DNA from: a virus | Strand: one strand, 5' to 3' | IMG/VR virus record: IMGVR_UViG_3300036715_000530 | Location: 1-47,592 of that record | DNA length: 47,592 nt | Shown: piece after piece, positions 1 through 47,592 of the stretch | Layout of the letters: the number at the start of each line of letters is the position of its first letter | How positions within the stretch are numbered: position 1 is the first letter of the stretch | Made by a program: the position numbers and the translations under genes | Notes under the pieces: model-generated | What the model was told of the DNA's origin: nothing | The model's database searches: none | What the model saw: the letters and a program-made list of their open reading frames with translations, nothing else

Positions 1-116
1 CTTCGTTTGGAATGCCGCGTGATAGCTTCGGCCCACATTTCGGTATGCGCTCCACTAACGAGTATTGTCGTGCCGAATTTGTCAAAGGTTGGAACGCTTG
101 CGAAGGCGTTAAGTAA
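1..116 (+). CDS. 3' end of the small protein that starts at 47295 (partial)
   Basis: This is the C-terminal part of the 61-residue protein encoded in full at 47295-47480, cut by the window edge. The first complete codon is at base 3 and the stop is TAA at 114-116. It exists only because the contig ends overlap. No function is recognised; see the full copy. Confidence 0.85.
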   Translation, partial: SFGMPRDSFGPHFGMRSTNEYCRAEFVKGWNACEGVK

Positions 117-228
117 TTTTCACAAGGGAGATTTTCACAATGATTACCGACGCACAGCTTCAGAAATTTTGTGATGACGTTTTGGCAATGCGCCGCGAAT
201 ACAATTGCAAACATGGCTATGGTGATGC
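1..228. repeat. Terminal direct repeat, left copy
   Basis: Bases 1-228 match 47365-47592 except at one position: G at 127 against T at 47491. The repeat holds the 3' end of one small gene and the 5' end of the next. It either shows that the contig closes into a circle or permuted genome of about 47,364 bp, or is a short true terminal redundancy. The odd base lies in the ribosome binding site of the gene at 140. Confidence 0.95.
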
Positions 229-433
229 CGGCAGCATGACGTTTACGCGCGGCGGCAAATACGCCAGAATTATTAAGGAAGATGAGCAACACTCGGTTTT
301 CTGCTTTGTCGATTTGGCTACGGGCTCGATCCTGAAGGCGGCGGGGTGGAATGCGCCCGCGAAGGGTGCTAGAGGCCACATTGACAACGGGGCGCGCGAC
401 GTTGGGCCATACGGGGCAGCATACAAGCGCTAA
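140..433 (+). CDS. Small conserved phage protein, 97 aa
   Basis: A 97-residue soluble protein of unknown function. The central part (GKYARIIK, then VFCFVDLATGSILKAAGW, then APAKGARGHI) has the look of a small conserved phage family that I have no functional name for. The start follows a GGGAG ribosome binding site in a leader that repeats TTTTCACA on both sides; a similar leader precedes the gene at 35347. It lies between the portal gene and the MuF gene, in the same direction, with the small gene at 47295 just upstream. It is probably an accessory gene inserted in the head operon. Confidence 0.75.
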   Translation: MITDAQLQKFCDDVLAMRREYNCKHGYGDAGSMTFTRGGKYARIIKEDEQHSVFCFVDLATGSILKAAGWNAPAKGARGHIDNGARDVGPYGAAYKR

Positions 434-442
434 GGCTGGCCA

Positions 443-2362
443 GTGACGCAATCGGTTGATGACAAGCTATTTCACGAGGTCATTACGAACGCCTTGGACG
501 TAGAGCGCCTTAAGGCAGGCGAGGCGCGAAACGTTGTCAAGATGATTGCCGCCATGGCGCAGGAACTTAGCGCCGAATTAGAAGCCGGTGAATTGAGCGG
601 GCTTAGGCGTAGCGAAGTCGAGAAGTTCCTAAAGAACGCCAGCGAGATTATCCGCCAGCATTACACCGATATTGCCGAGCTATCCGACTTTTCCAGCATT
701 TCAGCAACGGTACAACATGCCACCGCGTCAAGCCTAGAGATGGTTCTAGGAATTGACGCGGTTAGCTTGCCATCTAAATTTTATACCAATTCAGTTAACA
801 GCAACGTTATGATTGAGGGTTCGCCAACTGCCGATTGGTGGCGCGGACAAGCCGAAAATGTAGTTGAGCAGTTCGTTAGTAATGTGCGTCTTGGCTTGAC
901 CGCTGGCGAGACGAACGAACAAATTACCCGGCGAATTGTGGGCAGTTCCGGCGAAGCCGGCATTTTGGACGTTGCCACTAGAGACGCTAGAACCTTAGTT
1001 CATTCGTCTATTCAGACAGTAGCCAATGACGCTAGGCGTAAAACCTTTGAAGCTAACAGCGACATAATCAAGGGAATTAAACAAGTCTCAACCTTAGATG
1101 GTCACACTACCATAATTTGCGTTAGCTATAGCGGCGCTAGCTGGAACTTGGATTATGAGCCAATTAACGGAAATGATTTGCCTTATAACGGAGGAGCGCC
1201 GCGCCACTGGAATTGCCGTAGCGCAGAAGTTCCAATAACAAAGACATTTGCCGAGCTAGGCTTAGCTGGCGTCAAAGAACCGCCAGTTTCGACTAGAGCT
1301 AGTGTTGACGGCCAGATCGCAGGCGACACCACATTTGAAGGCTTCCTTAGGGGTAAGAGCATTGCCTTTCAGGATGAATTGTTGGGTGCAGGACGCGCCG
1401 AGCTATGGCGTAGCGGCAAGATAACATTGCGCGACTTGGTAAGCGGCGAAGGAAACCCGCTAACGCTTTCGGAATTGATGGCTAAGTACGGCTTTAGTTC
1501 GAAGACGGGAGGATTTAGCGCCGAAGACTTTATGAAACGGTTTGATGATCCGAACGCTACAGCCGCTTCGATTTTAGCTAAGTTTCCTTCAAATACCAAG
1601 GCCAAAATTCTAGAAGTCGAAGCTAAGATAAGCAAACTAACTCCTACTTCTGCCTTATATTCGAAAGCCGGTGTTTACACTTCAGCAAGAGAGAAATTGC
1701 ACCAAGATATTCTTTATAAAGGTGTCAATGGGTTTGATCCTAAAACCAGCAAGAGCAAGTTTTATCCTCCTTTGATTAGCAAAGCTAAGTTAGAAGCCGC
1801 TATTACAAATTCCGATAAGCCCACATTTACCATCTTAGGCGGGCGCGGCGGCTCCGGTAAAAGTGCTTTTGACGGCCAGAAATTCCCGCAAGCCAAAGTT
1901 TATGATAAAGACAAAGTTATCTTGTTTGATAGCGATGTTATTAAGCATATGTTGCCAGAATTTAGAGGCTTCAATGCTAACCAAGTTCACGAAGAAAGTT
2001 CGGATATTCTTCGAATGGCAATTGAGGAAGCCAAGCAACACCGCGCAAATATTGTTTTAGATGGCACCTTGAAAAGCCGCGAAAGCGCACTAAGTAATGT
2101 GCATAGCTTCATTGATGCCGGATATAAGGTTGAGGCGCATTATATGCACCTTCCGAGGCAGGAAGCCGCCGCCCGCGCCATTGCTCGCTTTTTGGGTCCA
2201 ACTGGCCGCTACGTTTCCGCTGATATCATTCTTGGAAATATTCAGAATGAAGAAACATTCGACGAAATAATAAAGCTAGTTGATGAATGGAGTTTCAGAG
2301 ATAACAACGTTCCTAGGGGCGAGCCTCCTAGATTAATCGCCTCAAAAAGAAAGCATGTGTAA
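443..2362 (+). CDS. MuF-type minor head protein fused to a C-terminal zeta-toxin-like kinase
   Basis: A 639-residue two-part protein. Residues about 140-300 carry the MuF/SPP1 gp7-like head domain: a helical region, then STLDGHTTIICVSYSG at 216-231 and the diagnostic HWNCRS at 255-260. A helical linker (about 300-455) leads to a P-loop kinase of the zeta-toxin type: Walker A GGRGGSGKS at 466-474, DSD at 496-498 followed by LPEFRG, LDGT at 539-542, and GPTGRYV at 585-591. Known zeta toxins phosphorylate UDP-N-acetylglucosamine and block cell-wall synthesis, while MuF proteins sit inside or near the portal. I infer a toxin packaged in the virion. The start is GTG at 443, 9 bases after the preceding stop. 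A 54-aa gene overlaps the stop codon. Confidence 0.88.
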   Translation: MTQSVDDKLFHEVITNALDVERLKAGEARNVVKMIAAMAQELSAELEAGELSGLRRSEVEKFLKNASEIIRQHYTDIAELSDFSSISATVQHATASSLEMVLGIDAVSLPSKFYTNSVNSNVMIEGSPTADWWRGQAENVVEQFVSNVRLGLTAGETNEQITRRIVGSSGEAGILDVATRDARTLVHSSIQTVANDARRKTFEANSDIIKGIKQVSTLDGHTTIICVSYSGASWNLDYEPINGNDLPYNGGAPRHWNCRSAEVPITKTFAELGLAGVKEPPVSTRASVDGQIAGDTTFEGFLRGKSIAFQDELLGAGRAELWRSGKITLRDLVSGEGNPLTLSELMAKYGFSSKTGGFSAEDFMKRFDDPNATAASILAKFPSNTKAKILEVEAKISKLTPTSALYSKAGVYTSAREKLHQDILYKGVNGFDPKTSKSKFYPPLISKAKLEAAITNSDKPTFTILGGRGGSGKSAFDGQKFPQAKVYDKDKVILFDSDVIKHMLPEFRGFNANQVHEESSDILRMAIEEAKQHRANIVLDGTLKSRESALSNVHSFIDAGYKVEAHYMHLPRQEAAARAIARFLGPTGRYVSADIILGNIQNEETFDEIIKLVDEWSFRDNNVPRGEPPRLIASKRKHV

Positions 2363-2526
2363 TGGCCAATAGAAAATTTGATAAAATGATTAGGGATAAC
2401 CCGGAAGCGTTTGACTATGCTGATTTGCCGACGCCGGGTGTAACGGCGGCACAGAAAGCCGAGGCCGATAGAATTAGGCCAGCTTGGGCAAAGGAAATGC
2501 TTGCCAAGCGCAACGCCGCCACTTAA
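2362..2526 (+). CDS. 54-aa helical protein directly behind the MuF-zeta gene
   Basis: The ATG shares bases with the TAA of the MuF-zeta gene (TAATG), so translation is probably coupled. The product is short, charged and probably helical (begins MANRKFDKMIRDNPEAF, ends EMLAKRNAAT), with no recognised domain. In polymorphic MuF toxins the immunity gene usually follows immediately, and epsilon antitoxins are small helical proteins, so this is a candidate antitoxin. It is shorter than epsilon and I see no direct similarity. It could equally be a small head accessory protein. Confidence 0.7.
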   Translation: MANRKFDKMIRDNPEAFDYADLPTPGVTAAQKAEADRIRPAWAKEMLAKRNAAT

Positions 2527-2590
2527 GCATTTGCGCTCTATGAACCGGATGCGGCTAAGCTGCTAGTGTCCCTAAGGGAAAGAACTTCAA

Positions 2591-3304
2591 ATGGCATATG
2601 ATCCAAATGATCCCGCTGATAAGGCAATTGTGCAAGGTTTAATCGACGCGGCTTTAGAGGAAGCCGAAACCGAGCATGAAGCCAATAAGGCAGGTCTAAT
2701 TAAAAAGAACGCCGACCTTTTAGACAAGATTAAAAAGCTTCGTACAAGCGGCGGCGAAGTCGATACCGCCGAAATTACCCGGCTTGAAACCGAACTTGAA
2801 AATACGCAGCGTGATTTGCGCACCGCCGAAACTTCTAACCGGGAAGCTACGCGCCAGATCAAGGCACTTACGACCGAGCGCGACACGGCCAAGACTGCCT
2901 TGGAAACCGAAAGCGGATTTAGTCGCAAGTTACTTGTCGAAAACGGCTTGACCGATGCCTTAACCGGTGCCAATGTCGCGCCACAGTTCATGCCGGCCGC
3001 CCGCGCGTTGCTCGAAAAGCAAGTTGAAGTGAAGGCGGAAGGCGACAGCCGCACAGCGGTTGTAGGCGATAAGTCGCTAAGCGACTTTGTTAAAGATTGG
3101 TCGCAAAGCGATCAAGGCAAAGTGTTTATAGCGGCTCCCGCCAATGGCGGCGGCGGTACTCTACCCCCCGGCACACCGCCAAGCGGTTCCAAAAAGATTT
3201 ACGAAATGAACGATACCGAGCGCGTTGCTTTGTATAATTCAAATCCAACCGACTTTAATTCCCGCGTTGCAGCGGGTGAGAATAAAGCGCCACCTAAACA
3301 GTAA
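2591..3304 (+). CDS. Capsid scaffolding protein
   Basis: A 237-residue protein located just before the major capsid gene, the standard place for a scaffold. Residues about 15-120 are a long charged coiled coil rich in Glu, Lys and Ala. It is followed by a segment typical of phage scaffolds (ENGLTDALTGANVAPQFM) and a FVKDW...GKVFIAAPANGGGG tail, then a flexible Pro/Gly C-terminus. Scaffolds of this kind guide procapsid assembly and are then removed. The start follows AAGGGAAAG at good spacing. No protease gene is visible nearby, so processing is unclear. Confidence 0.82.
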   Translation: MAYDPNDPADKAIVQGLIDAALEEAETEHEANKAGLIKKNADLLDKIKKLRTSGGEVDTAEITRLETELENTQRDLRTAETSNREATRQIKALTTERDTAKTALETESGFSRKLLVENGLTDALTGANVAPQFMPAARALLEKQVEVKAEGDSRTAVVGDKSLSDFVKDWSQSDQGKVFIAAPANGGGGTLPPGTPPSGSKKIYEMNDTERVALYNSNPTDFNSRVAAGENKAPPKQ

Positions 3305-3326
3305 ACCCCAAGGCCGAACTTGGGGT
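3305..3326 (+). terminator. Hairpin between scaffold and capsid genes
   Basis: Perfect 8-bp arms, ACCCCAAG and CTTGGGGT, with a 6-base loop right after the scaffold stop. There is no T-run, so it is more likely an mRNA processing or stabilising hairpin, or a weak attenuator, than a full terminator. Confidence 0.6.
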
Positions 3327-3344
3327 ATGAAAAGGAACTAGCAA

Positions 3345-4376
3345 ATGATCCGCTTATCTGATGTTTTCATCCCCCAAGTTTACGGCTCCTATACGGCGCT
3401 GAATAACCCCGAAACTTCGGCTTTTGTCGCGGCTGGCATTGTCAAGACTTCTGATTTGCTCAATCAGATTGCGGCGGCTGGTAGCAAGACGGTTATTGTT
3501 CCTTTCTGGAACGACATTGATCCGACGATTGAGCCGAACTATTCGAACGATGATCCGGCAGATTTGGCGGTTCCGAACGCAATCAATTCCGGCACCATGA
3601 CCGCGCGCAAGGCATGGCTTAACCAGTCTTTCGGGGAAATGGACCTTATTCAAGAGCTTGCTGGCCAGTCGCCATTGCAGCACGTCAAAAACCGTTTCGG
3701 CACCTACTGGGTGCGCCAGATGGAGCGGCGATTGATTGCGCAATGTGTGGGCATTTTGGCGGATAACGTCGCAAACGACGCTGGCGATATGCTGGTTGAT
3801 ATTTCCGGCCTTAGCGGCGGCGCAGAGCTTTTCAGTTCGGCTTCGTTCATTGATGCCGCCTATACTATGGGCGACCAAGTCGAGAATATCACGGCAATTG
3901 GGGTTCATTCCGCAATTGAAGCGCGCATGGCCAAGAATAACGAAATCGACACTATCCGCGATAGTGAAGGTCAGCTTGTCATGCGTACCTATAAGGGCCG
4001 CGCCGTCATTGTTGATGATAGCTTACCGGTTTCGGGTAGCGGTTCAAATCGCGTCTTCACGTCAATTCTTTTTGGCGGCGGTGCTTTTGGCTTCGGCGGT
4101 GTCGAAGGACAGGCTTTCGCAATGGGCGAAGGCGTCCCCAAGGTTGCGGCTGAAGTTTACCGCACGCCAATGGCCGGTAACGGCGGCGGCATGGAAAGCA
4201 TTTGGGAGCGCAAGACTTGGATTTTGCACCCCTTTGGTTTCGAGTGGATCGAAAGCGGCGCGGCTCTTGCCGAGTTTTCCCCAACTCTTGCCGACCTTCG
4301 CCTTGCGGCGCATTGGAACCGCATTACCGTTTCGCGCAAGCAAGTCCCGCTCGCGTTCATTAAGTCCAAGGCTTAA
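3345..4376 (+). CDS. Major capsid protein
   Basis: A 343-residue protein following the scaffold and flanked by two hairpins, as expected for the most abundant virion protein. The N-terminus (IRLSDVFIPQVYGSYTALN) and the pattern of short Gly/Asp loops alternating with beta-rich segments match the phage coat-protein group that has an HK97-like fold and lacks a long cleaved N-terminal delta domain. The segment SPLQHVKNRFGTYWVRQMERRLIAQCVGIL resembles the long spine helix. The start follows AAAAGGA at 3330-3336. Position, size and sequence style agree. Confidence 0.88.
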   Translation: MIRLSDVFIPQVYGSYTALNNPETSAFVAAGIVKTSDLLNQIAAAGSKTVIVPFWNDIDPTIEPNYSNDDPADLAVPNAINSGTMTARKAWLNQSFGEMDLIQELAGQSPLQHVKNRFGTYWVRQMERRLIAQCVGILADNVANDAGDMLVDISGLSGGAELFSSASFIDAAYTMGDQVENITAIGVHSAIEARMAKNNEIDTIRDSEGQLVMRTYKGRAVIVDDSLPVSGSGSNRVFTSILFGGGAFGFGGVEGQAFAMGEGVPKVAAEVYRTPMAGNGGGMESIWERKTWILHPFGFEWIESGAALAEFSPTLADLRLAAHWNRITVSRKQVPLAFIKSKA

Positions 4377-4381
4377 GTTGG

Positions 4382-4408
4382 TTAGGGGCGGTCAATAGCC
4401 GCCCCTAA
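4382..4408 (+). terminator. Hairpin after the major capsid gene
   Basis: Perfect 10-bp arms TTAGGGGCGG and CCGCCCCTAA around the loop TCAATAG, five bases after the capsid stop. The T-run is minimal, so it may only partly terminate. It belongs to a group of hairpins sharing an AATAG loop (see 5175 and 8277). Confidence 0.75.
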
Positions 4409-4439
4409 TTACTGAAGTTTTAGCCAAAGGAAAAATGAA

Positions 4440-4610
4440 ATGAAGGGCAGTCCTAAGACTTTAGCCGCCATGTCGCCCGCAACAGCTACCAAGCGCGGGC
4501 CGGTCAAGCAAGCGGCTTTTCAGGCCAATAGCGCAGCGGCGCCGACGCAGACAGAATTTAACGCTCTGTTGGCCAAGCTTATTGCCGCTGGTTTAATGGC
4601 CGCTTCGTAA
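4440..4610 (+). CDS. Head-fiber-like miniprotein, 56 aa
   Basis: A 56-residue product following AAAGGAAAA. Its C-terminal half, AAPTQTEFNALLAKLIAAGLM, closely resembles the end of phage head-fiber or head-decoration proteins, where an APTQ-x-FN-LL-LRAAGLM motif recurs. Full-length versions often have extra N-terminal domains; this one has only a short basic leader. The position directly behind the major capsid gene fits a small capsid-surface or decoration protein. Confidence 0.7.
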   Translation: MKGSPKTLAAMSPATATKRGPVKQAAFQANSAAAPTQTEFNALLAKLIAAGLMAAS

Positions 4611-4637
4611 TCAACGACTAAGGAAAGGAATAGTTCA

Positions 4638-5159
4638 ATGTTAAGTTTAGCAGAACGCCATACCGACCGCGTAAAGCGCAAGGCCGAGAATATGCTCGAT
4701 AGCCTAGCCTCTAGCGGCGGTGGTGTCGGCGCGGCTCTTGCTCACGCGGTTAACTTTACCGATGCTTTGGCGGGTTTAACCGAAGACGAGCGCAACGAAG
4801 TTATGCGGACTTCCGAAGACGGTTTCCGCAATGCAATGTCCGGCGATGTTGTTGCGGATATGACCAAGTATGCCGGTATTGGCATCCCTAATCCGCTTAT
4901 CGTCCCTCCCGGCGATATGCCTCCCTTGGTCGATTTGGGCGCCGTGGAGAAGGTGCAGGCAGGCGACAAGAGCGGTTGGGGTGACACGAGCGGCAACGCG
5001 AACGGACGAGCCATTGCAGCGCAGGATACGGGCGCTAGCTCGAACAACGGCGCGGCTAGCGAGACGCCAGAGGAGATCGCCAAGCGCGAAGCCAAGGCGC
5101 AGGCTACCCGCGATGCCAAGGGCGACGGCACCACGACCATTATTCCTGCCAAGAAATAA
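4638..5159 (+). CDS. Putative head accessory protein, 173 aa
   Basis: The N-terminal half looks helical and folded (LSLAERHTDRVKRKAEN, then AALAHAVNFTDALAGL), while residues from about 110 onward are low in complexity: Ala, Gly, Asn and Lys rich and probably disordered. I do not recognise a family. It sits between the head-fiber-like gene and the head-tail connectors and is closed by a clear terminator, so a head-associated role is likely. The start follows AAGGAAAGG with good spacing. Confidence 0.7.
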   Translation: MLSLAERHTDRVKRKAENMLDSLASSGGGVGAALAHAVNFTDALAGLTEDERNEVMRTSEDGFRNAMSGDVVADMTKYAGIGIPNPLIVPPGDMPPLVDLGAVEKVQAGDKSGWGDTSGNANGRAIAAQDTGASSNNGAASETPEEIAKREAKAQATRDAKGDGTTTIIPAKK

Positions 5160-5174
5160 GTCGGTCAAATATAG

Positions 5175-5211
5175 AGGCGGCTTTCTGTAATAGGAAGCCG
5201 CCTTTATTTTT
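5175..5211 (+). terminator. Rho-independent-type terminator after the head genes
   Basis: Arms AGGCGGCTTTC and GAAGCCGCCT around TGTAATAG, followed by TTTATTTTT at 5203-5211. It separates the head block from the connector block. The loop repeats the AATAG motif seen in the hairpins at 4382 and 8277. Confidence 0.82.
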
Positions 5212-5225
5212 AGGAATTGTTAGAA

Positions 5226-5825
5226 ATGGCGTTTATTGTCGAAGACGGAACCGGCCTTAGCAATTCTAATAGCTATGTCGATGCTGCTTATGTTCGCGAT
5301 TACCACGCGGATAGAGGCAACGACGAATGGGCTGCAATAAACGACAACACCAAAGAGCAGCAATTAATCCGTAAGGCAATGGATTATATCAATGGCACAT
5401 TTGGCGCAGCTTGGCAGGGTTATCGCACCAAGTTAACCCAAGCCTTAGATTTTCCGCGCAGGGGTATTCATTTAGGAAATAATCGCGTTTCCGCTGGTTT
5501 TGCTGGCAATGGTTATTTTGTTGGCGGGATGCCGGGTTATGGAGCCGGACAAGGCTTTTACGGTACTTATGATTATCTAGATGCCCACACAATCCCGACA
5601 GAATTAAAAGACGCTGTTGCTGAATTGGCTTTGATCGCCAAATCGACACCTCTTTCGCCAACACAAAAGCAAGCTAAAAAACGCGTTAAGGTTGGACCTT
5701 TAGAAGTCGAATACGATAGCGCCTCGCCACAAGCAAATCGCTTTATTGGAGCAACTGCAAAACTAGCTATCTTTATTGGCGGCATTAGCTCTAGCGGTGG
5801 CATGGTAAGGTTAAATAGAGCATGA
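5226..5825 (+). CDS. Head-tail connector protein (DnaT-like domain family)
   Basis: A 199-residue protein with the N-terminus typical of the phage DnaT-like connector family (AFIVEDGTGLSNSNSYVD, then EQQLIRKAMDYINGTF) and the usual C-terminal VGPLEVEYDS followed by a helix. Members occupy the gp6-like adaptor position below the portal. I chose ATG at 5226, preceded by AGGA at 5212-5215, over the TTG nine bases earlier. Its TGA overlaps the next ATG, so the connector genes form a coupled string. The glycine-rich stretch GFAGNGYFVGGMPGYGAGQGF is an unusual loop insertion. Confidence 0.75.
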   Translation: MAFIVEDGTGLSNSNSYVDAAYVRDYHADRGNDEWAAINDNTKEQQLIRKAMDYINGTFGAAWQGYRTKLTQALDFPRRGIHLGNNRVSAGFAGNGYFVGGMPGYGAGQGFYGTYDYLDAHTIPTELKDAVAELALIAKSTPLSPTQKQAKKRVKVGPLEVEYDSASPQANRFIGATAKLAIFIGGISSSGGMVRLNRA

Positions 5826-6184
5826 CTGAATTAGACGCCGAACTAGGTCCAATTGGCTTAGAATTGATTGCCGAGTTTGGCAAGTCGATTGGTTTTCGTC
5901 GCATATCTAACCAAGAATATGACCCTGCTACCGGCACTTCGGTTAAAGACGAAACGGCTACGGTACAAATTCGTGCGCTTGTCGAAGATACCGCCGGAAT
6001 GCAACTTTCGCAGCTTGTCGAAGGTGCGAGTAAAAAGCTAACTATTTCAGCTTTAGCATTATCTGTTTCACAAGAAACCTTAGACGAATATGATATTGAC
6101 GGATCAACTTATACGGCTAAGCAAATTGCTACTATTTATAGCGGTGATTTGCCTTGTCTATATACGGTTTGGGTTGGCAAGTGA
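5822..6184 (+). CDS. Putative head-closure (stopper) protein, 120 aa
   Basis: It begins in an ATGA overlap with the connector gene and ends in a GTGA overlap with the next. Size, acidic N-terminus and the pattern GFRRISNQEYDPATGTSVKD, a beta hairpin with a typical phage-connector turn, fit a gp16-like head-closure protein. The call rests mostly on gene order (adaptor, stopper, tail completion, tail terminator, tail tube), because sequence motifs in this group are weak. Confidence 0.6.
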   Translation: MTELDAELGPIGLELIAEFGKSIGFRRISNQEYDPATGTSVKDETATVQIRALVEDTAGMQLSQLVEGASKKLTISALALSVSQETLDEYDIDGSTYTAKQIATIYSGDLPCLYTVWVGK

Positions 6185-6621
6185 GCTTTGCGCTTGACCT
6201 TAAGGCTTTTGCCGACAAGACAAATAAGGTTGCGGACGCGGTTGTTCGAAAGATTGTTATTGATGTTGGCACGGCTTTAGTTATGAAGTCGCCAGTTGGT
6301 GACGCTAAGTATTGGACGCATCTCGCACCTAAAGGTTACGTTGGCGGGCGGTTTCGCGGTAACTGGCAATATGCGGAAGGCGAACCGGATGCCAGCACAA
6401 GCGAAACTATTGATCCTTCGGGTTCGGCAACAATTAGCGGTATTGTGGGCAAGATAGACGAGAAAGCAGCGGGTAAAGTTCATTATATTACTAATTCGCT
6501 TCCCTATGCTATTAGATTAGAAGACGGTTGGAGCTATCGCCAAGCGCCTAATGGCATGGTACATTTAACCGTAGCTGAATTTGAACCGATAGTTAAAGAA
6601 GCAGCAGAGGCTTTGCGATGA
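6181..6621 (+). CDS. HK97 gp10-like neck / tail-completion protein
   Basis: 146 residues. The N-terminus SFALDLKAFADKTNKVADAVVRKIVIDVGTALVMKSPV and the following FRGNWQY are hallmarks of the HK97 gp10-like family, which joins head and tail. I placed the start at GTG 6181, overlapping the previous TGA, because family proteins begin at this SFALDLKAF segment; an in-frame ATG at 6154 would add nine residues inside the upstream gene. It ends in an ATGA overlap with the tail terminator gene. Confidence 0.82.
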   Translation: MSFALDLKAFADKTNKVADAVVRKIVIDVGTALVMKSPVGDAKYWTHLAPKGYVGGRFRGNWQYAEGEPDASTSETIDPSGSATISGIVGKIDEKAAGKVHYITNSLPYAIRLEDGWSYRQAPNGMVHLTVAEFEPIVKEAAEALR

Positions 6622-7022
6622 GTGTTGTTAAAATTGCAAAGGCTTTAGAAACTAAGCTAAAAGCAAGTTATAATGATTTGCCTATTGCTTGGGAAAATTT
6701 GAAGTTTGTTGGAACAGACGGGCCTTTTCAAGTTGCCACGGTTTTATTTGCAGAGCCAGAAAATCCAACACAAGGCGATAACTTTTACCGTCAAAGAGGC
6801 TTTCTGCAAATCTCTTTGCTTTACCCTATAGACACCGGACGCGGCGCAGCTTTTGCTAGAGCAGAATTGTTGCGGGCGGGCTTTCATCGGGGCTTGTCTT
6901 TGGTAGCCGATGGCGTTACGGCGATAATCGAAAAGACGCCGGAAATAAGCGCCGGTAAAGTTGAAGACGGGCGTTATGTTGTAATTGTTCGTATTCGTTT
7001 CTTTGCTAATATAGAAGGATAG
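6618..7022 (+). CDS. Tail terminator protein
   Basis: 134 residues, starting in a four-base overlap with the neck gene and followed five bases later by the tail tube gene. The pattern of an N-terminal helix, WENLKF, then beta strands (FLQISLLYPIDTGRGAAFARAELLRAGFHRG) is that of the phage tail terminator group (DUF4128-like), which caps the tube at the correct length. The assignment combines this pattern with the conserved gene order. Confidence 0.75.
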   Translation: MSVVKIAKALETKLKASYNDLPIAWENLKFVGTDGPFQVATVLFAEPENPTQGDNFYRQRGFLQISLLYPIDTGRGAAFARAELLRAGFHRGLSLVADGVTAIIEKTPEISAGKVEDGRYVVIVRIRFFANIEG

Positions 7023-7027
7023 GTAAA

Positions 7028-8269
7028 ATGGTTGGCATTGCAACAGGCGTTTTCAAGAAAATCTCCCTGAAAAAGCAGATTGCTTTAGGGACTAAGGCGG
7101 CGGCTGGCGCTGGCGGCACGGCTCGTTATATGCGCCGCACCAAGTCAACTCTTGACTTGGCCAAGGCTACCTATTCATCGGCAGAAATTCTTGAAAGCCA
7201 GCAGCGGCGCGATATGCGGCACGGTGTTCGTTCGGTAGCCGGCACCATTTCCGGTGAGCTTTCCGTAGGCGGCTATCAGTTGCCAATCGAAAGCGTTTTA
7301 CGGCAGGGAGCGCAAGCGCAAATTACTTCGGGCGCAGTTTCCACCGTTGCGGCGGCGGTTACAACCGGCAACTTCGGCACCTTTACGCGCGGCGCGGGTT
7401 CATGGTTAACCGATGGCTTTAAGGTTGGCGATGTTGTCAACTTTAGCGGTTGGACGACTACGGGCGTTAATAACAATGCTCATAATTTTGTTATTATCAC
7501 GCTTACCGCATTGGTGATGACGGTTTTGGCAGTTGATGGCACTCCGGTTGTCGCAAAGGCGGCTGGCGATGCTGTTACCCTTGTTACCGTTGGCAAGAAA
7601 GCTTGGGTTCCTTCGACGGCGCAAACTCGCGATTATTACACAATCAATCATTGGTTTGCCGATATTGGCATTTCCGAAGAATACAACGATTGCGTGTTTA
7701 CCGGCTTTACTGCGACCTTGCCCCCTAGCGGTATGTCAACTATTGACTTCCCGGTTATGGGTTTAGATATGCAAGCCAACACGGTTGAATATTTCACCAC
7801 TCCGGCGGCTTCGCCAAACGGAGGCATTCTCGCATCTGTTAACGGAGTGTTGCTAATCAATGGCGCGGCGGCTGGTGTTGTAACCGGCCTAACTGTTATT
7901 GTTAACGGCAACTACACATCGCCTAATGGCGTTGTTGGCCAGAACACCAATCCCGATATTTTTCCCGGTATGGTCGATGTTACCGGCAATATGACGGTGC
8001 TTTTCAAAGACGGCGTTATGCGTGATTTGTTTCTTAATGAAACCGAAAGCAGCCTTGTTTGTGTTCTTACCGCAAACAATACACCGGGGGCGCCGTTTAC
8101 TTCCTTTGTTATGTCGCGGATCAAATTTAGTGGCGCAACTAAGGATGATGGCACGGCGGGGCTTACCCTTACCATGCCATACACCGCACTCGAAAATGTC
8201 TCGACTAGCGGCGCTGGCCAGCCTAACCTTCAGACAACGATTTCGATCCAAGATAGCGCATTCGTCTAA
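7028..8269 (+). CDS. Major tail tube protein
   Basis: 413 residues, longer than simple tube proteins. The N-terminal and C-terminal parts look like the tail-tube beta barrel (RYMRRTKSTLDLAKATYSS, GTISGELSVGGYQLPIES; C-terminal SFVMSRIKFSGATKDDG and TLTMPYTAL). The middle, about residues 95-200, is Val/Thr/Gly rich like an inserted beta or Ig-type domain. This arrangement matches the second phage tail tube family. It is flanked by a hairpin at the 3' end, as is usual for an abundant structural gene. Confidence 0.82.
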   Translation: MVGIATGVFKKISLKKQIALGTKAAAGAGGTARYMRRTKSTLDLAKATYSSAEILESQQRRDMRHGVRSVAGTISGELSVGGYQLPIESVLRQGAQAQITSGAVSTVAAAVTTGNFGTFTRGAGSWLTDGFKVGDVVNFSGWTTTGVNNNAHNFVIITLTALVMTVLAVDGTPVVAKAAGDAVTLVTVGKKAWVPSTAQTRDYYTINHWFADIGISEEYNDCVFTGFTATLPPSGMSTIDFPVMGLDMQANTVEYFTTPAASPNGGILASVNGVLLINGAAAGVVTGLTVIVNGNYTSPNGVVGQNTNPDIFPGMVDVTGNMTVLFKDGVMRDLFLNETESSLVCVLTANNTPGAPFTSFVMSRIKFSGATKDDGTAGLTLTMPYTALENVSTSGAGQPNLQTTISIQDSAFV

Positions 8270-8276
8270 GCCAATG

Positions 8277-8302
8277 ACCGGGCGGTGTAATAGCCGCCCG
8301 GT
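8277..8302 (+). terminator. Hairpin after the tail tube gene
   Basis: Perfect 9-bp arms ACCGGGCGG and CCGCCCGGT around TGTAATAG. No T-run follows, so it is likely an attenuating or mRNA-stabilising hairpin that sets tail tube expression above the downstream tail genes. Confidence 0.7.
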
Positions 8303-8323
8303 TACAACCTAAGGAACCGGAAA

Positions 8324-8776
8324 ATGAAGAACGAAGACACCGCAACTGCGCTTGACCTTGCCGACTTCGACACGGTGGCGGCTTCGGAAGCTGGCGCAGA
8401 ACTTCAGCTTATTAATCCCGTCACCAAAGAGCCATTAGACGTTTTTATTACGCTCTTGGGCAAAGATAGCGAAACCTATCGCGACTATTTGCGCCAGAAT
8501 ACCAATTCGCGCATTCGTCGGGAAGCGGCGGCGGCTCGCAAAGGTGTTGACGCTAATGTTGTTACTGCCGAAGAAATCGAAGACAAGGCAATTGAATTGC
8601 TGGTAGTTTGTTCAACCGGCTGGCGTACTGGCGATAAGCCCACATTGACGCTCAAGGGCGAAACGTTGCCTTTTACCGCTAACAATGCGCTTCGGGTTTA
8701 TACTGAGCAATTGTGGGTTCGCCGTCAAGTTGACAGTTTTGTGGCAGACTTGGAAAATTTTACCGTAAAGCTGTAA
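8324..8776 (+). CDS. Tail assembly chaperone, short form (G-like)
   Basis: 150 residues, located between the tail tube and tape measure genes, the conserved place for the G/GT chaperone pair that coats the tape measure before tube assembly. It starts after AAGGAACCGG, a leader repeated elsewhere in this phage. A slippery heptamer lies 15 bases before its stop codon. The product is acidic at the start (NEDTATALDLADFD) and has a central ETYRDYLRQNTNSRIRREAAAARKG typical of phage tail chaperones. Confidence 0.82.
   Translation: MKNEDTATALDLADFDTVAASEAGAELQLINPVTKEPLDVFITLLGKDSETYRDYLRQNTNSRIRREAAAARKGVDANVVTAEEIEDKAIELLVVCSTGWRTGDKPTLTLKGETLPFTANNALRVYTEQLWVRRQVDSFVADLENFTVKL
8755..8761 (+). 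promoter_or_regulatory. -1 ribosomal frameshift slippery heptamer AAATTTT
   Basis: In the reading frame of the upstream gene the bases read A-AAT-TTT, a perfect X-XXY-YYZ slippery site. Slipping back one base gives AAA-TTT and continues with TAC CGT AAA GCT without a stop into the downstream frame, which runs to 9138. The zero-frame stop follows at 8774-8776. This is the classic layout for making the long tail chaperone. Confidence 0.85.
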
Positions 8777-9138
8777 TTGATTTGTTGGAATATGCCAAGT
8801 CTAATTTTGACTTGGACGCCATACAAGAGGACGGCTCAACTAAGCGCCAGCATTTAATTTCGGCAGAACGCCAGTTAGGCGAGACGCCGGAAGAATTGCT
8901 CAATGCTCCTGAATTGCCAGAGTATTTAGTTTATCTCTGGAATTACTTTATGGAATTGAGCAGAGCGCGCGGCAATAATGGTTTCGGGCCGTCCCCTTTG
9001 GCATATTCGGAAATTCAAGCTTGGGCGCGGTTAACTAAACAAGCGCTTGACGCATGGGAGCTAGATGCGATATTGAAGCTTGACGTTCTTTTCTTGAACG
9101 CAAAGAGCAAGGCAATAAAGGAAGCTTCTAGTGACTGA
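8761..9138 (+). CDS. Tail assembly chaperone, frameshift extension (T part of GT)
   Basis: An open frame of 125 codons, read by -1 frameshifting at 8755-8761, that gives a fusion of about 271 residues with the upstream product. It has no convincing start of its own: the first candidate is a TTG at 8782 without a ribosome binding site. Content such as ETPEELLNAPELPEYLVYLWNYFMELSRARGNNGFGPSPLAYSEIQAWARL resembles the C-terminal half of chaperones found before tape measure genes. Its end overlaps the tape measure start. Confidence 0.8.
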   Translation, partial: YRKAVIDLLEYAKSNFDLDAIQEDGSTKRQHLISAERQLGETPEELLNAPELPEYLVYLWNYFMELSRARGNNGFGPSPLAYSEIQAWARLTKQALDAWELDAILKLDVLFLNAKSKAIKEASSD

Positions 9139-12100
9139 TATTGCCACTCTTGGAATTGAAATTGACGCAACTAAGGTTGACGCCGCAAAAGAAAGCTTGG
9201 ACCGGCTAACCGAAGCCGGTAAAAGAACTGAAGATAGCGTTAAGAAAACTGGCGAAGCTGGAACCGAAGCGGGCGCTAAAGTCGAAGTTTTAGGTAATGC
9301 CGCTTCCGATGTTGCCAAATCTCTTGCTCGCGGGAAAGACGTTACCGAAAGTTTGGGCGAAGGCTTAAAAAGCCTAACCGAAAATTTAGGCGAAACCCGT
9401 ACCGCTTTTTCAACAGTATATTCTATAATTGGTCCTACCGGCCTTGCAATAGCCGCTGGTATTTTAACCGCCGTTGCTGCTTTTGGTGCGTTCAATTTAG
9501 CTGGTATGGAATATGCCGAGCGCGTCAAAAACATGACTGCTATTAGCGAAGGCATGGGCCGTACCGCTGGCATAACTGGCGATAGCTTGATTGCGGCGGC
9601 ACGTAAGGCGGCGCAGAGCGGCGAAATTACTGTCCAAGCTTCTATGGATCAAGCGCAAGCTTATGCGCAAATGGGTTCGATTGGCACAGAAATTTTAACC
9701 GGGCTTATTGGCGTAACCGATAAATACGCAGAAGCTACCGGACAAACAGCGGCGCAAGCTACTAAAGAGCTAGGTGCTGCTTTTGCCGACCCGGTTAAAG
9801 GCGCTGAAGAATTAAACGGTAAACTTGGATTTTTGAATGCTAGCCAAATTGAAAATATCCAGCATTTAATCAATATGAATGATCGTCTTGGCGCGCAAAG
9901 AACTTTGCTTGGTGCCTTAGGACCGGCTTTAATTCAGTCTAGCAAAGACACCGAAAGTCTAGCTAGTTCTTGGCATAATGTTTATATTTGGGCAACTAAT
10001 GCTTGGAGTGCAATGGGCAAAGCGGCGGCTGGTTATGACGGCATGGCGCCAAAAGAACGATTGGGGGCACTTGGTCGCGAAAAAGCTAAAATTGAAGCAA
10101 ATGGCAATACTGGTGGTACTCTAGGTGCAACAATTTCCGGCTGGTTTACTGGCGAACCGGCTATCAATGAGCATTATAAAGGCATCCTTAGGCAAATTCA
10201 CGACACCACTATTGAAATTCAAAGAGCCGAAGACGCTCGTAAAAAAGCTATTAGGGATACAGCTAGTGCGGCGGGTAGCGCCGTTGCTACTTCCTTAACT
10301 CCCGATAGCGGGGCACTTGGACATTTGCAGGAACAGCAAAAGATTTTAAGAGCAGGTATTACTTCCGGTGCTGGCGATACTCCCGAAACTCTTAACCGGA
10401 TGCGTTCTGCTTACAATGCGGTTACGGATGCTATCGGGCGCGTTACTGATGCCAGCGGCAATTATATTAGTCAAGAGCAACGCAATCACGAAATCGCGCA
10501 GCTAACTATTCAAATCAATGGAACAAAAGATAAAGCTAGAAAAGCTGAATTAGTAACCGAACGCGAATTACTTAAAGTTGGCGCAGATGCGGTAACTAAT
10601 GAAAACGCGCGTATGCGGGCGGCGGATGCTGGCGCTTTGGCTACTTCGCACGCGGGCCGCGCCAAGCGCGAGCATACCGACGCTGTAGCCGCTCATTTAG
10701 AAAAATTAAGAGCAGAAATTGATGGCCAAAATCAGCTTAACGAGGCGTACGACAACGGGCGATTTGCTGAATTACAAGCTACCGCTGCAAAGGCGGCGGC
10801 AACCGAAATAGCGGGCAAGAAATATTCTGCTATTCAAGCCGAATTAGAGCAAGAGCGCCAGCTTGCCTTAGCCGTAGCGGTCTATACTGGTTCGGTGCTG
10901 AAGACTGCCGGGGCGGATCAATCGCGAGCCAAAATTGCCCAAGACGTTGCCGATAGTGTGGGCAATGGTAGCTTGGCCTATTCGGCGGCTAATAAGGAAA
11001 TAGCTTTACAAAATACTTTGTTGCCGATGCAGCAAGTTTTAGCTGGTTTAACTGGTGCTGCACATACAAAGTTAGCTGCCGCTATTGCTTTGGTTACAAA
11101 GTCAACTAAAGATTTACAGGCGGCGAACGGCCAGCTTAATATTGAAGGAATGACCGATAAGCTTAATGAAGAAACAGAAGCTTTGCAGTTACAATTAAAA
11201 ATGAGAGGCCAAAACAATTTGCAATTGCAGATTGAATTAGATTTATTAAAGGCTCGCAGAACTTTAGCCGATAACAATGTTGCCGAAGATAGTCCGGCTG
11301 GCAAAGCATATATTGACGCAACTGTTAATCGCGATGTTGCGGGTGAAAATCTTAAGCAACACAAAGAACAAGACGCTTTTAATACAAGCGAGCCTTTGGA
11401 GAATATGCAGCGCGTTCAAGGCACCATTCAAGATATGACGCGAGATTTCCAAACGTTGTTTGGAACAGCGGGTAACGGTTTTGCTGAAATGGCAAATGCC
11501 GCCGCTGATTATGCGACTACTAAATTAGATATTAATGATCGACTTGCCCAAAGCGAGCGCGACAATGCCGGTGATGAAGTACGACTTGCCCACGATAGGC
11601 GAGCGGCTTCGGCAGATATGGCGGCGGCTCAATCTAAGTATTACGGCAACATTATCACTAGCGCTAAGGATATGTTTGATAAAAATTCGAAGGGCTATAA
11701 AGTCTTAGAAGCTGTTGAAAAAGCTTACCGCATTTATCAGCTTGTTTCAATGGCAATTCACATGGCAACAACTGCACAAGCAATTGCATTAGATACTGTG
11801 CATACCGGCACCAGTATTGCCAATAGTACGGCTAGATCAACTGCACACGGCATTGAAGCTATTGCACATGCTTTTGCAGCAATTCCGCCGCCATTCAACT
11901 TTATTGTTGCTGGTTTAGTCGGCGCGGCTTTGCTTGCTGTTGGTGTTAAACTGTTTGGCGGTGGAGGTGGCGGTGGCGCATCGGCTGCAATGGCAGATGA
12001 TACTAGCCAAGCTAATAAAGACGTTCTTAGTTCAAGCATGAAATCGCCCTATAGCACATTGCCGGGACCGGGCGGCTTATATAACCCGTCAACTGTTGGC

Positions 12101-12358
12101 CAATCTCCCGGCCAAATCTCGTCCAATGATAATTACTATGGCGGCGCAGGGGGCGCACAGGGGGCCGGTAGCGGCGGGGGCATGACTATCGCCCCTGTCT
12201 ATCATATCAACGCTCCGGGGGCAGATGCGGGCACCGTGGACCGCATACAGGCAGTCTTGGACGATCACACGGCGGCAACGGTCCAGCTAGCTCGACAAGC
12301 GGCGGTGAATGACATAGTTTCCATGTCGAACCGTCAACGTATCGGGAGCGCCGGTTAA
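9131..12358 (+). CDS. Tail tape measure protein
   Basis: 1,075 residues; the length sets the tail length, roughly 150 nm by the usual 1.4-1.5 A per residue. It starts at GTG 9131 inside the chaperone gene. The N-terminus TLGIEIDATKVDAAKESLDRL is the typical lambda gpH/TMP_2 opening. There follow an Ala/Gly hydrophobic segment at about 95-120, long helical coiled-coil stretches, a second hydrophobic segment near the C-terminus (FIVAGLVGAALLAVGVKLF) followed by a Gly run, and a Gly/Ser/Pro-rich tail ending in a helix. The hydrophobic segments may insert into host membranes during DNA entry. Confidence 0.92.
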   Translation: MTDIATLGIEIDATKVDAAKESLDRLTEAGKRTEDSVKKTGEAGTEAGAKVEVLGNAASDVAKSLARGKDVTESLGEGLKSLTENLGETRTAFSTVYSIIGPTGLAIAAGILTAVAAFGAFNLAGMEYAERVKNMTAISEGMGRTAGITGDSLIAAARKAAQSGEITVQASMDQAQAYAQMGSIGTEILTGLIGVTDKYAEATGQTAAQATKELGAAFADPVKGAEELNGKLGFLNASQIENIQHLINMNDRLGAQRTLLGALGPALIQSSKDTESLASSWHNVYIWATNAWSAMGKAAAGYDGMAPKERLGALGREKAKIEANGNTGGTLGATISGWFTGEPAINEHYKGILRQIHDTTIEIQRAEDARKKAIRDTASAAGSAVATSLTPDSGALGHLQEQQKILRAGITSGAGDTPETLNRMRSAYNAVTDAIGRVTDASGNYISQEQRNHEIAQLTIQINGTKDKARKAELVTERELLKVGADAVTNENARMRAADAGALATSHAGRAKREHTDAVAAHLEKLRAEIDGQNQLNEAYDNGRFAELQATAAKAAATEIAGKKYSAIQAELEQERQLALAVAVYTGSVLKTAGADQSRAKIAQDVADSVGNGSLAYSAANKEIALQNTLLPMQQVLAGLTGAAHTKLAAAIALVTKSTKDLQAANGQLNIEGMTDKLNEETEALQLQLKMRGQNNLQLQIELDLLKARRTLADNNVAEDSPAGKAYIDATVNRDVAGENLKQHKEQDAFNTSEPLENMQRVQGTIQDMTRDFQTLFGTAGNGFAEMANAAADYATTKLDINDRLAQSERDNAGDEVRLAHDRRAASADMAAAQSKYYGNIITSAKDMFDKNSKGYKVLEAVEKAYRIYQLVSMAIHMATTAQAIALDTVHTGTSIANSTARSTAHGIEAIAHAFAAIPPPFNFIVAGLVGAALLAVGVKLFGGGGGGGASAAMADDTSQANKDVLSSSMKSPYSTLPGPGGLYNPSTVGQSPGQISSNDNYYGGAGGAQGAGSGGGMTIAPVYHINAPGADAGTVDRIQAVLDDHTAATVQLARQAAVNDIVSMSNRQRIGSAG

Positions 12359-12969
12359 TGGCCATAATTTCAGTTCCGGCCAAGTTTGGCTTTAGCAGCG
12401 TTTCCCGATTTGCATTACAACGTGCAAGCAATGTAATTAGAAGTCGCTATAGTGGAGCGCGACAAGTCATTAGCTATCCCTATGCTATTTGGGAATTAGA
12501 GGCTACATTAGTTGAATATGACAGTACGCAAGCTTCTTTAATTCGTTCGTTTCTTGTCCAATTAGAAGGACAAAAAAATACCTTTCGTTTGCCAGTTCCG
12601 GCATATACTCATCCTAGCACAACTTTTGCAGGCAATGGCACGGCGAACGGGGCAGCGGCGGCTAGAGTTTCAAGTATTCCCGTAACAGGATTGACCGCTA
12701 GCATTCCTATTGTTAGCGAAGGGGATTACATAAGCATAAATGATGAATTGAAGTTGGTTACAGCTTCGGTTGCGTCTAACGCGTCGGGACAGGCCACCAT
12801 TCCGTTTAAGCCAGCTTTGCGAAAGCCAATCGCCAGCGGGCAAGCAATAATTTTTCAAAATCCAACTATTCTAATGCAGGCAACAAACGATGACGTTGCT
12901 AGTTGGGGAATATCGCCACCGGCTAGGCAAAATGTCAAATTCAAAGCCATGGAAGCTATAGAGCTATGA
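12358..12969 (+). CDS. Distal tail / minor tail protein, 203 aa
   Basis: It starts in a TAATG overlap with the tape measure stop, the normal position of the distal tail protein. The sequence is beta-rich, with an early WELEATLVEYDSTQASLIRSF segment and repeated short hydrophobic strands. It resembles alphaproteobacterial minor tail proteins of this position, although I cannot name a family with certainty. It ends in an ATGA overlap with the next tail-tip gene. Confidence 0.68.
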   Translation: MAIISVPAKFGFSSVSRFALQRASNVIRSRYSGARQVISYPYAIWELEATLVEYDSTQASLIRSFLVQLEGQKNTFRLPVPAYTHPSTTFAGNGTANGAAAARVSSIPVTGLTASIPIVSEGDYISINDELKLVTASVASNASGQATIPFKPALRKPIASGQAIIFQNPTILMQATNDDVASWGISPPARQNVKFKAMEAIEL

Positions 12970-13652
12970 CGCGCCCATTAGACACCGCAACGGCAGCGGC
13001 ATTTCAACAAACCGATTTACCTTTAGCGGTTATATTCTATTTAGATATTTTGGGCGATGCCACATTTGCTTGGACAGGTTTAGGCGACCTAGTATTTGGC
13101 GCTACCGAAACCGGCGATCCCGGCTTAGACGGCATGACTTTTACAGGCACAGGAACAGCTATTCAAGTTGGCCAGATTGCTGATAAAGTAGGGGGCAGCG
13201 ATGTTTTAGAGCTAACGCTTCCCGGTGTTGATTTAACCATGCCAGAATTGAGGCAGCTTGTTTATGTTCGGAATAGATGGCAGTTTCGTCGCGCGATAGT
13301 CTGGTTTGCCGTACTCGATCCGAACACCTATGCTATTGTGGGTAAACCCTTCAGGGTTAAAACTGGCCGCATTGACCAGATGCCATATAGCGAAAACGGT
13401 TCTAGCGGAATGGTTAAATGCCGAATTGAAGGGCAGCAATCATACGGGCAACAGCCTTCGTTAACTCGCTATACAGAGCAGAACGATATTTCGCCAAGTG
13501 ATGTTAGCCAGAATTACGTTTATTCTCTTGCCAATATGACAGCGGCAATAGGAGGTTCGAATAGTGCGCCATCATCACTTAGCGGCGGTGTTACTTACGG
13601 TTCCGATAGCAAGGCCATGCAGATGGCTCGAGAGTATATGGATTTTCAATAA
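12966..13652 (+). CDS. Tail-tip hub-type protein (DUF2163-like), 228 aa
   Basis: It overlaps both neighbours by a few bases. The sequence has the DUF2163/baseplate-hub style seen in gene-transfer agents and alphaproteobacterial siphophages: AVIFYLDI, then WTGLGDLVF and a series of beta strands ending in KCRIEGQQSYGQQPSLTRYTEQNDIS. It probably forms part of the ring linking tail tube to tip. The missing piece is the clear cysteine-containing C-terminus that many GTA homologues have. Confidence 0.65.
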   Translation: MTRPLDTATAAAFQQTDLPLAVIFYLDILGDATFAWTGLGDLVFGATETGDPGLDGMTFTGTGTAIQVGQIADKVGGSDVLELTLPGVDLTMPELRQLVYVRNRWQFRRAIVWFAVLDPNTYAIVGKPFRVKTGRIDQMPYSENGSSGMVKCRIEGQQSYGQQPSLTRYTEQNDISPSDVSQNYVYSLANMTAAIGGSNSAPSSLSGGVTYGSDSKAMQMAREYMDFQ

Positions 13653-14116
13653 TGAACCGTCACGATGATTGGCAAAATCGCCTATCTAATCTTATTCGCG
13701 AACGCCAAAACACACCTTTCGAATTTGGTACTTTTGATTGCACCTTATGGGCAATGGAGGGTATTAAAGCGGTAATAGATATTGATTACAGCGGGCCTTA
13801 CGCGGGTAATTATAATTCAGCAAAAGGCGCGCTTAAAATTTTACAAAAGGTTGGTAATGTAAAACAGCCAATTGAATTAATAGATAATTATTTAGGCGAG
13901 CGCAAGCCTATAGCGTTCGCAAGAAAAGGCGATATAGTCGCGGTTGACGCTGGCAAAGCGGGCTTGTCTGTGCCAAGTAGCATTGACGTTTTCGGGCCGG
14001 TACTCGGTGTTTGTTACGGTGATATTTCTTTTTTTGTTGGCGAGCATGGTTTAATTAGCTGGCCAACTATTGAACTAGGCAGCGCGCATCATGTCATTTT
14101 TAATCAAAGCAGTTAA
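13652..14116 (+). CDS. NlpC/P60-like tail protein (DUF6950-like)
   Basis: 154 residues, starting in a TAATG overlap. The motif FEFGTFDCTLWA places a Cys at residue 30 in the position of the nucleophile of NlpC/P60-type peptidases, and RKGDIVAV at 91-98 matches the conserved R-x-GD segment of this fold. Histidine candidates follow at 132 and 146-147. Such proteins act in tail-tip assembly or local murein cleavage during entry. Whether the active site is complete cannot be judged by eye. Confidence 0.72.
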   Translation: MNRHDDWQNRLSNLIRERQNTPFEFGTFDCTLWAMEGIKAVIDIDYSGPYAGNYNSAKGALKILQKVGNVKQPIELIDNYLGERKPIAFARKGDIVAVDAGKAGLSVPSSIDVFGPVLGVCYGDISFFVGEHGLISWPTIELGSAHHVIFNQSS

Positions 14117-17100
14117 AAGTGTTGTAACCGCTGTTTTTCGCGTCGCGTCTAAACTTGTTTTTGGCATTGTCGGATTAATCGTTGGCAGTAAAAAATCAAA
14201 ACCCGCTGTTAACGTCAACCGCCTAAACAAAACCCTCAATCCTGAAGACTTCAGAAAAATTGTCTTTGGTAAAACTGCAAGCGCAATTGATATGCGCTTT
14301 TGGGAAGTTTGGGGCAGCGGCTCAACTAATTACGATGAAGTTTTAGCGAATGCGTCGCACCGCATTAACGCTTATAAAGAACTATATTTCGAAAATGAAT
14401 TGGCCATTGATGCCAGTGGCAATGCTGTTGGCCATTGGATAGGCACGGTTAGCCGCACTACTCGATTAGGCGCTTATGGCCAAACCGCGCTTAGCGTCGG
14501 TTCCAGCGGACAATGGACAAGCGCGGCGACGTTTGACGGCGTAGCTCATATGTGCCTCAAATGGCTATATGATGAAAAGAAATTACCTAACGGTATTCCT
14601 AGCCGATATACTCAAGTTGTCGAAGGCGCGGTTCTGTATGATCCGCGCCGCGATAGCACAGTCGCGGGCGGTTCCGGCTCACACCGAATTGATGATCGTA
14701 CCACTTGGGAATATTCACCGTTAGATGCAAACGGCGTTCCTATTGGTCGTAACAATGCTTTGCAAGTTCTTTGGTATTTGCTAGGCTGGAAAGTTCCCCA
14801 CACTGTAACCGCCGAGTTAATTTTAACTTGCGGGCGTGGTGTTGATCCAACCGACATTAATTTAGCTACTTTTGTTGCCGCTGCTAATAACTGCGAAGTT
14901 GCTGGTTATTACACCGATTGTGTGCTTTCGACCGAAGATAGCCATACTAGCAATGAAGATAAGCTTAGCTGCAATGGTTTAGTCGGTCAGCTAATTGATC
15001 CGGGCGGGTTATGGAGCTATTACGCGAATGTTGATGATACGGCTAACGTCGCTATTACTTTAACCGATGATGATATTTTACAAGGCGGTAATGTTAGCTG
15101 GAATGACTTTGCGCCTATGTCAGATCAATACGCGCAAGTAGTTGGCAAGTTTATTGATCCTTCGGTAAATTCACTTTATCAAGAGCGTTCTTATCCAATA
15201 GTTAGGGACGCGACTTATGAAGCGGCTTTGGGTGTAAAGCGCAGAGTTACCCAAGACTTTTCCACAATTCAGGATGCTTTGTTAGCACAGAGACTAGCCC
15301 GCCTAAGGCTAAATCAGGCGCAGTTCCAAGGCCAGTTTGGCGCTTCCTTCCTTTACCGGGCAATGAAAAGCCAAGTTTGGAGTGTGGTTAGCTATGCTTC
15401 AGATCGCTTCGGCTGGACAAAGCTTTTTCGCGTTTATGGCCATACAATTGATGCTGAAAATGGCTTGCGGCTTGAACTACGCGAAATCAACTCGACTATT
15501 TGGGCAGCGGGCAGCGTTACAGTGCCTACGGCGGCGGGCGCGGGTTCGCCATACAATCCAAGGCAGGAAGTCGCCGTAACCGGCCTAGCAGCCTTCAGCT
15601 ACACCGCAACAGGGGCAGACGGCACCATTGTTGACGGGATGCTGTTAGATTGGGACGATGCGCCAGCCAATGTGCGTAGAACCGAAGTTCAATATAAATT
15701 GAGTGCTGCTAGCTACTGGCAAACGCTCGCGCCGATTAACCAAGACACAAGCATTGTTTCAATTTCGAATTTGCTTTCCGGCTCGACCTATAACGTTCGC
15801 TTGCGGCACATTACCATAAATGAAGTTGAAAGCGCTTGGGTTAATTTGTCGCCCAACTTTACTGTGGGCAATCTTAGCAACGTTCGCGCTAGTGATATTC
15901 AGCTTGCGGCTACTAGCGCTGTTTGGAACACTATTACCGGCACTGGCAAACCGGCGGATTATGCCGATGTTACTTTAACCCATACAGCGGCGGCTATTAC
16001 TGGCCAAGGCACCTTAGCTACTCTTTCTGGCGTCGGACCTAATCAGCTTACAATTGGCACTATTGGCGAAAGCATTATTCGCAACGGTAGTGCTGAAACT
16101 GCTAACAATGACGGTTGGGTTGCTACCGGTAGTAATAGCGCGGGTTCGACTTTTACCGCAATAAACACCGATCATGTTACGGGCAGCGGTGCGTATTGTT
16201 TCGCTCTTGCTAAAACCGCCGTTGGCAATGCCGCGTCGTTTTGGAGCAATCTTTATCCGCTCAACACTAACAAAAAATATGTTATTCGTTGGTGGGAAAA
16301 GGCCAGTGTAAGCGGAACGTCGCCTTTTTCATTTTATATTGCCGAATTTGGCGCAGATGGTACGTCTTATAATAACAATTTTATTTTAAGTAGCGCAGCG
16401 GTAATGACTACCGGATGGGTTAAGCGCGAAGCTGTTTATACTCCCCAAGGCGCAGATAACGGTTTCTTTCGTCTTTTCTTTCAAAACGGTGCTGGCGGTG
16501 CGGGAACCGCTCTAACTATCTATTTAGATGAAATTGAACTTTTCGAGCAACAAACTGTAAATAATTTATCCACTAATGCCGTTCAACTTGGCACTAACAT
16601 TACTCGTAATGACGGCACGACTTCTTTAACCGATGCTCTTGCCGTTACAACGTTGGGAACGGCGGCGGGCATAGCGGGACAGGGAGCGCTTGCTACTCTT
16701 AATTATGCGCAAGCCGGATCGACTTTAAGGGATAGCGGCGGGGTTATTCTTGGCGATAGTGCTATTAAAAATCTGGCAATTACTATTAGCGCAGATGGCA
16801 CTTTAGTTAATGCCGGTGGCGGTCAAGTAACCTATGTCGGTTTAGGCGGCGGTGCAGTTGGTCTTAAGACTTATCTAACTTATGGTGATGCAGAGTTTAG
16901 AGAAAGCGTCGGCGTTACAGCTACGCTTGGTAATTTCAAAACTTCTCTTGGCACGGCGGCGGCGATTGCTGGTCAAGGAAGCTTGGCCACTCTTGGCTTT
17001 GTCTCGCTTGGCACAAATGTTAAGGATAGCGGTGGCACTGTATTAGGTGACGCGGCGGTTAAAAATTCGGCGGTTACTATCAATGCAAACGGCTCGCTTT

Positions 17101-19553
17101 CTGGCGCTGGCGCGGGTTCTGTTACCTATGGCGGCCTTGGTGGCGGTGCGCTTGGGCTTAAGACAACGCTAACCTTTGGTGATGCAGAATTTCGTGAAAC
17201 CGGAGCAACGGTCGCCACTAACGCCAATTTCAAAACAATTCTTGGCACAGCTAACGCCATCACCGGGCAAGGTGCGCTCGCTACTTTAAGCACGGTTCCG
17301 GCAGGCCGAATTAATATCGGCGATACTGCAAATCTTATTCTTGATCCCGATCTAACAGATGCTTCATATTGGACTTTTGGAACTGGTGTTTCCAATAGCG
17401 CGAGCGCGGCAACTCTTGTACTACTTTTGGCTCGTTCTGCGCTTACTATAGGAACAACAACAACCGCGCAAATTGATGCTAAAAGCAGTAAATTTGCTGT
17501 AGTTCCAAATGCAGATTACTTATTTACTGCTAATATATACGTTACAACTGGCTTTAACGGTTATATGCGACTTACGGTTGTTCCAATTAATACGGCCGGA
17601 ACTGACTTAACTTCGGTATTTGTTTTAATTGATTATCGAACTATAGTTGCGGCAACAAATACACTTTCTACTATAACCAAATTGGTAAATATGCCAGCTA
17701 CGGCGGTATCATGTCGCATAGAATTTGATCATGGTTATACAACAACACCGGCAGGAACGGCTTATTTTGCCATACCCCGTTCGCAACGATTATCTTCGCC
17801 GGGACTTGTGGCATTAGGCGATACTGCCAATATTGTTCCTGATCCTGAATTTATTGATCCTATTAGCTGGGGCTTTACCGGTAATTACCAAATCTTAGCA
17901 AATACAACGGCGGGCGAAGGGTATGGTAAGAACAAAGTTCGCATTACTTCTACAACCTCACCGGGGGTAGGCTATACTACTGGCGGCACCAAATTAATTC
18001 CGGTTGAACCGGGACGAACTTATCAAGCTTCCGTTTATACTAAAACAGTTTCCGGCACGACCGACAATATCACCATTCGATTAGATTGGTACACTATAGG
18101 CGGCACCTATATTAGTTCTGTTAATGTCGCGTATAATGCAGCAGGAACAACTGGCCGCGATAGTATTCTAGCCAAAGCTCCTTCAAATGCCGTTTGGGTG
18201 CAATTCTATATTATTGGCGGCTATCAAGGTACGCGCGTTTGGGAAGTTTCCGAACCACAACTTAGAATTGCTACTATTCTAGGAAAGAACGCTGTAGCCA
18301 ATGACGGAACAACCGCGTTAACCGACGCCACGGTCATAACTCTAAACGGCACGGCTAACGCGATTACTGGCCAAGGCTTATTGGCCACTCGTGGCGATGT
18401 TTTGGCCGGGACGCACATTAAGGATAGCGGGGGCACTATCTTAGGCGATGCCGCTATTAAGAATAGTGCAGTAACTATAAGCGCGGCTGGTTTGTTGAGC
18501 GGCGCAGGCGGCGGCACAGTGACATTCGGGGGCCTTGGCGGCGGGGCGCTTGGTATCAAAGCAACCTTAACCTTTGGCGATGCCGAGTTTAGGGAAAGTG
18601 GCGCTACTGTTGCGACTACTGCCAATTTCAAAACTTCACTTGGCGTTGCATCGGCAATAGCAGGGCAAGGGGCCTTAGCAACCTTAGGCGCTGTTGATTT
18701 GTCAACTAGCCAAGTAACCAACAAGTCATTAGCTAATCTTGACGGCACAGCTAACACCAAACTAACCGGTATTCAATCGGGAGCGGACGTTACGGCGGCA
18801 AGTATCCCACAATTATTGTCGAACGCGGCAGTTATAAACTTTAATGCTGATTATACAGGCGCGCTCATAGCAGGACAAATTAGTCAAACTGTAACTTTTC
18901 AACGCAAAGTTGGTTCAACCGATGTTTCAGCAACTACTACTTGGGTAGCTACTCCTTCATCTGGCATTACTTGCTCGATTAGTTCAATTGGTGTGTTATC
19001 TTTTACAGCAGTTGCAAATGGTACAGTTTCGGTAACGGCAGCTTACGGGGGCACTACTTTAGCTTACTATCTTGCGGTTAATAAAATACCCGGTGCTGCG
19101 CCGGGAGCCGGTGGCGGCGGTGGTGGTTCAACTTCAGTTTATACTGGCACTATAGGATCAACAAGTTCTTCCTCTTATCCCGGCGGCGCTTCTAGCGAAA
19201 TTACACTTACTTGTGGCGCTTCGGGACAAATAGATTTGTCTTTAACTTTACCGTTTCTGGTTAGCGGCGGAGCAAGCGGGGTATCATATCACGCGGCGGC
19301 TAAAATACAGTGGAAAATCGCGGGCGGGACCTATGCCGATGTTGCAACAGAAACCGGAGACAGCTATCCAGCAGTTGCGGCGGTTAGTCCTCCTTCAATT
19401 GACGGTTCCGCTAGTGACGGTGAAATTGACATATTGACTAACAAAAGCGGTCTTACTTCGGGTTCGTCCTATGTATTTAAGGTCCTTTGGCGATCAACAG
19501 CCGGTGCTTTATTATATGATGATGGTATGTACTTTGCAGCTACTCAACACTAA
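14091..19553 (+). CDS. Tail-tip host-recognition protein (J-like), 1820 aa
   Basis: The largest gene, overlapping the previous one by 26 bases. The N-terminus has a hydrophobic stretch (about residues 11-33), then a conserved tail-tip core (WLYDEKKLPNG, GGNVSWNDFAPM). A fibronectin-III-like domain lies at about 500-590 (LLDWDDAPANVRRTEVQYKL). Beyond it are three jelly-roll-like, possibly carbohydrate-binding segments (begins near 660, 1078 and 1243) and three 98-residue repeats at 856-953, 954-1051 and 1420-1517. The C-terminus has a Gly hinge and a beta-rich tip that probably contacts the receptor. It is expected at the tail tip and sets host range. Confidence 0.88.
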   Translation: MSFLIKAVKSVVTAVFRVASKLVFGIVGLIVGSKKSKPAVNVNRLNKTLNPEDFRKIVFGKTASAIDMRFWEVWGSGSTNYDEVLANASHRINAYKELYFENELAIDASGNAVGHWIGTVSRTTRLGAYGQTALSVGSSGQWTSAATFDGVAHMCLKWLYDEKKLPNGIPSRYTQVVEGAVLYDPRRDSTVAGGSGSHRIDDRTTWEYSPLDANGVPIGRNNALQVLWYLLGWKVPHTVTAELILTCGRGVDPTDINLATFVAAANNCEVAGYYTDCVLSTEDSHTSNEDKLSCNGLVGQLIDPGGLWSYYANVDDTANVAITLTDDDILQGGNVSWNDFAPMSDQYAQVVGKFIDPSVNSLYQERSYPIVRDATYEAALGVKRRVTQDFSTIQDALLAQRLARLRLNQAQFQGQFGASFLYRAMKSQVWSVVSYASDRFGWTKLFRVYGHTIDAENGLRLELREINSTIWAAGSVTVPTAAGAGSPYNPRQEVAVTGLAAFSYTATGADGTIVDGMLLDWDDAPANVRRTEVQYKLSAASYWQTLAPINQDTSIVSISNLLSGSTYNVRLRHITINEVESAWVNLSPNFTVGNLSNVRASDIQLAATSAVWNTITGTGKPADYADVTLTHTAAAITGQGTLATLSGVGPNQLTIGTIGESIIRNGSAETANNDGWVATGSNSAGSTFTAINTDHVTGSGAYCFALAKTAVGNAASFWSNLYPLNTNKKYVIRWWEKASVSGTSPFSFYIAEFGADGTSYNNNFILSSAAVMTTGWVKREAVYTPQGADNGFFRLFFQNGAGGAGTALTIYLDEIELFEQQTVNNLSTNAVQLGTNITRNDGTTSLTDALAVTTLGTAAGIAGQGALATLNYAQAGSTLRDSGGVILGDSAIKNLAITISADGTLVNAGGGQVTYVGLGGGAVGLKTYLTYGDAEFRESVGVTATLGNFKTSLGTAAAIAGQGSLATLGFVSLGTNVKDSGGTVLGDAAVKNSAVTINANGSLSGAGAGSVTYGGLGGGALGLKTTLTFGDAEFRETGATVATNANFKTILGTANAITGQGALATLSTVPAGRINIGDTANLILDPDLTDASYWTFGTGVSNSASAATLVLLLARSALTIGTTTTAQIDAKSSKFAVVPNADYLFTANIYVTTGFNGYMRLTVVPINTAGTDLTSVFVLIDYRTIVAATNTLSTITKLVNMPATAVSCRIEFDHGYTTTPAGTAYFAIPRSQRLSSPGLVALGDTANIVPDPEFIDPISWGFTGNYQILANTTAGEGYGKNKVRITSTTSPGVGYTTGGTKLIPVEPGRTYQASVYTKTVSGTTDNITIRLDWYTIGGTYISSVNVAYNAAGTTGRDSILAKAPSNAVWVQFYIIGGYQGTRVWEVSEPQLRIATILGKNAVANDGTTALTDATVITLNGTANAITGQGLLATRGDVLAGTHIKDSGGTILGDAAIKNSAVTISAAGLLSGAGGGTVTFGGLGGGALGIKATLTFGDAEFRESGATVATTANFKTSLGVASAIAGQGALATLGAVDLSTSQVTNKSLANLDGTANTKLTGIQSGADVTAASIPQLLSNAAVINFNADYTGALIAGQISQTVTFQRKVGSTDVSATTTWVATPSSGITCSISSIGVLSFTAVANGTVSVTAAYGGTTLAYYLAVNKIPGAAPGAGGGGGGSTSVYTGTIGSTSSSSYPGGASSEITLTCGASGQIDLSLTLPFLVSGGASGVSYHAAAKIQWKIAGGTYADVATETGDSYPAVAAVSPPSIDGSASDGEIDILTNKSGLTSGSSYVFKVLWRSTAGALLYDDGMYFAATQH
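16656..17243 (+). repeat. Two tandem 294-bp coding repeats in the tail-tip gene
   Basis: Two adjacent units (16656-16949 and 16950-17243), each exactly 98 codons. Each opens with G-TA-A-I-GQG-LATL, followed by DSGG, LGD-A-KN and GLGGGA-GLKT, and ends with FGDAEFRE-type sequence and NFKT. The DNA has diverged much more than the protein, so these are old duplications under selection. A third unit lies at 18348. Confidence 0.9.
18348..18641 (+). repeat. Third 294-bp repeat unit in the tail-tip gene
   Basis: Also exactly 98 codons, with the same landmarks (AITGQGLLATR, DSGGTILGDAAIKN, GGLGGGALGIKA, FGDAEFRES). It is separated from the tandem pair by 1,104 bases encoding two jelly-roll-like segments, as if these had been inserted into a longer repeat array. 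Confidence 0.9.
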
Positions 19554-19561
19554 GGATTAAA

Positions 19562-19837
19562 ATGAAACACTGGGCAATAATTAATAAAGAAACAGGCGAA
19601 CATCATTTCGCCATTTCTGAAGCTAAGGCTAAGGAGCCTCCCGGCTATTCTGCTAAAATGTGCAAGTTTGTTGCTTTAGATAGAGCGCCCACACAACACG
19701 ACACGTTCGACGGTAAGCAGCTTGTCCATTGTGGGGAGACTGAAAAAAGGATTGCATTTGAAGCCAAACTTAATGCAATGTCGCGAATTGAATTTTATGA
19801 ATTTATCACGAAAGGACTGAAAAATGGAATTGTTTAG
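19562..19837 (+). CDS. Unknown 91-aa protein after the tail-tip gene
   Basis: It starts nine bases after the tail-tip stop with AAGGATTAAA as ribosome binding site. The product (begins MKHWAIINKETGEHHFAIS) is a small soluble protein with no recognised domain. Its position behind the receptor-binding gene suggests a tail-tip accessory or fiber chaperone, but this is context only. It overlaps the next gene by 14 bases. Confidence 0.7.
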   Translation: MKHWAIINKETGEHHFAISEAKAKEPPGYSAKMCKFVALDRAPTQHDTFDGKQLVHCGETEKRIAFEAKLNAMSRIEFYEFITKGLKNGIV

Positions 19838-20264
19838 TGACATTCAACAGGCACAACGAGCCATAGCTAGCTTTCTAATCACCAACGGCGCGGGATTGCC
19901 CGAAGACACCCGGCAGCACGTCCTAGACGCGCAAACCGAGCCTTCCCCGGTGGATCATATCGTCAAGACGCTTGAAGCGCTTTATGCGGTCAATAGCAAA
20001 CTAGACGACGCGGGCAAAACCCTAATTGGCCAACTGGCGGCATTTGCCACCCCGCTAGGCTGGCACGGCTTACGGGACGACAACCGGGGCCTAGCGATCC
20101 AGCTAGCCATGCAGCGCGACACCGGCGAGGCAGCGCCCGCTAGGGCACCGTGGCCCAAGGCCGATGACGATCCTGTACCGAAGGAAGCCTACTTAACGCC
20201 AGAGCCGCCTAGCGAGCCGGAAACCGAGGCAGAGACGCCAATCGAGCCGCCCGCCAAGGCATAG
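19824..20264 (+). CDS. Unknown 146-aa protein with acidic Pro/Glu tail
   Basis: Residues 1-100 look helical and folded (ELFSDIQQAQRAIASFLI, DHIVKTLEALYAV); residues 110-146 are a disordered Pro/Glu/Ala tail. Its base composition is visibly more GC-rich than the AT-leaning tail-tip gene upstream. It is the last gene of the plus-strand structural block and ends just before the convergent hairpin at 20273. Function unknown. The start follows AAAGGACTG. Confidence 0.7.
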   Translation: MELFSDIQQAQRAIASFLITNGAGLPEDTRQHVLDAQTEPSPVDHIVKTLEALYAVNSKLDDAGKTLIGQLAAFATPLGWHGLRDDNRGLAIQLAMQRDTGEAAPARAPWPKADDDPVPKEAYLTPEPPSEPETEAETPIEPPAKA

Positions 20265-20272
20265 ACGCGCGA

Positions 20273-20308
20273 AACCCGCCCTAGCTCTTACGGGAGCCGG
20301 GGCGGGTT
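20273..20308. terminator. Convergent terminator hairpin
   Basis: Arms AACCCGCCC and GGGCGGGTT, with an inner GCTC/GAGC pairing, lie between the last plus-strand and the last minus-strand gene. Symmetry and position suggest it stops transcription from both sides. T-runs are weak on both strands. Confidence 0.7.
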
Positions 20309-20329
20309 GCAGCGATCGATAGGGGCAGT

Positions 20330-20560
20330 TTACTTAGACATTGCCTTCAATTCAGCTTTGATTGCGCGAGCCTTTTCGCCGCGCCACTGGCCAGCATTAG
20401 CCAGAAAATAAAGCACAACGCTTTTGCCGCTATCGTGAAAATATTTGTCTGCGATGCCATCTAGGGTTTTCATTGCATCTAGGTAAGGCTTAGCCGCGTA
20501 ATTAACCGGTTTCCAATCGGCATAAATTTCATTGGCGATAACGTAAAGCGGACGTGCCAT
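20330..20560 (-). CDS. Unknown 76-aa protein
   Basis: A small basic, probably helical protein (begins MARPLYVIANEIYADWKPVN, contains WRGEKARAIKAELKAM). No family is recognised. It has its own promoter-like sequence at 20588-20617, so it may be expressed independently of the replication operon whose 3' end it follows. Confidence 0.7.
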   Translation of the reverse strand: MARPLYVIANEIYADWKPVNYAAKPYLDAMKTLDGIADKYFHDSGKSVVLYFLANAGQWRGEKARAIKAELKAMSK

Positions 20561-20587
20561 TTTCTAAACTCCGTTGCTGATAGCCAA

Positions 20588-20617
20588 GATATAAGCCAGC
20601 AAAAAAAGCAATGTCAA
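20588..20617 (-). promoter_or_regulatory. Sigma70-type promoter for the 76-aa gene
   Basis: Read on the minus strand: TTGACA (20617-20612), a 17-base spacer, TTATAT (20594-20589) or, with 18 bases, TATATC. The sequence around the -10 (GGCTTATATCTTGGC) resembles that of the plus-strand promoters at 35764 and 46805. It is followed by the start codon about 28 bases later. Confidence 0.7.
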
Positions 20618-20620
20618 CAT

Positions 20621-20917
20621 CTAATTTGCTAAACCGGTATTAATCGCCAGATTGCCGAGCAAGCGAGCCGGGAGCAAGTGGTTATAGCGCCCTTCGCCGC
20701 AACCGGGAGCATTCACTTGCATAACGCCAAAACTGGCGCGGCGGGCTTCCGGTTGATCGACTAGGAAGGCGGGGCTTACCGCGTCGGCGGTCATTTCGGC
20801 TTCAGCGGCGGTTAGAAATGGGCCGGATAGAACGGCGGTTTTGCCGTTAAGCCGAGCATTCCAATAATACACCTTTTCCACCATTTCGATTTTGGAGCGG
20901 TCAAAACGAGTTCTCAT
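20621..20917 (-). CDS. Unknown 98-aa protein, downstream of the DNA polymerase
   Basis: It starts in an ATGA overlap with the polymerase gene and is the last gene of the main minus-strand operon. The product includes YYWNARLNGKTAVLSGPFLTAAEAEMTADAVSPAF, a small alpha/beta domain of a type common in phages, but I cannot name it. Translational coupling to the polymerase suggests co-expression, not necessarily a shared function. Confidence 0.68.
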   Translation of the reverse strand: MRTRFDRSKIEMVEKVYYWNARLNGKTAVLSGPFLTAAEAEMTADAVSPAFLVDQPEARRASFGVMQVNAPGCGEGRYNHLLPARLLGNLAINTGLAN

Positions 20918-22956
20918 ATCAATTTTCCTACTTTTTCGCGTTGATAAAAACCCAAATCATAGAGCATGTCAATAGCTTCATTATAATAATGGTCAAAATC
21001 TAAATCGGCCGGAATTTCGCTTGGCAGTAGCATAAGCGGCTTAGCGCCTTCAGACTTAGGCACGTTGTTACCGCTGGCGATATATTTGATCGTTCCGGTT
21101 TCATCCTTGGCATAATACCAGCGAACCGCTTTTCCCAAATACACGCCGTCTTTCTCGCCACCGCCCTTAACCGAGCGCACAGAAACAAATTTGCGAATAT
21201 CACAGCAACCGTAAATTGTTTCCTTAAGTGGCACGCTGTTTGCTAGAAACGCCTGTACAGCTTCAGAGCAAATCAAACCTTCAGGGTTCTTAGAAAGAAC
21301 GCTGTTCTGTGCCGAGCCTCTTTCGGAATAGATGCCTTTGGTTTTAATCTCTGCAAAATTCTTGCCGTTTTCAAGTTCCTTAACCGCCATATAGTTGTTA
21401 ACATCGCGCGAGTAGAGCGCAGAATACCGGGTTTCTTCGGTTACAAATCCGGTGCGGCCTTCCCACACTGTTAGCGTATCTTCGAATTGCGCATATTGCA
21501 TTTTGGGACAGATATAGACCGCGCCGTCCGTATTAGCAGAAACGCACGGAATGCCGTTATATTCTAGCATTTCAATTTGCATGAACAAAGCAAGCTGACC
21601 AGTAATTGTAACTTGTGCCAGCAAATCAGGAGAATAGACGGCGCTATAAATGTTACCAAACTTGCCGAAGATACCATTAATAGCAATCTTCAGACCAGCC
21701 TCTAGCGGGTTCTTTTCTTTCTTAAGCTTAAGCCGCCGCATAACCAGATTGCGATAAACTTCTAGGAATGCTTCGCCTAAGTGTTCTGGAAATAGCTTAT
21801 CGTTCAAAACAATATATGGGTAATAGCTAGCAACGTCTCGATCAACAATATAGCTATTTTGATCCGAACGATAGAAGACGCTTTCTTCGTTTGAATGCAA
21901 GCCGCCCATAGCAACAGTGTAAGAGTTGTCACCGAGCCTAACTTGTATGACGTGCGACTTAACGCCATCCTTTTCCTTAACCACTACATTTAGCAGCGGG
22001 TAAGGCTTGGACAGTTCTTTAAGGTCCGAAGGAAATTTAGGCTTTCCGCCGCCGCTGATAACCAACGGGACCGAGGCAATAAATTCTTGCAACTGCCTTA
22101 ATTGTGGGCTTGTGAAATGTAGCCATTGTGGCATTTTGTAATTGAAGGCTTCACCTACCAGCCATTCGCGTTTTTTGCGGATAGGGCCTAGCTTTTCTAA
22201 CTCGGTAACTATGACAGCTTCGGCAATTTGAGCATCTGATTTAGAGCGCAAATCGCGGTTATATTCTTCGCCTAGTTGCTCGCGCATTGTGATAAACGGT
22301 TGCAAGTGATTAAACAGCAAATGGGTATCGTCTAAGTCATTAACACAATAATCGCGGACAATAGCCGCTTGCTCTTTGGTTAATTTGGTTTCAGGCGGGA
22401 AGGGCAAGCCTTGCAATCTTTCGCAATGTAACCGAGCAGCGTATATTTTAAGGCTGGTGCTAATAGGTGCGACTTCGATCAAATCAATATGATTGATATT
22501 GGGAGCCTTAACTCCATATTTCCTTTCGATTTGGTAAGGTTGCATTTCCTCCCTGATAATCTCATTACTAATGTTGTTAAGCGTTTCCGCTCGCGCACCT
22601 TGCATGGCAATTTGAATAATCGGCAAGTCATATGGACGGGAATTGAAGCCCACAATACGAAACTTATGCATGACAAAGCCAAGCCAGTTAATATCTATCT
22701 GACTTTCGGGGCTATCTTCAAAAAAGACAATCTTGCCGGTGTCAATACATTTGAAAGCTGCTAGCCAATAGTTAGCGTAGCTTTCAGTATCAGCAATTAG
22801 TGTATGAGAGGGACCGTTAATAAGTTCGTCTAATGTAAACAGTGTGTATTGCTTAGCCGGGGGAATAGGCGATCTAAGCAGTTCGGCGGCACGATTGCCA
22901 CCGTTAAGCTTCCTAGCTCGCTTGATCCTATCGGGGCGGCTTTCATCGAAGAACAT
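20914..22956 (-). CDS. DNA polymerase, family B-type, with proofreading exonuclease
   Basis: 680 residues. Exonuclease motifs: ADTES with D56 and E58 (Exo I), GFNSRPYD 103-110 (Exo II), YCVND 203-207 (Exo III). Polymerase motifs: A, DVASYYP 374-380; B, LKIAINGIFGKFGN 422-435; C, SANTDGAVY 473-481. In motif C the first Asp of the usual DTDS is Asn, as in some other phage enzymes; the key metal-binding Asp (477) is kept. It should replicate the phage genome in the cytoplasm. I chose ATG at 22956, overlapping the clamp gene stop (TAATG), over a GTG 18 bases upstream. Confidence 0.9.
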   Translation of the reverse strand: MFFDESRPDRIKRARKLNGGNRAAELLRSPIPPAKQYTLFTLDELINGPSHTLIADTESYANYWLAAFKCIDTGKIVFFEDSPESQIDINWLGFVMHKFRIVGFNSRPYDLPIIQIAMQGARAETLNNISNEIIREEMQPYQIERKYGVKAPNINHIDLIEVAPISTSLKIYAARLHCERLQGLPFPPETKLTKEQAAIVRDYCVNDLDDTHLLFNHLQPFITMREQLGEEYNRDLRSKSDAQIAEAVIVTELEKLGPIRKKREWLVGEAFNYKMPQWLHFTSPQLRQLQEFIASVPLVISGGGKPKFPSDLKELSKPYPLLNVVVKEKDGVKSHVIQVRLGDNSYTVAMGGLHSNEESVFYRSDQNSYIVDRDVASYYPYIVLNDKLFPEHLGEAFLEVYRNLVMRRLKLKKEKNPLEAGLKIAINGIFGKFGNIYSAVYSPDLLAQVTITGQLALFMQIEMLEYNGIPCVSANTDGAVYICPKMQYAQFEDTLTVWEGRTGFVTEETRYSALYSRDVNNYMAVKELENGKNFAEIKTKGIYSERGSAQNSVLSKNPEGLICSEAVQAFLANSVPLKETIYGCCDIRKFVSVRSVKGGGEKDGVYLGKAVRWYYAKDETGTIKYIASGNNVPKSEGAKPLMLLPSEIPADLDFDHYYNEAIDMLYDLGFYQREKVGKLI

Positions 22957-24107
22957 TAGGACTTGGCACCACACATAATAACACCGCGAACCGGGTTAGC
23001 TTCTTCGCCGCCGAAAAAGAATGCTCTATCTTCGTGCGTTGTCAAGTCAATTGTCTTTGCGTAGGGCGCAATCTGCTTAACAAGCTTAGCGTTAAAGTTC
23101 TTTCCGCCTTGCAAACCCGGCAACTGATATTGAGCGCCTATTGTTTCGCTGGCATGGCTTTGCACTTTTTCATTGGCCAGCCAAACAAAGTTGCTATCGC
23201 TAAAATCCGCCATTGCCTCAATAGCGGTGAAAAACTCCGGTAATATTGGCGCGGCGAATGAGGCAACGTCAATAATCTTAGTAATGTCTGGCCAATTATC
23301 TTCGTAACATTGTGTTTTGATAAACCCGCCGTTGTCAAACCAAACGGTAAAGGTAACGACGCGATCATTTCGCCAGCTAAAGCCAACGCCGGTAATATTG
23401 GCGGTTTGCTTGGCAATGGCTTCAGCAAATAATTTAGAAATAATGATGTTTGGGGGCAAGCTGTGCCCATGCCAACATTGCAGCATTGCCACACCATTAG
23501 TTCCGGTGCAAACATTCGCTTCTAATAACAAGCTTGCCTCAACTACTCTTTCGGCAGTTTCGCTAACCAGCGTGCCGCATATCTTGAAGGCTTGCTTAAG
23601 CGAGTTACTAACAACTGCCCTTGGGTCCGGTTCGTCGGGCGTTACAAGCGGCAAATCATCTAAAGGTATGGCAGGAATAAGAACCTTAATTTTCTCGCCT
23701 TGTATTGACAACTGGCCACCGGGTGTTTCCACAATAGTTAGAGTGTTACCGCTCTTGGCTATGGCTTTGCGCAAAGTGTCGCCAACTGGCGCGATAGTCA
23801 ATTCTTCCTCAATAGGATGGCCAGCGGCGATTTGTCCCTGAAACGAAACAAGCATTTTGCCGCTAAGTCTCACATAAGGCTCAAAGCCGACAAGTTCTTC
23901 GCCAATGCCATAGCTAACAAAGTCAAGCGCTTTAAGTAGATTTTCGGCTTGTGTTGGAACTTTGGGGCTTGTTTTTCTTGGACGGCCAGCCATTAGATTT
24001 ACTCCGGTTTGAATGTCATCGTCGGGAAACTGTTTTTGCAATAGCTCTAGAAACTCTAGCGAGCGTATTTTGTGGGCTTCGTAAAGTTCTGGAAAATGAA
24101 TGCGCAT
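22956..24107 (-). CDS. Sliding clamp-like protein (DnaN/beta-clamp type)
   Basis: 383 residues, next to the polymerase gene. After a leader of about 40 residues (which may not belong to the fold) it shows a three-domain clamp pattern: VRLSGKMLVSFQGQ...LRKAIAKSGNTLTIVETPGGQLSI...IPAIPLDDLP; then TGTNGVAMLQ (position of ATDGHRLA in DnaN) and YEDNWPDITKII (position of FPDYRRV in DnaN); then FFFGGEE...VRGVIM at the C-terminus, like YVVMPM. It should encircle DNA as a processivity factor. The start overlaps the upstream stop; an internal ATG at the MAGRPRK segment is an alternative. Confidence 0.7.
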   Translation of the reverse strand: MRIHFPELYEAHKIRSLEFLELLQKQFPDDDIQTGVNLMAGRPRKTSPKVPTQAENLLKALDFVSYGIGEELVGFEPYVRLSGKMLVSFQGQIAAGHPIEEELTIAPVGDTLRKAIAKSGNTLTIVETPGGQLSIQGEKIKVLIPAIPLDDLPLVTPDEPDPRAVVSNSLKQAFKICGTLVSETAERVVEASLLLEANVCTGTNGVAMLQCWHGHSLPPNIIISKLFAEAIAKQTANITGVGFSWRNDRVVTFTVWFDNGGFIKTQCYEDNWPDITKIIDVASFAAPILPEFFTAIEAMADFSDSNFVWLANEKVQSHASETIGAQYQLPGLQGGKNFNAKLVKQIAPYAKTIDLTTHEDRAFFFGGEEANPVRGVIMCGAKS

Positions 24108-24334
24108 TAGAATGGTATTTCTTGATTATCCATATATTCGGGACAAGCATAAGCAATAATTCTAGCAGGCGGGCGCATTTTGTAAAGCTTGCATAACTCG
24201 CCTTTTTCATCGAAGTTTATGCAGCTAATACAAGACGCATTTGCAATTTCACCGTGCATAATGCCGGTTATTGCCCCTCTAGTTGCTTGATGCAAATAAT
24301 CAATAATTGCATCGCGGGTTTTTCTAGAACTCAT
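24107..24334 (-). CDS. Small zinc-finger-like protein, 75 aa
   Basis: Cysteines in CISCINFDEKGELCKLYKM and YACPEY (C-x2-C, C, C) suggest a metal-binding fold. The N-terminal part is a short helix (TRDAIIDYLHQAT). It overlaps the helicase gene by 11 bases and the clamp gene by one, so it is embedded in the replication operon. Role unknown; DNA or protein binding is plausible. Confidence 0.72.
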   Translation of the reverse strand: MSSRKTRDAIIDYLHQATRGAITGIMHGEIANASCISCINFDEKGELCKLYKMRPPARIIAYACPEYMDNQEIPF

Positions 24335-26012
24335 AACCTTGTATCTCCGGTGTTTCTTTGTTGATATGAACGCGGATAGATTTAGGGGTGCGCAATTCGC
24401 CTTTTAACTGTAACTCCAAGACTTCGGCATTAGTAGCGGGACAGTCTTCGTTCCACGTTAGATTTGGTGTCGAATAATGATAACGCTGTCTAAACCAATC
24501 CCGCGACCGATGCCGGAAAAATCTAACATTACTCTCAACTGAAATATATTCATAAAAGGTTCGAAGGCCACAGAAATAAGCAACTTTGATTGATTTGTTG
24601 CCGCTGGCTTTAGACGTATGTGGCACCATTACACAACGCGCAACTGCGAAGTTTTCAATTTGCGGCAAATCGGAGCGGATTAGCGCCAGTTCGCTAGCTT
24701 CCCGGTCTAGCTTTTCTTGCAGCGGAAATTCAGTACCGCAAAAAACGCAAATGCGAGCGCTAACGTGGTTATACATGGAACATTGCCCACATATCTTGAC
24801 AGGCGCGTCACCGGGCGGGCCTTCGCCGCGTTTCTTGGGGATAACAGGATCATTGATGGGGCCTAGCCGCCTAGTGTTGCCAGCGAAGTCTAGGACTAGA
24901 CAATTAGCCTTACCTTCATAGGGCCGCGTCCCGCGTCCTAGCATCTGTACCCATAAGCCTGTTGACATAGTAGGGCGCAGCATCCCGATTAGATCGCAAG
25001 GCGGGTGATCGACGCCAGTTGTTAGCGTATTCATGTTGACAATAGCGCGAGCTTTGCCGCTTTTCCATTCGGCTAAAGCTTTGTCGTTTTCTTCGTCGCT
25101 ACGCGGGTATTCTTTTGTTCCAGAATGCACAATAACCGTCGGAATACCGAAAATAGTGTTGAGCATTTCGCAAATGTGGTTGGCATGTTCGACGCCGCTA
25201 GCAAAGATAAGCCAAGATTGTCTATCTTGCCCATAAGCTACTAGCTCTTGCAAAGCTGCGTAAGTGACTTCCTGCTTATCAACAGCGGCTTGTAATTTGT
25301 TTTGGTCAAACTCGCCTTTCGACAAGCTAACATTAGACACGTCTAGGGTTGTATTAGTCTTTTTCGGAATAAGCGGGCAAAGGAAACCTTCGGCAATAAG
25401 ACGGTTGAAACCCTCAATATTGCATAAGTCATAGACAACATCGGTAAAGATATGCCCATTGGTAAGGCAACCTAAACCCATACGGTAGCGAGTAGCTGTT
25501 AGACCAATTACTTTAAGATATGGGTTGACGTTATGGCTGTTAGCATCGGTTCCAGAGGGGCCTATCATTAGTTCATTCAGAAACGTTAGATAAGACGTAT
25601 CGGCATTAGTTCCAACTAGGTGAGCTTCGTCAATAATGACAAGGTGACGTTGGCCAAATAAAGGAAACTTTTTAACCATGCTTTGCACGCCACCAAAGAT
25701 AATTGGTTGCATGGTGTCTTTAGACTTTAGACCAGAGCTATAAATGCCGAGCGGCGCCAGTGGCCAAGCTTCCCGCATTTTGATAGCGTTTTGCTTGATT
25801 AGCTCCTTAACGTGAGTTGACATAATAACGCGCGTTTCCGGGTGGCGATACATCGCGCGCTTGATAAATTCGGCAATAACTAGGCTCTTGCCAGTTCCAG
25901 TAGGAAGACAAACGAGAGGGTTAGATTTTACTGGCGAGTAAGCGCGCTTAGGATCATCGAAATAATCGAATAGCGCTTGGACGGCTTCCTCTTGGTAGTA
26001 GCGAAGTTTCAT
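24324..26012 (-). CDS. SF2 DEAH helicase with zinc ribbon
   Basis: 562 residues. Helicase motifs in order: Q-like KLRYYQEEAV at the N-terminus, Walker A LPTGTGKS 36-43, DEAH 128-131, TATR near 173, and QMLGRGTRP near 350 (motif VI). After the helicase core a four-cysteine ribbon, CGQC...CVFCG, is followed by about 140 residues of unknown fold. It resembles phage UvsW/RecG-like or restriction-helicase-type SF2 enzymes used in replication restart, recombination or fork remodelling. It overlaps the downstream zinc-finger gene and the upstream 51-aa gene. Confidence 0.88.
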   Translation of the reverse strand: MKLRYYQEEAVQALFDYFDDPKRAYSPVKSNPLVCLPTGTGKSLVIAEFIKRAMYRHPETRVIMSTHVKELIKQNAIKMREAWPLAPLGIYSSGLKSKDTMQPIIFGGVQSMVKKFPLFGQRHLVIIDEAHLVGTNADTSYLTFLNELMIGPSGTDANSHNVNPYLKVIGLTATRYRMGLGCLTNGHIFTDVVYDLCNIEGFNRLIAEGFLCPLIPKKTNTTLDVSNVSLSKGEFDQNKLQAAVDKQEVTYAALQELVAYGQDRQSWLIFASGVEHANHICEMLNTIFGIPTVIVHSGTKEYPRSDEENDKALAEWKSGKARAIVNMNTLTTGVDHPPCDLIGMLRPTMSTGLWVQMLGRGTRPYEGKANCLVLDFAGNTRRLGPINDPVIPKKRGEGPPGDAPVKICGQCSMYNHVSARICVFCGTEFPLQEKLDREASELALIRSDLPQIENFAVARCVMVPHTSKASGNKSIKVAYFCGLRTFYEYISVESNVRFFRHRSRDWFRQRYHYSTPNLTWNEDCPATNAEVLELQLKGELRTPKSIRVHINKETPEIQGYEF

Positions 26013-26164
26013 TTACCAACCACATCAAAAATTTCTACAGTGCCGTTATCGTGGCGTTTGTAAATCACATGATTATATAAAACAACAACGGTCCAATAAC
26101 GCTCGCCATCAATAGCTTTAACGTTCAAGTCGTTTACCATTTCATAAATTGTCTTAGTTATCAT
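26009..26164 (-). CDS. 51-aa protein between nuclease and helicase genes
   Basis: It starts directly after the nuclease stop (TAG then ATG) and ends in an ATGA overlap with the helicase. The product (MITKTIYEMVNDLNVKAI, then WTVVVLYNHVIYKRHDNG) looks like a small beta-hairpin protein. It is unrecognised; the tight packing argues that it is real. Confidence 0.65.
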   Translation of the reverse strand: MITKTIYEMVNDLNVKAIDGERYWTVVVLYNHVIYKRHDNGTVEIFDVVGK

Positions 26165-27031
26165 CTAAGCAATCCTTGCATAGCTAGCACAACCAACTGG
26201 GATAACATCTTTAGGAATAATAGCATTATGAACTTGACAAAACCATTCCGCATTCTCAACCGGGAAGGCATTGCGGCATGATCGACAGTTAATTGTGGGC
26301 GCTTCGTTTCTATGACATAAACCGGCAAAGTCACAATATTTGCAGTCAAAGAAAGCGTCAGTCATTGCAATTTTAGGTGGCCGAGTTTGACTAAAGACAA
26401 TGCCTTCGGCTTTACGAAACAAATCATCTGCCTCTAGCCAATTGAGCGGCACAATTTCAAAATGCAATTCGTCGGTATCTTTATTAACCGCGCAATATAA
26501 TCCCCATTTGAAACTATACGCGCGCCCATAACTGCACATTTGCCGGTAATGAACGGGCTTTGATTTAACAACGCCTTCTTTTTTAAGCTTGGCAAAGCTT
26601 TTGGCATTGTGCGTCTTAAATTCGCCAAGAAAGACTAAATCAACGTCAATGTTATAGCGGGCCGGGGCGCGCATCATTGCGTCTAGCGAGCCGCCAAAAT
26701 GTCCCTTAGCGCCGCTAATTCTGAATTGCTTTTGCGTTTCAGGGTCTAGCTCGCGAACTTCAAAACCAATGCCCACAAGCCAGCGAACAAATCTAGCTTC
26801 CTCTGAATGACCACGATTAAATAGGCGCAACATACGGCCTTCGAATTGTTCGAATTTAAGCCATCTAAAAACATTCCACGCATAGGCTTGACAATCATTG
26901 CCTATAATGCTTGCGCCCAAGTGCGTTCTAGGGTCTTCGGAAAATTCCTCTTTGCAGAACGTGTCAATATCGGCTTGCATTTGCAACACCAATTTCTTGC
27001 GCTCGATATGATCGTCTAGGTTAACTGACAT
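26165..27031 (-). CDS. Cas4/RecB-like PD-(D/E)XK exonuclease
   Basis: 288 residues. RecB-family nuclease landmarks: GHSEEARF 74-81, SLDAMM with D117, and FLGEFKTHN with E137 and K139. Cysteines C47 and C230, C233, C239 match the Cas4/AddB iron-sulfur arrangement (one N-terminal, three C-terminal). A second cysteine set (C249, C252, C265 and H268) may bind zinc. Phage Cas4-like enzymes process DNA ends for recombination. No CRISPR array is present. In the operon it is next to the SF2 helicase and near the Sak4-like ATPase, consistent with a recombination module. Confidence 0.85.
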   Translation of the reverse strand: MSVNLDDHIERKKLVLQMQADIDTFCKEEFSEDPRTHLGASIIGNDCQAYAWNVFRWLKFEQFEGRMLRLFNRGHSEEARFVRWLVGIGFEVRELDPETQKQFRISGAKGHFGGSLDAMMRAPARYNIDVDLVFLGEFKTHNAKSFAKLKKEGVVKSKPVHYRQMCSYGRAYSFKWGLYCAVNKDTDELHFEIVPLNWLEADDLFRKAEGIVFSQTRPPKIAMTDAFFDCKYCDFAGLCHRNEAPTINCRSCRNAFPVENAEWFCQVHNAIIPKDVIPVGCASYARIA

Positions 27032-27182
27032 AGGAAAACAGATTGTTAGAAGTTGCGTCTTTTACTGTGCCGTTAGACCATTGCCAATAACCAATGCGAA
27101 GCAAATTATGAGCTATGCACTTATGGCTTTCCCATTTGTGTTGATAATAGTCGGCTATGTGTTGACAAGGAATGTTTTTCAT
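27021..27182 (-). CDS. 53-aa protein upstream of the nuclease gene
   Basis: It starts after TTTGGAAAAA and overlaps the nuclease gene by 11 bases. The product is rich in His, Tyr, Trp and Cys (begins MKNIPCQHIADYYQHKWESH, then KCIAHNLLRIGYW), which may bind metal. Unrecognised. It is the first gene after the structured intergenic region at 27197-27356 and may be translated from that leader. Confidence 0.6.
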   Translation of the reverse strand: MKNIPCQHIADYYQHKWESHKCIAHNLLRIGYWQWSNGTVKDATSNNLFSYVS

Positions 27183-27404
27183 TTTTCCAAATCTTTAGAG
27201 AGTTGTGGCGTTTAACAAATTCAATGGAACAATGCGATGGAACATTGAACTTGCCAACCGTTCGCCTAGTCCAAGTGTTGAGTTCGGGAGCGAGCCGGTT
27301 GAAGCATAGACCTTAGGGGCCGTAGTTCCCTAAATTACCTTCGCCACAACTCACTAAAAAACTGGAAAATAGGCAGACTAACCGGTCTGCCAGCGGGCCG
27401 ACAA
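27183..27404. other. Structured intergenic region, candidate RNA
   Basis: 222 bases without an open frame I can support. An inverted repeat of 13 matches in 14 (AGAGAGTTGTGGCG at 27197-27210 and CGCCACAACTCACT at 27342-27355, offset allowing one mismatch) closes a domain of about 155 bases. Inside it are TTCAATG...CATTGAA, AACCG...CGGTT and, on the minus strand, TTAGGG...CCCTAA. This looks like a folded leader or small RNA between two minus-strand genes. Its strand and start are not decided by the sequence. Confidence 0.5.
27365..27391 (-). terminator. Terminator after the ssDNA-binding protein gene
   Basis: On the minus strand, GGCAGAC-CGGTTA-GTCTGCC (27391-27372) is followed by TATTTTCC and then a run of Ts (GTTTTTTAG). 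It lies 14 bases after the stop of the gene at 27405. Downstream replication genes therefore need read-through or a promoter in 27183-27360. Confidence 0.75.
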
Positions 27405-28274
27405 TTAAGCGGCGGGCGGCGGTCCCCATGACGCAGGGGGAGCAGCCGGGGCGGTGCCAGTAGGTGCGCCCCATCCAGCAGCAGGGGCAGCAGCAGGGGC
27501 AGCAGCGGCGGGCGTTCCCCAACCGGCAGGGGCCGGAACGTTGCTGTCGATCGCAGGAGCGCCAGCGGCGGGCGCAGCAGCGGGAGCGCCCCAACCGGCA
27601 GCGGCGGGCGCAGTAGGCGCAACGCCAGCCGGGGGAGCGCTAGGAGCCGGCGCAGGGGGAGCCGATGCGGGAGCCTTACCGGGAGGGTTGCCGTTCAAAT
27701 CGGCCAGCGCCACAACTTCAGTGTAGCCCTTGGGATGCGGGTTGCCATCCTTGTCTTTCTGCACCGCAATTTCGAAGTAGAAGGGCCGGTTGTAAAGCTG
27801 TTCGGTATTGTCGAAAGTCGGAACGCCGACAACCGAGCAATAAGCCGACAACTGCTTATTGGCAATTTCGACAACTTGCGCGTTGGTATTGTGCAAGTTA
27901 AGTCGGTCGGTATGCTTTTGTCCAGCGTGCGGGCCTTCAACCGGCTGCAATACCAGCGCCAAATAGCCGCCTGTAACCATGCCGTTCTTTGCGACATTCT
28001 CTTGCGAGCTATCGCAAATAATGCCCTTGTATTTGCCCGCTGGCAAAGACTGGCCACCGCCGCCATATTGCGGGGTGTATTGAGTAGCGTTAAATGAATA
28101 GGCAACCATTAGGTCTAATCCTTCAATAGATTGTTCAAGACGGCACTTTTCAACTGTTGCCTTCAGTAGAGAACTTTGATATTCTAGCCGCTTGGCTAGG
28201 TTTTCAATGTCATAAAGGATTAACCTTTCCTCTTGTGTTAAAGAATTTGGCTTGGTTATTTCTTTCCATGCCAT
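27405..28274 (-). CDS. ssDNA-binding protein (DUF669-like) with Ala/Pro/Gly-Trp-Gly repeat tail
   Basis: 289 residues if read from ATG 28274. Residues 57-200 match the DUF669 group linked to phage replication (VAYSFNATQY, LPAGKYKGIICDSSQ, GGYLALVLQPVEGPHAG, DRLNLHN). Residues 205-289 are Ala/Pro-rich with five GWG or SWG motifs. The typical acidic SSB tip is missing. A strong internal site (AAGGA, eight bases before ATG 28109) fits the usual family start and would give 234 residues; the extra 55 N-terminal residues are an in-frame helical segment with no ribosome binding site of its own. Both forms may exist. Confidence 0.8.
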   Translation of the reverse strand: MAWKEITKPNSLTQEERLILYDIENLAKRLEYQSSLLKATVEKCRLEQSIEGLDLMVAYSFNATQYTPQYGGGGQSLPAGKYKGIICDSSQENVAKNGMVTGGYLALVLQPVEGPHAGQKHTDRLNLHNTNAQVVEIANKQLSAYCSVVGVPTFDNTEQLYNRPFYFEIAVQKDKDGNPHPKGYTEVVALADLNGNPPGKAPASAPPAPAPSAPPAGVAPTAPAAAGWGAPAAAPAAGAPAIDSNVPAPAGWGTPAAAAPAAAPAAGWGAPTGTAPAAPPASWGPPPAA

Positions 28275-28277
28275 TTA

Positions 28278-28547
28278 TTAGCCAAACAAATTAAGTTGCG
28301 TGTCCGGTTCTTTCATTTGTTCGGCATGATTGAAAGCGAATGCACTAAAATCTGCAATGCGCCGATCAACTGCAATTTGGTGTTCCTGATTTTCGACCAA
28401 AGAGCGGTAATAATGGATCATTGCTAAGGCGTGCTTATCTCGCGCGCGAAACACCATAACCGGTTCATTTGTGGGGATCATTTCACCACTGGCACGGTTA
28501 AAGATATTGCCATCACGAAATTCGTATTTAGGCTCTTGCTCTTTCAT
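28278..28547 (-). CDS. 89-aa protein ending in a clamp-binding motif
   Basis: The product ends in DTQLNLFG, matching the bacterial beta-clamp-binding consensus Q-L-x-L-F at the C-terminus, where such motifs usually lie. The body (EFRDGNIFNRASGEMIP, then RDKHALAMIHYYRSLVENQEHQIAVDRRI) is a helical domain of unknown family. I chose ATG 28547, preceded by AAAGGAAAAGG, not the earlier in-frame start at 28625, which would overlap the upstream gene by 98 bases. The phage clamp gene is in the same operon, so this may be a clamp adaptor or regulator, or may target the host clamp. Confidence 0.72.
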   Translation of the reverse strand: MKEQEPKYEFRDGNIFNRASGEMIPTNEPVMVFRARDKHALAMIHYYRSLVENQEHQIAVDRRIADFSAFAFNHAEQMKEPDTQLNLFG

Positions 28548-28725
28548 TATGCCTTTTCCTTTCTTCGCTATCGCTTTTTTGAGCGCGAATTGCTTTTGCA
28601 CAAAACTTTTGGGTTGAATTAGCAACTTCGAGCTTTGTTGGTGACAATCCCCATGAAGTTATTTCTTCGCAAATGCGAGCAGCAGCTTCTAGAGTAGCGT
28701 CGCAAAGTGGCGGCTTTTCACTCAT
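28528..28725 (-). CDS. Unknown 65-aa helical protein
   Basis: It starts in an ATGA overlap with the Sak4-like gene. The sequence (CDATLEAAARICEEITSWG, then a highly charged KSDSEERKRHNERARA end) is predicted helical. No domain recognised. Its last 20 bases overlap the start of the QLNLF protein, so translation is likely coupled. Confidence 0.7.
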   Translation of the reverse strand: MSEKPPLCDATLEAAARICEEITSWGLSPTKLEVANSTQKFCAKAIRAQKSDSEERKRHNERARA

Positions 28726-29573
28726 GCTTTCAACTCCCTATTGTATAAGTCAATCCCACATGACTTATAAATTGCATCTGCTAAGTAATTCCAACCAGCG
28801 GCGGGAGGAATAGGAACAACGCCGGTTAAACCGTAGCGATTGCCAGCAACCCAACCGGGAGTGCGATCAACAGCCAACATTCGGCCTTGATTGCCAGCTA
28901 CGCCGCGTGAAAGAGTTTGGCCTTTTTCGGCTTTAACGACAAACATAGGTTCATGTAAAAAGCCTATCATATCGGCCCATTGTGTGATAAATTCGCGCTT
29001 GCCGTATGTCTTTTGATTTTTGGGAGAATGCAAGAGCAAATCCCAAGTATCATATTCGCCATGGGCAGGATCGACAACTTTGGCGGCGAAAACGTGACAA
29101 GTCATAACAATGTTAATGCCCCCATGCACAGCTAATTCATCCATATAGCGCGACCAGCGGGCAAAATATTCATTAGCAACGCCATAAGCTTTGCCATAGC
29201 CGCCTAGCGCAGCCTCCATGGTTAAGCCGGTAGCATTGCCAGCCTTATAGCTGCTATCGCTTCGCAAAGTCCTATCATGGATTGCGCGCTCTAACGCTGT
29301 GCCACTATCCCAAACGATAGTTGAGCCGCGCGCTATCTTACCAATCTTAGCTGCCGCGATTAGCTCTAAACAAAGGGCTTCGATTTGTTCCCATGTTTCG
29401 AGCAAGGGAGTTTTGGCAACATTGACTGCGCCGAAACCCATTTCCAGCGGCACAAGTAACGCGCCGGGAGCCTGACAAGCCAAGGTTGTCTTGCCGACTT
29501 TTTCCACGCCAGCTAAAACAATACGCTGGCCAGCTTGTGTGCGCCCGGTGGTTATTGCGCCTAGGATAGACAT
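28722..29573 (-). CDS. Sak4-like RecA-fold ATPase (AAA_24 type)
   Basis: 283 residues. Walker A is VEKVGKTT at 23-30, the Walker B-like strand is STIVWDS near residue 85, and a conserved WSRYMDELAVHGGINIVMTCH segment gives the sensor strand. This is the pattern of phage Sak4 single-strand annealing recombinases and related AAA_24 ATPases. With the DUF669 protein and the Cas4-like nuclease it forms a compact recombination set: nuclease, ssDNA binder, annealase. It starts at ATG 29573, inside the end of the upstream gene. Confidence 0.82.
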   Translation of the reverse strand: MSILGAITTGRTQAGQRIVLAGVEKVGKTTLACQAPGALLVPLEMGFGAVNVAKTPLLETWEQIEALCLELIAAAKIGKIARGSTIVWDSGTALERAIHDRTLRSDSSYKAGNATGLTMEAALGGYGKAYGVANEYFARWSRYMDELAVHGGINIVMTCHVFAAKVVDPAHGEYDTWDLLLHSPKNQKTYGKREFITQWADMIGFLHEPMFVVKAEKGQTLSRGVAGNQGRMLAVDRTPGWVAGNRYGLTGVVPIPPAAGWNYLADAIYKSCGIDLYNRELKA

Positions 29574-29779
29574 TGATTAACTCCCGTCAATTCGACAACT
29601 TTGAAAGCATGATTGCTAGTTAGCCAGCTATCGCCAAATTTTTCTTTGATTTTCACAAAGCCTTGCTTTTCGGCAAAGTATAGTTCCCCGTTCCGCTTGT
29701 AAACAATGTATTCATCATAATAGCCTTTCGGCTTGCGGACTAAGGCGATTGCGCCTTTTACTTCAGTAAAGCTGTTCAC
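29561..29779 (-). CDS. Unknown 72-aa protein
   Basis: I placed the start at GTG 29779, which overlaps the upstream stop (GTGA); a TTG 15 bases earlier is an alternative. The product (NSFTEVKGAIALVRKPKGYYDEYIVYKRNGELYFAEKQGF) looks like a small beta-sheet protein. Unrecognised. It ends 13 bases inside the Sak4-like gene. Confidence 0.68.
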   Translation of the reverse strand: MNSFTEVKGAIALVRKPKGYYDEYIVYKRNGELYFAEKQGFVKIKEKFGDSWLTSNHAFKVVELTGVNQCLS

Positions 29780-30171
29780 TGTTTTGAAAGCCAAGCAAAA
29801 TAACCGGGATACTCTACTAGCGTCTCACCGGCATTAAAATTGTTTAGAAAGTCGAACGTTTCGCTTCTATTAAGCAAGCTATGGTTAAGCGCATATTCCA
29901 TGGCTTGCTGCGCCGTGCCGCGATTTTCCATTGGAACCGGCTTTTTCAGCTTTTCGGTAATAAAAGTGGTAACTTCGGCAAGTGTCGAGAAAGCCAACAT
30001 GCCGCCTTGCGAATATCCCCAAGCCGGGGCCGGTGCGGCTGGCATAGGAGGCGGCGCATTATTAGGATAAGGTGACGGCATAGTGCCAACTTGCACCATT
30101 GGCACGGTTGGAATTTCAGTCATTTCGGCAACAAAGCCGGTTGCACATTCGATAATTACAAACTTTTTCAT
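29776..30171 (-). CDS. Unknown 131-aa protein with Pro-rich linker
   Basis: It starts after AAGGAACCGGAACA, the phage's recurrent leader motif. The N-terminus is a beta strand pair (KKFVIIECATGFVAEM), followed by a Pro/Ala/Tyr-rich linker (residues 33-54) and a helical C-terminal domain (FSTLAEVTTFITEKL, AMEYALNHSLL). No family recognised. It is within the replication operon. Confidence 0.7.
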   Translation of the reverse strand: MKKFVIIECATGFVAEMTEIPTVPMVQVGTMPSPYPNNAPPPMPAAPAPAWGYSQGGMLAFSTLAEVTTFITEKLKKPVPMENRGTAQQAMEYALNHSLLNRSETFDFLNNFNAGETLVEYPGYFAWLSKQ

Positions 30172-30183
30172 TGTTCCGGTTCC

Positions 30184-30345
30184 TTATACGGTTAGTTTCT
30201 TTTGAATATCTAGTGCCATATCCAAACGGTATTGGCGCAGTTCATTCATCGCTAGAGCGCCAGCATTGGTGACAAAATCGCTTTCAGCCAAACCGTTTAG
30301 TATGGCGTCAATACAATCAATATATTTTTGTTCGATTTTTTCCAT
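30184..30345 (-). CDS. 53-aa helical protein
   Basis: The product (MEKIEQKYIDCIDAILNGLA, ..., LAMNELRQYRLDMALDIQKKL) is almost entirely helical and amphipathic. The start lies three bases after the upstream stop. Unrecognised; a small adaptor or coiled-coil protein is possible. Confidence 0.65.
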   Translation of the reverse strand: MEKIEQKYIDCIDAILNGLAESDFVTNAGALAMNELRQYRLDMALDIQKKLTV

Positions 30346-30347
30346 GA

Positions 30348-30893
30348 TTATTTCGCCGACTTCGGTTCTTCAAATTCAAGTGTAGGGGTGGCAGGGGTGA
30401 TAGTAAGAATTTCACTAATCATCGCCGCAATATCAGCTTCGACATTATTTGATTTGTCGAGCTTGTCATATTCGGTAACGGACAGTTCGGGCGTCCATTT
30501 GATTAGGCGAGTTATCAAAGCTTCACCTAACGCGCCATGTTTTTCAATGACAGCGGCCTCTAGCTCTTGGACTTGGGTTGCAATTTTGACCTTTTCGCCC
30601 GCATCGTCCGTCTTGTCTTTATCGCCAAGAGTATGGTTGAGTTTATAGACCAGCTTAAGCTGATAGCCGTTGCCGAGTGGGATGCGTTGGGTTCCCTTGG
30701 TTGGATTTGGAAAAGCAACCTTAGTAACATCACCGCGCAAGGTACGTTCTAGATCAACCGACGCAACCGCCGACGCCTTAGCGCCTAGCCAGTTGCGGAT
30801 TAGACCGTCGCGGCGGGCCTTATATTCTTCGGGGGTTTCTTCAGGGGCGGGCGCGGCAATAGCCGTCGCATCTGGCCAAGCTGTCATGTGCAT
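30348..30893 (-). CDS. Conserved 181-aa phage protein (DUF7173-like), first gene of the minus-strand operon
   Basis: A helical N-terminus (EEYKARRDGLIRNWLGAKASAV) is followed by PNPTKGTQRIPLGNGYQLKLVYKLNHTLGD and an acidic C-terminus. The pattern of the IPLGNGYQLK segment followed by LITRLIKWTPELS is that of a phage family found next to recombination and replication genes; its role is not known to me. Two ATGs (30893 and 30887) follow AAGGA; the second has the better spacing. It opens the leftward operon from the divergent control region. Confidence 0.72.
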   Translation of the reverse strand: MHMTAWPDATAIAAPAPEETPEEYKARRDGLIRNWLGAKASAVASVDLERTLRGDVTKVAFPNPTKGTQRIPLGNGYQLKLVYKLNHTLGDKDKTDDAGEKVKIATQVQELEAAVIEKHGALGEALITRLIKWTPELSVTEYDKLDKSNNVEADIAAMISEILTITPATPTLEFEEPKSAK

Positions 30894-31062
30894 TGTTCCT
30901 TAGTCCGGTTCATTGGCCGCTGTGGCGCTCCCGTTCAGGACGCCGGGGGGGTGGCGTTGGGGGCAGGACGCCACAGCGGTTGAGTAGCATAAGCGCACAG
31001 GATCAATTGAGCGTCAAGAGCGAAATAAAAATTATTTTCGGGATTGCGAGCGCATAGCGAAC
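30894..31062. promoter_or_regulatory. Divergent control region
   Basis: The only place where the two large transcription blocks diverge. It holds an 11-bp perfect inverted repeat (CCGCTGTGGCG 30917-30927, CGCCACAGCGG 30969-30979), a CAGGACGCC direct repeat inside it, and an AT-rich stretch (AAATAAAAATTATTTT) near 31022-31037. TTGAGC at 31000-31005 on the plus strand and TTGACG opposite (about 31015-31010) are weak -35 candidates; I cannot fix -10 boxes with confidence. The neighbouring HTH-like protein at 31063 is the obvious candidate to bind here. Confidence 0.55.
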
Positions 31063-31308
31063 GTGGCAGCTAAGGCGCTTCGCGTTGTAACCGGACCATT
31101 TCAATTTATGAAAAGTATAGCAGCTAGAGCGGCTTATGCGCTCCTAGAACAAACAAGCGTTGCTGATTGGAAACGATTGGCAAAAGAAACTGAATTAGAA
31201 TTTGCTTGGATAAGAGCGTTTGCTCTTGGTAATATTTCTGATCCTAGTTCGTCTCGTTTGGAAAAGCTAAACATGGCTTTAACCGGAAAGCCTTTCCCGC
31301 ATGTTTGA
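31063..31308 (+). CDS. Small helix-turn-helix-like regulator
   Basis: 81 residues from GTG 31063. The segment DWKRLAKETELEFAWIRAFALGNISDPSSSRLEKLNMAL has the layout of a compact Cro/XRE-type helix-turn-helix (LAKET...WIRAFALG...P...RLEKL). An internal ATG at 31108 would give 66 residues and still keep the HTH; neither start has a strong ribosome binding site. Beside the divergent region it is the best candidate for the phage's early switch. It overlaps the primase gene by eight bases. There is no C-terminal repressor dimerisation or protease domain. Confidence 0.65.
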   Translation: MAAKALRVVTGPFQFMKSIAARAAYALLEQTSVADWKRLAKETELEFAWIRAFALGNISDPSSSRLEKLNMALTGKPFPHV

Positions 31309-33691
31309 CCGCATCCCGGCAGAAATGCGCGCTCTTAACCAATGGGTAAATTGGCGTCTTGAGCGCACCGAAACACCGAAGCCCACAAAGGTTCCCTATG
31401 TTTCTCGTCCCGGTGGTGAGCGCGCATCGGTTACTAATTCAAATCATTGGAGCGCATTTGAAGCCGCTGCGCTCGCGCCTCTTACTTGTCCAATAGCTGT
31501 TGACGCTCTTTGTCCGCCCGAACATAGCGGATTTAGTGGCATTGGTTTTGTCCTGACAAATGAAGACGAATATCTAATCATTGATTTGGACGATACGCAA
31601 GGCGACCAAGCGGCTTATCAAATCCAATTGAAAATCTATAATCTATTCAATTCATATTCCGAATTGTCGCCTAGTTGCAAAGGCGTGCATATCATAATCA
31701 AGGCCAGCATTCCGCGCGGGCGCAGACGTTCATATGTCGAGTTGTATTCGGCAGAACGCTATATGACTATGACAGGCGATGTTGTTAACGATCAACCTAT
31801 TAGACAAGCGCATGAAGTCTTGTCGAATGGTCTAACCGTTCAACAGAACATAGATATTATGTTTTCTGAAATGGGCGGTAAAGCCGTTGATTTTAATTAT
31901 GGCGACGATCAAGAGCAAAAAGAAACCGACGAAGAAATCCTAGAGAAAGCTAACACCGCTGTTAATGGCGAAAAGTTTTCCCGGCTATACGGTGGCGAAT
32001 GGGAACAATATTATTCCAGCCAATCGGAAGCCGACTTTGCTCTAGTCGATATCATCGCTTTTTATTCACAGAATATAGCACAGATTACCCGCATGTTTCG
32101 CGCGAGCGCATTAGGCCAACGCGATAAAGCACAGCGAGATGATTATGTGGGATATATGGTGCGCAAATCATTTGACCGGCAATTACCGCCGATTGATGTT
32201 GAAGGTTTGCGCATTGCTTGGCAGGAAATGAATGCCGGTGCGGGAACTACGGTAGGCGAACCGGAAAGCACGATCACCATAGCTCCCGCTAATCCAGCGC
32301 CATCGCATCGCCAGCCTAGCCCCGTCAAGCCTTTTCCGCCCGGTTTGCTTGGGGAAGTCGCACAATTCATCCTAGACGCCTCCCCGCGTCCTGTGCGCGA
32401 GATTGCGCTAGCCGGGGCCATCGGGTTCTTAAGCGGGATCACCGGGCGCGGATACAATACCTATACAGGCGCGGGCCTTAATCAATATATCCTTTTGTTG
32501 GCACCTACCGGCACTGGTAAGGATGCTATTGCCGATGGCATATCTAAAATATTTGATGCTGTGCAAGTCAATGTGCCAGCCGCAAAAGATTTTCGCGGTC
32601 CCGGTGAATTGGTGTCGAGCGCTGGCCTAATCAAATGGCTAGAGCGCAAACCTTGCTGTTTATCGGTGTTAGGCGAAATCGGTCTAATGATGCAACAAAT
32701 GGCGTTGCCTAATGCCAATTCTCATATCAAAGGATTGCAGCGAGTTCTAACCCAAATGTATTCCAAGAGCGGCAAAGGCAAGTCATTTGATCCTAGTGCT
32801 TATTCCGATAAAGAAAAGAATACCGATCACGTCAAATCGCCAGCTTACACCATTGTTGGTGAGAGCGTCCCCGGCGAATTTTATAGCGCGCTAGATGAAA
32901 ATCTAATTTCAAATGGTTTGTTGCCGCGATTTGCTATTTTCGAATATACTGGCGAGCGTCCTTATTATCAGGAAGGCAAGGAGTTTGTTAAGCCAACCTT
33001 TAGCCTAATCCAATCTGTAACCAATGTCATTGCATCGGCTGTAACCATGGCGAGCAACGGCAATGTTCATGCTGTGCCAGCTACGGCAGAGGCACAAGAG
33101 AAATTCCGCGAGTTTGATAAGTGGACTACCGATCAAATCAATATTGAAGGTGTTAGCGAAGTATTGCGCCACCTTTGGAACCGAGCACATTTGAAAGCGC
33201 TTAAGTTGGCCAGTATATATGCTATTGGTGTTAACTATATAAATCCTATTGTTGATATGGAAGCGACAATGTGGGCGACTAACATGGTTGTTGAGCAAAC
33301 TTATCGGCTGATTTACAAATTCGAAAATGCCGAAGTTGGCCAGATTAATAATGGTGAAGCTAAGCAAATGCAAGACTTAATGCATGCCGTGCAAACATTT
33401 ATGGACTGCCCACATGATAAATATTCTAAATATGGCGGCACTTTTGATATGCATAAAGACGGAGTGTTCACACAGTCTCATATTCAAAGGCGTTTGATTA
33501 GTATGGCCAGCTTTAGAAGCGACCGCGCCGGTTCTTCTATTGCAATAAAGAGAGCATTTCAGCAATTATTAGAGGCCGATGATATTAGAGAGCTTCCCGC
33601 TATGCAAATGCAGGCTAAATACGGCACCAAAGCTAAAGCCTATTGCATTATGAACCCTTTGCGGTTCGGGAACCTTCGTAAGCGCGTATAA
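31301..33691 (+). CDS. Primase-polymerase/DUF3987 replicative helicase fusion
   Basis: 796 residues. The N-terminal domain (1-190) has archaeo-eukaryotic primase features: WVNWRLE, YLIIDLDDTQ with D95 and D97, and SPSCKGVHIII 123-133. The C-terminal part (340-796) is DUF3987-like: Walker A APTGTGKDA near 400-408, VLGEIGLMMQQM near 450, and a GLLPRFAIFEYTGER segment typical of this ATPase. It probably unwinds DNA and makes primers ahead of the PolB enzyme. It is the only replication gene on the plus strand. The start (ATG 31301) overlaps the HTH gene. Confidence 0.85.
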   Translation: MFDRIPAEMRALNQWVNWRLERTETPKPTKVPYVSRPGGERASVTNSNHWSAFEAAALAPLTCPIAVDALCPPEHSGFSGIGFVLTNEDEYLIIDLDDTQGDQAAYQIQLKIYNLFNSYSELSPSCKGVHIIIKASIPRGRRRSYVELYSAERYMTMTGDVVNDQPIRQAHEVLSNGLTVQQNIDIMFSEMGGKAVDFNYGDDQEQKETDEEILEKANTAVNGEKFSRLYGGEWEQYYSSQSEADFALVDIIAFYSQNIAQITRMFRASALGQRDKAQRDDYVGYMVRKSFDRQLPPIDVEGLRIAWQEMNAGAGTTVGEPESTITIAPANPAPSHRQPSPVKPFPPGLLGEVAQFILDASPRPVREIALAGAIGFLSGITGRGYNTYTGAGLNQYILLLAPTGTGKDAIADGISKIFDAVQVNVPAAKDFRGPGELVSSAGLIKWLERKPCCLSVLGEIGLMMQQMALPNANSHIKGLQRVLTQMYSKSGKGKSFDPSAYSDKEKNTDHVKSPAYTIVGESVPGEFYSALDENLISNGLLPRFAIFEYTGERPYYQEGKEFVKPTFSLIQSVTNVIASAVTMASNGNVHAVPATAEAQEKFREFDKWTTDQINIEGVSEVLRHLWNRAHLKALKLASIYAIGVNYINPIVDMEATMWATNMVVEQTYRLIYKFENAEVGQINNGEAKQMQDLMHAVQTFMDCPHDKYSKYGGTFDMHKDGVFTQSHIQRRLISMASFRSDRAGSSIAIKRAFQQLLEADDIRELPAMQMQAKYGTKAKAYCIMNPLRFGNLRKRV

Positions 33692-33967
33692 CGAGATATA
33701 GAGGCATATATAGTATTATACGTGTGTGTTTTCAGTAGGTTAATGGGTTTTACGGATATAACGATCTTATCTCTCTCATATCCCTATTCTGGCATTGCAA
33801 CCGAATAATTACAATCAAGGTAATAGCCCAATCTGCTAATTACTACACCCTATCTTTCCTGTATTATACTTATTATATTATTATATATGTAGAGACTGTA
33901 GGAGGGGAACCGGGCCGTTTTGCGTATAATGGGAACCGCAATACCCCTTAAACGACCGATCCTGTCA
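33692..33967. other. AT-rich intergenic region behind the primase-helicase, possible origin
   Basis: 276 bases with no supported gene. It contains a strongly AT-rich tract (about 33867-33893, TATTATACTTATTATATTAT and on), an inverted GGATAT/ATATCC pair around 33756-33782, and a TATAAT at 33926-33931 without a good -35. It lies next to the helicase-primase gene, as many phage origins do. I see no iteron array. Confidence 0.4.
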
Positions 33968-34051
33968 ATGTGGGCAAATGAGCCAGAAAATAACCGCTTG
34001 ACAGCCGGTAAAAAAGCTGCTTTAATAGCCGAATTAATGGAGGAGAAATAA
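33968..34051 (+). CDS. Possible 27-aa minigene overlapping a promoter
   Basis: Open frame MWANEPENNRLTAGKKAALI followed by AELMEEK. It stops one base before the next ATG, and its end carries the next gene's ribosome binding site (GGAGGAG). Charged helix-like content makes it credible, but it has no good ribosome binding site, and a consensus promoter lies inside it, so the frame could be accidental. Confidence 0.35.
   Translation: MWANEPENNRLTAGKKAALIAELMEEK
33998..34026 (+). promoter_or_regulatory. Sigma70-type promoter before the small-gene cluster
   Basis: TTGACA at 33998-34003, an exact 17-base spacer, and TTTAAT at 34021-34026. It points into the small-gene block that begins at 34053 and would give a short leader with GGAGGAG. 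Confidence 0.7.
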
Positions 34052-34052
34052 C

Positions 34053-34295
34053 ATGGAAGGTGATTATATATCAGGAACGCCCGGTGCTTTCTTGCGAGAT
34101 TGTGCAGAGAGTGGCGTTGATGTTGGTTTTTATGATGACATTCCGCGTTTATGGATTGCCTGTCCTAGACACATTAGAAATGCTTTTGAACGTGCCAAGT
34201 ATTATATTGATCCGAATGGGCCGAATCAATGCCCAAGGGGTTTGAAGGTTGCGGCAGGGGCGCAAATGGGACTTTGGGAAGTATGTATTAGTTAA
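34053..34295 (+). CDS. Unknown 80-aa protein
   Basis: A strong GGAGGAG ribosome binding site precedes the ATG. The product (begins MEGDYISGTPGAFLRDCAES, then RLWIACPRHIRNAFERAKYYI) is soluble, with three cysteines. No family recognised. First gene of the small-gene block, behind the promoter at 33998. Confidence 0.7.
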   Translation: MEGDYISGTPGAFLRDCAESGVDVGFYDDIPRLWIACPRHIRNAFERAKYYIDPNGPNQCPRGLKVAAGAQMGLWEVCIS

Positions 34296-34347
34296 CCCGG
34301 TTAGGGGAGCGGCAACGCTTCCCTGCCTTTACAATAAGGATTACACT

Positions 34348-34560
34348 TTGGTTTACGAAATTAGCGAAAGCAACAATAACCGGATTAGCATTGTTGGCAA
34401 AGCCGATAGCTTTGAAGCCGCTAAGGCTATTGTTGAGGCTATGGGTGTTGCCTTTGGCGAAGACGATGCCACTTTCCCCGATTGCTATGACGCTTATATG
34501 AACGACCGGCGGGTTTTGTCCGTCCAGCCGGTTGGGTTTAAGATTAGCGAGAAGGATTGA
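34348..34560 (+). CDS. Unknown 70-aa protein, TTG start
   Basis: The frame is open from 34249, but AAGGA at 34336-34340 sits seven bases before TTG 34348, so I start there. A small hairpin-like sequence (GGGGAGCG...CGCTTCCC) lies between this and the previous gene. The product, VYEISESNNNRISIVGKADSFEAAKAI then AFGEDDATFPDCYDAY, is a small alpha/beta domain of unknown function. Confidence 0.65.
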   Translation: MVYEISESNNNRISIVGKADSFEAAKAIVEAMGVAFGEDDATFPDCYDAYMNDRRVLSVQPVGFKISEKD

Positions 34561-34564
34561 GGCA

Positions 34565-34729
34565 ATGGATAAAGAAACACTTATTCCCTTGCTGGAAACG
34601 GTTAGGGCTGATTTGGCCAGATATTCGAGTGGTAAATCGGAATTAGCTAATGCTTGCCAATTTGCTATATGGCATTTGAAAGGCGAACCTAGCTTTGTCG
34701 AGCGCAATGATAAAATGAGGAAAAGCTAG
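34565..34729 (+). CDS. 54-aa helical protein
   Basis: It starts after TGAGGCA, four bases past the previous stop. The product (MDKETLIPLLETVRADLARYSSGKSELANACQFAIWHLKGEPSF) is short and helical. Unrecognised; part of the coupled small-gene string. Confidence 0.62.
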   Translation: MDKETLIPLLETVRADLARYSSGKSELANACQFAIWHLKGEPSFVERNDKMRKS

Positions 34730-34730
34730 C

Positions 34731-34883
34731 ATGAACGCCACATCTAACCGGGTTAGGGCTGCCCTATCCGCTGTAGCGCGCGAGCCAACGCATAGTCGAG
34801 ACGTTAGCTTTGCCTTGCGCGTCTTGCGGCTTAGCGCCAGTGATGATTTGCTAGTAGCTCTTTATAAGGAGTTGGTGAAATGA
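34731..34883 (+). CDS. 50-aa basic helical protein
   Basis: It begins one base after the preceding stop and shares ATGA with the next gene. Arg-rich sequence (MNATSNRVRAALSAVAREPT, FALRVLRLSASDDLLVAL) predicted helical. No family. The lack of a distinct ribosome binding site suggests coupling. Confidence 0.58.
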   Translation: MNATSNRVRAALSAVAREPTHSRDVSFALRVLRLSASDDLLVALYKELVK

Positions 34884-34996
34884 GAGAGGACAGAGACGCC
34901 AGGTTTGATCCGGTATTAGCATGGGCCTTTGGTGTGCTGTTGATCCTTATCGCAGCGATAGCCGCTTATCGAACCTATCTTTTAATTCGCAATTAA
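34880..34996 (+). CDS. 38-aa single-span membrane peptide
   Basis: It starts in an ATGA overlap after AAGGAG. One hydrophobic segment (LAWAFGVLLILIAAIAAY) is flanked by an acidic/basic N-terminus and RTYLLIRN, so it probably spans the inner membrane. It could be a small holin-like, superinfection or membrane-modifying peptide; nothing more specific can be said. Confidence 0.6.
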   Translation: MREDRDARFDPVLAWAFGVLLILIAAIAAYRTYLLIRN

Positions 34997-35010
34997 TTTC
35001 AACAAAGGGG

Positions 35011-35038
35011 TTGGCATAGCCACCGGAAAGCCTATCTT
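35011..35038 (+). promoter_or_regulatory. Promoter-like TTGGCA-16-TATCTT
   Basis: TTGGCA 35011-35016, a 16-base spacer, TATCTT 35033-35038. The -10 is the same hexamer as in the promoters at 35764 and 46805. It is followed by AAGGAA and the gene at 35072. Confidence 0.55.
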
Positions 35039-35071
35039 AAGAGGGTAAGCACAAGAGATAAGGAATTTACA

Positions 35072-35284
35072 ATGGGAACCGAACGCAACGCGGTTAGTGA
35101 CCTTGAAGGCACGACGCTTCATATTCGCCGCGCCGAACAGGGCCGCACAGAGTTTGAAGATATTTGTTACCAAAGAAACCACTTGATTATTTACCGCGCA
35201 GGCGGCGGCAAAAACGCTTATGTTGCCAGTGTAAGGGTTGAAGACTTATTTGATAGCGACGGCAACCGCTTTTATAACGATTGA
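35072..35284 (+). CDS. Unknown 70-aa protein
   Basis: It follows TAAGGAATTTACA. The product (GTERNAVSDLEGTTLHIRRAEQ...YQRNHLIIYRAGGGKNAYVASVRVEDLF) is a small beta-rich protein. Unrecognised. It is bracketed by a promoter upstream and a hairpin downstream, so it may be a single-gene unit. Confidence 0.7.
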   Translation: MGTERNAVSDLEGTTLHIRRAEQGRTEFEDICYQRNHLIIYRAGGGKNAYVASVRVEDLFDSDGNRFYND

Positions 35285-35298
35285 TTTGACAAGCCGCT

Positions 35299-35321
35299 TA
35301 ACCCGGTGTAACGCCGGGTTA
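35299..35321 (+). terminator. Hairpin after the gene at 35072
   Basis: Perfect 8-bp arms TAACCCGG and CCGGGTTA with a 7-base loop, followed by GGTTTT. TTGACA at 35286-35291 overlaps the upstream side, so this may be a combined terminator and palindromic promoter element like those at 35764 and 47240; the -10 (TAACGC) would be poor. Confidence 0.6.
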
Positions 35322-35346
35322 GGTTTTCACAAGGGAGTTGGTTACA

Positions 35347-35760
35347 ATGGAATATCCAGACGGCTTTTTAGACGATCATCGCAGGATGCCTATTTGTGGG
35401 ATTTTGGCAGTCGCGATTTGCGCTAATGTTTCGTTCGAGACGGCTAAGGCCACGCTCGCTAGGTGCAAGCTTCCACACCAAACCCGGATGCGCTCGCGTA
35501 CCTTTCCCCGCCAGCAAGCTAACGCGCTTTGGACCTTGGGCATGAAGTTTGCCGAGCATGTGCAGTTTGACGGAATGACGGTTGAGCGGTTTATTACCGA
35601 GTTTAGCAAGCCGGGGGTTCTGTATAAGCTGCATACGCAAGGTCACGTCTTTTGCGTTCGCAATCACGCCGTAATCGACCAATATCAACACCGCAATTTC
35701 TTGCTTTCCAACCTTAGCTTGAAAAAGCTTAAAGGGGTTGTCGAAATAATTTCGGAATAG
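35347..35760 (+). CDS. Papain-fold-like putative cysteine peptidase
   Basis: 137 residues from ATG 35347, chosen because ACAAGGGAG precedes it; an upstream in-frame GTG at 35338 lacks spacing. RMPICGILAVAI puts Cys17 at the head of a helix, GHVFCVRNHAVIDQY gives His100 and Asp111, and TVERFITEF precedes them. This Cys-His-Asp layout resembles the C39/papain-like domain of several phage proteins of unknown role. It may cleave a host protein or a phage precursor. Activity is not proven by sequence. Confidence 0.65.
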   Translation: MEYPDGFLDDHRRMPICGILAVAICANVSFETAKATLARCKLPHQTRMRSRTFPRQQANALWTLGMKFAEHVQFDGMTVERFITEFSKPGVLYKLHTQGHVFCVRNHAVIDQYQHRNFLLSNLSLKKLKGVVEIISE

Positions 35761-35763
35761 GAC

Positions 35764-35798
35764 TTGACAATGCCGGGATAAGGCTTATCTTGGCATTG
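35764..35798 (+). promoter_or_regulatory. Palindromic promoter-operator
   Basis: TTGACA 35764-35769, a 16-base spacer, TATCTT 35786-35791. The element lies in a palindrome with 14-base arms (CAATGCCGGGATAA 35768-35781 and TTATCTTGGCATTG 35785-35798) around GGC. The two mismatches in the arms would be G-U pairs in RNA. The same architecture recurs at 47240. A protein dimer bound here would cover the promoter. Confidence 0.75.
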
Positions 35799-35818
35799 TA
35801 AGAGAAGGAACCGGAATA

Positions 35819-36094
35819 ATGAAAATAATTGAGCGCTTTGCAACATGGTGTAAAGAACGCAAATTCAAGGGACAATATAGCTCTTGGCGTCCTAAGCGAA
35901 CCGAGCAAATGAAAAGGCTTGAAGTGGTTTGGGCTTTGGCCACAATGAAAGATGGTTCAAAAATTTGGATTTGGATTTGCGATATATGCGGCGGCAATTG
36001 TGGACAATGTGGCATGACTTCGATTGTTGGCAATGTTGGATTTAGTATGCAGCGCATTGTCACTAGCAGCGGAATGGATAGGCAAAGTGACTAG
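35819..36094 (+). CDS. 91-aa protein with a cysteine knuckle
   Basis: Leader AAGGAACCGGAATA and the palindromic promoter precede it. The product has a basic N-terminus (FATWCKERKFKGQYSSWRPKR) and CDICGGNCGQCG, a compact set of four Cys suited to zinc binding. A nucleic-acid-binding or host-interacting protein is plausible; no family recognised. Confidence 0.68.
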   Translation: MKIIERFATWCKERKFKGQYSSWRPKRTEQMKRLEVVWALATMKDGSKIWIWICDICGGNCGQCGMTSIVGNVGFSMQRIVTSSGMDRQSD

Positions 36095-36173
36095 CGATCA
36101 ATCCTTAGCGCTTTTCATGTTGATCCTAGCCGCCATTGTGTGTAGGATTATTTGGAATAGGACGATGAAATAA
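36087..36173 (+). CDS. 28-aa membrane peptide
   Basis: GTG start overlapping the previous stop. The sequence TSDQSLALFMLILAAIVCRIIWNRTMK contains one hydrophobic span. It is very short; coupling and membrane character make it plausible but not certain. Confidence 0.45.
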   Translation: MTSDQSLALFMLILAAIVCRIIWNRTMK

Positions 36174-36532
36174 AGTTTCCTTGCCGGTACGCGCGCTGAA
36201 GCTGCCGGTTCTGTTTAACGCGAAAAAAGGGGTGATTGTAATTAAATGGTTTGATAACCAGCGCAACGAGAAGGCCGTTGGTCATGCTGGCTTGTAACGC
36301 CATTAATTCGCGAGAATAATCGCTTAGATAATGCTTAGGCATTAAGGTTGAAGCTGAAAAGCCAGTAACATAAGTGAAAACTTTAACACTCCAACCAACA
36401 TAAAGTCTGATTAGACCCGACGCCAGCAAAGCGGGTAGCAATGATTGAGTAAGCGAGTTGAACGCCGAAGGACATTGTGAAACTTTAGCTGGCGTCAAGC
36501 CTAATCAGTAGTTTACTAGAGGGAGATTTACA
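36174..36532. other. 359-base intergenic region with a long inverted repeat
   Basis: No plus-strand gene is visible. A compound inverted repeat pairs CTGATTAG (36407-36414), GACGCCAGC (36419-36427) and AAAG with CTTT, GCTGGCGTC (36488-36496) and CTAATCAG (36501-36508), giving about 21 paired bases around a 51-base interior. A smaller hairpin TAATGC-TTAG-GCATTA lies near 36331-36346. The region ends in the GAGGGAG ribosome binding site of the next gene, so it may be a structured leader or a small RNA. A 116-codon minus-strand frame also covers it (see rejected list). Confidence 0.55.
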
Positions 36533-36859
36533 ATGAAGCTAGTTGATCTAAACAAAGATTCGAAAGACAGCGATGTTCTGCACTTCGATATGGCGCGAAT
36601 GAAGCCGGTTGTTGATGCCGCTTTTGCCGCTATCCGTGCCGAGGCTATCGCGCAAAATCCCGACATTGCCAACGCCGCTGAATTGCCGCTGTGCGGCGGT
36701 TGCTCGGTTACGCTCATTGGCGCTTTAGTTGAACGTTTTAAGCGTGAAGACAAAGACGCCGACATAGACACTAAAATGGATTTTGAGAATAGGATTATAA
36801 GACGGATTGAAACCGGTTCGTTTATGGATGCGCTGTTTCATATAGTTGAGAGGGTTTAA
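36533..36859 (+). CDS. Unknown 108-aa protein
   Basis: It follows the structured leader and AGAGGGAGATTTACA. The product (KLVDLNKDSKDSDVLHFDMARMKPVVDAAFAAIRAEAIAQ, then LCGGCSVTLIGALVERFK) is helical with a CGGC pair. Unrecognised. The long folded leader suggests post-transcriptional regulation. Confidence 0.7.
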   Translation: MKLVDLNKDSKDSDVLHFDMARMKPVVDAAFAAIRAEAIAQNPDIANAAELPLCGGCSVTLIGALVERFKREDKDADIDTKMDFENRIIRRIETGSFMDALFHIVERV

Positions 36860-36861
36860 CC

Positions 36862-37062
36862 ATGATTGCGCCAATCGACACTAGCAAGCTGAAGGCAATT
36901 CACGTTGCCACCGATGCCGAGTTGCGGACAATTCGCGCTAGGGTTGTTCGAGAAGCCTTGCGCTCGCTTGTTAATGAACCGGGTTGTGGCGATTTGTTTG
37001 GTTTGATAGCAAGTACCGCTAGCGACGAAGCCTTAGCCAAGTTGGGGAGACTGTTAAAATGA
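36862..37062 (+). CDS. Unknown 66-aa protein
   Basis: It starts two bases after the previous stop with GAGAGGG as ribosome binding site. Helical (LRTIRARVVREALRSLVNEP, DEALAKLGRLL). Overlaps the next gene by four bases. No family recognised. Confidence 0.66.
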   Translation: MIAPIDTSKLKAIHVATDAELRTIRARVVREALRSLVNEPGCGDLFGLIASTASDEALAKLGRLLK

Positions 37063-37202
37063 GCTTTATATCAGATAAGGTAGCTTGCAAAGAATGCGGC
37101 TATCTTTATGATGTGGATTGTTTAGAAGACGGCGAATGTTTTGAATGCATACAGGATAGAGAAATGTTAGAGGATGGATTTTACGATGAAGACGAAACCT
37201 AA
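37059..37202 (+). CDS. 47-aa zinc-ribbon minigene
   Basis: ATGA overlap with the preceding gene. CKECGYLYDVD and CFEC give a C-x2-C pair and a second C-x2-C, followed by a very acidic tail (EMLEDGFYDEDET). Likely a zinc-binding adaptor. First of three consecutive cysteine-rich mini-proteins. Confidence 0.65.
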   Translation: MSFISDKVACKECGYLYDVDCLEDGECFECIQDREMLEDGFYDEDET

Positions 37203-37308
37203 GCTGGCTACGCCGCCGATATTTCATTGCAGCACTTGCGAGCGCGACTTTAGCAGTAAGTTCGCCAAAAAACGCCATGCTTGCCTGCTTAAGCCGCCTA
37301 CGCCATGA
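37186..37308 (+). CDS. 40-aa C2HC zinc-finger minigene
   Basis: It overlaps the previous gene by 17 bases in another frame. FHCSTCERDFSSKFAKKRHAC is a classical single-finger pattern (C-x2-C, aromatic, H-x2-C) in a basic protein, which is uncommon in bacterial viruses and suits nucleic acid binding. Confidence 0.6.
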   Translation: MKTKPKLATPPIFHCSTCERDFSSKFAKKRHACLLKPPTP

Positions 37309-37451
37309 TCCATGCGCGAGACGTTCGCAAGGTTGATGGTAAGCTACAGCTAGGCGCGCTGTGCGACTTTTGGGGATATGGGTTGACAAGTTCACCAAGC
37401 CGGGACAAGGTGACTTGCGAGAAGTGCAAGTCGAAAATGATGCCGCGTTAA
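37305..37451 (+). CDS. 48-aa protein with C-terminal CxxC
   Basis: ATGA overlap with the finger gene. A short N-terminal domain (IHARDVRKVDGKLQLGALCDFWG) is followed by VTCEKCKSKM. One C-x2-C plus an isolated Cys; metal binding possible. TTGACA at 37385-37390 lies within it but lacks a -10. Confidence 0.55.
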   Translation: MIHARDVRKVDGKLQLGALCDFWGYGLTSSPSRDKVTCEKCKSKMMPR

Positions 37452-37464
37452 AAGGATTTTTACA

Positions 37465-37674
37465 ATGATGCTATGGGAAGCCATAGACCTTGCCGAGAAA
37501 GGCAAAAAGCTAACATCGGAAAGCCTGCCAGATAGCGCGGTTATGAAAACCGACGCTGAAGGCGAGTTGCACATTGTCTTTGAAGACACCGGCAGTAGCT
37601 ATGTATTCACGCCGCGCGATCCCCATTATATCACCGATTGGCGCGAAGTTGGAGGATGGGCAAGCTATGGGTAA
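37465..37674 (+). CDS. Tad2/DUF2829-like small protein
   Basis: 69 residues. The layout matches the DUF2829/Tad2 group: an N-terminal helix LWEAIDLAEKGKKL, short strands, then FTPRDPHYITDWREV, comparable to the W-x-P-x2-DLLA-x-DW ending of that family. Tad2 proteins sequester Thoeris signalling nucleotides and so block that defence. The usual R-x2-W after the first helix is absent, so this is a distant match. The start is ATG 37465 after AAAGGATTTTTACA. Confidence 0.5.
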   Translation: MMLWEAIDLAEKGKKLTSESLPDSAVMKTDAEGELHIVFEDTGSSYVFTPRDPHYITDWREVGGWASYG

Positions 37675-37852
37675 TGACATTTGGCGAATTGTGCCAGTAA
37701 TTGACAATCCGGGTGCGACTACCCGCGATATGCGATTTAACGGCTTAACCGAGCTAACCCGTAATGGTCGCGCCTTCGCTATGACAGGCGTTGGAGATGC
37801 CATTAAATCGGCTCTTGAAACTCACGTTAATAAGGTTTGCCCACATGGATGA
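37667..37852 (+). CDS. Unknown 61-aa protein
   Basis: I chose ATG 37667, preceded by GGAGGATGGG, instead of the frame's opening at 37574. It overlaps the Tad2-like gene by eight bases. The product (GNDIWRIVPVIDNPGATTRDMRFNG) is small and soluble. Unrecognised. Confidence 0.65.
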   Translation: MGNDIWRIVPVIDNPGATTRDMRFNGLTELTRNGRAFAMTGVGDAIKSALETHVNKVCPHG

Positions 37853-38075
37853 AGTTAAAGAGCTAGCAGAAGACGTATTCCGCACTGTTGATATTCTTAG
37901 GCGGGGTAATTCAATTAACCGAGGCAGAGACTTTATTGTTTATGCAGGTAATAAAGAATACATGATGATTTTGCGATATGCTGACCACGCTGCAAGTAGG
38001 TTTGATCAAACCTTTTGCGGGTTTCGGTTGATCCAAGTTCGCTTAAATAGTTATTGGCATGTTGCAATTAAATAG
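37845..38075 (+). CDS. Unknown 76-aa protein
   Basis: ATG 37845 overlaps the end of the previous gene. The product (MDEVKELAEDVFRTVDILRRG, then FIVYAGNKEYMMILRYADHAAS) looks like a small alpha/beta domain. No family recognised. Confidence 0.63.
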   Translation: MDEVKELAEDVFRTVDILRRGNSINRGRDFIVYAGNKEYMMILRYADHAASRFDQTFCGFRLIQVRLNSYWHVAIK

Positions 38076-38088
38076 GTTAGGAATTTAC

Positions 38089-38379
38089 ATGACCGAAGAC
38101 TTCAGCAATCATACGGTTAGCATTGGCGAGGCTAAGGCGGCAAAACACCATGATGCGGCGCTTTGGACGCCACGCGATGTTTTAATCAAGGCATTGCGCG
38201 AAATTGATAGTGGCGAGATTAAGCCTGATCATGTAATGTTGGTTTTTGCTACTGTTGATGTCGATGGCGACACAGAGCAAACCTATTTCCGTAGCGTTCC
38301 TAGCACATTTTACAGTGTTGATATGTTGAGCGCTGCAATTCACGATACCTTTAGGAAAGATAGTCATTATGTCACTTGA
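38089..38379 (+). CDS. Unknown 96-aa protein
   Basis: ATG 38089 is preceded by TTAGGAATTTAC; upstream in-frame codons lie within the previous gene. The product (TPRDVLIKALREIDSGEIKPDHVMLVFATVDVDGD) is a small alpha/beta protein similar in style to phage proteins that accompany nucleases. Overlaps the VRR-NUC gene by 11 bases. Confidence 0.66.
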   Translation: MTEDFSNHTVSIGEAKAAKHHDAALWTPRDVLIKALREIDSGEIKPDHVMLVFATVDVDGDTEQTYFRSVPSTFYSVDMLSAAIHDTFRKDSHYVT

Positions 38380-38869
38380 TCCATGGAGCTATGCCGAGAA
38401 AACCCGCAAGGAACATGCCGAGCAAGTCGCGCTATTCATGTGGGCAGCTATGGCTAAGAATTACGGTGTATTGGCCGCTAACACTACGTCTAGTTATAGC
38501 GTTGCTGGTTATGCCGAGTTTCACAAAGTCAACCCGGTTGTGCAACTTAAATGGCTTCACGCAATCCATAATCAAGGTCATGGCGACAAGATACGCGGAG
38601 GCATGGCCAAAGCTGAAGGCGTTAAGGCTGGCGTATTTGATATATTCTTGCCAGTGCCAAAGGAAGCTTATGGTATTGAACCTTGCGGCTATATGCAGCT
38701 TGATTATTGCGGTCTATACATAGAACTTAAGCGCAAAGATGGCGGCAAGGCTTCAACCGAACAGCTTGACTTTCAAAATGATATGCATCAAGCTGGCTAT
38801 AAGGCGGAAATTTGCCATGGTTGGGAAGCGGCGAGAGATTGCATATTGGAGTATCTAAATGCTAATTAA
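38369..38869 (+). CDS. VRR-NUC domain nuclease
   Basis: 166 residues. EHAEQVALFMW (15-25), LHAIHNQGHGDK (63-74), GVKAGVFDIFLPVP (84-97, D91), GLYIELKRK (115-123, E119 and K121) and TEQLDFQNDM form the complete VRR-NUC layout of the PD-(D/E)XK superfamily. Such phage enzymes are thought to cut branched DNA, as Holliday junction resolvases do. It would complement the recombination set on the minus strand. Confidence 0.85.
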   Translation: MSLDPWSYAEKTRKEHAEQVALFMWAAMAKNYGVLAANTTSSYSVAGYAEFHKVNPVVQLKWLHAIHNQGHGDKIRGGMAKAEGVKAGVFDIFLPVPKEAYGIEPCGYMQLDYCGLYIELKRKDGGKASTEQLDFQNDMHQAGYKAEICHGWEAARDCILEYLNAN

Positions 38870-39041
38870 AGTTATCACAATTGACCTTGTTACAGGCAAA
38901 ACCCATAGCGAAACCAATTGCAACATTCTGCGCCCAAATGGTAAAAAATGGCTTGACAAACATATGATATGGGCGTTTAGCAATAATCACGGGGTTCAAA
39001 TGTTGAACCTTGCAGACAAGGAACCGGAAACCAATGTCTAA
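38859..39041 (+). CDS. Unknown 60-aa protein
   Basis: ATG 38859 overlaps the nuclease gene. The product (LIKVITIDLVTGKTHSETNC, then MIWAFSNNHGVQMLNL) is a beta-rich small protein. It carries the next gene's AAGGAACCGG leader in its last codons. Confidence 0.63.
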   Translation: MLIKVITIDLVTGKTHSETNCNILRPNGKKWLDKHMIWAFSNNHGVQMLNLADKEPETNV

Positions 39042-39201
39042 TCGAAATTACTTTACCCGCCCCATGCAAGCCGGTGGCCGCAATGATCCCGGCTATGGCA
39101 GGACGCAGATAGGCCAAGGCAATAACCGACGCATTGGCTGGCCATGGTGGTTATTCGCCGCTGCAATTGTCGCCTATTTCGGGTGGCAGTTTATCCGCTA
39201 A
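39034..39201 (+). CDS. 55-aa membrane protein
   Basis: ATG 39034, after AAGGAACCGGAAACC. A Gly/Arg/Asn-rich N-terminus is followed by one span (WPWWLFAAAIVAYFGWQFI) with a single Arg at the end, which predicts a C-out or short-tailed membrane protein. It is followed directly by the tRNA gene. Confidence 0.65.
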   Translation: MSNRNYFTRPMQAGGRNDPGYGRTQIGQGNNRRIGWPWWLFAAAIVAYFGWQFIR

Positions 39202-39209
39202 TCTCCCTT

Positions 39210-39294
39210 GCGAGCGTGGCGAAATTGGTAAACGCATGAGACTTAAAATCTCCCGGCTTAGGCTTTGCGGGTTCAAGTCCCGCCGCTCGCACCA
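39210..39294 (+). tRNA. tRNA-Leu(UAA) with encoded CCA
   Basis: The acceptor stem GCGAGCG pairs with CGCTCGC; discriminator A and CCA end at 39294. The anticodon loop CTTAAAA gives UAA. A class II variable arm (CCCGGCTTAGGCTTTGCGG region) and the T arm GGGTTCAAGTCCC are clear. One T-C mismatch lies at the base of the anticodon stem. It reads TTA, a codon used often in this phage. Confidence 0.92.
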
Positions 39295-39311
39295 TTCACA
39301 AGGAAAAGCCC

Positions 39312-39464
39312 ATGGGTAATAGCACGGCTCATATTGCACGTCGTGACGAAATCAATGAAAGACTTAGCGAAATGACGTTCAGGCAAATTTGCGAACTTGT
39401 TTGCACGTTAGAAGGCAGGATTGCTCAACTTGAATTACTTAGAAGGGATAAAGTCAATGCTTAA
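39312..39464 (+). CDS. 50-aa coiled-coil protein
   Basis: It starts after CACAAGGAAAAGCCC. The sequence (RRDEINERLSEMTFRQICELVCTLEGRIAQLELLRR) is a clear amphipathic coiled coil. No family recognised. Overlaps the next gene by eight bases. Confidence 0.62.
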   Translation: MGNSTAHIARRDEINERLSEMTFRQICELVCTLEGRIAQLELLRRDKVNA

Positions 39465-40119
39465 TTATACGTCATGCGGCAAGGAAATTCTTGTTAGCAA
39501 TGTCCATTTTGGCGAAGCATGTAGCGAAGACGATGCCAATGCTGTTGTCGAGGCGCTTAATACAATGGAAAACAAGCCCGATAAATTCGATTATGTTGCT
39601 GAAGCTAACGTGACTTTGAGCAATCAATTTCATGGCGAGCTAGTGCCATTGTTTTCTTTTGGCCATACTCTCGATGCTGCTATCGCGGCTTTGTCCGGCT
39701 TAGACATTGTGAAAAAGTCGTTGTTTTATGGGCGGCCTAACAACTTATCAATTTCTCCAACCGATAACTATTGCGAGCTTTTGCCGCATAAAATTGCCGT
39801 TAATTCCGATACGATGACGGTTGTCGATGCCGAAAAAGTTATACATGGTATTATCGGTCTTGCTACTGAAGCTGGCGAGTTGCTAGAGCTATTGCGCGAC
39901 ACGCTTAACGGCATGCCGCTGGACCTTACCAATCTTAAGGAGGAAGTCGGGGACGGCAAATGGTATATGGCCATTCTTGCGCGTGCGGCGGGCTTTGTGT
40001 GGGGAGATGATGAGCGCTCTAACATTGCCAAGCTTCGCGCTCGCTTCCCTAACGCCTTTACCGAATACGACGCCAACAATCGGAATTTGGACAGCGAAAG
40101 AAAAATTCTCGAAAGTTGA
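39457..40119 (+). CDS. MazG-like NTP pyrophosphohydrolase with N-terminal extension
   Basis: 220 residues from ATG 39457. The C-terminal half has the MazG-type helical bundle: HGIIGLATEAGELLELL (E138, E141) and LKEEVGDGKWYMAIL (E162, E163, D166). The N-terminal 110 residues form a separate domain of unknown type, beginning YTSCGKEILVSNVHFGEACSEDDANAVVEALN. Phage MazG proteins hydrolyse NTPs or dNTPs, or lower (p)ppGpp. The cysteines in the N-terminal domain may bind a metal. Confidence 0.8.
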   Translation: MLNYTSCGKEILVSNVHFGEACSEDDANAVVEALNTMENKPDKFDYVAEANVTLSNQFHGELVPLFSFGHTLDAAIAALSGLDIVKKSLFYGRPNNLSISPTDNYCELLPHKIAVNSDTMTVVDAEKVIHGIIGLATEAGELLELLRDTLNGMPLDLTNLKEEVGDGKWYMAILARAAGFVWGDDERSNIAKLRARFPNAFTEYDANNRNLDSERKILES

Positions 40120-40128
40120 AAAAAGGTG

Positions 40129-40157
40129 TTGACAGTCGTTTAGGCGGCTCCTATCTG
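40129..40157 (+). promoter_or_regulatory. Promoter TTGACA-17-TATCTG
   Basis: TTGACA 40129-40134, a 17-base spacer, TATCTG 40152-40157. The GGCTCCTATCT sequence around the -10 is identical to that of the promoter at 46805. It drives the gene at 40217 and possibly the lysis genes. Confidence 0.75.
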
Positions 40158-40216
40158 CTAATTACCGAACCGGACAAATCCAGTTCACATTTTGAAAGAG
40201 AGAGAGAGAAAATATC

Positions 40217-40840
40217 ATGGCAAAGCGTAATCCTATCAGCGTTCGCGGTATCGAATTGCTGGCGCTGATTGCTGGCGCCGAAGGCGGGAGCCTTATGCTC
40301 ACGCAGGACGAAGGCGCAGAGGCGGTTAAGGCTGGCTTTGCAACCGTTGACACGGCGACGACCGATGGCGACACGGCGGCGGTTTCGCTTACCGATGCGG
40401 GCCGTGCGGCTCTTACCGGTAACGGTGGCGTTGCTACCAAGTTCGAAATCGAAGACAACGTTCCGCTTCCTACCGGCACTTCGGGCAATCGTCGGGGCCG
40501 CGTGGCGCAGTATCCTTTCGCCATGCTTGAAGTTGGCCAGTCTTTCCACGTTCCGAAGACGGAAGCCAACCCCGACCCTGCCAACCGGCTCGCTTCGTCC
40601 GTTACCGGCGCGCGTGACCAGTTTGCGGTTGCAACCGGCGAAAACAAGGACGTTGTTGTCACGGAATATCAGCGCGGCGAAGACGGCAAGTATGTTAAGG
40701 ACGCCGAGGGTAAGCGCATTGCTACCGGCACGCGTACCGAAAGCCGCCCGGTCAAGACGCTGGTTCGCGACTTCAAGGTCGCAAGCGTCGGTGCTGATGA
40801 TCCCAAGGGCGAAGGCGCCCGCGTGTGGCGCATTGCCTAA
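40217..40840 (+). CDS. DUF7303-like protein, 207 aa, GC-rich
   Basis: It has its own promoter, a purine leader (GAGAGAGAGAGAAAA), and three hairpins behind it, which suggests high independent expression. The central RRGRVAQYPFAMLEVGQSFHVP resembles DUF7303-type phage proteins (YPF-x3-VGQSF). The N-terminal half is Ala/Thr/Gly rich. Codons end in G or C far more often than in neighbouring small genes, which also opens long shadow frames on the other strand. Function unknown. Confidence 0.72.
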   Translation: MAKRNPISVRGIELLALIAGAEGGSLMLTQDEGAEAVKAGFATVDTATTDGDTAAVSLTDAGRAALTGNGGVATKFEIEDNVPLPTGTSGNRRGRVAQYPFAMLEVGQSFHVPKTEANPDPANRLASSVTGARDQFAVATGENKDVVVTEYQRGEDGKYVKDAEGKRIATGTRTESRPVKTLVRDFKVASVGADDPKGEGARVWRIA

Positions 40841-40844
40841 GGGA

Positions 40845-40872
40845 ATTGCAGGCTGTGCCAATCGCCTGCAAT
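40845..40872 (+). terminator. Hairpin after the DUF7303-like gene
   Basis: Perfect 9-bp arms ATTGCAGGC and GCCTGCAAT, no T-run. A second small hairpin CGGCTAT/ATAGCCG follows at 40878-40899. Confidence 0.6.
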
Positions 40873-40956
40873 CAAGGCGGCTATTCCAACCTATAGCCGG
40901 TTAATGGTCGCTTCGCCCGTTTGGTTGGCGGTGACGGGGCCTATGACCTAACACAG

Positions 40957-40998
40957 AGGGGCGGCTAGGGAGCGATCCTTAGCCGCCCCTTTCCTTTT
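40957..40998 (+). terminator. Terminator before the lysis genes
   Basis: Perfect 11-bp arms AGGGGCGGCTA and TAGCCGCCCCT followed by TTCCTTTT. It insulates the highly expressed upstream gene from the lysis cassette. Confidence 0.8.
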
Positions 40999-41052
40999 GT
41001 GCCGAGCGGGCCTATAGGGGCCGCTACGCCTTGCTAGAGGGAACCGGAAGCC

Positions 41053-41328
41053 ATGCCCGACGCCACCACAGACACCGCGCCTACCGACAAGGTTAGGACG
41101 CCGCTCGACACCTCAACCGTTATGGCGTTTGGCGTTGGCCTAGTTATGATAATTGCTCTTGGCGTCTCGGTTTATACTAGCGACAAAGAGTTAACCCGCG
41201 ATTTGGCAAAAAACTTTGTCGGTCCCGCGTTCCTGTTAATTATTGGCTATTATTTCGGTTCGTCTAGCTCTAGCAAGCGCAAAGACGAAACCATCGCCAA
41301 TCAAGCTTCAGCAGCTGCAAACCAGTGA
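41053..41328 (+). CDS. Holin-like two-span membrane protein
   Basis: 91 residues: a soluble N-terminus of about 23 residues, a first span (AFGVGLVMIIALGVSVY), a charged loop, a second span (VGPAFLLIIGYYFG), then a Ser/Lys/Ala tail. Its end overlaps the endolysin start. Position and topology fit a holin, though antiholin or phage-specific membrane roles are possible. The leader GGGAACCGGAAGCC is the phage's usual type. Confidence 0.68.
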   Translation: MPDATTDTAPTDKVRTPLDTSTVMAFGVGLVMIIALGVSVYTSDKELTRDLAKNFVGPAFLLIIGYYFGSSSSSKRKDETIANQASAAANQ

Positions 41329-42074
41329 CAACTTCCCTATATAAACCCTCGTTGGCCTTGGTGCTGGCGCATGAAGGCGGCTACGTCAATCATCCTGCCG
41401 ACCCCGGCGGGCCTACTAATCATGGCGTCACACAGCGGGTTTACGATGCTTACCGCAAATTGCATGGCCAGTCTGTGCAGTCGGTTAAAGCCATATGCAC
41501 AAGCGAAGTTGAAGAAATTTACCGCAAGCAATACTGGCGCAATATTCGCGGCGATGATTTGCCGAGCGGCTTAGATTATGCCGTGTTTGACTTCGCTGTT
41601 AATTCCGGCATTGCTCGCGCCGTGCGTTATCTGCAAAGAGCGGTTGGCGTTAAAGACGATGCCGTCATGGGTGATGAAACCTTAAGCCACGTAATCGCGG
41701 CTTATAAGGCAAATCCTGAAAAGCTAATTACTCAATACTGTGCCAACCGGCTTGCATTTATGCAAGGGCTTTCGATTTACGCTACCTTTGGCAAAGGCTG
41801 GTTTAGGCGAGTAATGGGAGCTAAAGCCGGTTATCAGTTAAATGATGATGGGGTTATTGACTTGGCTATTAAAATGGCCGGGAATAGCACATTCATTGCC
41901 CCTCTGGCGGCTATTGGCGCAATAGAGGGAGAAATCCCGGCGAAAGCGGTAGCTACAGATAATTGTCAAGTTGATGAAAACACTTTCCCCACAATGTCAA
42001 TTGAGACGCTAGAGAGTATCGCCAGCTTTAACGATACCTTGGCAATGCAAATTCTAGCCGATAAGATAGTCTAA
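41325..42074 (+). CDS. Endolysin, GH108-type muramidase
   Basis: 249 residues from GTG 41325 (ATG-free overlap with the holin-like stop). The N-terminal LAHEGGYVNHPADPGGPTNHGVT with catalytic Glu17 and the GLDYAVFDFAVNSG segment are diagnostic of the GH108 lysozyme family with its peptidoglycan-binding domain in the C-terminal half. Residues beyond about 185 (AGNSTFIAPLAAIGAIEGEIPAK) are extra and unfamiliar. It cuts the sugar backbone of murein at the end of infection. No signal peptide, so export needs the holin. Confidence 0.9.
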   Translation: MTTSLYKPSLALVLAHEGGYVNHPADPGGPTNHGVTQRVYDAYRKLHGQSVQSVKAICTSEVEEIYRKQYWRNIRGDDLPSGLDYAVFDFAVNSGIARAVRYLQRAVGVKDDAVMGDETLSHVIAAYKANPEKLITQYCANRLAFMQGLSIYATFGKGWFRRVMGAKAGYQLNDDGVIDLAIKMAGNSTFIAPLAAIGAIEGEIPAKAVATDNCQVDENTFPTMSIETLESIASFNDTLAMQILADKIV

Positions 42075-42292
42075 TGACCGACGCGGCAATCGGCATAATT
42101 CTCCAATATGGTGCAATTGGAGTTGGCATTATTGTTTTAGCTATTGCTTACGCTAAGAAAGATAAACAGCTAGACGGTGTAAATGAAAAGCGGGTTGCCG
42201 AGGCAAGGGAAAGCATTAAAGCAATTGAGCAAAATACTAATACGCTCGAAACCCTGACCGAAGTCTTACGCGACCGGAAAAGTGGCAAGTGA
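42074..42292 (+). CDS. 72-aa membrane protein with coiled coil, spanin-like
   Basis: It starts in a TAATG overlap with the endolysin. An N-terminal span (IILQYGAIGVGIIVLAIAY) precedes a charged helix (EKRVAEARESIKAIEQNTNTLETLTEVL), the layout of a small inner-membrane spanin or a holin partner. With the lipoprotein at 42872 it may form the outer-membrane-breaking pair, but this is inference. Confidence 0.6.
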   Translation: MTDAAIGIILQYGAIGVGIIVLAIAYAKKDKQLDGVNEKRVAEARESIKAIEQNTNTLETLTEVLRDRKSGK

Positions 42293-42489
42293 TGCTTAGG
42301 AAAATTGCAACCATGTTGGGCCTATTTTCACAACCTAAGTTAGAGCGGCCTAAGCCCGACCCTATAAGCGCGCAAATAACAATCGCTACACAGCGAAACG
42401 CCGCCGCCGCTCACAATCTAAACAACTTGATTAAGCGCGATAACGACAGTATGACCCGAATAGTTGTCGATATTGTGGGTAAAATGTAA
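42292..42489 (+). CDS. Unknown 65-aa protein in the lysis block
   Basis: ATG 42292 shares bases with the previous TGA; a GTG three bases earlier is an alternative. The product (MLRKIATMLGLFSQPKLERPKPDP, then ISAQITIATQRNAAAAHNL) is a short, partly amphipathic protein. Unrecognised. Confidence 0.58.
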   Translation: MLRKIATMLGLFSQPKLERPKPDPISAQITIATQRNAAAAHNLNNLIKRDNDSMTRIVVDIVGKM

Positions 42490-42875
42490 TGGATATTTAT
42501 ATTGCAATGTTGGGCGGGGTTTTTATTAGCTCGCTTTTCGTGTTTTGCATTTGGTTAAATGTTTTCTTCAAGACATTTAAGGAGCCTAGCGGCAATATTT
42601 CCCATTCGAAGCTGATCATTACTAGCTTTGGTTTAGTAATTAATTCCATTTCTATTTTAATGGTAATGGTTAGCCGCATTTATTCTTTGTTCAATCCAAT
42701 AGATTTGACATTGGCTATAAATCTTTGTTATGGCGGCATGGTTTTAAGCGATGCTTTGTTTTTACTTTCTGCCTCGATAGGCAAGCATTTTAACTATATC
42801 AAAGTATTTGCCATTACTTTAACGGCGTGGTTTGTAATGTGTTTGTTTGTTTATAAGGAAGGATTGATGATATGA
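42489..42875 (+). CDS. Four-span membrane protein, 128 aa
   Basis: TAATG overlap with the previous gene. Four hydrophobic spans can be counted (AMLGGVFISSLFVFCIWL, IITSFGLVINSISILMVMV, LAINLCYGGMVLSDALFLL, VFAITLTAWFVMCLFVY), with short loops. A second holin, antiholin or superinfection-exclusion protein is possible. The base composition is AT-richer than its neighbours, which often marks acquired genes. Confidence 0.63.
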   Translation: MDIYIAMLGGVFISSLFVFCIWLNVFFKTFKEPSGNISHSKLIITSFGLVINSISILMVMVSRIYSLFNPIDLTLAINLCYGGMVLSDALFLLSASIGKHFNYIKVFAITLTAWFVMCLFVYKEGLMI

Positions 42876-43240
42876 AGCGTATTTGGTTATTCGCAATCGC
42901 GGCTTGTCTTTCGGCTTGCGGCGGTACTATTAGCACGGTTGCTAATGTGGCCACTTCGCCAACGCCCATTTTAGCGGCAACTGCCATGGACGAGAAAGCC
43001 ATGTATGCCGCTGAAGCTTTCTATAACGTGCCAGCGCAGGCTTATGTGAAGGCTAACAGCAACGGCCAGTTGTCGCCATCGCTGAAGGCAACGCTTAAGC
43101 CTCTGCTAATCAAGGCTAAGGAACTTTTGGACGGCGTGCGGGCGGCATACCGACTTGGTGACGCATCCGGCTTTAGTGCCAAGTATGCTGCACTGAAAGA
43201 CGTTGCCGAGCGAGCGAAAGCTTTGATCCCCTCTAAATAA
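42872..43240 (+). CDS. Lipoprotein, 122 aa
   Basis: The N-terminus MKRIWLFAIAACLSAC is a short signal peptide with lipobox LSAC at 13-16 and a lipidated Cys16 (an earlier Cys12 is also possible). The mature part is helical (SLKATLKPLLIKAKELLDGV). It starts in an ATGA overlap. Candidate outer-membrane lipoprotein: spanin partner or superinfection immunity. Confidence 0.7.
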   Translation: MKRIWLFAIAACLSACGGTISTVANVATSPTPILAATAMDEKAMYAAEAFYNVPAQAYVKANSNGQLSPSLKATLKPLLIKAKELLDGVRAAYRLGDASGFSAKYAALKDVAERAKALIPSK

Positions 43241-43251
43241 TAGGTGCAATC

Positions 43252-43521
43252 TTGAATATTCGTTCAATTGTTGATATGCTGCATACCGGCGCAGCATGGG
43301 CGCAGGATTTGCCACCGGTAGTCAAGGCTCTTGGTGGTCCTGCCTTGGCAGCGGCGGTCAAGATTACCGAGACGGTAACGAGTATCGCCACCAACGTTTT
43401 AGACCGGGTTGAGGAAGGCAAGATTGTCGCCAGTTCCGACGAAGCCGCCGAAATCAAGACGATCATTGTCAAGCTGGCCGCGATCAATGACGCACTAGCG
43501 AGCGAGATTGCCAAGAGCTAG
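43252..43521 (+). CDS. Unknown 89-aa protein, TTG start
   Basis: TTG 43252 follows AATAGGTGCAATC. The product is a helical Ala/Val-rich protein (MLHTGAAWAQDLPPVVKALG, EGKIVASSDEAAEIKTIIVKLAAINDAL). No family; last gene of the lysis block, closed by the terminator at 43550. Confidence 0.62.
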   Translation: MNIRSIVDMLHTGAAWAQDLPPVVKALGGPALAAAVKITETVTSIATNVLDRVEEGKIVASSDEAAEIKTIIVKLAAINDALASEIAKS

Positions 43522-43549
43522 GCTTAGGGCGCAAATGACATTCGACAGG

Positions 43550-43577
43550 GGCGGCGGTTAATCCCGCCGCCTTTTTT
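43550..43577 (+). terminator. Rho-independent terminator before the packaging genes
   Basis: Arms GGCGGCGG (43550-43557) and CCGCCGCC (43564-43571), then TTTTTT. A textbook terminator between the lysis and DNA packaging genes. Confidence 0.88.
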
Positions 43578-43613
43578 GTTGCTTAATCGAGATTGAAACG
43601 TTACCTAGGCGCC

Positions 43614-44066
43614 ATGTGGACCGATCCAATATTGATTATTGAGGAAGACGGGGAAGACGAAGCCGCAATGATTGCGGAATTTGTTAAGCTGTCGGCTGCT
43701 CATCCTGAAGTTAAAGCCGAAGAAATTACCGAATATATATTTAAGAATTTGCGCGATCCCGGCTTACGTAGCATTCAAGCCGCTATGGTTTGGACGCGAG
43801 ATTTAGAAATTAAAGAGCGGATTAGACAAGCCAAGCGTCAAGGCGTTGACGCTGCAAACGAATTGACTTTAGAACAATGGGAAGCTGAAGTCTTGGCTAT
43901 TACTCGCGATGTTACTATGGCAGCCAATGACAAGAAAGCCGCATTAGAAGGCTATATGAATATTGCATCTGTTAAAGGTTGGGTTAGAAAAGCAATTGAT
44001 AAAACTGTAACCGACAATCGCCAGCCTTTCCCGCAATTTGTTTTTGCTCAATATTCCGATGCTTGA
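43614..44066 (+). CDS. Terminase small subunit-like protein
   Basis: 150 residues, immediately before the terminase large subunit. Helical N-terminal DNA-binding-like region (DEAAMIAEFVKLSAAHP, EEITEYIFKNL), then LRSIQAAMVWTRDLEIKERIRQAKRQG, typical of small terminases. Start choice: ATG 43614 with TAGG upstream; a TTG at 43593 without ribosome binding site would add seven residues. It recognises the phage pac site and feeds DNA to the large subunit. Confidence 0.75.
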   Translation: MWTDPILIIEEDGEDEAAMIAEFVKLSAAHPEVKAEEITEYIFKNLRDPGLRSIQAAMVWTRDLEIKERIRQAKRQGVDAANELTLEQWEAEVLAITRDVTMAANDKKAALEGYMNIASVKGWVRKAIDKTVTDNRQPFPQFVFAQYSDA

Positions 44067-45333
44067 AGCTACACCACAAAAAATTATTGAACTAACCAAA
44101 CCACAGTTTGAATTAGTTACAACCGATAAACAGTTTCCGGCAATGGTAGCTGGTTTCGGCGCTGGTAAAACCAATGCCTTAATGAAACGTGCGTTGTTTC
44201 TTAAGTTCAAATATCACACTTTGAATATTGCCTATTACTTGCCCACATATGACCTTGTTAGAACAATCGCGTTCCCTCGCTTTCAAGAGGAATTGGCGGA
44301 TATAGGCATGTTCGAAAAAGAACATTACAGCCTAATTCAAAGCCTAACACCAATGATTAAGTTTAATGGCGCAGGCAATATTATTATGCGTACCATGGAT
44401 AATCCGGGGCGCATTGTTGGTTACGAAGTCGCGGACAGTCTAATTGACGAATTAGACACAATGAAGACTGAAGACGCGCGCACAGCTTGGCGAAAGATAT
44501 TGGCTCGCAATCGCCAAAAGAAACCCGACGGGGCTAAAAACACTATTGCAGTCGGTACTACTCCCGAAGGCTTTAAGTTTGTTTATGAGCAATGGAAACA
44601 AAAGCCGCCTAGCGATGAATACCATTTAATCAAAGCAAGTACGCATAGCAACGCGCGTAACTTGCCAGACGGTTATATTGATGATCTAATGGCGGATTAC
44701 CCGACCGCTCTAATCTCTGCTTACATTGATGGCGAATTTGTCAACTTAACTAGCGGTTCGGTATATCCCGAATATGACCGGGCGCTTAACCGGAGTAACC
44801 AGCGGGTAATTACAGGCGAAGCGCTGCATTTCGGCATGGATTTTAATGTGGGCAAAATGGCGGCGGTTTGCTTTGTTCAACGCGAGGGTTGGCCGCATGC
44901 TGTTGCGGAAATAGTTGGAGTGTTAGACACTCCCGCCATGATCAAAGCCATTAAAGCACGCTATCCGCATCATACAATTTTTGTTTATCCCGACGCCAGC
45001 GGGGCGGCTAGAAAATCGAATAATGCTAGTGTTTCAGATTTAGCCTTGTTGGGTCAAGCTGGTTTTAATGTGTTGGCCAATTCAACAAATCCGGCAGTTA
45101 AAGATAGAATTTTGTCGATGAATATTTTGTTAGGTAAAAGACAATTACGGGTAAACGACGATTTTTGTCCTAGCTTCGCTGAAGGCTTGGAGAAGCAATC
45201 TTATAATGATAAGGGGGAGCCGGATAAGACCAGCGGCTTCGATCACGTTAACGACGCGGGCGGCTATTTCGTTTGTTTCCGTTTCCCGGTTATCGGGCAG
45301 CGAGTGCAAAAAGCAAGAATAGGTGGTGTATAA
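44059..45333 (+). CDS. Terminase large subunit
   Basis: 424 residues from ATG 44059. ATPase: Walker A GFGAGKT 32-38, Walker B SLIDELD 127-133, coupling motif VGTTPEG 165-171. Nuclease: GMDFN (D261) and VYPDASG (D312), followed by NDAGGY. This is the complete packaging motor plus headful nuclease of the PBSX/terminase_6-like kind. It cuts and pumps concatemeric DNA through the portal. Overlaps the small subunit by eight bases and the portal by one. Confidence 0.92.
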   Translation: MLEATPQKIIELTKPQFELVTTDKQFPAMVAGFGAGKTNALMKRALFLKFKYHTLNIAYYLPTYDLVRTIAFPRFQEELADIGMFEKEHYSLIQSLTPMIKFNGAGNIIMRTMDNPGRIVGYEVADSLIDELDTMKTEDARTAWRKILARNRQKKPDGAKNTIAVGTTPEGFKFVYEQWKQKPPSDEYHLIKASTHSNARNLPDGYIDDLMADYPTALISAYIDGEFVNLTSGSVYPEYDRALNRSNQRVITGEALHFGMDFNVGKMAAVCFVQREGWPHAVAEIVGVLDTPAMIKAIKARYPHHTIFVYPDASGAARKSNNASVSDLALLGQAGFNVLANSTNPAVKDRILSMNILLGKRQLRVNDDFCPSFAEGLEKQSYNDKGEPDKTSGFDHVNDAGGYFVCFRFPVIGQRVQKARIGGV

Positions 45334-46808
45334 TGGTTATTGCAACTGGCGTTAAAACCCGGCACCGCGACTTTGGCACTTATGCTAATAAATGGCAGCG
45401 CGTTCGCGATGTTATTTCCGGTCAAGAGGCAATGCACAACGCCGGTGTTCGTTACTTGCCGATGCTTGCAGATCAAAAGCCGGAAGCTTATCAGTCATAT
45501 TTAAGGCGCACTACTTTTTACAATGCCAGCTTTCGCACAGTTTCCGGCTTTAATGGTATGCTATTTCGTAAGCCGCCTACCATTGAAACCGACGACACAT
45601 TACAAATTCTGTTAGATGATGTTACTATGTCGGGCGTTCCTTTTGAAACGTTCGTCGAAAATATTTGCTTTGAAAACTTAACGGTTAGCCGAGTTGGTAT
45701 TTTAGTTGATCATCCGGTGCAATTTACAAATGCAGATGGCACAACGCCAACTGTTGCCCAAATCGAGCAGGCCAATATCCGGCCTTCTATGCTTATGTAT
45801 AAGGCAGAAAGCATAATCAATTGGAAATTTTCCTTTATCAAAAACAAAAATGTTCTTACGCAAGTTAGGTTGTTAGAACATGCCGAAATTGCTAAGAATG
45901 AATTTGAAAGCGAAATGCAAGTCAATATTAAAGTCTTAGACTTAGTTGATGGCAAATATAGAATGCGTGTCTTTAAGGAAGAAAGCGAAGAACAAATCGG
46001 CGAAGACGTTTACCCATTAATGAACGGCAAGAATTTGGATTTTATTCCGTTCTATTTGATTAGTCCTAGTGGCATTGAAGGCCATTTAGAGGAACCCATC
46101 TTTATTGATTTGTTCGATTTGAATATCCAACATTATAGAGTTAGTGCTGATTACGAACACGGCTCGCATATGACGGGGCTTCCTACCCCTTATATTTGCG
46201 GCTATCAAAACACTTTTGATCAAACCGGGGTAATCAAACCCGCTGATTTTTATATCGGCTCTAGCGTTGCTTGGGTTTTTGCCGACCCGCAAACCAAGGT
46301 TGGCTTTCTGGAATTTACCGGCACTGGTCTAACGGCACTAGAAGCCAATCTAACCCGCAAGGAAGCGCAAATGGCGGCTATCGGTGCGCGTATGCTCGCG
46401 CCTGAAAAGTCGGGCGTCGAAGCGGCGGAAACGCTATCAATGCGACACAGCGGCGAAAACAGCATTTTATCGGCAATCGCCAACGCCTGTAGCTTGGGCA
46501 TTATGAAGGCGCTAGAAACCTTTGCCGCTTGGGCAGGATCAAAGGGCAAAATCAAATTCGAAATTAACCGCGAATTTCTCCCCATTGGTGTTGATGGTCG
46601 CACGCTAACGGCTTGGGTTGGCTTGGTGCAAGCTGGCATGTTATCCAAGGAAAGCGCCTTCGATTTGATGAAGCGTGGCGAAATGATTGACGAAGAATTG
46701 AGTTATGAAGACGAACAAGCCCGCATTGACAGCCAGCCGCCACCGGCACCGATAGCGCCTAAACCGGGCGTTCAACCGGCGCCTAAAAATAATCCAATTC
46801 CGGCTTGA
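45333..46808 (+). CDS. Portal protein (DUF4055-like)
   Basis: 491 residues; ATG shares bases with the terminase TAA (TAATG). The N-terminus RVRDVISGQEAMHNAGVRYLPML and the later SYLRRTTFYNASFRTVSGFNGMLFRKPP are typical of DUF4055 portals, followed by a beta clip region and a helical C-terminus (TALEANLTRKEAQMAAIGARML, GVDGRTLTAWVGLVQ). The C-terminal 30 residues are Pro-rich. Forms the dodecameric DNA channel. Confidence 0.88.
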   Translation: MVIATGVKTRHRDFGTYANKWQRVRDVISGQEAMHNAGVRYLPMLADQKPEAYQSYLRRTTFYNASFRTVSGFNGMLFRKPPTIETDDTLQILLDDVTMSGVPFETFVENICFENLTVSRVGILVDHPVQFTNADGTTPTVAQIEQANIRPSMLMYKAESIINWKFSFIKNKNVLTQVRLLEHAEIAKNEFESEMQVNIKVLDLVDGKYRMRVFKEESEEQIGEDVYPLMNGKNLDFIPFYLISPSGIEGHLEEPIFIDLFDLNIQHYRVSADYEHGSHMTGLPTPYICGYQNTFDQTGVIKPADFYIGSSVAWVFADPQTKVGFLEFTGTGLTALEANLTRKEAQMAAIGARMLAPEKSGVEAAETLSMRHSGENSILSAIANACSLGIMKALETFAAWAGSKGKIKFEINREFLPIGVDGRTLTAWVGLVQAGMLSKESAFDLMKRGEMIDEELSYEDEQARIDSQPPPAPIAPKPGVQPAPKNNPIPA

Positions 46809-46833
46809 CAAACCTTTTTCCGGCTCCTATCTT
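46805..46833 (+). promoter_or_regulatory. Promoter between portal and accessory genes
   Basis: TTGACA 46805-46810 (over the portal stop), an exact 17-base spacer, TATCTT 46828-46833, then AAGGAACCGG and ATG 46868. The promoter lies in the open frame, so a longer frame from TTG 46805 is only an artefact. Confidence 0.8.
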
Positions 46834-46867
46834 GGCTTTGTTAGTTCAAGAGAAGGAACCGGAAATT

Positions 46868-47230
46868 ATGGCTTGGGTTAATCAGAAAAAGAAAGCAAAG
46901 TTGGTAAAGGCTGCTAAGGCGGTGTTGCCGAAAGACTGGAAAGTCAGTTTCGCCGTGCAAAATCATAGCACGATTGTTGCCACCATTAACGAAGCGCCGG
47001 AAGCGGTGAAAGCCGATTTTATCGGGCCGGATGAAGACGGGCTTTTTGTCAACCCCTATCACCTAAGCCTAGCTTGGCAGGGTGCAACCGCCGAGACGCT
47101 TGAAAAGCTGATAGCCGCGCTCAACACCGATAACCACGATAACAGCGACAGCATGACCGACTATTTCGACGTTGGGCATTACGTTAGCATTCAGTTTGGC
47201 AAGTGGAATAAGCCGACCAAATTTATTTGA
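46868..47230 (+). CDS. Unknown 120-aa protein
   Basis: ATG 46868, chosen because of the AAGGAACCGGAAATT leader and the upstream promoter. Helical basic N-terminus (WVNQKKKAKLVKAAKAVLPKDWKVSFAVQNHSTI) then mixed alpha/beta. The start pattern resembles small domains attached to large polyvalent phage proteins (LPD-like), but I cannot assign one. It may be expressed early, before the structural genes. Confidence 0.68.
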   Translation: MAWVNQKKKAKLVKAAKAVLPKDWKVSFAVQNHSTIVATINEAPEAVKADFIGPDEDGLFVNPYHLSLAWQGATAETLEKLIAALNTDNHDNSDSMTDYFDVGHYVSIQFGKWNKPTKFI

Positions 47231-47239
47231 CGATGCCGC

Positions 47240-47274
47240 TTGACAACGCCAGCATAAGGCTTATGCTGGCGTTG
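47240..47274 (+). promoter_or_regulatory. Palindromic promoter-operator, perfect 14-bp arms
   Basis: TTGACA 47240-47245, a 16-base spacer, TATGCT 47262-47267. The arms CAACGCCAGCATAA (47244-47257) and TTATGCTGGCGTTG (47261-47274) are fully complementary around GGC. The same geometry and central GGC occur at 35764. It drives the small genes at 47295 and 140 (continuing over the join). Confidence 0.75.
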
Positions 47275-47294
47275 TTAGAAAGAGGAACAGGAAA

Positions 47295-47480
47295 ATGATT
47301 ATCAATCACCAAACCATTGACGCAATGAAAACCGATCATCCGTTCGCCGCTGGCGCGCTGGCCGCTTCGTTTGGAATGCCGCGTGATAGCTTCGGCCCAC
47401 ATTTCGGTATGCGCTCCACTAACGAGTATTGTCGTGCCGAATTTGTCAAAGGTTGGAACGCTTGCGAAGGCGTTAAGTAA
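47295..47480 (+). CDS. Unknown 61-aa protein
   Basis: It follows AGAGGAACAGGAAA. Sequence MIINHQTIDAMKTDHPFAAG, then FGMPRDSFGPHFGMRSTNEYCRAEFVKGW. Unrecognised, short and soluble. Its last part is repeated at 1-116 by the contig overlap. It lies between portal and MuF genes under a palindromic promoter. Confidence 0.7.
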   Translation: MIINHQTIDAMKTDHPFAAGALAASFGMPRDSFGPHFGMRSTNEYCRAEFVKGWNACEGVK

Positions 47481-47592
47481 TTTTCACAAGTGAGATTTTC
47501 ACAATGATTACCGACGCACAGCTTCAGAAATTTTGTGATGACGTTTTGGCAATGCGCCGCGAATACAATTGCAAACATGGCTATGGTGATGC
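47365..47592. repeat. Terminal direct repeat, right copy
   Basis: Same 228 bases as 1-228 apart from T at 47491 (G at 127). It contains the end of the 47295 gene, the intergenic leader and the first part of the gene at 47504. Confidence 0.95.
47504..47592 (+). CDS. 5' part of the 97-aa gene (partial copy of 140-433)
   Basis: Identical in protein to the first 29 residues of the gene at 140; cut by the window end. In this copy the upstream ribosome binding site reads GTGAG rather than GGGAG because of the single mismatch. Confidence 0.85.
   Translation, partial: MITDAQLQKFCDDVLAMRREYNCKHGYGD

What the first reader, a model, noticed from the sequence alone, without database searches (positions are those of the whole stretch)
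443..2526. MuF head protein carrying a zeta-toxin-like kinase, with a candidate immunity gene overlapping its stop
One frame joins a head-morphogenesis domain (HWNCRS) to a P-loop kinase with zeta landmarks (GGRGGSGKS, DSD, LDGT, GR). MuF-linked toxins are known from temperate phages, where the toxin is thought to ride in the capsid and be injected. Here no integration genes are visible, so a virion-borne cell-wall toxin in a virulent-looking phage would be unusual. The 54-aa gene in TAATG overlap could be an unrecognised antitoxin that protects the producing cell. Alternatively the kinase modifies a sugar nucleotide for another purpose.
Basis: partly seen in the sequence, partly recalled or inferred. 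Interest (0 to 1): 0.85.

Follow-up and report, generated by a model that had tools for sequence, protein, structure and literature searches.

The report
Phage head kinase with conserved partner
A virus of bacteria carries, on the end of one of its shell proteins, a kinase of a toxin family, and the tiny overlapping gene behind it belongs to an apparently undescribed family of small proteins that accompanies this kinase in many other phages, probably as its antidote.

Summary
ORF 443-2362 joins a MuF-type head-morphogenesis protein (residues 1-365) to an intact zeta-type P-loop kinase (365-639). A 54-aa gene overlaps its stop (TAATG). The record is a complete phage genome (228-bp terminal repeat, one mismatch) with no recombinase found.

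MuF-zeta fusions were reported in 2017 (Iyer et al.), so the fusion alone is not new. The small gene is the real find. The kinase belongs to a mostly viral subfamily (175 IMG/VR relatives, 13 in GTDB genomes). A profile of small ORFs trained without the window finds the 54-aa ORF at E=2e-6. It detects a partner in 42 of 67 non-redundant loci, every one beside the kinase: overlapping downstream, nested out of frame, convergent on the opposite strand, or fused in frame. Searching by the partner's motif returned 9 of 9 kinase contigs. MuF relatives without the kinase lack it. In five relatives the kinase shares a frame with the portal protein, which supports a virion-borne role.

Best reading: a head-carried, probably injected nucleotide kinase with a cognate small inhibitor, working like AvrRxo1-AvrRxo2. 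Inhibition and substrate (UDP-GlcNAc, NAD or other) are inferred, not shown.

The parts
443..2362 (+). MuF-kinase fusion protein, 639 aa, GTG start
443..1537 (+). Head-morphogenesis (MuF-type) carrier, residues 1-365; its close relatives (354-377 aa) end at about this point and have no kinase
   Evidence: PHROG 241 E=3.8e-92; L002-L005
1535..2362 (+). Kinase module, residues 365-639: helical lead-in plus zeta-type core; shared as one unit with 63 other non-redundant phage and bacterial loci
   Evidence: alignment A4; AlphaFold pLDDT 96
1802..2248 (+). Zeta_toxin core, residues 454-602
   Evidence: Pfam PF06414 78.3 bits
1859..2209 (+). Span of the catalytic residues: P-loop K473, base D498, D540/T542, arginines R578, R582, R589; each invariant in 64/64 relatives
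2362..2526 (+). 54-aa partner gene, overlapping the kinase stop; predicted inhibitor/antidote
   Evidence: profile trained without it: E=2.1e-6 and 1.9e-6
2398..2430 (+). Partner-family motif NPEAFDYADLP (family consensus RPDLYDxYD)
   Evidence: alignment A7
2591..3304 (+). Head scaffolding protein
   Evidence: PHROG 206 E=4e-18
3345..4376 (+). Major head protein
   Evidence: PHROG 247 E=1.8e-99
45273..46808 (+). Portal protein, upstream of MuF when the genome is closed
   Evidence: PHROG 145 E=3.4e-126
1..228 (.). Direct terminal repeat, left copy
   Evidence: one mismatch to 47365-47592
47365..47592 (.). Direct terminal repeat, right copy

Best explanation
The locus encodes a two-gene effector module in the head operon of a complete, probably virulent tailed phage. 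The kinase is carried on the MuF head protein, so it is built into or next to the portal in the virion and probably enters the next host with the DNA, where it phosphorylates a small nucleotide-type metabolite. The 54-aa protein, made from a start codon overlapping the kinase stop, binds the kinase and keeps it inactive in the cell that is producing new virions. Shown here: the fusion, intact catalytic residues, the zeta/AvrRxo1 fold, and the partner family with its physical linkage to the kinase. Inferred: virion packaging, injection, binding and inhibition, and the substrate.
For: Kinase: Pfam Zeta_toxin 78.3 bits. The AlphaFold model (pLDDT 96) matches zeta toxin 1gvn (Z 16.5, 198 residues, 3.0 A), AvrRxo1 4z8u (Z 16.4, 212 residues, 2.9 A) and PezT (Z 15.9); the next group, polynucleotide kinases, is at 12.8. 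K, D, D-x-T and three R residues are invariant in 64/64 relatives. Partner: an HMM built without the window finds the 54-aa ORF at E=2e-6; it detects a partner in 42 of 67 loci, all at the kinase, none elsewhere in about 855,000 aa of six-frame translation. The reverse search by partner motif gives 9/9 kinase contigs (compared). Natural fusions to the kinase C-terminus exist (L171, L174, L019, L022, L132), and convergent antisense copies in L017, L149, L094, L110. Purifying selection: e.g. L142/L144 pS 0.47 against pN 0.07. Four MuF relatives without the kinase have no partner. Virion link: portal gene in 35 of 66 other kinase loci, usually just upstream, and five portal-kinase fusions. Mechanistic precedent: AvrRxo2, encoded downstream of the zeta-like kinase AvrRxo1, potently inhibits it (PMC5087710).
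Against: No binding or inhibition was measured and the complex could not be modelled as two chains. In the fused homologue L171 the linker is disordered (pLDDT below 50) and the partner segment only moderate (71-83), with no coordinates to see docking. In-frame fusions are awkward for a simple antidote, because the inhibitor would travel with the toxin. A rumen clade (L020, L021, L024, L179) has the kinase and no detectable partner. Short MuF relatives can also have small unrelated ORFs behind them (L002, L004). The window is the only MuF carrier found in this kinase subfamily, so virion carriage by the other members rests on portal fusion and neighbourhood.
Confidence: 0.6

Rival explanations
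1. Injected counter-defence enzyme: the kinase modifies a nucleotide used by host immunity (for example NAD or a signalling nucleotide) early in infection, rather than poisoning cell-wall synthesis; the small protein limits this activity late in infection.
For: Fold tie with the NAD 3'-kinase AvrRxo1, which also shares the ER..LH and VHxESS motifs. UDP-GlcNAc contacts only partly kept: T118 yes, R120 to K, but T128 lost and the window has R524 where zeta has E100 (contacts from PMC3062530). Genes around relatives include DarB-like antirestriction (L143), and one viral relative is annotated as an anti-CBASS Acb1 protein.
Against: Substrate cannot be read from sequence. The residue at the E100 position is acidic in 52/64 relatives, so a UDP-sugar substrate is not excluded for the family. 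Neighbourhood evidence is indirect.
Confidence: 0.35
2. UDP-GlcNAc kinase toxin in the strict zeta sense: injected enzyme drains peptidoglycan precursors to weaken the wall or help entry, as proposed by Iyer et al. 2017 for MuF-zeta fusions.
For: Pfam and PDB profile hits rank zeta first (1gvn E=3e-15); catalytic base and T118 equivalents invariant.
Against: T128 (uracil contact) not conserved; E100 equivalent is R524 in the window; AvrRxo1, which is not a UDP-GlcNAc kinase, is structurally as close.
Confidence: 0.3
3. The small protein is an activator, chaperone or assembly factor of the kinase protein rather than an inhibitor.
For: In-frame fusions to the kinase (L171, L019, L022, L132, L174) keep both parts together, and the genes lie in head operons.
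Against: Convergent antisense copies (L017, L149, L094, L110) and out-of-frame nested copies are unusual for an assembly factor; the partner stays with the kinase on different carriers and is absent from MuF genes without it; AvrRxo2 set a precedent for inhibition by a downstream small protein.
Confidence: 0.25
4. Head protein with a decayed or decorative kinase domain of no enzymatic function.
For: Long branch of the window kinase in the tree (1.23) and a few lineage-specific substitutions (R524).
Against: All catalytic positions intact in the window and invariant in 64/64 relatives; high-confidence fold.
Confidence: 0.07

Closest known systems
AvrRxo1-AvrRxo2 (Xanthomonas NAD 3'-kinase and its inhibitor)
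   Same: Zeta-type kinase fold (Z 16.4 over 212 residues), ER..LH lead-in and VHxESS motif, small partner encoded immediately downstream
   Different: Type III effector acting in plants, not on a phage head protein; no detectable similarity between any solved chain, AvrRxo2 included, and the 54-aa family; substrate of the phage enzyme unknown
Epsilon/zeta and PezAT toxin-antitoxin systems
   Same: Kinase fold, P-loop, catalytic base, T118 equivalent
   Different: No epsilon/PezA-like antitoxin; partner is a 54-aa protein encoded downstream; some UDP-GlcNAc contacts not kept; carried on a head protein
MuF polymorphic toxins (Jamet et al. 2017, PMC5576092)
   Same: MuF-type N-terminus, enzymatic C-terminus, small ORF directly downstream, packaging-operon location
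   Different: Phage shows no temperate genes; zeta or kinase domains are not named in that paper's main text
MuF-zeta polyvalent proteins noted by Iyer et al. 2017 (PMC5512222); Cyanophage PSS2 gp030
   Same: MuF-type head protein joined to a zeta-like kinase in a phage (PSS2)
   Different: PSS2 protein is 1499 aa with the kinase internal; no partner gene described for them in the papers searched
MuF-VIP2 fusions of AXL1 (PMC9206674) and Microbacterium phages Goodman, Johann, Percival (PMC7302621)
   Same: Toxin-like enzyme fused to MuF, some in phages without temperate genes; AXL1 protein found in virions
   Different: ADP-ribosyltransferase instead of kinase; no partner gene reported in the passages read

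Membership tests
Zeta toxin (PF06414, zeta/PezT) | Profile match above curated cut-off | tested here: met
   78.3 bits against 22.3
Zeta toxin (PF06414, zeta/PezT) | Zeta kinase fold | tested here: met
   1gvn Z 16.5, 198 residues, 3.0 A
Zeta toxin (PF06414, zeta/PezT) | P-loop Lys, catalytic Asp (D67), Thr118 equivalents | tested here: met
   K473, D498, T542; invariant 64/64
Zeta toxin (PF06414, zeta/PezT) | UDP-GlcNAc contacts E100, R120, T128 | tested here: inconclusive
   R120 to K544 (conservative); E100 to R524 in the window but D/E in 52/64 relatives; T128 not conserved (contacts from PMC3062530)
Zeta toxin (PF06414, zeta/PezT) | Partner antitoxin of epsilon/PezA type | tested here: not met
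   Partner lies downstream, 54 aa, no Pfam or PDB match
AvrRxo1-AvrRxo2 | Kinase fold plus lead-in and VHxESS motif | tested here: met
   4z8u Z 16.4, 212 residues; profile E=9e-6
AvrRxo1-AvrRxo2 | Small inhibitor encoded downstream in the same operon | tested here: inconclusive
   Downstream overlapping partner present and conserved; inhibition not measurable, no similarity to AvrRxo2 detected
AvrRxo1-AvrRxo2 | NAD 3'-kinase activity | not testable with these tools
   needs an enzyme assay
MuF polymorphic toxin (Jamet 2017) | MuF-type N-terminal head domain | tested here: met
   PHROG 241 E=3.8e-92; Pfam Phage_Mu_F only 19.1 bits, below cut-off
MuF polymorphic toxin (Jamet 2017) | Variable C-terminal toxin cassette | tested here: met
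   Close MuF relatives end where the kinase begins
MuF polymorphic toxin (Jamet 2017) | Small ORF under 150 aa directly downstream | tested here: met
   54 aa, overlapping stop
MuF polymorphic toxin (Jamet 2017) | Encoded by a temperate phage | tested here: not met
   No tyrosine or serine recombinase or HTH_3 match in a genome with terminal repeats; other repressor types not excluded

The most novel reading that the evidence does not exclude
The YDxYD small proteins are a new inhibitor family for a virion-borne, injected clan of zeta/AvrRxo1-type nucleotide kinases that ride on MuF, portal or other head proteins, kept beside the kinase in any orientation (overlapping, nested, antisense or fused), and the kinase serves as an injected counter-defence or takeover enzyme acting on a nucleotide other than UDP-GlcNAc.
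Probability: 0.3. Interest if true: 0.82.

Novelty: new variant of a known kind. Interest (0 to 1): 0.62.

Why it matters
Zeta toxins are known with epsilon-type antitoxins, and I found no antidote described for the zeta kinases that phages carry on head proteins. A small partner kept beside this kinase in most of the phages surveyed gives a directly testable toxin-antidote pair, a handle on what phages inject with their DNA, and a reason why a lytic phage could carry a self-harmful enzyme in its own head. The portal-kinase fusions suggest that the delivery point is the portal vertex.

Tried and rejected
Chance ORF for the 54-aa gene: rejected by the family profile and the linkage. Direct searches with the 54-aa sequence alone found nothing in phage records or viral contigs, which would have suggested an orphan; only the kinase-anchored survey revealed the family. 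Searching viral contigs with the single kinase sequence also found nothing; the alignment did. An alignment of small ORFs with the fused protein was discarded because MAFFT aligned them to the kinase core, so the fused-homologue model used only natural fusions and kinases. Similarity of the partner to AvrRxo2 or any solved structure: none reported at E up to 10. Docking of the partner on the kinase could not be judged: no coordinates are available and the linker is disordered. Codon-level tests of the nested out-of-frame genes were not done. Literature searches for a described zeta-kinase partner in phages found none, but the library holds open-access papers only.

Full report
WHAT IS THERE. 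ORF 443-2362 encodes 639 aa and ORF 2362-2526 encodes 54 aa; they share one base in TAATG. The first 365 residues are a head-morphogenesis protein (PHROG 241, E=3.8e-92) and residues 454-602 match Pfam Zeta_toxin at 78.3 bits (cut-off 22.3). Scaffold and major head protein genes follow. Terminase and portal lie at the other end of the record and become neighbours of the MuF gene when the genome is closed: positions 1-228 repeat at 47365-47592 with a single mismatch. The record is therefore taken as a complete genome of about 47.4 kb. Tyrosine recombinase, serine resolvase and HTH_3 repressor models find nothing, while a phage DNA polymerase, primase, processivity factor, Cas4-type exonuclease and Sak4-like annealing protein are present. 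A virulent lifestyle is likely but not proven.

THE KINASE IS INTACT. An alignment of 64 relatives (A4) shows the P-loop lysine K473, base D498, D540, T542, R578, R582 and R589 invariant in all 64. AlphaFold gives pLDDT 96 for residues 365-639. The best solved structures are zeta toxin 1gvn (Z 16.5, 198 residues, 3.0 A) and AvrRxo1 4z8u (Z 16.4, 212 residues, 2.9 A), tied, then PezT (15.9); polynucleotide kinases follow at 12.8. A profile search gives the same set: zeta 3e-15, PezT 6e-8, AvrRxo1 9e-6, the last with shared ER..LH and VHxESS motifs. Of the UDP-GlcNAc contacts described for zeta (PMC3062530), T118 is kept and R120 is K. T128 is not kept, and the residue at E100 is acidic in 52 of 64 relatives but R524 in the window. 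The substrate is open.

THE CASSETTE IS AN ADDITION TO MuF. The four nearest MuF proteins in viral contigs (354-377 aa, 28-51% identical) stop where the kinase begins. In L003, whose scaffold and capsid proteins resemble the window's, the scaffold gene starts about 40 bases after MuF with no gene between. L002 and L004 have other small ORFs there, which warns that a small ORF alone proves little.

THE PARTNER FAMILY. Searching with the kinase alignment gave 175 related stretches in viral contigs (80 kept) and 13 in genome contigs; with earlier loci they reduce to 67 non-redundant kinases at 85% identity. Small ORFs of about 43-82 aa with the motif RPDLYDxYD start at or over the kinase stop in many of them. 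A profile seeded from six of these and allowed to recruit from 3,499 ORFs (3,446 of them classed beforehand as controls) recruited only ORFs beside the kinase, and with the window kept out of training it scored the 54-aa ORF at E=2.1e-6. Against six-frame translations of all 67 loci (about 855,000 aa) it found a partner in 42, all adjacent; the one flagged as distant, L181, starts two bases after the kinase match given. Several are nested out of frame inside a longer C-terminal tail of the kinase gene (L097, L098, L101, L123, L152, L154, L156). L094 and L110 carry it convergently on the other strand. By eye, L017 and L149, which group with the window kinase and L158 in the tree (support 90/81), carry a YDGFD protein convergently. 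In L171 (by profile) and in L174, L019, L022 and L132 (by eye) the motif is fused in frame to the kinase. The reverse search, by partner motif, returned nine loci, all contigs already known for the kinase. MuF-only loci and 64 loci with more distant zeta kinases have no member; some of those distant kinases have a different small-ORF family ending in V(D/E)IPxE. Unsaturated pairs show purifying selection on the small ORF. The family matches nothing convincing in Pfam and nothing in the PDB. Exceptions are a rumen clade without a detectable partner (L020, L021, L024, L179) and a few others.

THE CARRIERS ARE HEAD PROTEINS. Thirty-five of the other 66 kinase loci hold a portal gene, usually directly upstream, and in five (L025, L131, L146, L148, L168) the kinase shares a reading frame with a portal protein (L146 confirmed by Pfam Phage_portal_3). 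Only the window joins this kinase to MuF. Cyanophage PSS2 gp030 is a more distant head-morphogenesis plus kinase fusion. Different virion carriers with the same kinase and partner fit a mobile effector cassette delivered from the portal vertex.

HOW IT PROBABLY WORKS. The closest worked-out analogue is AvrRxo1-AvrRxo2, where a small protein encoded downstream inhibits a zeta-like NAD kinase at equimolar amounts (PMC5087710). By analogy the 54-aa protein keeps the kinase silent in the producing cell. Packaging is supported by analogy with the AXL1 MuF-VIP2 protein found in virions (PMC9206674). Fused forms are the main difficulty for a simple antidote, since the inhibitor would travel with the toxin; they may need processing or act as cis regulators.

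KNOWN OR NEW. Iyer et al. 2017 already noted zeta-like kinases fused to MuF and suggested wall weakening (PMC5512222). Jamet et al. 2017 reported no toxin-bearing MuF in virulent phages (PMC5576092), but later MuF-VIP2 fusions in lytic phages changed that (PMC7302621; PMC9206674). I found no description of the partner family or of portal-kinase fusions in the open-access library. Verdict: new variant of a known kind, with the partner family as the new part.

Noticed in passing
L025, L131, L146, L148, L168: Kinase in one reading frame with a portal protein; I found no description of portal-kinase fusions.
   Followed up: partly
L036:4023-4244, L038:5609-5830, L040:5621-5842, L048:2553-2774, L030:5780-5962, L059:3193-3366, L031:5666-5938, L077:5697-5888: A second, unrelated family of 57-90 aa small ORFs (most ending V(D/E)IPxE) at the stop of more distant zeta-like kinase genes of phages.
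   Followed up: partly
C-terminal tails of kinase proteins, e.g. L011, L012, L093, L104, L103, L134: A recurring tail 'LTKSEQ..IILxWKR' precedes the partner gene; in longer proteins a similar 'IIFLKA' stretch follows and could be a processing or targeting signal.
   Followed up: no
L097, L098, L101, L123, L152, L154, L156, from about 4735-4790: Partner genes nested out of frame inside the kinase gene's linker: overlapping genes worth a codon-level test.
   Followed up: partly
L158:4806-4994 (+) and about 4969-5139 (-): Two copies of the partner, one on each strand, converging behind the kinase.
   Followed up: partly
window 1-228 and 47365-47592: Terminal repeat with one mismatch at position 127, so the record is probably a complete genome.
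   Followed up: yes
window 140-433: DUF7717 gene (97 aa) directly upstream of the MuF gene, related to several PHROGs of unknown function.
   Followed up: no
BFVD A0A6J5LTH6: A 1134-aa phage protein annotated as anti-CBASS Acb1 carries the same kinase fold at 46% identity, hinting at counter-defence context.
   Followed up: no
window 39421-40119: MazG-like pyrophosphatase gene next to a tRNA-Leu (39210-39294).
   Followed up: no
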